Assembly (NCBI GenBank): GCA_947453415.1
Contig: CANGGG010000024.1
Location: 1-40,216 of the forward strand
From: Bacteroidota bacterium
Lineage (GTDB): Bacteria; Bacteroidota; Bacteroidia; UKL13-3
Length of the DNA stretch: 40,216 bases
Direction of reading: 5' to 3'
Below are positions 1 through 40,216 of this stretch, in pieces. How positions within the stretch are numbered: position 1 is the stretch's first letter; every line of letters starts with the position of its first letter. The notes beneath the pieces were generated by a model. It saw only the letters and a program-made list of their open reading frames with translations, was not told the DNA's origin and did not search any database. The translations under genes and the position numbers were made by a program.

Positions 1-375
1 CTTTTTAAATACTTTTATATAATCGTCTAAAAAGCCTACTAAACCTAACCAAATGGTGGTTATTACAGCCAAAATAATATATACATTATTGATTCGAGCA
101 AATAATAAGGTAGGTAATAAAATAGCAGCCAAAATAATTAAGCCGCCCATGGTAGGTGTACCAACTTTTGCTTTTTCACCTGCTAATCCTAAATCACGAA
201 TTTCATCAGCTACTTGTAAACTACGTAATTTGGCAATTAAAGTTTTACCATAAACCATAGAAATAGTTAACGATAAAATAATAGCAATAGCCGCTCTGAA
301 TGAAATGTATTGAAACATTCCCGCTCCAGGGAAATTAAAGGTTTTGTCTAAGTAATCAAATAAGTAATACAGCAT
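1..375 (-). CDS. mraY: Phospho-N-acetylmuramoyl-pentapeptide transferase (MraY), N-terminal part, truncated by window edge
   Basis: Minus-strand frame from ATG at 375 reads MLYYLFDYLDKTFNFPGAGMFQYISFRAAIAIILSLTISM...GLAGEKAKVGTPTMGGLIIL...WLGLVGFLDDYIKVFK. TPTMGG and GFLDDY are MraY signatures. It directly follows murE in a dcw cluster. Confidence 0.95.
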   Translation of the reverse strand, partial: MLYYLFDYLDKTFNFPGAGMFQYISFRAAIAIILSLTISMVYGKTLIAKLRSLQVADEIRDLGLAGEKAKVGTPTMGGLIILAAILLPTLLFARINNVYIILAVITTIWLGLVGFLDDYIKVFKK

Positions 376-421
376 AATCTTGTTGTTTATTTATGTTTAT
401 TTTTTAGTTTTAAAATTCTAT

Positions 422-1885
422 TTATTGCATTAATTCAAACATTTCTTTCAATATTTCTTTATCATCAAAATGATGTTTTACGCCATTTATTTCTTGATAT
501 GTTTCGTGGCCTTTTCCAGCTACCAAAATAATATCGCCTTTATTGGCCATGCCAACAGCTGCTTTTATAGCTTCTTTTCTGTTGGTGATTCTCAATGTTT
601 TTTTATAATGAACTGGATCAACACCTTTTTGCATTTCGTCTAAAATAATTTCAGGATCTTCATTTCTAGGGTTGTCAGAAGTGAAAATTACTTTGTTACT
701 ATACTTAGTGGCAACATCTGCCATTACTGGTCTTTTGGCAGCATCTCTATTGCCACCGCAACCAACTACAGTTATTAATTGTTCATTATTTGTTCTAACG
801 CCATTAATGGTGGCAAGTACATTTTTTAACGCATCAGGTGTGTGCGCATAATCAACAATTGCAACAATTCCATTGGCAGATTTTATTAAATCAAAACGAC
901 CATTTACCGAACTTAAACTTGATAAAAGTGTAATGATTTCATGTTTATCTTTTCCTAATAAAAATGCTGCACCATAAACTGCTAATAAATTATAAGCATT
1001 AAACTCACCTACTAATCTAAACCAAGCCTCATCACCGTTCATGTTTAAAAGCATTCCATCAAAATCGGCTTCCATGATTTTCACTTTAAAATCGGCCATT
1101 GATTTCAATGAATAGGTGTATCGAGTAGCTTTTGTATTTTGAAGCATGACCATGCCATTTTTATCGTCTTTATTGGTCAATGCAAATGCATCATCATTTA
1201 CATCGTCAAATAATTTTTTCTTAGCTTTTATGTAATTATCAAATGTTACATGATAATCCAAATGGTCGTGGGTAATATTGGTAAATAATACACCCGCAAA
1301 ATGCAATCCTTTTATTCTGTTTTGATCAATGGCATGTGAGCTAGCTTCCATAAAACAATACTCACAACCGGCTTCCAACATTTGTTGTAAAAGTTCATTT
1401 ATTCTAATAGCATCAGGTGTGGTGTGCGTACTTGGAATGACTGTTTCATTTATTTGATTTTGAACAGTAGAAAGTAAACCAACATGATGTCCAAACTTGC
1501 GAAACAAACTAAATAATAAACTTGCAACAGTGGTTTTTCCATTGGTTCCTGTTACCGCTACTAATATTAATTTTTTAGAAGGATGATTATAAAATTCAGC
1601 AGCCATCAAAGCCATTGCTTCACTGGTATTTGAAACTTGAATAAATGCAATTCCAATATTTAACTCAGCTGGCAAAACCTCACAAACAATGGCTTTACAG
1701 CCTTTTTCAATTACATTAGCAATATAATTATGTCCGTCAGCTTGCGTTCCTTTTATAGCAAAAAATACAGCATCAGCAGTTACATTTCTAGAATCATAAG
1801 TAAGCAAAGAAATTTCATTCTCCATGTTTCCATGAACTGAAATTGTTTGAACTGATTGAATAAGATGTGCTAATTTTTTTGCCAT
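422..1885 (-). CDS. murE: UDP-N-acetylmuramoyl-tripeptide synthetase MurE, meso-DAP type
   Basis: VTGTNGKTT P-loop, HDHLDYH, and the DNPR motif (FTSDNPRNEDP) associated with meso-diaminopimelate-adding MurE; dcw context. Confidence 0.95.
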   Translation of the reverse strand: MAKKLAHLIQSVQTISVHGNMENEISLLTYDSRNVTADAVFFAIKGTQADGHNYIANVIEKGCKAIVCEVLPAELNIGIAFIQVSNTSEAMALMAAEFYNHPSKKLILVAVTGTNGKTTVASLLFSLFRKFGHHVGLLSTVQNQINETVIPSTHTTPDAIRINELLQQMLEAGCEYCFMEASSHAIDQNRIKGLHFAGVLFTNITHDHLDYHVTFDNYIKAKKKLFDDVNDDAFALTNKDDKNGMVMLQNTKATRYTYSLKSMADFKVKIMEADFDGMLLNMNGDEAWFRLVGEFNAYNLLAVYGAAFLLGKDKHEIITLLSSLSSVNGRFDLIKSANGIVAIVDYAHTPDALKNVLATINGVRTNNEQLITVVGCGGNRDAAKRPVMADVATKYSNKVIFTSDNPRNEDPEIILDEMQKGVDPVHYKKTLRITNRKEAIKAAVGMANKGDIILVAGKGHETYQEINGVKHHFDDKEILKEMFELMQ

Positions 1886-1889
1886 AAAA

Positions 1890-4025
1890 CTATCCTAAAA
1901 TTAAATTTACTTTTGAACCTTTATTTAAAATTGAACCTGCTTTTAGAGACTGTTGTTTTACTCTTCCAAATCCATTGATACTTACTTTTAAACCTTTACT
2001 TTCTAGTAAATAAGTAGCATCTTTTGCCGACATTCCTTTAACGTCAGGCATTTGCTTAGCAACATTTATTACAGGAAATAATGATAAAGCATTGTCTTTT
2101 TGTTGAATTTTCAACCAATTTGTTTCCATGTCGTTGATGGAATCATTTTCTAAATGCGATGAAATTCCTATATCATCTAAAATAATTTTTACGTTTTCTT
2201 TATACGCTTTGCTTACTTGTGGCAAATCGTTAGAAAAGGAAGTGTAAGTTTCTCTTACATCTTTATGAATATTGGTAGTGGTTGCATATATTTTATTGGC
2301 CAAATCTTTAAAAACCGGCAATGCCAATTGTGCGCCATAAATCATGCTTCCTTGCGGACGAATAACTACTACATAACAACTGTATTTTGGTTTTTCGGCA
2401 GGAAAATAACCACACCAAGAAGCCCTATAAACCTTGGCTCCACCTTGGTAATAATCTTCGCCTTTTTGAATAATTGCAGTTCCTGTTTTACCTGCAAATG
2501 TGTATGGTAAATTAGCATTTTCTTTATTATATGCAGTGCCATTTTTTACTACACCTTCCATCATATTTTTTAATTGAGAAACGGTACTTTGTTTACAAAT
2601 TTGAGTATTCAAAACTTGCGTTTTAAATTCCTTTTCAACCTTTCCCGCTTTCATGATTGTTTTAACAAAATATGGATTTACCATGACTCCATTATTTGCA
2701 ATGGCATTATAAACAGTAAGTATTTGTAAAGGGGTTACCGAAATTCCATAACCTCTACTAATAGCCGACAAATCGCTTTTACTCCATTTATTACTTTTTG
2801 GTTTTAAAAATATTGGAGCTTGAGCACCTAACATTTGTAAATTCAAATTTTTGTTCAAACCAATTTTATCTAAAAATTCATAATGCATGCTTGGGTTTCT
2901 ATCGTAGTATTTTGCTATTTGCTTTGCAAAAGCCACATTCGATGACATTTCAAAAGCTTGTTGCATGTTTAATTCTAGGTAACTGTGAGAGTCCTCCACC
3001 AATCTACCATATACCATTGCTTTGCCTCCTTCTACATTTACTTTGCTTGTGGGAGTTACAAAACCATTGTCTAACAAACTCATCATGGTTACTAATTTAA
3101 AAGTAGAACCAGGTTGCATTCTGGTTCTTATGGCATCGTTTAAACTTTCCTCATAAGTACCATCAGTTTTTCTGGTAAGGTTAGCAATGGCTTTAATTTC
3201 GCCCGTTTCTACTTCCATTAAAATGGCAGTTCCACGCATTGCCATGTTATTTTGTAATACTTTTAAAAGCGATTGTTGCGCCACATCTTGTAAGTTGATG
3301 TCAATGGTTGAAATAATATCGCAACCATTTTCAGCTTCTTCTTTTTCTTCATTATTGATTGGAACGTATACGCCACCCGAAACTCTTTGGGTTAATTGAA
3401 CTCCATTTTTTCCGGATAAATAATCATTGAAAAACCCTTCTAATCCTACAAACTTTTTGGCCTCTTCATTTACAAAACCAATGGTTCTAAATGCCAATGA
3501 TTGAAAGGGTTTTACTCTTGTTGATCTATCTTTTATAATTAAACCGCCAGTAATTTTTCCTATTCTAAATAATGGAAATTTTTTTACGCGTAAAATTTGT
3601 TGGTGACTTACTCGTTTCTTTAAAAAATAATATCCATTTCTATTGCTTCTTAAACTTTTAAAAATGGTTTTATATTCACCTGCTGATTTATCATTAAACT
3701 CATTGCTAAAGCAATACGACAACGAATCAATGTATTTATCAAAAGTATCTTTTACCGCAAATGATGGCGCGGTGGCGTCTATAATAATATCGTAAATAGG
3801 TAATGAAGTAGAAAGTAATGAACCGTTACAATCAAAAATATTTCCTCTAATGGCTTCTATTTTTTGTTTTTTAATTGAATATTCTGTTGCTTCTTTTTTC
3901 CATTTTTCAGCTTCATTGAACTGAATATTATAAACATAATAAATAATTGCGCAAGCAAACACAAGCATTGAACCAAATATGGTTAATGTGCGAAATAGTA
4001 TTGTTTTGCGTGCGTTAATTGCCAT
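1890..4025 (-). CDS. ftsI: Penicillin-binding protein / FtsI-like transpeptidase with one C-terminal PASTA domain
   Basis: N-terminal TM segment, SxxK (GSTFKLV), SSN, and KTGTA motifs; C-terminal PDVKGMSAKDATYLLESKGLKV...LKAGSILNKGSKVNLILG is PASTA-like; dcw context. Confidence 0.93.
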   Translation of the reverse strand: MAINARKTILFRTLTIFGSMLVFACAIIYYVYNIQFNEAEKWKKEATEYSIKKQKIEAIRGNIFDCNGSLLSTSLPIYDIIIDATAPSFAVKDTFDKYIDSLSYCFSNEFNDKSAGEYKTIFKSLRSNRNGYYFLKKRVSHQQILRVKKFPLFRIGKITGGLIIKDRSTRVKPFQSLAFRTIGFVNEEAKKFVGLEGFFNDYLSGKNGVQLTQRVSGGVYVPINNEEKEEAENGCDIISTIDINLQDVAQQSLLKVLQNNMAMRGTAILMEVETGEIKAIANLTRKTDGTYEESLNDAIRTRMQPGSTFKLVTMMSLLDNGFVTPTSKVNVEGGKAMVYGRLVEDSHSYLELNMQQAFEMSSNVAFAKQIAKYYDRNPSMHYEFLDKIGLNKNLNLQMLGAQAPIFLKPKSNKWSKSDLSAISRGYGISVTPLQILTVYNAIANNGVMVNPYFVKTIMKAGKVEKEFKTQVLNTQICKQSTVSQLKNMMEGVVKNGTAYNKENANLPYTFAGKTGTAIIQKGEDYYQGGAKVYRASWCGYFPAEKPKYSCYVVVIRPQGSMIYGAQLALPVFKDLANKIYATTTNIHKDVRETYTSFSNDLPQVSKAYKENVKIILDDIGISSHLENDSINDMETNWLKIQQKDNALSLFPVINVAKQMPDVKGMSAKDATYLLESKGLKVSINGFGRVKQQSLKAGSILNKGSKVNLILG

Positions 4026-4028
4026 TTA

Positions 4029-4442
4029 TTATTCAATTGTAATTTTTGTTGGAGGAACAACTGCTTCCTTCACATAATTTGTATCTTTTCCTATTCTGTT
4101 TTGAATACTATATTCTTTTAATTTTTCAGCAATATTTGATTGCCTGCTGGCATTCATTATTTCACTTAAAATAATGATGTACTCATTCCTTAATTCTTTA
4201 TTTTCTTTTGATAGTTTATCAATTTTTTTATTCAATATATCATTGTTATGACTACTAAAAATAAGTACTGCTATTAAACCAAAACAAAATAGTATAAATG
4301 GCAATTGATTGTAAAACATGTTTACATTCAGCTTGAAATCAATTTCCGACAAGCGCTTTACGGCACCTTCAATTTGGGAAGTGTCGGGCTTTTTCTCTTC
4401 TTTAATTTCAGGCTCATCGCCAGTTATTATTTTATTGCTCAC
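4029..4442 (-). CDS. FtsL-like small bitopic division protein
   Basis: 137 aa: short cytoplasmic N-terminus, one TM segment (LPFILFCFGLIAVLIF), then a coiled-coil-like stretch; sits between rsmH and ftsI where ftsL is expected. Confidence 0.75.
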   Translation of the reverse strand: MSNKIITGDEPEIKEEKKPDTSQIEGAVKRLSEIDFKLNVNMFYNQLPFILFCFGLIAVLIFSSHNNDILNKKIDKLSKENKELRNEYIIILSEIMNASRQSNIAEKLKEYSIQNRIGKDTNYVKEAVVPPTKITIE

Positions 4443-4458
4443 TTATCGTTTAGCTTTA

Positions 4459-5358
4459 TTATAATCGTTCGGCTACTCTTAATTTTGCGCTTCGCGATCT
4501 GTTATTCTCTTCTTGTTCTTTGTCGGTGGCCACTGCTGCTTTTTTGTTCAATGGATTAAATGGACGATTAATATTTCCAAAGAAATCTTTCTCTAATTCA
4601 CCCATTAAATTACCACTGTTCATGTAGTTTTTTACCAATCTATCTTCTAACGAATGGTAACTCATGAACACCAATCGTCCTTTTGGTTTTAGTAAGCTGC
4701 CACATTGCAAAAGCATTTTTTCCAACACATCTAACTCTTGGTTCACTTCTATTCTGATAGCTTGAAAAACTTGCGCATAAAACTTAAAGTCTTTAAACTT
4801 TGGCGCTGAACTTTTCAGTGCTTCTTTTAATTCACCTACAGTTTCAATATCTTTTCCGGTGCGTGCCGCAATAATTTCGGCTGCTAGTTTGCGCGATTGG
4901 TGCAACTCGCCATACTTATAAAATACATTTGCCAAAGCATCTGCCTTATATTCATTAATTACTTTATGTGCACTTAATCGCTGACTTTGGCTCATGCGCA
5001 TGTCTAATACTGCATCATCAAAACGAATAGAAAAACCGCGTTCACCTATATCAAATTGATGAGACGAAACACCTAAATCGGCCAATAAACCATCAACTTT
5101 ATCAAAGCCTTGGTATTGTACATGATTTTTTAAAAACTCAAAATTTTGATCTATAAAAATCAAACGTTCATCGTTTATCAAATTACGTTTTGCATCTTCA
5201 TCTTGATCAAAAGCAATCAACCTTCCTTTTTTACTTAACCTATCTAAAATAGCTTTACTATGTCCACCTCCACCATAGGTAACATCCACATAAACTCCAT
5301 CAGGATTAATGTTTAATCCCTCAAGGCATTCGTTTAACATGACTGGGTTGTGGTACAT
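4459..5358 (-). CDS. rsmH: 16S rRNA m4C1402 methyltransferase RsmH (MraW)
   Basis: MYHNPVMLNECLEGL...VDVTYGGGGHSKAIL, DGLLADLGVSSHQFD, GFSIRFDDAVLDMRM, SYHSLEDRLVK. Confidence 0.97.
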   Translation of the reverse strand: MYHNPVMLNECLEGLNINPDGVYVDVTYGGGGHSKAILDRLSKKGRLIAFDQDEDAKRNLINDERLIFIDQNFEFLKNHVQYQGFDKVDGLLADLGVSSHQFDIGERGFSIRFDDAVLDMRMSQSQRLSAHKVINEYKADALANVFYKYGELHQSRKLAAEIIAARTGKDIETVGELKEALKSSAPKFKDFKFYAQVFQAIRIEVNQELDVLEKMLLQCGSLLKPKGRLVFMSYHSLEDRLVKNYMNSGNLMGELEKDFFGNINRPFNPLNKKAAVATDKEQEENNRSRSAKLRVAERL

Positions 5359-5442
5359 TTTTAGTTGATAGTTGTTAGTTTCTTAGTTTTTAGTACTTAG
5401 TTGCATTTAATTCAAAATTCAACATTTAAAATTCAACATTTT

Positions 5443-5898
5443 TTACTCATTGTTTCTTTTGCTCATTACTTCTTCGGCTAAAGCACTAAAGTCTTCTGGT
5501 TCGGCATTCAGCATGGTATCGTACTCTGCTTTACTCCAAATTTCTACTTTATTGCCGTAGGCTAACAAAACAATTTCGCCTTTTAGGTTTGCATACTCTT
5601 GTAATGGTTTTGGTAATAAAACACGACTTGCAGTATCCATGTCTAATTTACTTGCTCCACGTAAAAAGTAGCGTTTAAATTCTCTTTCCTTTTTTATGTA
5701 ATCACTTAGTTTATTTATTTCTCCGGCTATGTTATCCCATTCGTTAGCGGGATACATGACACAGCATTTTTCAAAACCACGATTGATAAAAAAAGAATCC
5801 TTAGCCTCCACAGGAAGTTGCTTTTTCAATGCTGCAGGAATTATCAACCTGCCTTTAGCATCTATTTTACATTCATATTCTCCGTGTAGGTTTATCAT
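5443..5898 (-). CDS. mraZ: Transcriptional regulator MraZ
   Basis: Start GEYECKIDAKGRLIIPAALK and second AbrB-like half (LDMDTASRVLLPKPLQEYANLKGEIVLLAYGNKVEIWS); first gene of dcw cluster. Confidence 0.96.
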   Translation of the reverse strand: MINLHGEYECKIDAKGRLIIPAALKKQLPVEAKDSFFINRGFEKCCVMYPANEWDNIAGEINKLSDYIKKEREFKRYFLRGASKLDMDTASRVLLPKPLQEYANLKGEIVLLAYGNKVEIWSKAEYDTMLNAEPEDFSALAEEVMSKRNNE

Positions 5899-5933
5899 TT
5901 TTTTTTCTTACAACGCTGTAAAAATAAAACAAA

Positions 5934-5963
5934 AATCCACTTTTCTCCACTTTCCTCCACTTT
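5934..5963 (-). promoter_or_regulatory. Probable MraZ operator: three tandem 10-bp repeats AAAGTGGAnn
   Basis: On the minus strand: AAAGTGGAGG AAAGTGGAGA AAAGTGGATT (5963 to 5934), exact 10-bp period, ending 36 bp upstream of the mraZ start codon at 5898. It resembles described MraZ box repeats (AAAGTG-type in Mollicutes, TGGGN-type in E. coli). Confidence 0.75.
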
Positions 5964-6291
5964 TGTGCATAAATGAGCTTTTTTTATATTCACATTTTGC
6001 TTAAAAGAAATTAACAATGTCGCAGTTACCTAAGGCGCAAACCGTGAATAACCCATTTTGTAAAGTTTTCAACAAAAACCACTTTAAAATCTTGATATTG
6101 GAAATAAACCTTGTTTTTGGAATTTAAAAATGAATCATAGCGCTAAAAATACAAGTTAAAAAACAGTGTTTTTAAGGAATAAATTTTTGTACTTTTTTGT
6201 AAATAATTGGAAAGGTTTTTCGAAAAAAAGTTCTAGAAAAAAAGCTAACAATAAGACCAGATAGTTTTAAAAAAATGTCAGGTCTTGTTGC

Positions 6292-6326
6292 AAAAAAGTA
6301 TCTTATAAACATAAGAGACTTTTTTG
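6292..6326 (+). terminator. Terminator-like hairpin with T-run in the mraZ/gldA intergenic region
   Basis: AAAAAGT-A-TCTTAT AAAC ATAAGA-G-ACTTTTTT, upstream of gldA with no annotated ORF ending just before it. Confidence 0.45.
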
Positions 6327-6381
6327 TTGTAAATGAAACCAACCTTTTTCTTACTTTCGCTGTCCTTTGTAAAACAAAAGC

Positions 6382-7281
6382 ATGACGATTAAAGTAACTA
6401 ATTTATCAAAAATATATGGCAGCCAAAAAGCGCTCGACAGCATTAGTTTTGAAGCGCATAAAGGCGAAATACTGGGATTTTTAGGACCAAATGGTGCGGG
6501 AAAATCTACTACCATGAAAATTCTAACGGGCTATATTCCTGCCACTAGCGGACAAGCTTTTATCAATGGAATTGAAATTAACGAAAACAGCATAGCCATT
6601 AGAAAAGAAGTAGGATATTTACCAGAATTAAATCCGCTTTACACCGACATGTATGTGAAAGAGTTTTTGCTTTTTATAGCCAATAGTTATGGAATAACCG
6701 AAGGTGCCAACCAAGCTGCTGAAGAAATGATTTCCAAAACAGGTTTGAGTTTGGAACGCAAAAAGAAAATTAGTCAGTTAAGCAAAGGTTACAAACAACG
6801 TGTTGGTTTAGCTGCTGCCATGATTCACAACCCAAGTGTATTGATTTTAGATGAGCCAACCAGTGGTTTAGATCCAAATCAAGTAAGTGAAATAAGAAAT
6901 TTAATTAAGGAAATTGGCAAAAATAAAACAGTGATACTTTCGAGCCATATTATGCAAGAAGTAGAGGCCATGTGTGATCGAGTAATTATTATCAATCGTG
7001 GTAAAATAGTGGCTGATGACAAAATTGAAAAACTGCAACAATCGTTTAGCAAAGAATATTTGATTTCGGTTCAATTTAAAAATAGTCCAACCATTGAAAG
7101 CATCAAAGCCATAGATAAAAGCATAAAAGTGTTACCCACAAAAGAAGGATTTACCATTACTGCCAAAGAAGATATTAGAGAAAACATTGCTCAAAAAGCA
7201 GCTGAAAACAATTGGTTAATACTAAGTATGAATTTGGAAGAAAGCTCATTAGAACAAGTGTTTCAGAGTTTAACGAAATAA
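6382..7281 (+). CDS. gldA: Gliding-motility ABC transporter ATP-binding protein GldA
   Basis: Walker A GPNGAGKST, signature LSKGYKQRVG, Walker B VLILDEPTSGLDPNQ; immediately upstream of GldF/GldG-like genes. Confidence 0.9.
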   Translation: MTIKVTNLSKIYGSQKALDSISFEAHKGEILGFLGPNGAGKSTTMKILTGYIPATSGQAFINGIEINENSIAIRKEVGYLPELNPLYTDMYVKEFLLFIANSYGITEGANQAAEEMISKTGLSLERKKKISQLSKGYKQRVGLAAAMIHNPSVLILDEPTSGLDPNQVSEIRNLIKEIGKNKTVILSSHIMQEVEAMCDRVIIINRGKIVADDKIEKLQQSFSKEYLISVQFKNSPTIESIKAIDKSIKVLPTKEGFTITAKEDIRENIAQKAAENNWLILSMNLEESSLEQVFQSLTK

Positions 7282-7377
7282 GCAATGGGCAATGGGCTTC
7301 CGATGCATCGGGAGGCAAAAATAATAAAATATAACTTTCAACTAAGTACTTAAAACTAGGTACTAAAAACTAAAAAA

Positions 7378-8106
7378 ATGATATCAATACTTCAAAAAGA
7401 AATACGCAGTTTCCTGAGCTCATTGATTGCTTACGTAGTAATCATTGTGTTTTTAATAGCTACAGGATTATTCATGTGGGTACTACCCGATAACAATGTT
7501 TTCGATATGGCTTATGCCAATTTAGATACTTTATTTACACTCGCTCCTTGGTTGTTTTTATTCCTAATTTCAGCCATTACCATGCGCACATTTAGCGAAG
7601 AGAAAAAGAACGGAACCATTGAAATATTAACCACCAAACCCATTAGCGATTTAAAAATAATTTTAGCAAAATATTTTGCAGGAGTGGTGTTGGTATTGTT
7701 TGCTTTGATACCAAGTTTGATTTACTTTTATACTGTTTACCAATTAGGTGCACCCACAGGAAACATGGACGTGGGCGCTACTTGGGGTTCTTATATTGGA
7801 TTGTTCTTTTTGGCAAGTTGCTTTGTTAGCATTGGATTATTTTCATCGGTTATTACCGACAATCAAATTGTATCATTTATTGTCAGTATGATTTTATGCT
7901 ACTTGTTTTACAATTTATTTGAACTCATTGCCGACTTTAAATTATTTGGTGCGTGGGATAGTTTAGTTGCAGGATTGGGAATCAATGCGCATTACCAAAG
8001 CATCAGCAGAGGCGTTATTGATAGCCGCGATATTCTATATTTTATCAGTTTTATTGTGGTATTTATTTATGCTACAAAAACTGTTTTTAGCTCACGTAAA
8101 TTTTAA
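7378..8106 (+). CDS. gldF: Gliding-motility ABC transporter permease GldF
   Basis: ABC-2 type permease with about six hydrophobic segments, TMRTFSEEKKNGTIEILTTKPISD motif; between gldA and gldG. Confidence 0.9.
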   Translation: MISILQKEIRSFLSSLIAYVVIIVFLIATGLFMWVLPDNNVFDMAYANLDTLFTLAPWLFLFLISAITMRTFSEEKKNGTIEILTTKPISDLKIILAKYFAGVVLVLFALIPSLIYFYTVYQLGAPTGNMDVGATWGSYIGLFFLASCFVSIGLFSSVITDNQIVSFIVSMILCYLFYNLFELIADFKLFGAWDSLVAGLGINAHYQSISRGVIDSRDILYFISFIVVFIYATKTVFSSRKF

Positions 8107-8139
8107 TTATACATTTCCTTTTTTCAACCATATATATAT

Positions 8140-9819
8140 ATGAACAAAAAGAAACAATCATACTTACAACTCATCATTGTTTTAGCAGTTATTATTTTGC
8201 TAAACGCAATTTTTAGCAATTTCTTTTTTAGGATAGATTTAACCAAAGAAAAGCGATACACATTGGCCAAAGCCAGCAAAAATTTAGCAGCAAAAGTAAA
8301 AGATGGCATGCTAATAAAAGTGTATTTGGAAGGCGATTTTCCGGCAGGTTTTAAGCGTTTGCAAAAAGCTACCAAAGAAATGTTGGACGAATTTAAAATT
8401 CTTTCAAACAATAATATTCAATATGAATTTATAGATCCTTTACTTAACACAACTGCTAAACAAAGTACCGAAATATTACAAGAATTAAGTGAAATTGGCT
8501 TACAAGCCACCAGCATTCAATTAAAAAAAGAAGATGGTTTTAGTCAAAAAATAATTGTGCCCGGTGCAGTAGTTTATTATGGTGGTAGAAAAGTTCCTGT
8601 CAATTTATTAAAAAGTCAATTTGGACAAGCACCAGAAGCTGTTTTAAATACTTCCATTGAACAATTAGAATATGAAATAGCGAATGCTTTGCGATTAGTT
8701 ACAATTGATTCAGTAAAACAAATTGCATTTATCAAAGGCAATGGTGAGCTTGACAAATGGAATATCATAGATGGTAAAACTGAACTAAAAAAATATTATG
8801 AAATAGATGATGTAGATTTAACTTCGGTTCCACCTTCGGAATTGAACAAATATGACGGAATCATTGTTCCAAAACCAACTTTGCCTTTCAGCGATTTTGA
8901 TAAATTTAAACTTGACCAATATGTAATGCATGGCGGAAAAGTAATTTGGTTGGTTGAAAATCAGTTAGCCGAAATGGATAGCTTACGCAATTCACCACAG
9001 TATTATTCCATTGCATATAACTTAGGTTTAGACGATTTGTTTTACAAATTTGGTGTGCGAATCAACAACAATATTATTCAGGATATTCAGTGTAATACCA
9101 TTCCGGTTTTAAGTGGAATGAAAAACGGAACTCCAGAACAAAAATTACTTCGATGGATGTATTTTCCTGTTGTCCCGCCTACTAGCTCGCACCCAATTGT
9201 TCGTGGTGTGGATCCCATTTGGTTTCAGTTTACAGCTAGCATTGATACCATTCCAAATAAAAAAATTAACAAAACGGTTTTGTTGGCTTCTTCTCAATAT
9301 TCTCGTTCGGTGCCAGCACCTGCCAGGGTCGATATTGAAATGGCAAGATTAGAGCCAGATCCAAATTTATTTAGAACAGGAGGGAACAAAATTTTAGCAG
9401 TGCTTTTAGAAGGTGAATTTTCTTCCAGTTTTGAATATACTTTCGATCAAACTAAAAATCCAGCATTGGATTTTAAAAGCAAAGTGGAGAACAATAAAAT
9501 GATTGTAATAGCCGATGGAGATGTAATTAGGAATCAATATAGCGCAAGCAAAGGACAAGTATTTCCGTTGGGTTACGACCGTTTTGCAAATCAAGAGTTT
9601 GGCAATAAACGCTTTATTTTAAACTGTGTAGATTACCTTTGCGATGACAGTGGAATTATAGAAGTGCGTAGCAAAGAAGTTACCTTGCGATTGCTTGATA
9701 AAGCTAAAATAAAAAAAGAAAAACTGTTTTGGCAATTCATCAATATTGGTTTACCAATTGTGTTGATCATTGTTTTTGCATTGGCAAATAATTTTTACAG
9801 AAAAAGAAAATACGCTTAA
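8140..9819 (+). CDS. gldG: Gliding-motility ABC transporter substrate-binding-like protein GldG
   Basis: N- and C-terminal TM segments flanking a large extracytoplasmic domain (RIDLTKEKRYTLA...; ...ILNCVDYLCDDSGIIEVRSKEVTLRLLDKAKIKKEKLFWQFINIGLPIVL), typical of GldG. Confidence 0.9.
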   Translation: MNKKKQSYLQLIIVLAVIILLNAIFSNFFFRIDLTKEKRYTLAKASKNLAAKVKDGMLIKVYLEGDFPAGFKRLQKATKEMLDEFKILSNNNIQYEFIDPLLNTTAKQSTEILQELSEIGLQATSIQLKKEDGFSQKIIVPGAVVYYGGRKVPVNLLKSQFGQAPEAVLNTSIEQLEYEIANALRLVTIDSVKQIAFIKGNGELDKWNIIDGKTELKKYYEIDDVDLTSVPPSELNKYDGIIVPKPTLPFSDFDKFKLDQYVMHGGKVIWLVENQLAEMDSLRNSPQYYSIAYNLGLDDLFYKFGVRINNNIIQDIQCNTIPVLSGMKNGTPEQKLLRWMYFPVVPPTSSHPIVRGVDPIWFQFTASIDTIPNKKINKTVLLASSQYSRSVPAPARVDIEMARLEPDPNLFRTGGNKILAVLLEGEFSSSFEYTFDQTKNPALDFKSKVENNKMIVIADGDVIRNQYSASKGQVFPLGYDRFANQEFGNKRFILNCVDYLCDDSGIIEVRSKEVTLRLLDKAKIKKEKLFWQFINIGLPIVLIIVFALANNFYRKRKYA

Positions 9820-9827
9820 TTTAAATT

Positions 9828-9884
9828 CGTTTCGACAAGCTCAACGACCGCGCACGTAGAATGGTCGTTGAGCTTGTCGAAACG
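9828..9884. repeat. Perfect 22-bp inverted repeat (hairpin element)
   Basis: CGTTTCGACAAGCTCAACGACC - 13 nt - GGTCGTTGAGCTTGTCGAAACG; arms 9828-9849 and 9863-9884 are exact reverse complements. Confidence 0.95.
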
Positions 9885-9927
9885 CTTTCAAAACAATAAC
9901 ATTCATAAAGCCCTAAAATTTAATACC

Positions 9928-10935
9928 ATGAATAAAAAAACATATTTATCCATTTTAGTTTTGTTGCTTGTAGCAATATCTTATTATTTAATTAATAAAA
10001 AACCTTGGGGAATTAACTACAAAGACATTGCTGATTTTGCCATAAACGATACTGCAATTATTGATAAAATATTTATTGCAGACAGAAATGGAAACACAGT
10101 AATTTTAGAAAAAAAAGGTTCACAAACTTGGACCATTAACAATAATAAAATAGCAGATTTTAGCAAGATAGAATTGCTTTTATCTACGGTTAAAAACCTG
10201 GCGGTATTAAGGCCAGTTCCTCAAAGTGAGCACAACTCGGCAGTTGGCGACTTAGCAACTATTGGAATAAAAGCACAGTTTTATTCAAAAGATGAAACAG
10301 TAAAAACACTTTATATTGGTTCAGCTACGCAAGAACAAAATGGAACTTATATGTTAATTGAAGGTTCTTCAAAACCATATGCGGTGCATATTCCAGGATT
10401 TTTCGGTTATTTAACTCCAAGGTTTATTAGCGATAGTTTAACTTGGCGAGATAGAACAGTTTTTAACTACCAACCAGAAGACATAAAAAGCATAGCGTTT
10501 AATTATGAAAATGCAGCAAATAGTTTTTTTATTGACAATAGTAATGTGCAAGCACCCTTAATTTTTGATGCAAATAAAAAAGTAAAAACCATAACAGACT
10601 TACAGTTTTTAAGGTTTTATATTGCAACGTTTAAGCAGTTAAATTTTGATGGATACGATGAAAATCAAAGTCAAAAATTGATTGACAGCCTGATGCAAAA
10701 TAAAGCAATTTGCACCATCAATATTACCAATAATAATGGAGCCATTCAAAGCTTAAAACTTTATACTAAAGCCATTGACAAACACACCAAACAAGCCATT
10801 AACGAAGAAACTGGCGAGTATTTAAAATCTGATCCAGAACGCTATTGGGCTTTTTTAAATAATGATAAAAGTTTAATGCTTATTCAGCAATATAACTTTG
10901 GAAAAGTAATGATTACCATTGATGGGTTTAAATAA
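9928..10935 (+). CDS. DUF4340-like membrane-anchored protein
   Basis: Signal/TM anchor MNKKTYLSILVLLLVAISYYL followed by DIADFAINDTAIIDKIFIADRNGNTVILEKKG...WTINN, typical of DUF4340 proteins found next to GldG. The track start at 9868 (TTG) lies inside the hairpin repeat, so ATG at 9928 is preferred. Confidence 0.7.
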   Translation: MNKKTYLSILVLLLVAISYYLINKKPWGINYKDIADFAINDTAIIDKIFIADRNGNTVILEKKGSQTWTINNNKIADFSKIELLLSTVKNLAVLRPVPQSEHNSAVGDLATIGIKAQFYSKDETVKTLYIGSATQEQNGTYMLIEGSSKPYAVHIPGFFGYLTPRFISDSLTWRDRTVFNYQPEDIKSIAFNYENAANSFFIDNSNVQAPLIFDANKKVKTITDLQFLRFYIATFKQLNFDGYDENQSQKLIDSLMQNKAICTINITNNNGAIQSLKLYTKAIDKHTKQAINEETGEYLKSDPERYWAFLNNDKSLMLIQQYNFGKVMITIDGFK

Positions 10936-11025
10936 ATAGATTTCATTTTGAATGAATTTTACTTTTAAAATTAGGATTTTATAAATGCTTGTTCTAAGCT
11001 TGTAATATAATTTACAACTTACATT

Positions 11026-12003
11026 ATGAAAATATATCCCTTCTTAGCTTTAATCATAGCAGTTTCATCGTGCGATAAAACTGCAAGTAATAATACACCA
11101 AATCCAACACAGGTTAGTTGTAATAATCCGAGTAAAGCCGACTTGGAAAAGATTCAAATTTTCCCTACAACTAATCCATTAAATACTGATATTTCAAATG
11201 CTGCTGTTGATTCAAAATCGGCTGCAATAATTTCAGCCATTGGAAGTGTAAGTTTACATCCCGATTTTGGAAGTGGATTATGGCAAGGAGCGCCAATTGG
11301 AATTCCATTTTCAGTGGTTTGTGGTAATCAAGCAAAAGTGCCAATCACATTTAGAGCTAATTCTTACGATGGAAATTATGGAAATGAAAGCGATGCAGGT
11401 CCATATCCTGTTCCATTAACAGCGCCTATAGAAGGCAATGGTGTTGGCGACAGCCATGTAATAACCGTTGACTTAGAAAATGGAAAATTATACGAAATGT
11501 ATAATGCCAGTCAAACTGGAAATGGTTGGGGAGCATCGTGCGGTGCAATTTTTGATTTAAACTCAAATGCTACAAGAACGGAAGGTTTTACATCGGCCGA
11601 TGCTGCTGGTTTACCCATTTTACCCTGCTTACTCAGGTATGATGAAGTTGCATCTGGAACCATTGACCATTGCATACGATTTACTTTAAGTAAACCAAAA
11701 GTTTTTAACGGATATGTTAGTCCTGCTAGCCATAAAGTAAATGGAACTGGCATAAGTGGTTCATCGTTACCAATGGGTGCTAGACTTCGTTTAAAAGCTT
11801 CGTTTAATATAAGTACTTATGCGCCAAACATGCAAGTTATTTTAAAAGCAATGAAAACTTATGGAATCATTTTAGCCGATATTGGTTCCGATATGTTTAT
11901 AAGCGGAGCGCCAGATTCACGTTGGCTTGACACTGAAGTTCAAAGTTTAAAAACCATCAAATCTACAGATTTTGAAGTAATACAATTGGGAACTATTAAA
12001 TAA
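11026..12003 (+). CDS. Secreted lipoprotein of unknown function
   Basis: Lipoprotein-like signal (MKIYPFLALIIAVSSC); no catalytic family recognised. Conserved-looking C-terminus LKAMKTYGIILADIGSDMFISGAPDSRW. Confidence 0.7.
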   Translation: MKIYPFLALIIAVSSCDKTASNNTPNPTQVSCNNPSKADLEKIQIFPTTNPLNTDISNAAVDSKSAAIISAIGSVSLHPDFGSGLWQGAPIGIPFSVVCGNQAKVPITFRANSYDGNYGNESDAGPYPVPLTAPIEGNGVGDSHVITVDLENGKLYEMYNASQTGNGWGASCGAIFDLNSNATRTEGFTSADAAGLPILPCLLRYDEVASGTIDHCIRFTLSKPKVFNGYVSPASHKVNGTGISGSSLPMGARLRLKASFNISTYAPNMQVILKAMKTYGIILADIGSDMFISGAPDSRWLDTEVQSLKTIKSTDFEVIQLGTIK

Positions 12004-12033
12004 ATTAATTGCTGTTTTATTGCTAAAATTTAA

Positions 12034-12071
12034 AAAAAAAACGAGCCTAGTTTAACTTTGCTCGTTTTTTT
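12034..12071. terminator. Bidirectional intrinsic terminator
   Basis: AAAAAACGAGC ... GCTCGTTTTTT between convergent genes 11026-12003 (+) and 12092-14584 (-). Confidence 0.85.
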
Positions 12072-12091
12072 ATTTTGAATAAAATGAATGA

Positions 12092-14584
12092 TTATTCTAT
12101 AATTAATTTTTTGGTCAATGTGCTTTCGTTGCTATTGATTTGAACAAAATACATTCCTTTTGGTAAATCAGTTAATGATAAATTTACTGAGTTCATTCCA
12201 GCAACTAATTGAGTATTTATTGATTTTACCAAAGCGCCTTTTATATCGAATAAATTTACATTTCCTTCTGATTTTTGATTGGCATTGAACACAATGGAAA
12301 CATTTTCGTTAGCAGGATTTGGATACATTAAAAAATTATTGTTTTCAATAATTTCATTTGTACCTGTTCTGAATTTAACGCTTTCAAATGAATCAACTAT
12401 TCCATTGCTCCAAGCAATATAAAAATTCAAAGCAAAATTAGGATTCGCTTTATTGAAAATAGAATCTGCTTTATTATACGCTGAATCTTTTCTAACGTAT
12501 TTACCAGCTACTAAACTTGAATCAACATAATTTCTTAAATCTAATAAAAACCCTGAGGCAAACATTACACCTGCTAAACCACTTCTACCAACAAAATTTA
12601 TGTTTGAAGACAATAAACCTTTACCCGTTACGGCATCGTTTACATTATAAGTAGCGCCTGCATTCCCTTTGGTAGGACTGTATTTATACAAAGCACCATA
12701 AGAAGTATTTTTAGCTACAAATAAAGCTTCTTGATCAGCTTGAATATTTAATTTTCCTACATTTACCCCACCATGGAAAAATATAACTTCGTTGGAAGGA
12801 GTTGGGAAGGTTGAAACTATTTTACCTGGTGTTATCATTTTTACACCAAACGCTGTTGAAATTCCCTCAGGATTTGTGCGATAAGAAGCGCCTGTAAATC
12901 CGTATGCTATAGCAACATTAAAGTTAGAATCTGGCAACATACTGATAGACCAAAGTGCATTTGAAGTATCTACTGCGTTTCCTTTAGTTAAGTTAATTCT
13001 TACTGGCACATATGCGTCAGTTCCATTAGCAATTCCAGTAGCATTTCTAAATCCTAAATCATTTACTATTTTTATTCCATTTGCATAAATATCAACATTA
13101 CGAATTGTTGTATCAGGTGAGTTATGGATAAACTGTAATTTGTTTTGCAAACGAGTTAATTCTATTACAGTTCCATTACTCAAAGCCAACATCACTTTAA
13201 AAGTAGCAGCATTAGTAGGATTGCCAGCGGCACGGTAAAAACCTGAAGTAAAAACTACACCAGATTGATTCAAGTATGCAGTAGCATTTAATGAATATGC
13301 TCCATTATATTCCGATTTTGAACCATTGCTAATATTAAAAATATAACCAGTATTATCCGTTCTTAAAGCAGAAAAATCACCATATTTTAAATTAGAAATT
13401 ACACTCGTTTGTGAAGGAACTTTATTAAACGATAATTGAGGTGCATCGGTATTACCATTGGCTACCAAATATTGGAAACTACCAGCTAATAGTGAACTTT
13501 CGGGCATGCTGTCATATCCATTTATATTCAACAAACGGTTAACCCCATCAGGATTAGCGGCATATGTTGAAGAATCTTTTAAACCCATTGCCATGGCTAA
13601 ATATGATTTGCCAGTTGCTAAGTTAATTGAAGGAATAAAATATAATGTATCATTTTGGTTAGCAGTTGAAACTCTTACTTGGGTATTACCTGCATTTACT
13701 GTTAAAAATGGAGTTGCCTCTCTGAAATTTAGTGCTGAAATTACTTTGTTATTGTTAAAATAAACATCAAAACTTTGCAAAGCTACATCGGCTGCATTAT
13801 GAATAAACTGTAAGCGAGTTGCTTCTTGTAATTCTACCACAATTCCGTTGGTATCAACAGCAAACACACCAAAGCTATTTCCATTTTGATTAGCTGTTGG
13901 ATTTACAAAACCAGAAGCAAAAACAGAAAGCATTTTTTGATTAAATGAAGTCAAATTTACGCTGTAAGCTTTTAAAGCAGCACTTGAACCTGCAACGCGC
14001 ATTTCTAAATAAGTAGGAACGTTGTTAAAAAATAAATTTGAAGCATTAACTTGTGCAAAACGTAAATTTGAAGGCAAGGTTCCCGTTGAAATTGCTGGTT
14101 TAGAAACCACATCAACTCCAGGAGCGTCAGTTATACCATGAAATATATTTATTTGTACTTTTCCATTACCCGCTGCAAAAGCTGTAATGTTTTTAGTTAT
14201 TAAAGTAATTCCAGTATTTAAACTATTGGGATTAGCACTAAAATTAGCTGTATTATTTAAACCAGTAATCATAATTACTGAATTTGAATTAGCTGCTAAA
14301 GTTAATGTCAAACGCTTTAAAACTAAATCACTGCTATCAATACTGTTTCTATCGTTAATATTAAATTTTACTGAACCTGAAGTAACAGATAACAATGAAG
14401 TTGCTTGTCTGAAAGCTATATTGTCATATTTGAACCCGTTTACATATACATCTACAGTATCCATTGATGGATCGGCAGCATTATGAATTAACTGAAAACG
14501 CGCTGATTGAGCATTTGCAGTAAAAAAAACTGCACTAGCTAATAATGCAAATAATGATTTTTTTAAAATGATAAAGTGTTTCAT
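12092..14584 (-). CDS. Secreted multi-domain DUF4397 protein with type A T9SS C-terminal sorting domain
   Basis: Signal peptide; repeated RFQLIHNAADP..VDVYVNG blocks characteristic of DUF4397; C-terminal FLMYPNPANENVSIVFN...GMYFVQINSNESTLTKKLIIE matches T9SS sorting domains. Confidence 0.88.
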   Translation of the reverse strand: MKHFIILKKSLFALLASAVFFTANAQSARFQLIHNAADPSMDTVDVYVNGFKYDNIAFRQATSLLSVTSGSVKFNINDRNSIDSSDLVLKRLTLTLAANSNSVIMITGLNNTANFSANPNSLNTGITLITKNITAFAAGNGKVQINIFHGITDAPGVDVVSKPAISTGTLPSNLRFAQVNASNLFFNNVPTYLEMRVAGSSAALKAYSVNLTSFNQKMLSVFASGFVNPTANQNGNSFGVFAVDTNGIVVELQEATRLQFIHNAADVALQSFDVYFNNNKVISALNFREATPFLTVNAGNTQVRVSTANQNDTLYFIPSINLATGKSYLAMAMGLKDSSTYAANPDGVNRLLNINGYDSMPESSLLAGSFQYLVANGNTDAPQLSFNKVPSQTSVISNLKYGDFSALRTDNTGYIFNISNGSKSEYNGAYSLNATAYLNQSGVVFTSGFYRAAGNPTNAATFKVMLALSNGTVIELTRLQNKLQFIHNSPDTTIRNVDIYANGIKIVNDLGFRNATGIANGTDAYVPVRINLTKGNAVDTSNALWSISMLPDSNFNVAIAYGFTGASYRTNPEGISTAFGVKMITPGKIVSTFPTPSNEVIFFHGGVNVGKLNIQADQEALFVAKNTSYGALYKYSPTKGNAGATYNVNDAVTGKGLLSSNINFVGRSGLAGVMFASGFLLDLRNYVDSSLVAGKYVRKDSAYNKADSIFNKANPNFALNFYIAWSNGIVDSFESVKFRTGTNEIIENNNFLMYPNPANENVSIVFNANQKSEGNVNLFDIKGALVKSINTQLVAGMNSVNLSLTDLPKGMYFVQINSNESTLTKKLIIE

Positions 14585-14780
14585 TTAATTTATTTTAGTG
14601 TGTTAAATTGAATAATTACTTATTTGAATTACAAATAAGGTTATGTAATGGCAAATATAATCTTTGCAACAATAAATCAAATAGTAATATAAAATTACAA
14701 AGAGGTTGCTTGAAATTTTATAATTATTTTAGAATTTGGCATTGCATAATTTCCAATACATTTTTGAAAATTGACATAAA

Positions 14781-14810
14781 AAAAGTCTTAGTTTAAAAAC
14801 TAAGACTTTT
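14781..14810. terminator. Intrinsic terminator hairpin downstream of the acyl-CoA dehydrogenase gene
   Basis: AAAAGTCTTAGTTT AA AAACTAAGACTTTT, perfect 14-bp arms just after the minus-strand CDS ending at 14838. Confidence 0.85.
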
Positions 14811-14837
14811 GTATTTAATATGACTTATTTTAATTAA

Positions 14838-15977
14838 TTATTTTAAAATTTCTCTAGAAATTACAATTTTCTGAACCTCACTTGTTCCTTCATAAATTTG
14901 AGTAATTTTAGCATCACGCATTAAACGTTCTACATGGTATTCTTTTACAAAACCGTATCCACCATGTATTTGAACTGCTTCAATGGTTGTATCCATTGCT
15001 ACTTGCGAAGCATATAATTTGGCCATTGAACTAGCCAAGGCATAATCGCCATGTGAATCTTTTAAGTATGCTGCTTTTAAACAAAGTAAACGAGCTGCTT
15101 CAATATTGGTAGCCATATCGGCTAATTTAAATTGAATAGCTTGATGGTTCATAATTTCAGTACCAAATGCTTTGCGTTGTTTTGAATATGCCAAGGCTAA
15201 TTCGTATGCGCCACTTGCTATTCCTAATGCTTGCGAAGCAATACCAATTCGGCCGCCAGCAAGTGTTTTCATAGCAAATTTAAAACCAAAACCATCTTCA
15301 CCAATGCGGTTTTCCTTTGGAACTTTTACATCGGTAAACATAATAGAATGAGTATCGCTACCTCTAATTCCTAACTTGTTTTCTTTGTTTCCTACTACAA
15401 TTCCAGGACTATCTTTTTCAACTATAAATGCATTGATACCTTTGTGTTTTTTCTCTACATCGGTTTGCGCAATAACAATGTAATATTTTGCTGTACTTCC
15501 ATTGGTAATCCAATTTTTGGTACCGTTTAATAAATAATAATCACCTTTATCTTCGGCAGTTGTTCTTTGGCTTGTTGCATCGCTTCCAGCTTCTGGTTCC
15601 GATAATAAGAAAGCTCCCCAACATTTGCCACTTGCCATAGGCACTAAATATTTTTGTTTTTGTTCTTCGTTAGCAAAAGTTTCCAAACCCCAACAAACTA
15701 ATGAATTGTTTACGGAAACTACTACAGAAGCTGAGGCATCAATTTTGGAGAACTCTTCCATTGCCAAAACATAACTTACAGAATCCATTCCACTTCCGCC
15801 ATATTTTGGGTCAACCATCATTCCTAAAAAACCAAGTTCCCCTAGTTTTAACATTTGTTCCATTGGAAATTTTTGATGTTCATCACGCTCAATTACGCCT
15901 GGTAATAATTCGGTTTGAGCAAAATCACGAGCGGCCTGTTGTACGTTTAAGTGTTCTTCTGTAAATTGGAAATTCAT
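14838..15977 (-). CDS. Acyl-CoA dehydrogenase
   Basis: MNFQFTEEHLNVQQAARDFAQTELLPG; LSEPEAGSDA; AFGTEIMNHQAIQFKLADMA; VQIHGGYGFVKEYHVERLMRDAKITQIYEGTSEVQKIVI. Confidence 0.95.
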   Translation of the reverse strand: MNFQFTEEHLNVQQAARDFAQTELLPGVIERDEHQKFPMEQMLKLGELGFLGMMVDPKYGGSGMDSVSYVLAMEEFSKIDASASVVVSVNNSLVCWGLETFANEEQKQKYLVPMASGKCWGAFLLSEPEAGSDATSQRTTAEDKGDYYLLNGTKNWITNGSTAKYYIVIAQTDVEKKHKGINAFIVEKDSPGIVVGNKENKLGIRGSDTHSIMFTDVKVPKENRIGEDGFGFKFAMKTLAGGRIGIASQALGIASGAYELALAYSKQRKAFGTEIMNHQAIQFKLADMATNIEAARLLCLKAAYLKDSHGDYALASSMAKLYASQVAMDTTIEAVQIHGGYGFVKEYHVERLMRDAKITQIYEGTSEVQKIVISREILK

Positions 15978-16140
15978 ATCTGTGAAATAGTTTTTTGCGA
16001 ATATATATTTTTATAAGTTAGTTTAATAAACACCAATAAAAATCAATTGTTTTGAAAAATAAAAAAGAACCGTTACGAATGTTAATGGGTTTAATCTATT
16101 CCGCATTTTTGTCATTCCGCACTTCGCATTTTAAATGCTT

Positions 16141-17379
16141 TTATTCCAAATCTGTATTCAATTTGTACCTACAAATTCTGTTATTGCCTTTATCTGCAAC
16201 ATAAATCATTTTGCGGTTATAGCAAATACCCATTGGATCTAAAAAATTAAATGGTCCATCAAGTGGTTTTCCATCTATTGCTTTTCCTCCAAATGATACA
16301 TTTATTTGCTTTTTTATAGTGGAATTTGCTGGAGGATTTACACCCTCAAAACCCTGATTGGTAAATACGTAAACTGAGTCTGTTTCGCTATCAACCACAA
16401 AATAGTAATTGGTGGCATCAGGCGCTATAAAACAATCCTCAGGTTTTTTAAATTTAAAAGGTTCGTACATAAAGCTGCTGGCTTTGCCAATATCAAAATT
16501 TAACAAACTAGCAGTTTCTGAATATTGAGGACCTAAATCTGGATCATCAATAACTGTTATCATTAAAGTTTTATACTCTAAATTATTAGTTTGATTATTT
16601 GAAGTAATCATAAAATTTTTTGAAGTACTCATTCCCTGCAAACGTTGTGGAGGTGCCGAAAAAGTAGCAATACTTGAAATATCAATTGCAGTTTTTAATC
16701 CGGATTCAGTTGGATTTAATCCAACTCCATATCCAATATTTAATCCATCTTGGTTAAAAACCAACACAGCATTATCAGGTCTAACAAAAGTATTTGCTTG
16801 GTTTCTTGGACCTTTGCGAGTAACATATAAAGTATTGTCTGACAAACATGCCAAACCAGTATACGTTACTTCTACATCTGCAGCACCTCTAAACTGTGTA
16901 CTTTGGCGTGAAGCATCGCAAAATGGATGAATTAAAGTATCAATAAATGTGTAGTTTCCTTGACCTGTTCCTTCTAAATGATACACGCAAGTTACAGTTT
17001 CATTAACTGTTGCATCAAAAACTTTTCCAATTACATAAGTATGCAAACGCCTGTCTTGTGTAACTTCAGTAGCTCCCGGAATAGCAATAGTGTATGCCAA
17101 AGTTCCTTTTTGATCTAAAATATTTAAACCTTTATCGTCCACTACATAAATCATTTCATCGAAACCAACGAACACGTCTACTGGATTTTGAAAACCTTTA
17201 AAAAACGGGAAAATAGGTACATAACTTACTGCTTTTGGAACTAAATTTGGATCTATTTGTCCTTGCTTTAACACATCATCAACAGTATCATTTTGCTTAC
17301 TTCCAAATATGGAACAAGAAGAAATGAAACCCATTATTGATATAAATAAAACGATTATTTTTATATTTTTAAAATTCAT
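16141..17379 (-). CDS. Lipoprotein with NHL-type beta-propeller-like repeats
   Basis: Lipobox-like signal (FISIMGFISSC); repeated blocks such as VDVFVGFDEMIYVVDDKGLNILDQKG and FLDPMGICYNRKMIYVADKGNNRICRYKL typical of NHL propellers. Confidence 0.72.
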   Translation of the reverse strand: MNFKNIKIIVLFISIMGFISSCSIFGSKQNDTVDDVLKQGQIDPNLVPKAVSYVPIFPFFKGFQNPVDVFVGFDEMIYVVDDKGLNILDQKGTLAYTIAIPGATEVTQDRRLHTYVIGKVFDATVNETVTCVYHLEGTGQGNYTFIDTLIHPFCDASRQSTQFRGAADVEVTYTGLACLSDNTLYVTRKGPRNQANTFVRPDNAVLVFNQDGLNIGYGVGLNPTESGLKTAIDISSIATFSAPPQRLQGMSTSKNFMITSNNQTNNLEYKTLMITVIDDPDLGPQYSETASLLNFDIGKASSFMYEPFKFKKPEDCFIAPDATNYYFVVDSETDSVYVFTNQGFEGVNPPANSTIKKQINVSFGGKAIDGKPLDGPFNFLDPMGICYNRKMIYVADKGNNRICRYKLNTDLE

Positions 17380-17388
17380 ATTGTTCTT

Positions 17389-18396
17389 TTATTTAATAGT
17401 AAATAATAAACCTATTCTGTGAATATTTCCTATTCGTGATTTGCTTATTAGGCCATAATCTACACCAAAATTCCCAAAGCTGCGAGGCAATTTTACCCCA
17501 AAACCAACTGTAGGAAAATTATTGTCTTCATCTAATCCAAACTCCCAGCCAGTGCGGGCAAATAATATTTTCTTCCAACTATATTCTAAAGCCGCAGCTA
17601 AAGTTTCATTATTATCAGTTGGGTGATTTAATTGTGCAGCAATAGTTAAAATATTTGTTCCATCGCATATGGGATCAATGGCAAAACCTAATCTAAAAAT
17701 TGCTGGAGCAGAAACAGGAGTAAAGTCGCTTTTAGCACTTTCATTGTTCATTTTTAAAATGGTAACATCGCCTGTTGGCGCCACATTTAAGCCAAAATTA
17801 GTAAATGTAACTCCAAATCTTGCGTTTTTTATTCCAATATTATAAGTCAGTCCTAAATCAAATAACACATTATTTAATGATACATTTGCTATAACTTCTT
17901 GTGCAAATTTAGCTTGTAATCCAAAACTAAAATTATTAGTTAATATTTTTGCAAAAGATACACCTATTGAAGTGCTGCCCATTAATACATTTCGGCCAGT
18001 ACCGTTTGGCTCAAATTCGGTTGTTTCTTTGTTATCGCCAAAGCCCAAACTCATTACATTAATACCAACATAACTTAATTTGCCGGCTTTAAAAGCCACT
18101 GCTCCATAGTTTACTTGGCTATTTCCAAACCATCGAGTATTTGAAAATTGGGCAGTTACTTTTCCTGTATCAATGCTGGTAATTCCCGCAGGATTCCAAT
18201 ACATGGCAGAAGCATCGTTTACCAATCCAACCACAGCACCACTCATAGCTGCTGAACGTGCATCGGGCGCAATTTTTAAAAACTGCATGCCACTTCCACC
18301 AGTACGACTATTGCCAAAAGTAGGCAATATTTGCGCTTGCACAATGGAAATAGCAAAAAGAAATAGGTATAAAAGTGTTATTTTTAACTTCATCAT
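17389..18396 (-). CDS. PorV/PorQ-family outer membrane protein
   Basis: Signal peptide, then GGSGMQFLKIAPDARSAAMSGAVVGLVNDASAMYWNPAGIT, the N-terminal signature of PorV/PorQ-type barrels; amphipathic strands and C-terminal IHRIGLLFTIK. Confidence 0.85.
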   Translation of the reverse strand: MMKLKITLLYLFLFAISIVQAQILPTFGNSRTGGSGMQFLKIAPDARSAAMSGAVVGLVNDASAMYWNPAGITSIDTGKVTAQFSNTRWFGNSQVNYGAVAFKAGKLSYVGINVMSLGFGDNKETTEFEPNGTGRNVLMGSTSIGVSFAKILTNNFSFGLQAKFAQEVIANVSLNNVLFDLGLTYNIGIKNARFGVTFTNFGLNVAPTGDVTILKMNNESAKSDFTPVSAPAIFRLGFAIDPICDGTNILTIAAQLNHPTDNNETLAAALEYSWKKILFARTGWEFGLDEDNNFPTVGFGVKLPRSFGNFGVDYGLISKSRIGNIHRIGLLFTIK

Positions 18397-18464
18397 TTTT
18401 ATAAAAGCCTTGCAAAATAAACAATATTTTATAAACTGTAAGTTATTTGTTTGTGAACTGGTTT

Positions 18465-18506
18465 ATGGACCATAGTCGATGGACGATAGACCATAGATGA
18501 TGGACG
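18465..18506. repeat. Short imperfect repeat cluster (ATGGAC/GACCATAG words)
   Basis: ATGGACCATAGTCGATGGACGATAGACCATAGATGATGGACG: ATGGAC three times, GACCATAG twice. Confidence 0.75.
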
Positions 18507-18605
18507 TCAGTTGATAGATAAAAATTGGGGTTTTAGTGACAAATAAGTGTAAATCAAAACATCAAATTCAACCATAAATTGAATAATTAAATAATATTTC
18601 AAAAC

Positions 18606-18636
18606 AAAAAAAGGTCAGCTTTCGCCAAACCTTTTT
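18606..18636 (-). terminator. Probable intrinsic terminator after the NifU-like gene
   Basis: Minus strand AAAAAGGTTTGGC GAAA GCTGACCTTTTTTT, imperfect stem with a GNRA-type loop and T-run. Confidence 0.6.
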
Positions 18637-18674
18637 ATAAATAATTATGAGAATTTGCCTAACGCTATCAACTA

Positions 18675-18911
18675 TCAACTAATAGCTACTACCCTAGTTA
18701 TTTCAGGAATGGCATTTTTAATACCGTTTTCAATTCCCGCTTTCATGGTGATATGGCTAATATTACAACTGCTACAATTTCCTGTTAAACGTAATTGAAC
18801 TTCCATTTCGTCAGTTATATCAACCAATTCTACATCACCACCATCGGCTTGTAAAAATGGACGCATGCTGTTTAAAGCTATTTCCACTTTTTCTCTCATC
18901 AATTCATTCAT
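18675..18911 (-). CDS. NifU-like C-terminal-domain Fe-S scaffold protein
   Basis: 78 aa with RPFLQADGGDVELVDI and the CSSC motif (TGNCSSCNISHITMKAGIE). Confidence 0.93.
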   Translation of the reverse strand: MNELMREKVEIALNSMRPFLQADGGDVELVDITDEMEVQLRLTGNCSSCNISHITMKAGIENGIKNAIPEITRVVAIS

Positions 18912-18954
18912 CTTTTAGTTTCTGCTTTTTTTTTCAAATATAAACTTTTTGAAA

Positions 18955-20037
18955 TTATTCAGCGCTAACAGTTTTTTCTGTTGAATTTATAATTGAAACT
19001 AACTGAGCCACATTCTGAGCTATTTTTTCAAATGCTTTAAATGCTGGTTTATTTTGATCCAATGCAGCTGGAATTCCGGCATCGCCTCCTTCACGAATAC
19101 TCATATAAATAGGTACTTGACCTAATAAACTTACGTTTAATTCACTTGCCATATTTCTTCCACCATCTTTACCAAAAATATAATATTTGTTATCGGGTAA
19201 TTCCTCAGGAGTAAAATAGGCCATGTTTTCTACCAAACCTAAAATTGGAACTTTAACAGGTGTCATACTAAACATAGTTGCAGCTTTATAAGCATCGGCA
19301 AGCGCAATGGCTTGTGGAGTTGTAACCATTACCACACCCGTTAACGGAACAATTTGCAACATGGTTAAATGTATATCACCTGTTCCAGGAGGTAAATCCA
19401 AAATCAAATAATCTAATTCACCCCAATCGCAATCGCTTACAAACTGGCGCAACGCTGAAGAAACCATTGGACCGCGCCAAACTACAGCTTGCTCTGGTTT
19501 AATTAAAAAACCTATTGATAATAATTTGATTCCAAATTTTTCAATTGGAACCATTAATTGTTTTCCATCTACATCGCGCATTAACGGTTGCGTGTCCATT
19601 TCGCCAAACATCATTGGAATGCTTGGACCATAAATATCGGCATCTAACAAACCAACTTTTGCACCTGTGGCTGCTAGCGCAATGGCTAAATTACTTGAAA
19701 CAGAACTTTTTCCAACTCCACCTTTTCCACTAGCTACTGCAATAATATTTTTAACACCAGGAAGTGTTAATTTATCAGCACGATTAGATGAAACATTTGC
19801 AGTCATGGTAACTTTAACAACTGCTTGGTCATTCACCAATTGATGAATGGCATCCACACAATCTTTCTCAATTTTTTCTTTTAAAGGACAAGCAGGTGTG
19901 GTTAAAACCACAATGAAACTAATCGTTAACCCATCAATTACAATATCTTGAATCATATTCAATGTAACCAAATCCTTGTGCAAATCTGGCTCTTGAACAG
20001 TGCTTAAAGCTCTTATAACATCTTCTTTATTTATCAT
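18955..20037 (-). CDS. Mrp/ApbC-family Fe-S carrier P-loop ATPase
   Basis: Domain of unknown function/MIP18-like N-terminus, then IIAVASGKGGVGKSSVSSNLA deviant Walker A, LLDADIYGPSIP, DYLILDLPPGTGDIHLT. Confidence 0.94.
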   Translation of the reverse strand: MINKEDVIRALSTVQEPDLHKDLVTLNMIQDIVIDGLTISFIVVLTTPACPLKEKIEKDCVDAIHQLVNDQAVVKVTMTANVSSNRADKLTLPGVKNIIAVASGKGGVGKSSVSSNLAIALAATGAKVGLLDADIYGPSIPMMFGEMDTQPLMRDVDGKQLMVPIEKFGIKLLSIGFLIKPEQAVVWRGPMVSSALRQFVSDCDWGELDYLILDLPPGTGDIHLTMLQIVPLTGVVMVTTPQAIALADAYKAATMFSMTPVKVPILGLVENMAYFTPEELPDNKYYIFGKDGGRNMASELNVSLLGQVPIYMSIREGGDAGIPAALDQNKPAFKAFEKIAQNVAQLVSIINSTEKTVSAE

Positions 20038-20199
20038 TTTTCTAAACTTATTTAGTGCAAATAAATGCTTTTTATTGGCTAATTTTTTTGTGATTTTTAC
20101 AGTAAATTATTATGACTTGGTTATAAAAATTATTTAATAGTTTATTTATTACAGTTGTTGTATATTTTTTTTTAAAAATTATCTATAAAATGACGTTGG

Positions 20200-20288
20200 G
20201 TCATTCCGTAGGAATCTCCTTTGAGTGGCAACCATGTTCTATAATGGCAAGTAATCATCTAAAGCCAAGGAGATGCTTACAGCATGAC
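20200..20288. repeat. MITE-like element with imperfect 22-bp terminal inverted repeats
   Basis: Left GTCATTCCGTAGGAATCTCCTT and reverse-complemented right GTCATGCTGTAAGCATCTCCTT agree at 18/22 positions; total length 89 bp. Confidence 0.75.
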
Positions 20289-20383
20289 TGATTCTGTTTT
20301 TTATATCTATTTTTTAGTTAATGATTTTATGAAAAACGTCCATCGTAGAAAAGAAGAAATTGGATTTTTCTTGCAGACACTTT

Positions 20384-21661
20384 CTACAAAAATTCAAAAC
20401 CTATATCCGTTCTAAAATACTTCCCTTCAAAACTAATATTTTCAGCTGTTTTCATTGATTTTGAAACCGCTTCACTTAATGAATTCCCTAAAGATGTAAC
20501 AGCTAAAACTCTTCCTCCATTGGTAACTATTTCGTTATTATTACTCATTGCTGTACCAGCATGAAACAACATGGAATTATTTGAAGCTTCCAAGTTTGTC
20601 ATGTGTATTCCTTTTTCATAATCACCAGGATAACCAGCTGAAACCAACATAACTGTAGCTGCATTTTGTGTGCTAATTTTCAAATCGGTTTCATGTAATT
20701 TTCCTTTGGCAGTAGCCAACATTAATTCCACAAAATCTGATTCAATTAAAGGCAAAACAGTTTCAGTCTCAGGATCGCCCATTCGGCAGTTGTATTCAAT
20801 AACCACAGGCTCCTCGCCTACTTTTATTAAACCAATAAAAATAAAACCTACATATTTTATGTTTTCGTTTTTAAGTCCGCTTATGGTTGGTTCAATAATA
20901 TTGGTTATTACCTTTTGCATAAACTCATGGTTGGCAAAAGGAACTGGAGAAATAGCGCCCATTCCACCCGTGTTTAAACCAGTTTCGCCCACTCCTATTC
21001 GTTTATAATCTTTTGCTGTTGGCAATATTTTATACGAATTTCCGTCACTTAATACAAAAACCGACAATTCGATTCCAGTCAAGAATTCTTCAATCACCAC
21101 TTTGCTACTTGCCTCACCAAACTTTTTATCGCTAATCATTTGTTGCAATTCACTAGTGGCTTCTTCCAAAGTTTGACATATTAAAACTCCTTTACCGGCT
21201 GCCAATCCATCGGCTTTTAGCACAATTGGCATTTTTTGCGGTTTTAAATATGCTATGCCTTCGTTTAAATTATCGCTGGTAAAAGTTTGGTAAGCAGCTG
21301 TTGGAATATTATTTTTATACATAAAAGCTTTGCTCCAATCTTTGCTCGCTTCCATGGTTGCTCCCATTTTATCGGGACCAACAAATAATATGTTTTTTAA
21401 GTTTTCATTGACTTCAAAATAATCGCGCATGCCCAACACCAAAGGTTCTTCAGGACCAACGATTAATAATTCAACATGATTTTCGATGCAAAACTGACCA
21501 GCTGCTTCAAAATCATTTGGATTCATTTTTACGTTTTTTCCAAATTCAGCAGTTCCAGCGTTGCCAGGGGCAATAAAAAGTTGGGTACACAAAGGGCTTT
21601 GCGACAGCTTATAAGCAAAAGCATGCTCACGTCCGCCAGCTCCAATCAATAAAATATTCAT
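20384..21661 (-). CDS. purD: Phosphoribosylamine-glycine ligase
   Basis: MNILLIGAGGREHAFAYKLSQSP...FIAPGNAGTAEFG; VLKADGLAAGKGVLI; EYNCRMGDPETETVLPL. Confidence 0.97.
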   Translation of the reverse strand: MNILLIGAGGREHAFAYKLSQSPLCTQLFIAPGNAGTAEFGKNVKMNPNDFEAAGQFCIENHVELLIVGPEEPLVLGMRDYFEVNENLKNILFVGPDKMGATMEASKDWSKAFMYKNNIPTAAYQTFTSDNLNEGIAYLKPQKMPIVLKADGLAAGKGVLICQTLEEATSELQQMISDKKFGEASSKVVIEEFLTGIELSVFVLSDGNSYKILPTAKDYKRIGVGETGLNTGGMGAISPVPFANHEFMQKVITNIIEPTISGLKNENIKYVGFIFIGLIKVGEEPVVIEYNCRMGDPETETVLPLIESDFVELMLATAKGKLHETDLKISTQNAATVMLVSAGYPGDYEKGIHMTNLEASNNSMLFHAGTAMSNNNEIVTNGGRVLAVTSLGNSLSEAVSKSMKTAENISFEGKYFRTDIGFEFL

Positions 21662-21799
21662 GAGGCAAATATATCATTTCAAAAATGTTTTTTTTAAAAC
21701 ACTTTTGAAATGATGAATATTAGGAGGGATAGATTATCTGTTTTTAATTAACAATGGTTATTGTCCTCACTAAGAGACTCAACAACATCAGAATTTGTT

Positions 21800-22099
21800 T
21801 TACCTATTATTATAATCAGCAGGATTTTTGTAAGCGTAAACAACGGCAAGAATAATTATTTGTTGTTTAGCATCATCAATCAGATAATGAATATGATAAG
21901 GAAATTGTTTTAGTAACAGAGTCCTTACAACTTTATATTTTATTTGAAAACCAACTGGAGTTTTTGCAATATGTTCTTTGGCTTATCGAACACTAAATAA
22001 AAACTGTTTGGCAAGTTCAGGATTAATTTTTTTGTAATAATCTGTAGCATTAATAATATCAAGCCTTACAGCAGGCCTGTTTACGAAAGTATAGCTCAC
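21800..22099 (-). pseudogene. RelE/ParE-type toxin reading frame interrupted by an in-frame stop codon
   Basis: Minus frame from GTG 22099: (V)SYTFVNRPAVRLDIINATDYYKKINPELAKQFLFSVR*AKEHIAKTPVGFQIKYKVVRTLLLKQFPYHIHYLIDDAKQQIIILAVVYAYKNPADYNNR*. Frame is intact on both sides of the TAA at 21985-21983; GTG overlaps the antitoxin TGA. Confidence 0.8.
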
Positions 22100-22338
22100 A
22101 AACTTTTTTCAATATCATCAATGGTTTTATCAAAATCAGCTAAATCCTTTGAGTTTTTGTAATAATCGTTCAAGCGTTCATCAATAATTTGTTTTTGCCA
22201 AGGAGAAAATTCTACCACATTTTCCGCTTCTTCCTTTTGTAATTCGGTGTACTTTGTTTTTAAATATTGCCATTCCTCAATAGGAATAAATACACCTGTA
22301 GTATTACCTCTGTTATCGTGAATAAATTGTAGTGTCAT
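22096..22338 (-). CDS. Putative antitoxin of a RelE/ParE-type toxin-antitoxin pair
   Basis: 80 aa acidic/charged protein, MTLQFIHDNRGNTTGVFIPIEEWQYLKTKY..., directly upstream of and overlapping a RelE/ParE-like frame. Confidence 0.75.
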   Translation of the reverse strand: MTLQFIHDNRGNTTGVFIPIEEWQYLKTKYTELQKEEAENVVEFSPWQKQIIDERLNDYYKNSKDLADFDKTIDDIEKSL

Positions 22339-22515
22339 AGTTTTAAATATATTTATTTGAGCAAATCTTTTAAATTTCTACTATTCAAAATTTTTGAAAT
22401 TGCTGATATCTTTCAAAGCAAATATACAATCCTTACTTGATAAAATATAATTGTTTCAAGAAAGTGTAAATTCAAAAAAACGAAACTATATAACTATCTA
22501 AATTCACTTAATTTT

Positions 22516-24258
22516 TTACCTACTCACCATATCAAAAGCTTCATCAGGAATATCATTGATGTTTAACACCAAAAATCCATCTAAAGAATTATTGAATTTT
22601 GGATCTACATTGAATGCAATAATTTTTCCTTTTAGCTTCAAATATTTTTTTACCAATACCGGAATTTTTGAATGATTGGTTTCTATTTCACCAATAAAAT
22701 TATCCAATGTTTTTATATCGTCTCTGTGTTTTTCGAGCAATAATTTTTTGTCCTCGCCAGTGTATTGATACTTGAATTTTTTGCGTGGTTTTACCATTTT
22801 CGACATTGCCTTATCGTAATGATTATGTCGGATATAAGCCACCAATAAATCCTTTGATAAGTTAGAAAACTCACCACTAATACTTACGGGACCAATCATG
22901 TAATTAAACCGTCCTTTGTGTTGATTCAAAAACTCATTGATGCCTTTCCAAAGCAGCATTAAGCTTAATGGTTTACGTTGATATTCCAATGTTACAAACG
23001 ATCTTCCCAATTCTATACTATCTTTTAATATGGGAGCAAACTCTTTTTTAAGCTTAAATAATTGGTTTAAATAAAAACCTTTTTTACCAAATTGTTTATA
23101 CAATTCATCGCCTAAACCAATGCGATACGCACCCACAATTTTTTGAGCTTTTGCATCCCAAATGAACAAATGTTTGTAGTACAAATCAAATTCATCAGTA
23201 TCAAAACTTCGATTTGTTCCCTCTCCAACGGCCCTAAAAGTTATTTCGCGCAAGCGAGTAATTTCCTTTAAAACATTGGGAATATTGAATGCATTACTTA
23301 TGTAAACTTCAAAATTTTCGTGCTTATAAACCTGGTCGTTTTGAATATTATCAATGTCGTTTTGAATGGCAATATTTAAGGTCTCGGCTATAATTGGTTT
23401 AGGTTTAATCAGCTTGCTTAAGTTTATTTTGAAAAACTTTTTTACTTCAATTCCAGAACCTAAAGCATAAGTTTTAGCCCTCACAAAACGCAATAATTCA
23501 TCACTGTTTTCAAACTCGCTGAGTACTTTTGGTAAAATTGGTTTTCCAATTCTAACAATTACTTTTTGCTTTTTGTTAAATAATTCAGAAGGTAATTTTA
23601 CGGTTCTTAAATTTGGACTGATTAACCCCATTAAATTAAATGCTAAACTATTATGTCCGCTAAAATAAATTGGCAAAACTTTCACATTGGCTTTTTGAAT
23701 AATTTTACCAATGGTTGGATCCCACTTTTTATCAGTAATTTTCAATGTATTTAATTGCAAAGCAGAAACTTCTCCCGCGGGAAAAATTCCAATTGGATGT
23801 TCCTTTATATGACCCAAAACTTCTTTTAAACCTTGCATATTCATGCTGCTTTTTTTAGCATTGTCAAAAGGATTTACAGCAATAATATGATCTTTTAAAG
23901 GAGGAATTTGTTGCAATAAATAATTAGCCAAAAACTTGGTATCTGGTCTTATTTTATTTATAATAGACAAACTTATTAATCCATCAATTCCGCCATAAGG
24001 ATGATTAGAAATGGCTATAAAAGGTTCCGTTCTTGGAATATTTTTCAAATCTTCAGCATCTATTTCGTATTCAATGCCTAATTCCTCCAACATTTTATCG
24101 GTAAATTCAAAACCTTGAAGCTCAGAAAAAGGACTGTAAGCTTCATTTAATTTGTCAAGCTTTAGCAGTTTCATAATTGCAGGAGCTAACACACTAACAT
24201 GCAATTTTTGTAACTTTAAGGCTTTGGCCACATCTTTTTCGTTGATTAAATTGCTCAT
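22516..24258 (-). CDS. Bifunctional-looking acyltransferase: N-terminal PlsC-like and C-terminal GNAT (OlsB-like), OlsF-like amino-acid lipid synthase candidate
   Basis: PFIAISNHPYGGIDGL and IGIFPAGEVS (PlsC-like) in the N-half; LREITFRAVGEGTNRSFDTDEFDLYYKHLFIWD and SIELGRSFVTLEYQRKPLSLMLLWKGI (OlsB-type GNAT) in the C-half. Confidence 0.82.
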   Translation of the reverse strand: MSNLINEKDVAKALKLQKLHVSVLAPAIMKLLKLDKLNEAYSPFSELQGFEFTDKMLEELGIEYEIDAEDLKNIPRTEPFIAISNHPYGGIDGLISLSIINKIRPDTKFLANYLLQQIPPLKDHIIAVNPFDNAKKSSMNMQGLKEVLGHIKEHPIGIFPAGEVSALQLNTLKITDKKWDPTIGKIIQKANVKVLPIYFSGHNSLAFNLMGLISPNLRTVKLPSELFNKKQKVIVRIGKPILPKVLSEFENSDELLRFVRAKTYALGSGIEVKKFFKINLSKLIKPKPIIAETLNIAIQNDIDNIQNDQVYKHENFEVYISNAFNIPNVLKEITRLREITFRAVGEGTNRSFDTDEFDLYYKHLFIWDAKAQKIVGAYRIGLGDELYKQFGKKGFYLNQLFKLKKEFAPILKDSIELGRSFVTLEYQRKPLSLMLLWKGINEFLNQHKGRFNYMIGPVSISGEFSNLSKDLLVAYIRHNHYDKAMSKMVKPRKKFKYQYTGEDKKLLLEKHRDDIKTLDNFIGEIETNHSKIPVLVKKYLKLKGKIIAFNVDPKFNNSLDGFLVLNINDIPDEAFDMVSR

Positions 24259-24499
24259 TTTGTTTTTATTTTAAAACATCAAAAATAGACAATTAAATAT
24301 GGGCATATATAAAGTTATTGTTAAATGTAAATTTTAAAACTATTTGTGAAAATAATTTTTGTTTGTTTTAATGCTACAAAACGAATTACAATGATTATTA
24401 GTTATTTAATATTTAGTAAAAGTGAATTGTGGAAATAAAAACGCAATAGTTGAAAAATTGTATAGATAATTTGCATTCATAAGTTCATTTTCGCATTTC

Positions 24500-25138
24500 T
24501 TGATTTTTGAAACTCCATATCAATTCATCGCCATTGAAGGCAATATAGGTGCAGGTAAAAGCACTTTAGTAAACATGCTTTCTGATGTTTTAAAAGCAAA
24601 AAAAATCATGGAAGAATTTGAAGACAATTCCTTTCTTCCAAAATTTTACGAAAACAGAAGCAGGTATGCTTTCCCATTAGAAATGAGTTTTTTGGCCGCT
24701 CGATTTAACCAATTAAAAAAACAATTGGTGGAAGATAAATTGTTTGGCGAGCCAATTATTAGCGATTATATTTTTGCAAAATGTTTGTTATTTTCTCAAA
24801 ACACTTTAGACGATGACGAATATAAATTATACCGTCAAATGTTTGAAATTATAAATTTCCAAATTCCTCAACCCGATTTATTAGTGTATTTACATGCACC
24901 CATTGAAAAATTACAATGGAATATTTCGAACAGGGGTAGGGTTTATGAAAAAAAAATAGAAGATAATTACCTTCAAAGTTTACAAGAAACTTATTTTAAA
25001 TACATGAATAGTCAAACAAATACAAGAGTTTTGGTGGTTAATTGTGCGGGATTAGATTTTGTAAATAATACCAATGATTTTGATTTTTTATTGCAGGCCA
25101 TTTGCAAAGACTTTCCGATAGGAATGAATTACTTATAA
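24500..25138 (+). CDS. Deoxynucleoside kinase
   Basis: FIAIEGNIGAGKSTLVNML P-loop, MEEFEDNSFLPKFYENRSRYAFPLEMSFLAARF, DYIFAKCLLFSQNTL, ISNRGRVYE; TTG start because no in-frame ATG precedes the P-loop. Confidence 0.92.
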   Translation: MIFETPYQFIAIEGNIGAGKSTLVNMLSDVLKAKKIMEEFEDNSFLPKFYENRSRYAFPLEMSFLAARFNQLKKQLVEDKLFGEPIISDYIFAKCLLFSQNTLDDDEYKLYRQMFEIINFQIPQPDLLVYLHAPIEKLQWNISNRGRVYEKKIEDNYLQSLQETYFKYMNSQTNTRVLVVNCAGLDFVNNTNDFDFLLQAICKDFPIGMNYL

Positions 25139-25783
25139 AAAAGTTGGCATTTCGGTTTCTATTAAAATAGGCTCCTTTTTTACCGGATGAACAAAACTTA
25201 AACTGAACGAATGCAAGCAAATACTTCCATTTCTAATTGGTGTTTGAGCGCCATATTTTACATCGCCAACTATGCTGCAACCAATGTATGCTAACTGCGC
25301 CCTAATTTGATGTTTCCGGCCCGTTAATAATTTTATTTTTAGCCAACTGTATCGTCCTTCTTTTTTCAAAACAGTATATTCCAATTGTGCTTTAATGGCT
25401 TTAGTTACTTCTTCATCAAATGCTTTGGTCATGTTTTTGGTTTCATCTCTTCGCAACCAATGTGTGAGCAATCCGGTGGCACTTGGCGGACAATTATGAA
25501 CTTTAGCTATATAATGTTTTTCTACTTCACGCTTTTGAAAAATTTCATTCATGCGCACCAAAGCTTTGCTGCTTTTAGCAAATAAAACAAGGCCACTTAC
25601 TGGCATGTCGATTCTATGTATAACACCTAAAAAAACATCACCAGGTTTTTGCTCATTTACTTTGATGTATTGCTTCACCTCTTCCTCCAAACTTTTGGGT
25701 TTGTGAGGCTCTGGCTGCACGGTTTGCCCGCTTTGTTTTAATGCAGCTATTAAGTGATTGTCTTCGTATAGGATTTGAACCAT
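25133..25783 (-). CDS. RluA-family RNA pseudouridine synthase
   Basis: VIHRIDMPVSGLVLFAKSSKAL (HRLD-type catalytic motif) and LLTGRKHQIRAQLAYIGCSIVGDVKYG. Confidence 0.94.
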   Translation of the reverse strand: MVQILYEDNHLIAALKQSGQTVQPEPHKPKSLEEEVKQYIKVNEQKPGDVFLGVIHRIDMPVSGLVLFAKSSKALVRMNEIFQKREVEKHYIAKVHNCPPSATGLLTHWLRRDETKNMTKAFDEEVTKAIKAQLEYTVLKKEGRYSWLKIKLLTGRKHQIRAQLAYIGCSIVGDVKYGAQTPIRNGSICLHSFSLSFVHPVKKEPILIETEMPTFL

Positions 25784-25788
25784 TTGGC

Positions 25789-25858
25789 GATTGAAAGATT
25801 TAGGGATTTTTGATTGAAAGATTGAAAGATTGAAAGATTAAAAGATTGAAAGATTATA
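25789..25858. repeat. Degenerate tandem repeat, unit GATTGAAA (8 bp)
   Basis: gattgaaagatttagggatttttgattgaaagattgaaagattgaaagattaaaagattgaaagatt immediately upstream of the RluA-family start at 25783. Confidence 0.9.
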
Positions 25859-25965
25859 AAAATTAAAAGATAACAAAGTTGGAATTGCTTTTTTTGTTAT
25901 TGACCATATACAAGTTGCCACATTCGACTCCGCTCAGGATGACAACGTGAGCCATTTAGTAATTT

Positions 25966-26003
25966 ACTTCGCACTTTTTTCACTTCGAACTTCGCACTTT
26001 TTT
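25966..26003. repeat. 15-bp direct repeat ACTTCGCACTTTTTT, two copies
   Basis: Copies at 25966-25980 and 25989-26003; the second overlaps the panB stop codon. Confidence 0.85.
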
Positions 26004-26817
26004 AGTATTGTTCTTTTTCGTTCGGAAAATCTACTGATTTTACATCGGATACATATTGTTCCACTGCACCTTTTATTTCGTCAAATAAATTTAAATACCT
26101 GCGTAAAAATTTAGGTGAAAAATCTTTGTTGATGCCTAACAAATCGTGGCTTACCAATACTTGTCCGTCAACATCTGAACCCGCACCAATGCCTATCACC
26201 GGAATTTTTACTAACTCAGTAACTTGCTTGGCTAACTTTGAAGGAATTTTTTCTAATACTATTGCAAAGCAACCTGCTTCTTCTAATAATTTGGCATCGT
26301 GTAATAATTTTTGAGCTTCTAAATCTTCTTTTGCTCTTACTTCATAAGTGCCAAATTTATAAATGCTTTGAGGTGTTAAACCCAAATGGCCCATTACAGG
26401 AATTCCAGCTGTTAAAATTCTTTTGATAGATTCCACCACTTCTTCGCCACCTTCTAATTTAACAGCGTGAGCTTCGGCTTCTTTCATAATTCTAATGGAA
26501 GAATTCAATGCCTCTTTTGAATTACCTTGATAACTTCCAAATGGTAAATCAACCACAACTAAACAACGATTTACAGCTTTTATTACTGAAGCCGCATGGC
26601 TAATCATTTGATCTAAAGTAATTGGAAGCGTAGTTTCATGACCGTGCATCACATTGCTAGCGCTATCGCCAACAAGCAATACATCAATTTTTGCCTCATC
26701 AAAAATTTTTGCCATGCTGAAATCGTAAGCAGTAAGCATGCTTATTTTTTCACCACGCATTTTCATTTCTTGTATGCTATGTGTGGTAATTTTTTTATAC
26801 TCTTTATGAACGCTCAT
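26002..26817 (-). CDS. panB: 3-methyl-2-oxobutanoate hydroxymethyltransferase
   Basis: [91 protein letters not shown]. Track start at 26838 is a TTG within a promoter-like box, so ATG at 26817 is preferred. Confidence 0.96.
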
Positions 26818-26835
26818 GGTCTTTTTATTTTTTTT

Positions 26836-26867
26836 CAAATGTAGAAATAAAACCTTTAATCAAAATA
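26836..26867 (-). promoter_or_regulatory. Bacteroidota-type promoter of panB
   Basis: Minus strand TTTTG ATTAAAGGTTTTATTTC TACATTTG: a TAnnTTTG -7 element with an upstream TTTG 17 nt away, about 18 bp before the panB ATG. Confidence 0.65.
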
Positions 26868-26921
26868 ATTTGTCATATAATTAAATCAATTAAATTTCAA
26901 AAGCTATATTGCCACCCCAAA

Positions 26922-27887
26922 ATGAAGAAAAATATCATCATATTCCTAGTATTGCTAAGCGTAATGGCTTGCGATAATTCGTTAGAAATAAATGCACCTT
27001 ACCGAGAAATACCGGTAGTTTATGGCTTTATAGATAAAAATGAAACTATTCAATATTTAAGAATTCAAAAAGTTTTTCAAAATTCCATTGAAATTAAAGC
27101 AAGTGAAGCCGCTAAAATTACCGACTCACTTTACCTGAATAATTTATTAGTTCAATTAATTGTAAATAAAGACACCATCAATTGTATTAGAACAAATAAT
27201 ATTGCTAAAAATGCTGGCTTATTTGCCAATGATTCAAACTATATTTACCAAACTAATCCTTATAACTGGTTTGGAGTTGGATTGGCAAAAGTTAATTTAT
27301 TAATCAGAGACACTGTTACTGGAAATATTTTTACTTCTAGTTGTAATTTAATAGGTGACCAAATCATTGAACAAAGAAATATTACTATTTCAGAAAACAC
27401 AAATAACCTTTTTACATTTAGGTATTTTGTAAATAAATCGGCATATATAATAGATGCAGCAGTTAGGCTAAAATACATTGAAGCGCTTAAAAGCAATCCA
27501 ACTTTTTTTGTAGAAAAGTATCACGATTATTATGTTCAATCGGGAAAAGAAACAGCTAATTACAATGCAAATGACCCCGTTTCAGAACGAATTAAATCAG
27601 TAGATTTATTAAATAATTGGAGACAATTTTTTGCAACGCAACCAACAACTGTAATCAGAAAATATATTGGCGTGGAATATGTTACTTGGGGTGCAGGCCC
27701 TGATTTTTTAGACATTCAAGAAGTAAATAAACCTAATATTTCATTTGTTCAAAAACATACAGATTTTACGAATATAAAAGGTGGTTTGGGTATTTTTACA
27801 TCAAGAACATTTAATAGACAACCACTCATTTCATTAGATTCAAATTCTATTGTATTAATTAATACATTGCCTCAATTTCAGAGATAA
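26922..27887 (+). CDS. Secreted lipoprotein, DUF4249-like (tentative)
   Basis: Lipobox MKKNIIIFLVLLSVMAC; INAPYREIPVVYGFIDKNETIQYLRIQKVFQ pattern resembles DUF4249-type lipoproteins. Family assignment is from memory, not a search. Confidence 0.5.
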   Translation: MKKNIIIFLVLLSVMACDNSLEINAPYREIPVVYGFIDKNETIQYLRIQKVFQNSIEIKASEAAKITDSLYLNNLLVQLIVNKDTINCIRTNNIAKNAGLFANDSNYIYQTNPYNWFGVGLAKVNLLIRDTVTGNIFTSSCNLIGDQIIEQRNITISENTNNLFTFRYFVNKSAYIIDAAVRLKYIEALKSNPTFFVEKYHDYYVQSGKETANYNANDPVSERIKSVDLLNNWRQFFATQPTTVIRKYIGVEYVTWGAGPDFLDIQEVNKPNISFVQKHTDFTNIKGGLGIFTSRTFNRQPLISLDSNSIVLINTLPQFQR

Positions 27888-27918
27888 TAATTGTTTCAAA
27901 AATCAAAAATTCTGTCAT

Positions 27919-27947
27919 AATAGCTGCCAAAAGGCAGCTATTTTTTT
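27919..27947 (+). terminator. Intrinsic terminator
   Basis: ATAGCTGCC AAAA GGCAGCTAT TTTTTT downstream of the 26922-27887 CDS. Confidence 0.9.
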
Positions 27948-28041
27948 GTTATTTTAAAAAAAATAAGCCATTTTTTTTGTGTTCTTGTTAAAAATTGCCT
28001 TGGCATTATGATTGACAATATTCTTAAAAATTACAAAGATT

Positions 28042-29949
28042 ATGAGTAAAATAATAGGCATAGATTTAGGAACAACAAACTCGTGCGTTGCAGTAATGGA
28101 AGGCAACGAACCAGTGGTTATTGCTAACAGCGAAGGACGTAGAACAACTCCATCGATTGTAGCATTTATTAAAGATGGTGAACGTAAAATTGGAGACCCT
28201 GCAAAACGTCAGGCAGTAACAAATCCAAAAAACACCATTTCATCCATCAAACGTTTTATGGGTAACACCTACGACCAAGTTTCAAAAGAAATTAGTCGCA
28301 TGTCGTACACTGTAAAAAAAGGTGATAACAACACACCTCGTGTAGAAATTGATGGTAGATTATATACACCTCAAGAACTTTCAGCAATGATTTTGCAAAA
28401 AATGAAAAAAACTGCTGAAGATTATTTAGGGTATGAAGTAAAAGAAGCAGTTATTACCGTTCCTGCATATTTTAACGATGCACAACGCCAAGCAACTAAA
28501 GAAGCTGGAGAAATAGCTGGTTTAACTGTAAAACGTATCATTAACGAACCAACTGCTGCTGCTTTGGCTTACGGTTTAGACAAAACTTCAAAGAAAGATG
28601 TAAAAGTAGTAGTTTTCGATTGTGGTGGTGGAACGCATGACGTTTCGGTTTTAGAAATGTATGATGTGGATGGAACTGGAACTTTTGAAGTTAAAAGTAC
28701 TGATGGCGATACGCACTTAGGTGGTGACGATTTTGATCACGTATTAATTGATTATTTAGCTGATGAATTTAAAAACGATGAAGGCATAGATTTACGCAAA
28801 GATCCAATGGCTTTACAACGTTTGAAAGAAGCTGCTGAAAAAGCAAAAATTGAACTTTCAAGTTCAACTCAAACTGAAGTAAATTTACCTTATATTATTC
28901 CTGTAGACGGAATTCCTAAGCATTTAGTAAAAACAATTACCCGTGCTAAATTTGAACAATTAGCTGATAGTTTGATCAAACGTACCATTGAGCCTTGTAA
29001 AACTGCTTTGAAAAATGCAGGTTATAGCATCAGTGATATCGATGAAATTATATTAGTAGGTGGTTCCACTCGTATTCCTGCCATTCAAGAAGCAGTAGAA
29101 AAATTCTTTGGAAAAGCTGCATCTAAAGGAGTAAATCCTGATGAAGTAGTGGCCATTGGTGCTGCCATTCAAGGTGGAGTTTTAACAGGAGAAGTAAAAG
29201 ATGTATTGTTATTAGATGTAACTCCTTTAAGTTTAGGAATTGAAACTATGGGTGGTGTGTTTACTAAATTAATAGATGCAAACACCACTATTCCAACTAA
29301 AAAATCGGAATCATTTAGTACTGCTAGCGATAACCAACCAAGTGTAGAAATACATGTATTACAAGGCGAACGCCCGATGGCAGCTCAAAACAGAAGTTTA
29401 GGTCGTTTCCATTTAGACGGTATTCCTCCTGCACCTCGTGGAGTTCCTCAGGTAGAAGTTATATTTGACATTGATGCCAATGGAATATTGCACGTAAGTG
29501 CAAAAGATAAAGGCACAGGAAAAGAACAAAAAATTAGAATTGAAGCATCATCGGGATTAAGTGATGACGATATTAAACGCATGAGAGCTGAAGCTGAGGC
29601 AAATGCTGACGCAGATAAACTAGCAAAAGAAGAAGCAGAAAAAATTAACATGGCTGATAGCTTAATATTCCAAACTGAAAAACAGATCAAAGAATATGGC
29701 GAAAAAATTCCTGTTGAGAAAAAAGAAGCAATCGAAAAAGGTTTAGAAGAATTGAAAGCTGCTCACACAGCAAAAGATTTACCTAGAATAGATGCTGCTT
29801 TAGAAGCATTAAATACGGCTTGGGCTGCTGCTAGCGAAGATATGTATAAGGCTACTCAAAACGAGCAACCAACAGAAGGCGAACCAAATGCTGGTGCTGG
29901 TGCAACTGATAGCAATACAGAAGATGCCACTTTTGAAGAAGTAAAATAA
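28042..29949 (+). CDS. dnaK: Molecular chaperone DnaK (Hsp70)
   Basis: [21 protein letters not shown]...[41 protein letters not shown]; acidic C-terminus ending [12 protein letters not shown] at 28042 is preferred over the TTG at 28012. Confidence 0.98.
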
Positions 29950-29970
29950 TCAATAGTTTTATTAAGTATA

Positions 29971-30002
29971 AAAAACCAAGAGTTTAATTACTCTTGGTTT
30001 TT
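29971..30002 (+). terminator. Intrinsic terminator of dnaK
   Basis: AAAAACCAAGAG TTTAATTA CTCTTGGTTTTT followed by further T residues. Confidence 0.9.
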
Positions 30003-30047
30003 TTTGTTTAAATAACTTTCTTACATAGCAAAAGCCAATCGTAAACT

Positions 30048-30055
30048 TATCTTTG
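30048..30055 (+). promoter_or_regulatory. Bacteroidota-type -7 element (TATCTTTG)
   Basis: Matches TAnnTTTG, 18 bp upstream of the DEAD-box helicase ATG at 30074; the track TTG start at 30053 falls inside it. Confidence 0.5.
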
Positions 30056-30073
30056 TTGTTTAACAAAACATCC

Positions 30074-31216
30074 ATGTCATTTAATTCCCTCGGTTTATCT
30101 CGCGATTTATTATATGCTTTAGAAAAGCAATTTTATACCCAACCATACCCTATTCAAGCGCAAGCAATTCCTGAAATTTTAAAAGGGAATGATATTCTTG
30201 GAATAGCTCAAACAGGATCAGGAAAAACAGCCAGTTTTGTGGTACCAATTTTACAAATATTGCAAAGCAAACCAATACCTAAAAATAGACATATTAATAC
30301 GCTGGTGCTTGTTCCAACAAGAGAATTAGCCATTCAAGTTGAAAAAGTTTTTAAAGCATTTAGCAGTTTAATGGAACAAAAAATTAAATCGTTAGCGGTT
30401 TATGGTGGCGTGTCTATTAACCCTCAAATGATACAATTACAAGGTGTAGAAATATTAGTGGCCACACCAGGCAGATTATTAGAATTAGTAGCTAACAATT
30501 CAGTTTTTTTAACTGATGTTTCAGTTTTAGTTTTAGATGAAGCAGATAAAATGTTAAATTTAGGTTTTAAAGAAGAAATGGGAAATATTTTAAAATTACT
30601 TCCTAAAAAGCGCCAAAACCTTTTATTTTCTGCCACCTTAGGAAGTGATATTACTTCATTTACCGATGTACTTTTAAATAACCCTGTAAAAATTGTAATA
30701 GAACAAGATACCCAAAACTTAGATTTAATTACTCAATTAGCTTATTCAGTAGAAGAAAATAGAAAAGGTCCATTATTGCGATATTTAATAAACAAGCACG
30801 AAATGAAACAAGTATTGGTTTTTACGTCATCAGTATTTAGGTCAGATGCGGTGGTTAATAAACTAATTGATAATGGTTACACTGCAACTGCTATGCACAG
30901 TAAAAAAAGCCAAGGTGGACGGGAAGATGCATTGCGTAAATTCAAAAATGGTGAAGTACAAATATTAGTAGCCACCGATTTAATGAGCCGTGGTATTGAT
31001 ATTCCGTTTTTACCATTTGTAGTAAACTATGAATTACCCCGATCACCAAAGGATTATATTCATAGGATAGGAAGAACTGGAAGAGCTGAAAACGCGGGAA
31101 CTGCTATTAGTTTAGTGAATGAAGTAGAAAATCATCATTTTGGAGTAATACAAAAAAAGATGAAGAAACAAGTAGCATTGATTCCTTCAGATGAAATTGA
31201 CCTGAAAGGTTATTAA
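30074..31216 (+). CDS. DEAD-box ATP-dependent RNA helicase (RhlE-like)
   Basis: AQTGSGKTASFVVP, PTRELA, ATPGRLLE, VLDEADKM, SATLG, HRIGRTGRA motifs. Confidence 0.95.
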   Translation: MSFNSLGLSRDLLYALEKQFYTQPYPIQAQAIPEILKGNDILGIAQTGSGKTASFVVPILQILQSKPIPKNRHINTLVLVPTRELAIQVEKVFKAFSSLMEQKIKSLAVYGGVSINPQMIQLQGVEILVATPGRLLELVANNSVFLTDVSVLVLDEADKMLNLGFKEEMGNILKLLPKKRQNLLFSATLGSDITSFTDVLLNNPVKIVIEQDTQNLDLITQLAYSVEENRKGPLLRYLINKHEMKQVLVFTSSVFRSDAVVNKLIDNGYTATAMHSKKSQGGREDALRKFKNGEVQILVATDLMSRGIDIPFLPFVVNYELPRSPKDYIHRIGRTGRAENAGTAISLVNEVENHHFGVIQKKMKKQVALIPSDEIDLKGY

Positions 31217-31222
31217 ACAAAA

Positions 31223-31256
31223 AAAACGGCAAGTAAAATATATTACTTGCCGTTTT
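31223..31256. terminator. Bidirectional terminator between convergent helicase and atpG
   Basis: AAAACGGCAAGTAA AATATA TTACTTGCCGTTTT, perfect 14-bp arms. Confidence 0.92.
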
Positions 31257-31279
31257 ATTATATTATTATTGTATAAAAA

Positions 31280-32161
31280 CTAAGAACTTAAAGCCGCTGC
31301 ACCACCAACAATTTCTGAAATTTCAGTGGTAATGGCTGCTTGACGAACTCGGTTATATTCTACTTTTAATGATTTTAATAATTCACCAGCATTATCAGTA
31401 GCTTTGTCCATTGCTATCATCCTTGCACCATGTTCTGAAGCTAAAGAATCTAACATTGATTTTAAAACTTGTGTTTTTAAAATTCTAGGTATTAATTCCA
31501 ATAATATTTCTTCTTTGTTTGGTTCAAACAAATAGTCATTTTTCACGCCTGAATTTGCAGTTAAACTAGTTGTATCAATTGGCAAGAATTGCTCTGCACT
31601 TAAAATTTGCGTAGCAGCATTTTTAAACTGATTATAAACTATTTCTACAGCGTCAAATTTTCCTGTTTTAAATTTACTCAAAATGTATTCACCAATGGCA
31701 AATCCAGTTTCAGCATTTGCGGTAAGCAATGATTCTTTAAAATTATCAATGTAATTTACTGGTTGTTTTGAGAAATATTCATGGCCTTTTTTACCAATTC
31801 CCATTACACTGATTCCGCCATTAGCTTTTTGAGTTGGGTATTTGTCTGCAATGGTTTTGTTTGCCATTTTTATCACATTGGCATTAAACGAACCACACAA
31901 ACCTCTATCGCTAGTAATTACTACTATTAATACATTTTTTATTGGCTTAGCATCAAAATATACTTTTAATGAATCAACATCAATGCTATCAGACAAATTG
32001 CTTAAAATACCATTTAACTTAGCTGCATAAGGGCGCATTAGGGTAATGGCATTTTGGGCTCTTCTTAACTTAGTAGCCGAAACCAATTTCATGGCTTTGG
32101 TTATCTGTTGTGTGGAAGTAACCGATGCTATTCTTATTCTAACTTCTTTTAAATTTGCCAT
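31280..32161 (-). CDS. atpG: ATP synthase F1 gamma subunit
   Basis: MANLKEVRIRIASVTSTQQITKAMKLVSATKLRRAQ; VVITSDRGLCGSFN; YNRVRQAAITTEISEIVGGAAAL. Confidence 0.98.
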   Translation of the reverse strand: MANLKEVRIRIASVTSTQQITKAMKLVSATKLRRAQNAITLMRPYAAKLNGILSNLSDSIDVDSLKVYFDAKPIKNVLIVVITSDRGLCGSFNANVIKMANKTIADKYPTQKANGGISVMGIGKKGHEYFSKQPVNYIDNFKESLLTANAETGFAIGEYILSKFKTGKFDAVEIVYNQFKNAATQILSAEQFLPIDTTSLTANSGVKNDYLFEPNKEEILLELIPRILKTQVLKSMLDSLASEHGARMIAMDKATDNAGELLKSLKVEYNRVRQAAITTEISEIVGGAAALSS

Positions 32162-32187
32162 TTTTTAATTAGGTGATTGGTTAATAA

Positions 32188-32228
32188 GTTGATTGGTTAA
32201 AAAAGTAAAAACCTATTAACAAATCAAC
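32188..32228. repeat. Inverted repeat in the atpA-atpG intergenic region
   Basis: GTTGATTGGTTAA ... TTAACAAATCAAC, 12/13 complementary, 15-nt loop. Confidence 0.75.
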
Positions 32229-32248
32229 CTATCAACTTTTTACTATTA

Positions 32249-33826
32249 TTAACCTACGTATTTTGCTGATAATTCTTTACAAACTTTTTCAAGTACTGCA
32301 GAGGCATCATCTGATAAACCTTTTTTCAAATCATCTAAAGAGTTTTTATGTTTATTTTCCATATAACTTAAAAACTCCGCTTCAAACTCACGAACTTTAT
32401 TTACAGGAACATTTGATAACAAACCTTTAGTTCCTAAATAAATAATTGCAACTTGTTGATCTACGCGTAATGGAGAAAACTGACCTTGTTTCAAAATTTC
32501 CACGTTACGAGCACCTTTTGCTAATACAGCTTTAGTTGCAGCATCTAAGTCAGAACCAAATTTAGAGAAAGCTTCTAACTCGCGGTATTGAGCTTGATCT
32601 AATTTTAAAGTTCCGGCAACTTTTTTCATTGATTTAATTTGAGCATTACCACCCACACGTGATACCGAAATACCTACGTTAATAGCAGGACGAATTCCTG
32701 AGTTAAATAAATTTGACTCTAAGAAAATTTGACCATCAGTAATTGAAATTACGTTAGTTGGAATGTATGCAGAAACGTCACCAGCTTGCGTTTCAATAAT
32801 TGGTAAAGCAGTTAATGAACCACCACCTTTTACCAAATGTTTGATAGAATCAGGAATATCATTCATTGCTTGTGCAATAGAATCTGTTGCATTAATTTTT
32901 GCAGCACGCTCAAGCAAACGAGAGTGAAGATAAAACACATCACCAGGATAAGCTTCACGTCCTGGCGGTCTACGTAATAACAATGAAACTTCGCGGTAAG
33001 CTACAGCTTGTTTCGATAAATCGTCATAAACTACTAAAGCTGGATTTCCTAAATCACGGAAAAACTCACCAATTGCAGCACCAGCCATTGGAGCATAAAA
33101 CTGCATTGGAGCTGGATCTGCAGAAGTTGCAGATACAATAGTAGTATATTTCATTGCTCCATTAGCTTCTAAAGTACTTACAATTTGTGCAACTGTAGAT
33201 GCTTTTTGACCAATAGCAACGTATATACAATATACAGGGTTACCCGCTTCAAAAAATTCTTTTTGATTGATAATGGCATCAATGCAAACGGCAGTTTTAC
33301 CAGTTTGACGATCACCAATAACTAATTCGCGTTGACCACGTCCAATAGGAATCATTGCATCAATAGCTTTGATACCAGTTTGTAAAGGTTCTTTTACAGG
33401 TTCACGATAAATAACCCCAGGAGCTTTACGTTCTAAAGGCATTTCGTATAAATCACCAGCAATAGGTCCTTTACCATCAATAGGCAAACCTAAAGTATTC
33501 ACTACACGGCCAACCATTCCTGGTCCTACTTTAATAGAAGCAATTCTACCAGTTCTTTTAACTGTGTCACCTTCTATAATTGAATCGCTTGAGCCTAATA
33601 ATACAGCTCCAACGTTATCTTCTTCCAAATTCAATACAATTGCTTGTACTCCATTTGCAAATTCAATTAACTCTCCAGATTGAACTTTAGTTAATCCATA
33701 AATGCGGGCAATTCCATCACCCACTTGAAGTACTGTTCCTACTTCTTGTAATTCAGCATCTGTTTTAAAGTTGCTTAATTGCTCTCTGATAATTGCTGAT
33801 ACTTCGTCAGGTCTAATCTCTACCAT
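32249..33826 (-). CDS. atpA: ATP synthase F1 alpha subunit
   Basis: [54 protein letters not shown]. Confidence 0.98.
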
Positions 33827-33839
33827 AATAATTTTTTGT

Positions 33840-34391
33840 TTATTTTGAGATATATGTGTTTAATAAATGTTGTTTGGCTTTACGTAATTTACCCGAGATA
33901 CTTGCATCATACAAACGGTCTTCCATTTGTATCATTAATCCACCTATTAAAGATGAATCAACAAGCATTTTAAGTTCTACGTTTTTACCACTTTGTTGTT
34001 GTAAAAAGTTTTGTATTTCAGCTTTAATTTCGGCTGATGCTTCTGTAGCAGTTTTTACTGTTGCAGTAGCAATTTTATTAATTTCGTTATATTGAGCAAT
34101 AAAAGCTTCGCAAATTGTAACTAAAACCATTTCACGTTGTTTACGTGTAATAATAGCTACAAATGAAATAGTTAATTTATTAAACGAACTAGCAAATATT
34201 TGAGTAATAACTGCCATTTTTTTATCGCCTTTAATCACTGGACTTTTAAGCAAGTTTTCTAAAGCATTATTTTCTTCAATAGTAAGTTTCAATAATTTAA
34301 TATCGGCACAAATTACATCCAAAATATTTTGTTCTGTTGCTAAATCAATTAATGATTTGGCATAACGACTGGCTACTCTATAATCTGACAT
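33840..34391 (-). CDS. atpH: ATP synthase F1 delta subunit
   Basis: [16 protein letters not shown]...; [34 protein letters not shown]. Confidence 0.95.
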
Positions 34392-34395
34392 ATGA

Positions 34396-34890
34396 TTAGT
34401 TCAATGTTATATTTTTTAAACTATCATTTACAAAAACCTCTTGTTGGCTTCTGTCTTCCATTTTCTTACGAAGTATTTTTTCAGCTAAGTCAACTGTAAG
34501 ATTAGCAACTTGAGTTTTTAACTGATTCATGGCATTAACTTTTTCCATTTCAATTGCTTCTTTAGCTGCAGAAATCATTTTATCACCTTCGCTTTTAGCA
34601 TCACTTTTAGCTTTAGCTAAAATTTGATCCTTAATTTCGTTGGCTTCTTTCAATAACTTATCACGTTCAACACGGGCTTCGTTCAATAAGCGTTGGTTGT
34701 CTGTTTTTAAACTTTCTAATTGCAAACGTGCAACTTCAGCCGATTTCAAGGCTTCGTCTATGCTGTCTTCTCTTTCTTTTAAAGCTTGTGTAATTGGTTT
34801 CCAAGCAAATTTACCCAATACAAATAATAGGATAAAAAAAGCCAAAGCACTCCAAAATAACAAACCAATACTTGGGGTTACTAATTCCAT
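34396..34890 (-). CDS. atpF: ATP synthase Fo b subunit
   Basis: Single N-terminal TM segment, LGKFAWKPITQALKEREDSIDEALKSAE, long coiled coil. Confidence 0.96.
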   Translation of the reverse strand: MELVTPSIGLLFWSALAFFILLFVLGKFAWKPITQALKEREDSIDEALKSAEVARLQLESLKTDNQRLLNEARVERDKLLKEANEIKDQILAKAKSDAKSEGDKMISAAKEAIEMEKVNAMNQLKTQVANLTVDLAEKILRKKMEDRSQQEVFVNDSLKNITLN

Positions 34891-34924
34891 TGTATGATAA
34901 TTTTTTTTAGTTTTTAAATAAAAT

Positions 34925-34954
34925 AAAGCCCGATTTTTTATTTAACCGGGCTTT
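34925..34954 (-). terminator. Terminator/attenuator-like hairpin between atpE and atpF
   Basis: Minus strand AAAGCCCG-GTTAAATAAAAAAT-CGGGCTTT followed by ATTTTATTT, starting 18 nt after the atpE stop. Confidence 0.6.
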
Positions 34955-34971
34955 CTTGAGAAAATGGAAAA

Positions 34972-35193
<222 letters not shown>

Positions 35194-35233
35194 TTAGTTT
35201 AGTTTGAAATTTTAAAATTTATTTTATTGTTTA

Positions 35234-36394
35234 TTAGTGATGTGCTTCTTCAGATTCAATATTTACAGCCATTCCGATAAATAATGCCGATAAGATTGTA
35301 AATATAAAAGCTTGTAAAAAAGCAACCAATAATTCAATAGCACTGATAAATACAATTAGCGGTGTAGTTGCAAAACCTACAGCAAACGATTTAAATAATA
35401 TGGCTAAGCATACTAAGCTTAACACTAATATGTGACCTGCAGTAATATTCGCAAATAAACGAATCATTAAAGCAAAGGGTTTTGTAAATATACCAATTAT
35501 TTCTACAGGTATCATTAATGGATATAACCACAATGGTACATGAGGAAGAAAAATATGTTTCCAATAAGCTTTTTTAGCATTGATATTAGTTAAAACAAAT
35601 GTAATAACTGAAAGAATCATGGTTACTGCAATATTTCCTGTAACGTTTGCTCCACCTGGAAAGAAAGGTATTAAGCCCAACATATTATTAAACCATATAA
35701 AGAAAAATACAGTTAATAAATAAGGCATGTATTTACTTGTATGTTTTCCTAAATTAGGCGCTGCAATGTCATCTCTAACAAATAATATAATTGGTTCTAA
35801 CCAACTTTGAATTCCTTTAGGTGCGCCAATTCCTCTTTTTGCGTAACCATTAGCTACAGTTAAAAATATTAATATTAAACCAAATACACTAATTAATAAG
35901 GTAGCTACATTTTTAGTAATTGAAAAATCTAATACTTTTACATTTTCTAATACATTTCCGCTTTCATCTACTGCGTGAATTTTTTCATGTTCATTTTTGT
36001 AATTGTATTTTCCAACATAAACATCATGTCCATGATTAAATTTTCCACTCGAAAAAATATCTAATCCTTTATCTGTATATAATATTACTGGTAAATGAAT
36101 GCTAGTATGTCCCCATAAATGCCAATCGTGTGCATCGGCTACGTGTTCCATAATAGTTTTGTTAATATCAAATTTTTCTTCACCATGATTTTCATCATGC
36201 GGATTATTTGTTTTTGCCTCAGAATTATGACTTTTTTCGGCTACAACTAAAGTAGAATCAATTGTTGTAGAATGAGTAGGATGATTTGCAAATGAAAATA
36301 CTGAAACGAAAGAAAATGCTATCGTTAATAGGGCTGTTTTAAGGGTGTAGTATGTTGATTTCAAATTATTTATATGAGTCATTTGGTTCTTCAT
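35234..36394 (-). CDS. atpB: ATP synthase Fo a subunit, with His-rich N-terminal periplasmic extension
   Basis: ALMIRLFANITAGHILVLSL and ELLVAFLQAFIFTILSALFIGMAVN. Start is uncertain (ATG at 36394 or 36382 preferred over the track start at 36448). Confidence 0.95.
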   Translation of the reverse strand: MKNQMTHINNLKSTYYTLKTALLTIAFSFVSVFSFANHPTHSTTIDSTLVVAEKSHNSEAKTNNPHDENHGEEKFDINKTIMEHVADAHDWHLWGHTSIHLPVILYTDKGLDIFSSGKFNHGHDVYVGKYNYKNEHEKIHAVDESGNVLENVKVLDFSITKNVATLLISVFGLILIFLTVANGYAKRGIGAPKGIQSWLEPIILFVRDDIAAPNLGKHTSKYMPYLLTVFFFIWFNNMLGLIPFFPGGANVTGNIAVTMILSVITFVLTNINAKKAYWKHIFLPHVPLWLYPLMIPVEIIGIFTKPFALMIRLFANITAGHILVLSLVCLAILFKSFAVGFATTPLIVFISAIELLVAFLQAFIFTILSALFIGMAVNIESEEAHH

Positions 36395-36782
36395 TTCTTG
36401 CTGAATCGGAGCGCAATTTAGTAGTAAGATTATAAATTTCAAACACAATAAATAAAATAAAGAGCAACATAAAGTAAAAAATGAAGGTTATTTGATAATT
36501 TTTGTGTGTTAAAGCATAATACAAAACATAAATTAAACCACTTAAAAACCTGATTGCTAAGGCAGCATACGAGTACATTACAAATTGTTGTGGTCCCCTT
36601 TTCAATCCCAAATAACTGATATAAAACACTAAACAAGTTAGTATGCAAAAAAAACAAATCGTTTTAACTACATCTAATCTATTCAAGTCAAGTTTAAAAT
36701 AATCAATGGCATAAAAAGTTCCTAAGCCTATAAAAATACTTAAACCAATACTTAGTAAAAAAAAAGGGAGCACTATCTTCAT
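36366..36782 (-). CDS. Small four-TM membrane protein in atp operon, AtpI-like by position
   Basis: 138 aa, about four hydrophobic segments, between the AtpZ-like gene and atpB; overlaps the atpB 5' end. Confidence 0.6.
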   Translation of the reverse strand: MKIVLPFFLLSIGLSIFIGLGTFYAIDYFKLDLNRLDVVKTICFFCILTCLVFYISYLGLKRGPQQFVMYSYAALAIRFLSGLIYVLYYALTHKNYQITFIFYFMLLFILFIVFEIYNLTTKLRSDSARNEEPNDSYK

Positions 36783-36788
36783 TTTAAA

Positions 36789-37019
36789 TTATTTATCTTG
36801 AGTAAAGTTTTTTATTAAATTGTAAAATCCTATAGCCATTCCTATAAAAACACCAATGACGGTTAAATATGGAACTTTATGAATGTAATGCTTATCGGCC
36901 CAATTTCCCAAATAAGTAAAAAGTAGCATAAAAAGGATTAGCTGAATTAGCAAGCCTAATATTTTGGAATATTTAGCATACCCATTTTTTAAGTCATTAT
37001 TTGGTTCAGATTCTGTCAT
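36789..37019 (-). CDS. AtpZ/AtpI-family small membrane protein
   Basis: 76 aa: YSKILGLLIQLILFMLLFTYLGNWADKHY...VPYLTVIGVFIGMAIGFYNLIKNF, typical AtpZ fold, first gene of atp operon. Confidence 0.85.
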   Translation of the reverse strand: MTESEPNNDLKNGYAKYSKILGLLIQLILFMLLFTYLGNWADKHYIHKVPYLTVIGVFIGMAIGFYNLIKNFTQDK

Positions 37020-37030
37020 ATTTGAATTTG

Positions 37031-37038
37031 CAAAAGTA
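37031..37038 (-). promoter_or_regulatory. Bacteroidota-type -7 element for the atp operon (TACTTTTG)
   Basis: TACTTTTG on the minus strand matches TAnnTTTG just upstream of the AtpZ-like start at 37019. Confidence 0.5.
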
Positions 37039-37077
37039 ATTATTATGGTAAAACAATTATTTATTTAATTTGCGAAC

Positions 37078-37200
37078 ATGAAAATAAATAGAATCCTCAT
37101 TTATTGTTTACTATCAATGGTACTTTTAAGTACTGTAACATCATGTTCAAGTAAAAAAGGAATTGCAAGAAATAAAAAATGTAATTGTCCTAAGTTTTAG
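37078..37200 (+). CDS. 40-aa small lipoprotein (not in supplied ORF track)
   Basis: MKINRILIYCLLSMVLLSTVTSCSSKKGIARNKKCNCPKF*: lipoprotein signal with Cys, then a basic stretch and a CxC tail. Confidence 0.7.
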   Translation: MKINRILIYCLLSMVLLSTVTSCSSKKGIARNKKCNCPKF

Positions 37201-37240
37201 CAAAAGGATTTACTATTTATTAATATTATAAACCTCAAAC

Positions 37241-38050
37241 ATGTCGAATCCATTAATAAGTTTAATTACTGTAACTTTTAACGCTGAGCAGTTATTAGCA
37301 TCAACTTGGCAATCGGCCATTGATCAAACTTATCAAAACTTTGAACTAATATTAATTGATGGAGGTTCAAAAGACAATACTTTACAAGTAGCAAAACACT
37401 TTGAAAGCCGTATTGGAACTATTATTTCGGAACCAGATAAGGGCATTTACGATGCTATGAACAAAGGTATAAAAGCCGCCAAAGGCGAATGGGTATATTT
37501 TTTAAATGCTGGCGATTCATTTTATAACAACGATATTTTATACTCTATTTTTGAAAATAAAAGCTATGAAAATGTGGAACTCATTTATGGAAAGGTACAA
37601 ACAGTAAATGAGCCAACAGGTGTAAATTATTTGAATGGTAAACGGGTAACCTTTTCCGATTTTTTTTCACATTATCCTATTTGCCATCAAGCTACATTTA
37701 CAAATATAAAAGCCTTTGAAAAAATTGGCCTTTATAATATTAATTATAAATTAGTTGCTGATAATACTTGGTTTGCTTTATTTTTTAAAAACCAAGCAAA
37801 TAAATCCATTTTTATTGATAAAATTATTGCCTTTTACGATATTCAAGGTGCTACATACCATAAGCGCATGCAAGGTTATAAAGAATATATTCATTTTGGT
37901 TGGAGTAATTTCCCATTGCCTGTGGCAATAAAAAACTGGCTGAAGTATCCGGCAATTTGGCTAAAAGTAAAATTGATTCGAACTTTTACTGATACCGCAA
38001 TTTTTAAATTATATAGGAAACTGAAATTTAGAAATAAAGCGTCTCTTTAA
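37241..38050 (+). CDS. Family 2 glycosyltransferase
   Basis: PLISLITVTFNAEQLLASTWQSAIDQTYQNFELILIDGGSKDNTLQV; EPDKGIYDAMNKGIKAAKGEWVYFLNAGDSF. Confidence 0.93.
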   Translation: MSNPLISLITVTFNAEQLLASTWQSAIDQTYQNFELILIDGGSKDNTLQVAKHFESRIGTIISEPDKGIYDAMNKGIKAAKGEWVYFLNAGDSFYNNDILYSIFENKSYENVELIYGKVQTVNEPTGVNYLNGKRVTFSDFFSHYPICHQATFTNIKAFEKIGLYNINYKLVADNTWFALFFKNQANKSIFIDKIIAFYDIQGATYHKRMQGYKEYIHFGWSNFPLPVAIKNWLKYPAIWLKVKLIRTFTDTAIFKLYRKLKFRNKASL

Positions 38051-38085
38051 ATTTAAAAAAAATATTTTTTTTGTTTAAATAATAC

Positions 38086-38123
38086 AAAAAAGGGCAATTG
38101 AAATATGATCAATTGCCCTTTTT
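38086..38123. terminator. Bidirectional terminator between convergent GT2 and nusA genes
   Basis: AAAAAGGGCAATTG ... CAATTGCCCTTTTT. Confidence 0.92.
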
Positions 38124-38148
38124 ATGTTATCAATTTTAATACTAAAGT

Positions 38149-39384
38149 TTATTCAAATTCAGCTTGAAGAATACGTTTAATTTCTGTAACTGTATCTTCC
38201 TCTAATTCAGTTCTACGAACTAAATCTTCGTTTGAAACCGCTAAAACGGCTTTGGCTGTATCTAAACCTGTATTTTTCAACTCATCAATAATCCAACTAT
38301 CAATTTCGTCTGTAAATTCATCTAAATCTATGTCATCCCCTTCACTTTCACCATCACGATAAACATCTATTTCATAACCAACCATTTTACCAGCAAGTTT
38401 TATATTATTACCACCGTTTCCAATGGCTAAGCTTACTTGATCTGGTTTTAAAAACACTGAAACACGTTTGTCCGCTTCTTCCACTTTAATGCTTGTAATT
38501 TTAGCAGGACTTAAAGCACGTGTAACTAATAATTGTAAGTTATTGGTATAGTTAATTACATCAATATTTTCGTTACGTAATTCACGAACAATTCCATGAA
38601 TACGACTACCTTTCATACCAACACAAGCTCCAACAGGATCTATTCTATCATCATAACTTTCTACAGCTACTTTAGCACGTTTACCTGGTTCACGAACAAT
38701 TTTCTTGATGTTTATTAAACCATCAATAATTTCTGGTACTTCTAATTCAAATAATCTTTCCAAGAATAAAGGAGAAGTACGAGATAAAATAATTCTTGGG
38801 CTACCATTGTGCATTTCTACTCTTAATACAATAGCCTTAATTGATTCACCTTTTTTATAATGGTCAGCAGGAATCATTTCAGTTTTTGGAAGTAATAATT
38901 CATTGCCTTCTTCATCAAGCACCATGATTTCTTTTTTCCAAATTTGATAAACTTCTCCACTAACAATTTCGCCAACTTTATCTTTATATTTCTTGTAAAG
39001 TTCGTCTTTCTCTAGTTCTAACACTTTTCCTAATAAGGTTTGACGAGCCGATAAAATAGCCCTTCTACCAAATACTGCCATTCCAACTTCTTCTGTTACA
39101 TCTTCCCCAATTTCAAAATCAGGTTCAATTTTAACCGCATCGCTATATGAAATTTGAGTTCGTGGATTTTCCACTTCACCATCATGAACAATGTTTCTAT
39201 TTTGCCAAATTTCTAAGTCACCACTTTTATCATTTATAATAACATCAAAGTTATCATCGGTAACAAATTTTTTGCGTAACATGGTTCTAAATACATCTTC
39301 AAGCACACGCTGAAGCGTTGCTCTATCTATGTTTTTAAATTCTTTAAACTCGTCAAACGAGTTTATCAGTCCTTCACTATGCAT
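38149..39384 (-). CDS. nusA: Transcription termination/antitermination factor NusA
   Basis: S1 domain, DPVGACVGMKGSRIHGIVRELRNENIDVI and VSLAIGNGGNNIKLAGKMVGYEIDV (KH domains). Confidence 0.97.
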   Translation of the reverse strand: MHSEGLINSFDEFKEFKNIDRATLQRVLEDVFRTMLRKKFVTDDNFDVIINDKSGDLEIWQNRNIVHDGEVENPRTQISYSDAVKIEPDFEIGEDVTEEVGMAVFGRRAILSARQTLLGKVLELEKDELYKKYKDKVGEIVSGEVYQIWKKEIMVLDEEGNELLLPKTEMIPADHYKKGESIKAIVLRVEMHNGSPRIILSRTSPLFLERLFELEVPEIIDGLINIKKIVREPGKRAKVAVESYDDRIDPVGACVGMKGSRIHGIVRELRNENIDVINYTNNLQLLVTRALSPAKITSIKVEEADKRVSVFLKPDQVSLAIGNGGNNIKLAGKMVGYEIDVYRDGESEGDDIDLDEFTDEIDSWIIDELKNTGLDTAKAVLAVSNEDLVRRTELEEDTVTEIKRILQAEFE

Positions 39385-39442
39385 ATTCTGTTTTGTTGTT
39401 TTATATTTTTAAATCTTAAATTCTTTATATTAATAACTTTTA

Positions 39443-39907
39443 CTATTTAAAGCTTATTTGAACAGTACTTTCTTTTATATCGTTTATATTTATATCCTTT
39501 AAAATAGTTTCTTTCGCTTTATAATCTTTCTTCGTATCTTTTAAATGAAGTGTAATAATATCACCTTCTATTTTAACTAATTTGCCCAACAACTCAGTAT
39601 TTTGTAATAAAACAACTTTCAATTCACGTCCAATATGTTTTGGATATTGCCTAAAAAGTGTCAAAGGATTTTCAGCTCCTGGTGATGATACTTCCATTGT
39701 ATATGGCTCTTCGCCATATTCCATTGCATCTAAATGACCAGATAAATGTTTGCTTAACATTCTACATTCATCAATACTTACACCATTATCACCATCAATA
39801 AAAATACTTACTTTTTTACTGCCAACTTTCCATTCAATATTTACTAAAAACAAATGTGATGATAAATACTCATTTGTCCAAATTGTTAATTGCTCTATTA
39901 TATCCAT
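39443..39907 (-). CDS. rimP: Ribosome maturation factor RimP
   Basis: VSIDECRMLSKHLSGHLD...YTMEVSSPGAENPLTLFRQYPKHIGRELKV. Track start at 39964 would include a terminator hairpin, so ATG at 39907 is preferred. Confidence 0.93.
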   Translation of the reverse strand: MDIIEQLTIWTNEYLSSHLFLVNIEWKVGSKKVSIFIDGDNGVSIDECRMLSKHLSGHLDAMEYGEEPYTMEVSSPGAENPLTLFRQYPKHIGRELKVVLLQNTELLGKLVKIEGDIITLHLKDTKKDYKAKETILKDININDIKESTVQISFK

Positions 39908-39916
39908 TTTAAAAAT

Positions 39917-39944
39917 AAAAGAGGGGACTTTTGTCCCCTCTTTT
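39917..39944 (-). terminator. Intrinsic terminator upstream of rimP (for the CHU_C-type gene)
   Basis: AAAAGAGGGGAC AAAA-type loop GTCCCCTCTTTT with flanking T-run; perfect GC-rich stem. Confidence 0.85.
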
Positions 39945-40033
39945 TTATTATTAATACGTTTCAAAAGTAAACATATTTTCTAATAAAGCAAACTTTTTAA
40001 AAATAAGTTTCTGTAATTAGTTGTCTTAAACCA

Positions 40034-40216
40034 TTATCTTAACAAAGTAACAGAACCAGAATATTGGTATTTTTTACCACTAAAACTTGTTGCAAATATT
40101 TGGTAAACGTATGCATCCTGTTGGCATTCGCCTCCCGATTTCATATCTGTTCCGTCCCATCCTGTATTTTTTGGCCAAGTTTCTTTATTGTCTTTTGTTT
40201 CATAAACTAACTTACC
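40034..40216 (-). CDS. C-terminus of a gliding-motility-associated C-terminal domain (CHU_C / type B T9SS) protein, truncated by window edge
   Basis: Minus frame GKLVYETKDNKETWPKNTGWDGTDMKSGGECQQDAYVYQIFATSFSGKKYQYSGSVTLLR*; the WDGT...YVY...G.VTLLR pattern is typical of this domain. Confidence 0.85.
   Translation of the reverse strand, partial: GKLVYETKDNKETWPKNTGWDGTDMKSGGECQQDAYVYQIFATSFSGKKYQYSGSVTLLR

Follow-up and report, generated by a model that had tools for sequence, protein, structure and literature searches.

Few bacterial transcription factors are conserved as widely as MraZ. The E. coli protein reportedly represses its own operon, and the region upstream of mraZ in E. coli K-12 reads AGTGGGAAAT-TGTGGGGCAA-AGTGGGAATA, that is, three units with a GTGG core at a 10-bp period, just upstream of the first gene of the dcw cluster. 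In the Mollicutes, MraZ sites are said to be of the AAAGTG type, and they too are tandem units upstream of mraZ. These sites have been reported to be conserved (PMC5138195). In E. coli, nrdAB is under the control of DnaA, which also binds the ftsZ promoter in Caulobacter and the ftsL promoter in B. subtilis; promoters of ribonucleotide reductase genes are a classical kind of DnaA target in E. coli and have been proposed as such elsewhere (PMC8203912). The presence of DnaA boxes near a division gene is not proof of function, however, because in E. coli those upstream of ftsZ proved to have no effect on that gene (PMC8203912). In the literature that we searched, outside which many subscription papers lie, no papers on MraZ in Bacteroidota were found, and no DnaA box was described either at mraZ or as part of a fused MraZ-DnaA operator.

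The locus described here lies in a window that is one whole contig of 40,216 bases, from a genome of 107 contigs and 2.89 Mb. The mraZ translation has two MraZ domains with the DxxxR motifs DAKGR and DTASR, and matched MraZ relatives in the PDB. The gene order, mraZ followed by rsmH, an ftsL-like gene, a PASTA-containing PBP gene and a Mur ligase gene, is that of the start of a dcw cluster, and as in E. coli three GTGG-core units with a 10-bp period stand just upstream of its first gene (Table 1).

Table 1. Genes and predicted regulatory elements at the start of the dcw cluster, in positions of the window.
Feature	Position	Strand	Description
mraZ	5443..5898	-	151 aa; Pfam PF02381, E=1.2e-27; two MraZ domains
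rsmH/mraW	4459..5358	-	PF01795, 7e-92
ftsL-like	4029..4442	-	PF19579, 2e-17
ftsI/PBP transpeptidase with PASTA	1890..4025	-	PF00905, PF03793
Mur ligase (murE position of dcw)	422..1885	-	PF08245, PF02875
MraZ operator (predicted)	5934..5963	-	three tandem 10-bp units, AAAGTGGAGG / AAAGTGGAGA / AAAGTGGATT
DnaA-box-like 9-mer	5964..5972	-	TTATGCACA; matches TTWTNCACA; adjoins the first repeat directly
Bacteroidota-type -7 element (putative)	5919..5926	-	TATTTTTA (TAnnTTT); 14 bp downstream of the last GTGG

An earlier note on this DNA, made from its sequence, had read the three repeats as a probable autoregulatory MraZ operator. The repeats themselves, their 10-bp spacing and their position on the minus strand were exactly as it gave them, the reverse complement of 5934-5963 reading AAAGTGGAGG-AAAGTGGAGA-AAAGTGGATT from 5963 down to 5934. 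The array does lie upstream of mraZ, although the gap to the start codon (ATG at 5898, minus strand) is 35 nt and not the 36 that had been counted. The three-unit pattern GTGGAN5GTGGAN5GTGGA occurs a single time in the whole 2.89-Mb genome, its reversed control pattern not at all, and the two-unit pattern AAGTGGN4AAGTGG has one further exact match in the genome, inside a 293-aa ORF, so that no intergenic exact two-unit site that might mark a further MraZ target was found elsewhere in the genome. Once three mismatches are allowed, two-unit matches are no longer rare in the window, and three matches were reached in 6 of 100 shuffled windows; the strength of the case therefore lies in the exact match and in conservation across species, and not in the count within a single genome.

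That conservation is extensive. Among mraZ upstream regions gathered from 168 loci across the phylum, 150 have, in the best register, two or more GTGG at a distance of exactly 10 bp, against 0.45 expected from dinucleotide shuffles. The spacings between GTGG pairs peak at 10 (240 pairs) and 20 (108 pairs), while most other short spacings occur 0-6 times and shuffles give about 0.5; an additional upstream GTGG, seen mainly in family f5, apparently gives rise to the secondary peaks, which are at 21, 31 and 41. The unit consensus across loci is (A)(A)(A/T)(A/T)GTGG(T/G/A)A. The earlier note had proposed looking for the triplet in close relatives, and the array is indeed kept in the nearest relatives of the species and throughout the class Bacteroidia, while other Bacteroidota classes have a modified version of it. 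Together with the uniqueness of the array in its genome, this bears out the operator reading as far as sequence can take it, and the interpretation of the three repeats as an autoregulatory operator, to which MraZ would bind, is well supported and almost certainly correct. In eight loci of family f3 the array is changed to AAGTGGGAAAAAGTGTTATTTTGTG-like forms in which the second G of GTGG is missing from later units, which suggests that the operator has changed in this family in particular. The sampled genomes of families f25 (about nine) and f11 (about two) yielded no mraZ.

The comparison with the known systems does not support a second claim of the earlier note, that the motif resembles the Mollicutes form more closely than that of E. 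coli. The (A)GTGG core and the 10-bp period are also those of E. coli, and E. coli and Bacteroidota thus appear to share one grammar that is not especially Mollicutes-like. The differences lie in the surroundings. In E. coli the flank is GTGGG rather than the GTGGA of this locus, and the E. coli array has no adjoining match to TTWTNMACA. Relative to the Mollicutes sites, which have the AAAGTG core in common with the array, the units of Bacteroidota continue as GTGG followed by A, G or T, and the array has a DnaA-box-like site for a neighbor.

The putative promoter is also of another type than that of E. coli mraZ. The -7 element of Bacteroidota promoters is TAnnTTTG, and TATTTTTA, at 5926-5919, is a putative match to it. 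Measured from the last GTGG, a TAnnTTW begins at +14, +15 or +16 in 37 of the 50 class loci for which the sequence is long enough (9, 13 and 15 cases, respectively), and the array thus borders a putative promoter both in the window and across the class. An array that stops 14-16 bp short of the -7 element fits repression by occlusion. Since the -33 region would fall within the later repeats, MraZ bound to the array would be expected to occlude RNA polymerase and so to repress its own gene. One AAAGTGG unit per helical turn could be bound by the MraZ ring, which, by covering the -33 region, would repress the mraZ-rsmH-ftsL-ftsI-murE operon. Taken alone, such an operator is a known type of switch and ordinary. 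At loci outside the class Bacteroidia (L096, L104, L109, L112 and L118 among others), a TTGACTTT/TTGACA-like sequence is often present about 30-45 bp upstream of the array in place of the DnaA-box-like 9-mer, suggesting a different promoter type.

What appears to be new at this locus is the composite arrangement of the array with that 9-mer. The element at 5964-5972 had been missed in the earlier note because its reading stopped at 5963. Its match TTATNCACA occurs in the 40-kb window only at that position. In 45 of the 53 nonredundant Bacteroidia loci that have an array, the pattern TTWTNMACA, which is itself degenerate, occurs no more than 60 bp upstream of that array (shuffle mean 3.3, maximum 9; reversed-pattern control 5), as against 1 of 30 outside the class (shuffle 0.98). 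The exact TTATCCACA is present in 6 of 48 (0.04 expected), and TTATNCACA in 10 of 48 (0.27 expected). In most forward-oriented cases the 9-mer has a fixed position, -11/-12 from the first GTGG, and this is its usual place in f1 (the family of the window), f5 and f8; in f4 and f7, where the first array unit is degenerate, it is at -21/-22. It is inverted in f2, f3 and several other families, and it is mostly absent from f6, f9 and f10, where the array is retained. When the genomes were scanned for the composite (a box, 0-14 nt, GTGG, 6 nt, GTGG), matches were obtained in 113 of 198 class genomes, as compared with about 20 genomes for a reversed control pattern. Among 100 composite matches listed from class genomes in which mraZ could be placed, with the window's own family under-represented, 86 are correctly oriented and stand immediately upstream of mraZ, at 28-83 bp from the gene match.

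Elements of the same 9-mer family recur at other loci concerned with replication and division. Their presence near promoters of a ribonucleotide reductase gene and of division genes resembles that at the DnaA-regulated promoters of E. coli nrdAB, Caulobacter ftsZ and B. subtilis ftsL. In the window's family f1, nrdJ (a gene for a ribonucleotide reductase of the B12 type, named from its sequence) is preceded within 450 bp by 2-3 boxes in 12 of 12 genomes tested, for a total of 30 (shuffle 5.1, maximum 13), and in the window's own genome (contig C34) one of them is TTATGCACA, identical to the 9-mer at mraZ. In family f2, the ftsA-ftsZ intergenic region carries 3-6 boxes in all five genomes, at conserved positions of about -126, -108, -88 and -75 upstream of ftsZ; in the other families tested this region had none, except for one box in genome G316. 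A third cluster is found beside rpiB. In one f5 genome, G170, an 851-bp intergenic region next to this gene (G170:C1:1024395-1025246) has five YAACA/CAACA-type boxes, the same variants as at mraZ of that family, and lies within about 1 kb of the GC-skew minimum (near 1,023,913 within the stretch examined). Upstream of rpiB, nine f5/f4 genomes together have 31 boxes of the TTATYAACA type (shuffle 6.7, maximum 13), whereas eight f1, f2 and f3 genomes, which serve as an internal negative control, have 3 (shuffle 2.7) and show no enrichment. The region beside rpiB is a putative oriC of f5 and f4.

Bacteroidota origins are often located away from dnaA, and few or no boxes were seen in the dnaA neighborhood of most Bacteroidia tested; TTATCAACA and TTATCCACA are clustered near dnaA in two genomes of f17, a family outside Bacteroidia. 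The origin of f1 was not found by GC skew and box search in G315, a genome of this family with a broad skew minimum (40-105 kb). Its only box-rich intergenic region, at 149 kb, was not called an origin, as it proved to be the nrdJ upstream region. DnaA is present in f1 with the canonical RDHSTV motif in domain IV, and f5 combines a DnaA carrying RDHATV with YAACA boxes. This co-variation of domain IV and box type is only suggestive, because families with RDHSTV also have AACA boxes.

All of these observations suggest that the repeats form an MraZ operator which, here and in most Bacteroidia, is composite with the adjoining DnaA-box-like 9-mer, a reading that we consider quite probable, the binding of MraZ being predicted from its family and that of DnaA from the motif. 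DnaA at TTATGCACA, immediately upstream of the array, would most likely modulate the same promoter, in a direction that the proposal does not specify, and since the two sites abut, competition or cooperation between DnaA and MraZ is plausible. Such an input could link dcw expression to the initiation of replication. With somewhat less confidence, we favor the broader view that throughout the class DnaA, placed beside the MraZ ring, sets the expression of the cell-division operon directly, and that its reach extends to ftsZ in f2 and to nrdJ in the family of the window. How replication and division are coupled has been argued for decades in E. coli. A DnaA-box-like site abutting the operator across a whole class suggests which signal the MraZ promoter may integrate, namely DnaA and the state of replication, and if this is correct, there would be a direct route from replication initiation to the expression of the division operon, with the coupling written into one promoter class-wide. 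The mraZ composite could also provide a conserved anchor for recognizing DnaA-box variants (TTWTYMACA) in Bacteroidota.

The 9-mer could be accounted for in other ways. First, the locus could be a plain MraZ operator in which the 9-mer is one more MraZ half-site, whether inverted or degenerate, and DnaA plays no part. TGTGGATAA contains GTGGA, and the 9-mer of many families, read on the opposite strand, gives TGTGG, which is like the MraZ core. However, in f4, f5 and many other families the 9-mer at the same position is TTATYAACA or TTTTCAACA, with no GTGG on either strand, and these AACA variants make an inverted half-site unlikely. The same 9-mers, moreover, also form clusters away from mraZ promoters, upstream of rpiB, nrdJ and ftsZ, and the orientation of the 9-mer flips between families with a change in spacing. 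We therefore regard this explanation as improbable, albeit the most credible of the alternatives. Second, and slightly less probable still, the 9-mer could be the site of another regulator of replication or division whose consensus resembles a DnaA box. DnaA binding is predicted from the motif, and in many lineages position 6 of the 9-mer is A, unlike the E. coli consensus. Nevertheless, the enrichment at mraZ extends to the exact TTATCCACA and TTATNCACA, mraZ and the putative oriC of f4 and f5 have matching variants, and TTATCAACA together with TTATCCACA makes up the cluster near dnaA in f17, all of which is more readily reconciled with DnaA itself. Finally, the repeats might be a product of chance or mutation, a purine-rich duplication of local origin and no regulatory role. 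This could be entertained in an AT-rich window whose shuffles reach three matches to the loosened two-unit pattern, but it is refuted by the phylum-wide conservation of GTGG and its period at mraZ and by the uniqueness of the array in the genome, and it deserves practically no credence.

Further arrangements of such boxes came from searches for clusters of TTATNNACA. Three same-strand boxes separated by gaps of at most 30 bp had no match in 12 genomes, and a two-box version of the search gave leads. At three f5 loci (L191, L192 and L200), paired TTATTCACA/TTATYAACA boxes lie directly upstream of a gene, which in L200 encodes a HU-CCDC81/SPOR-domain protein.
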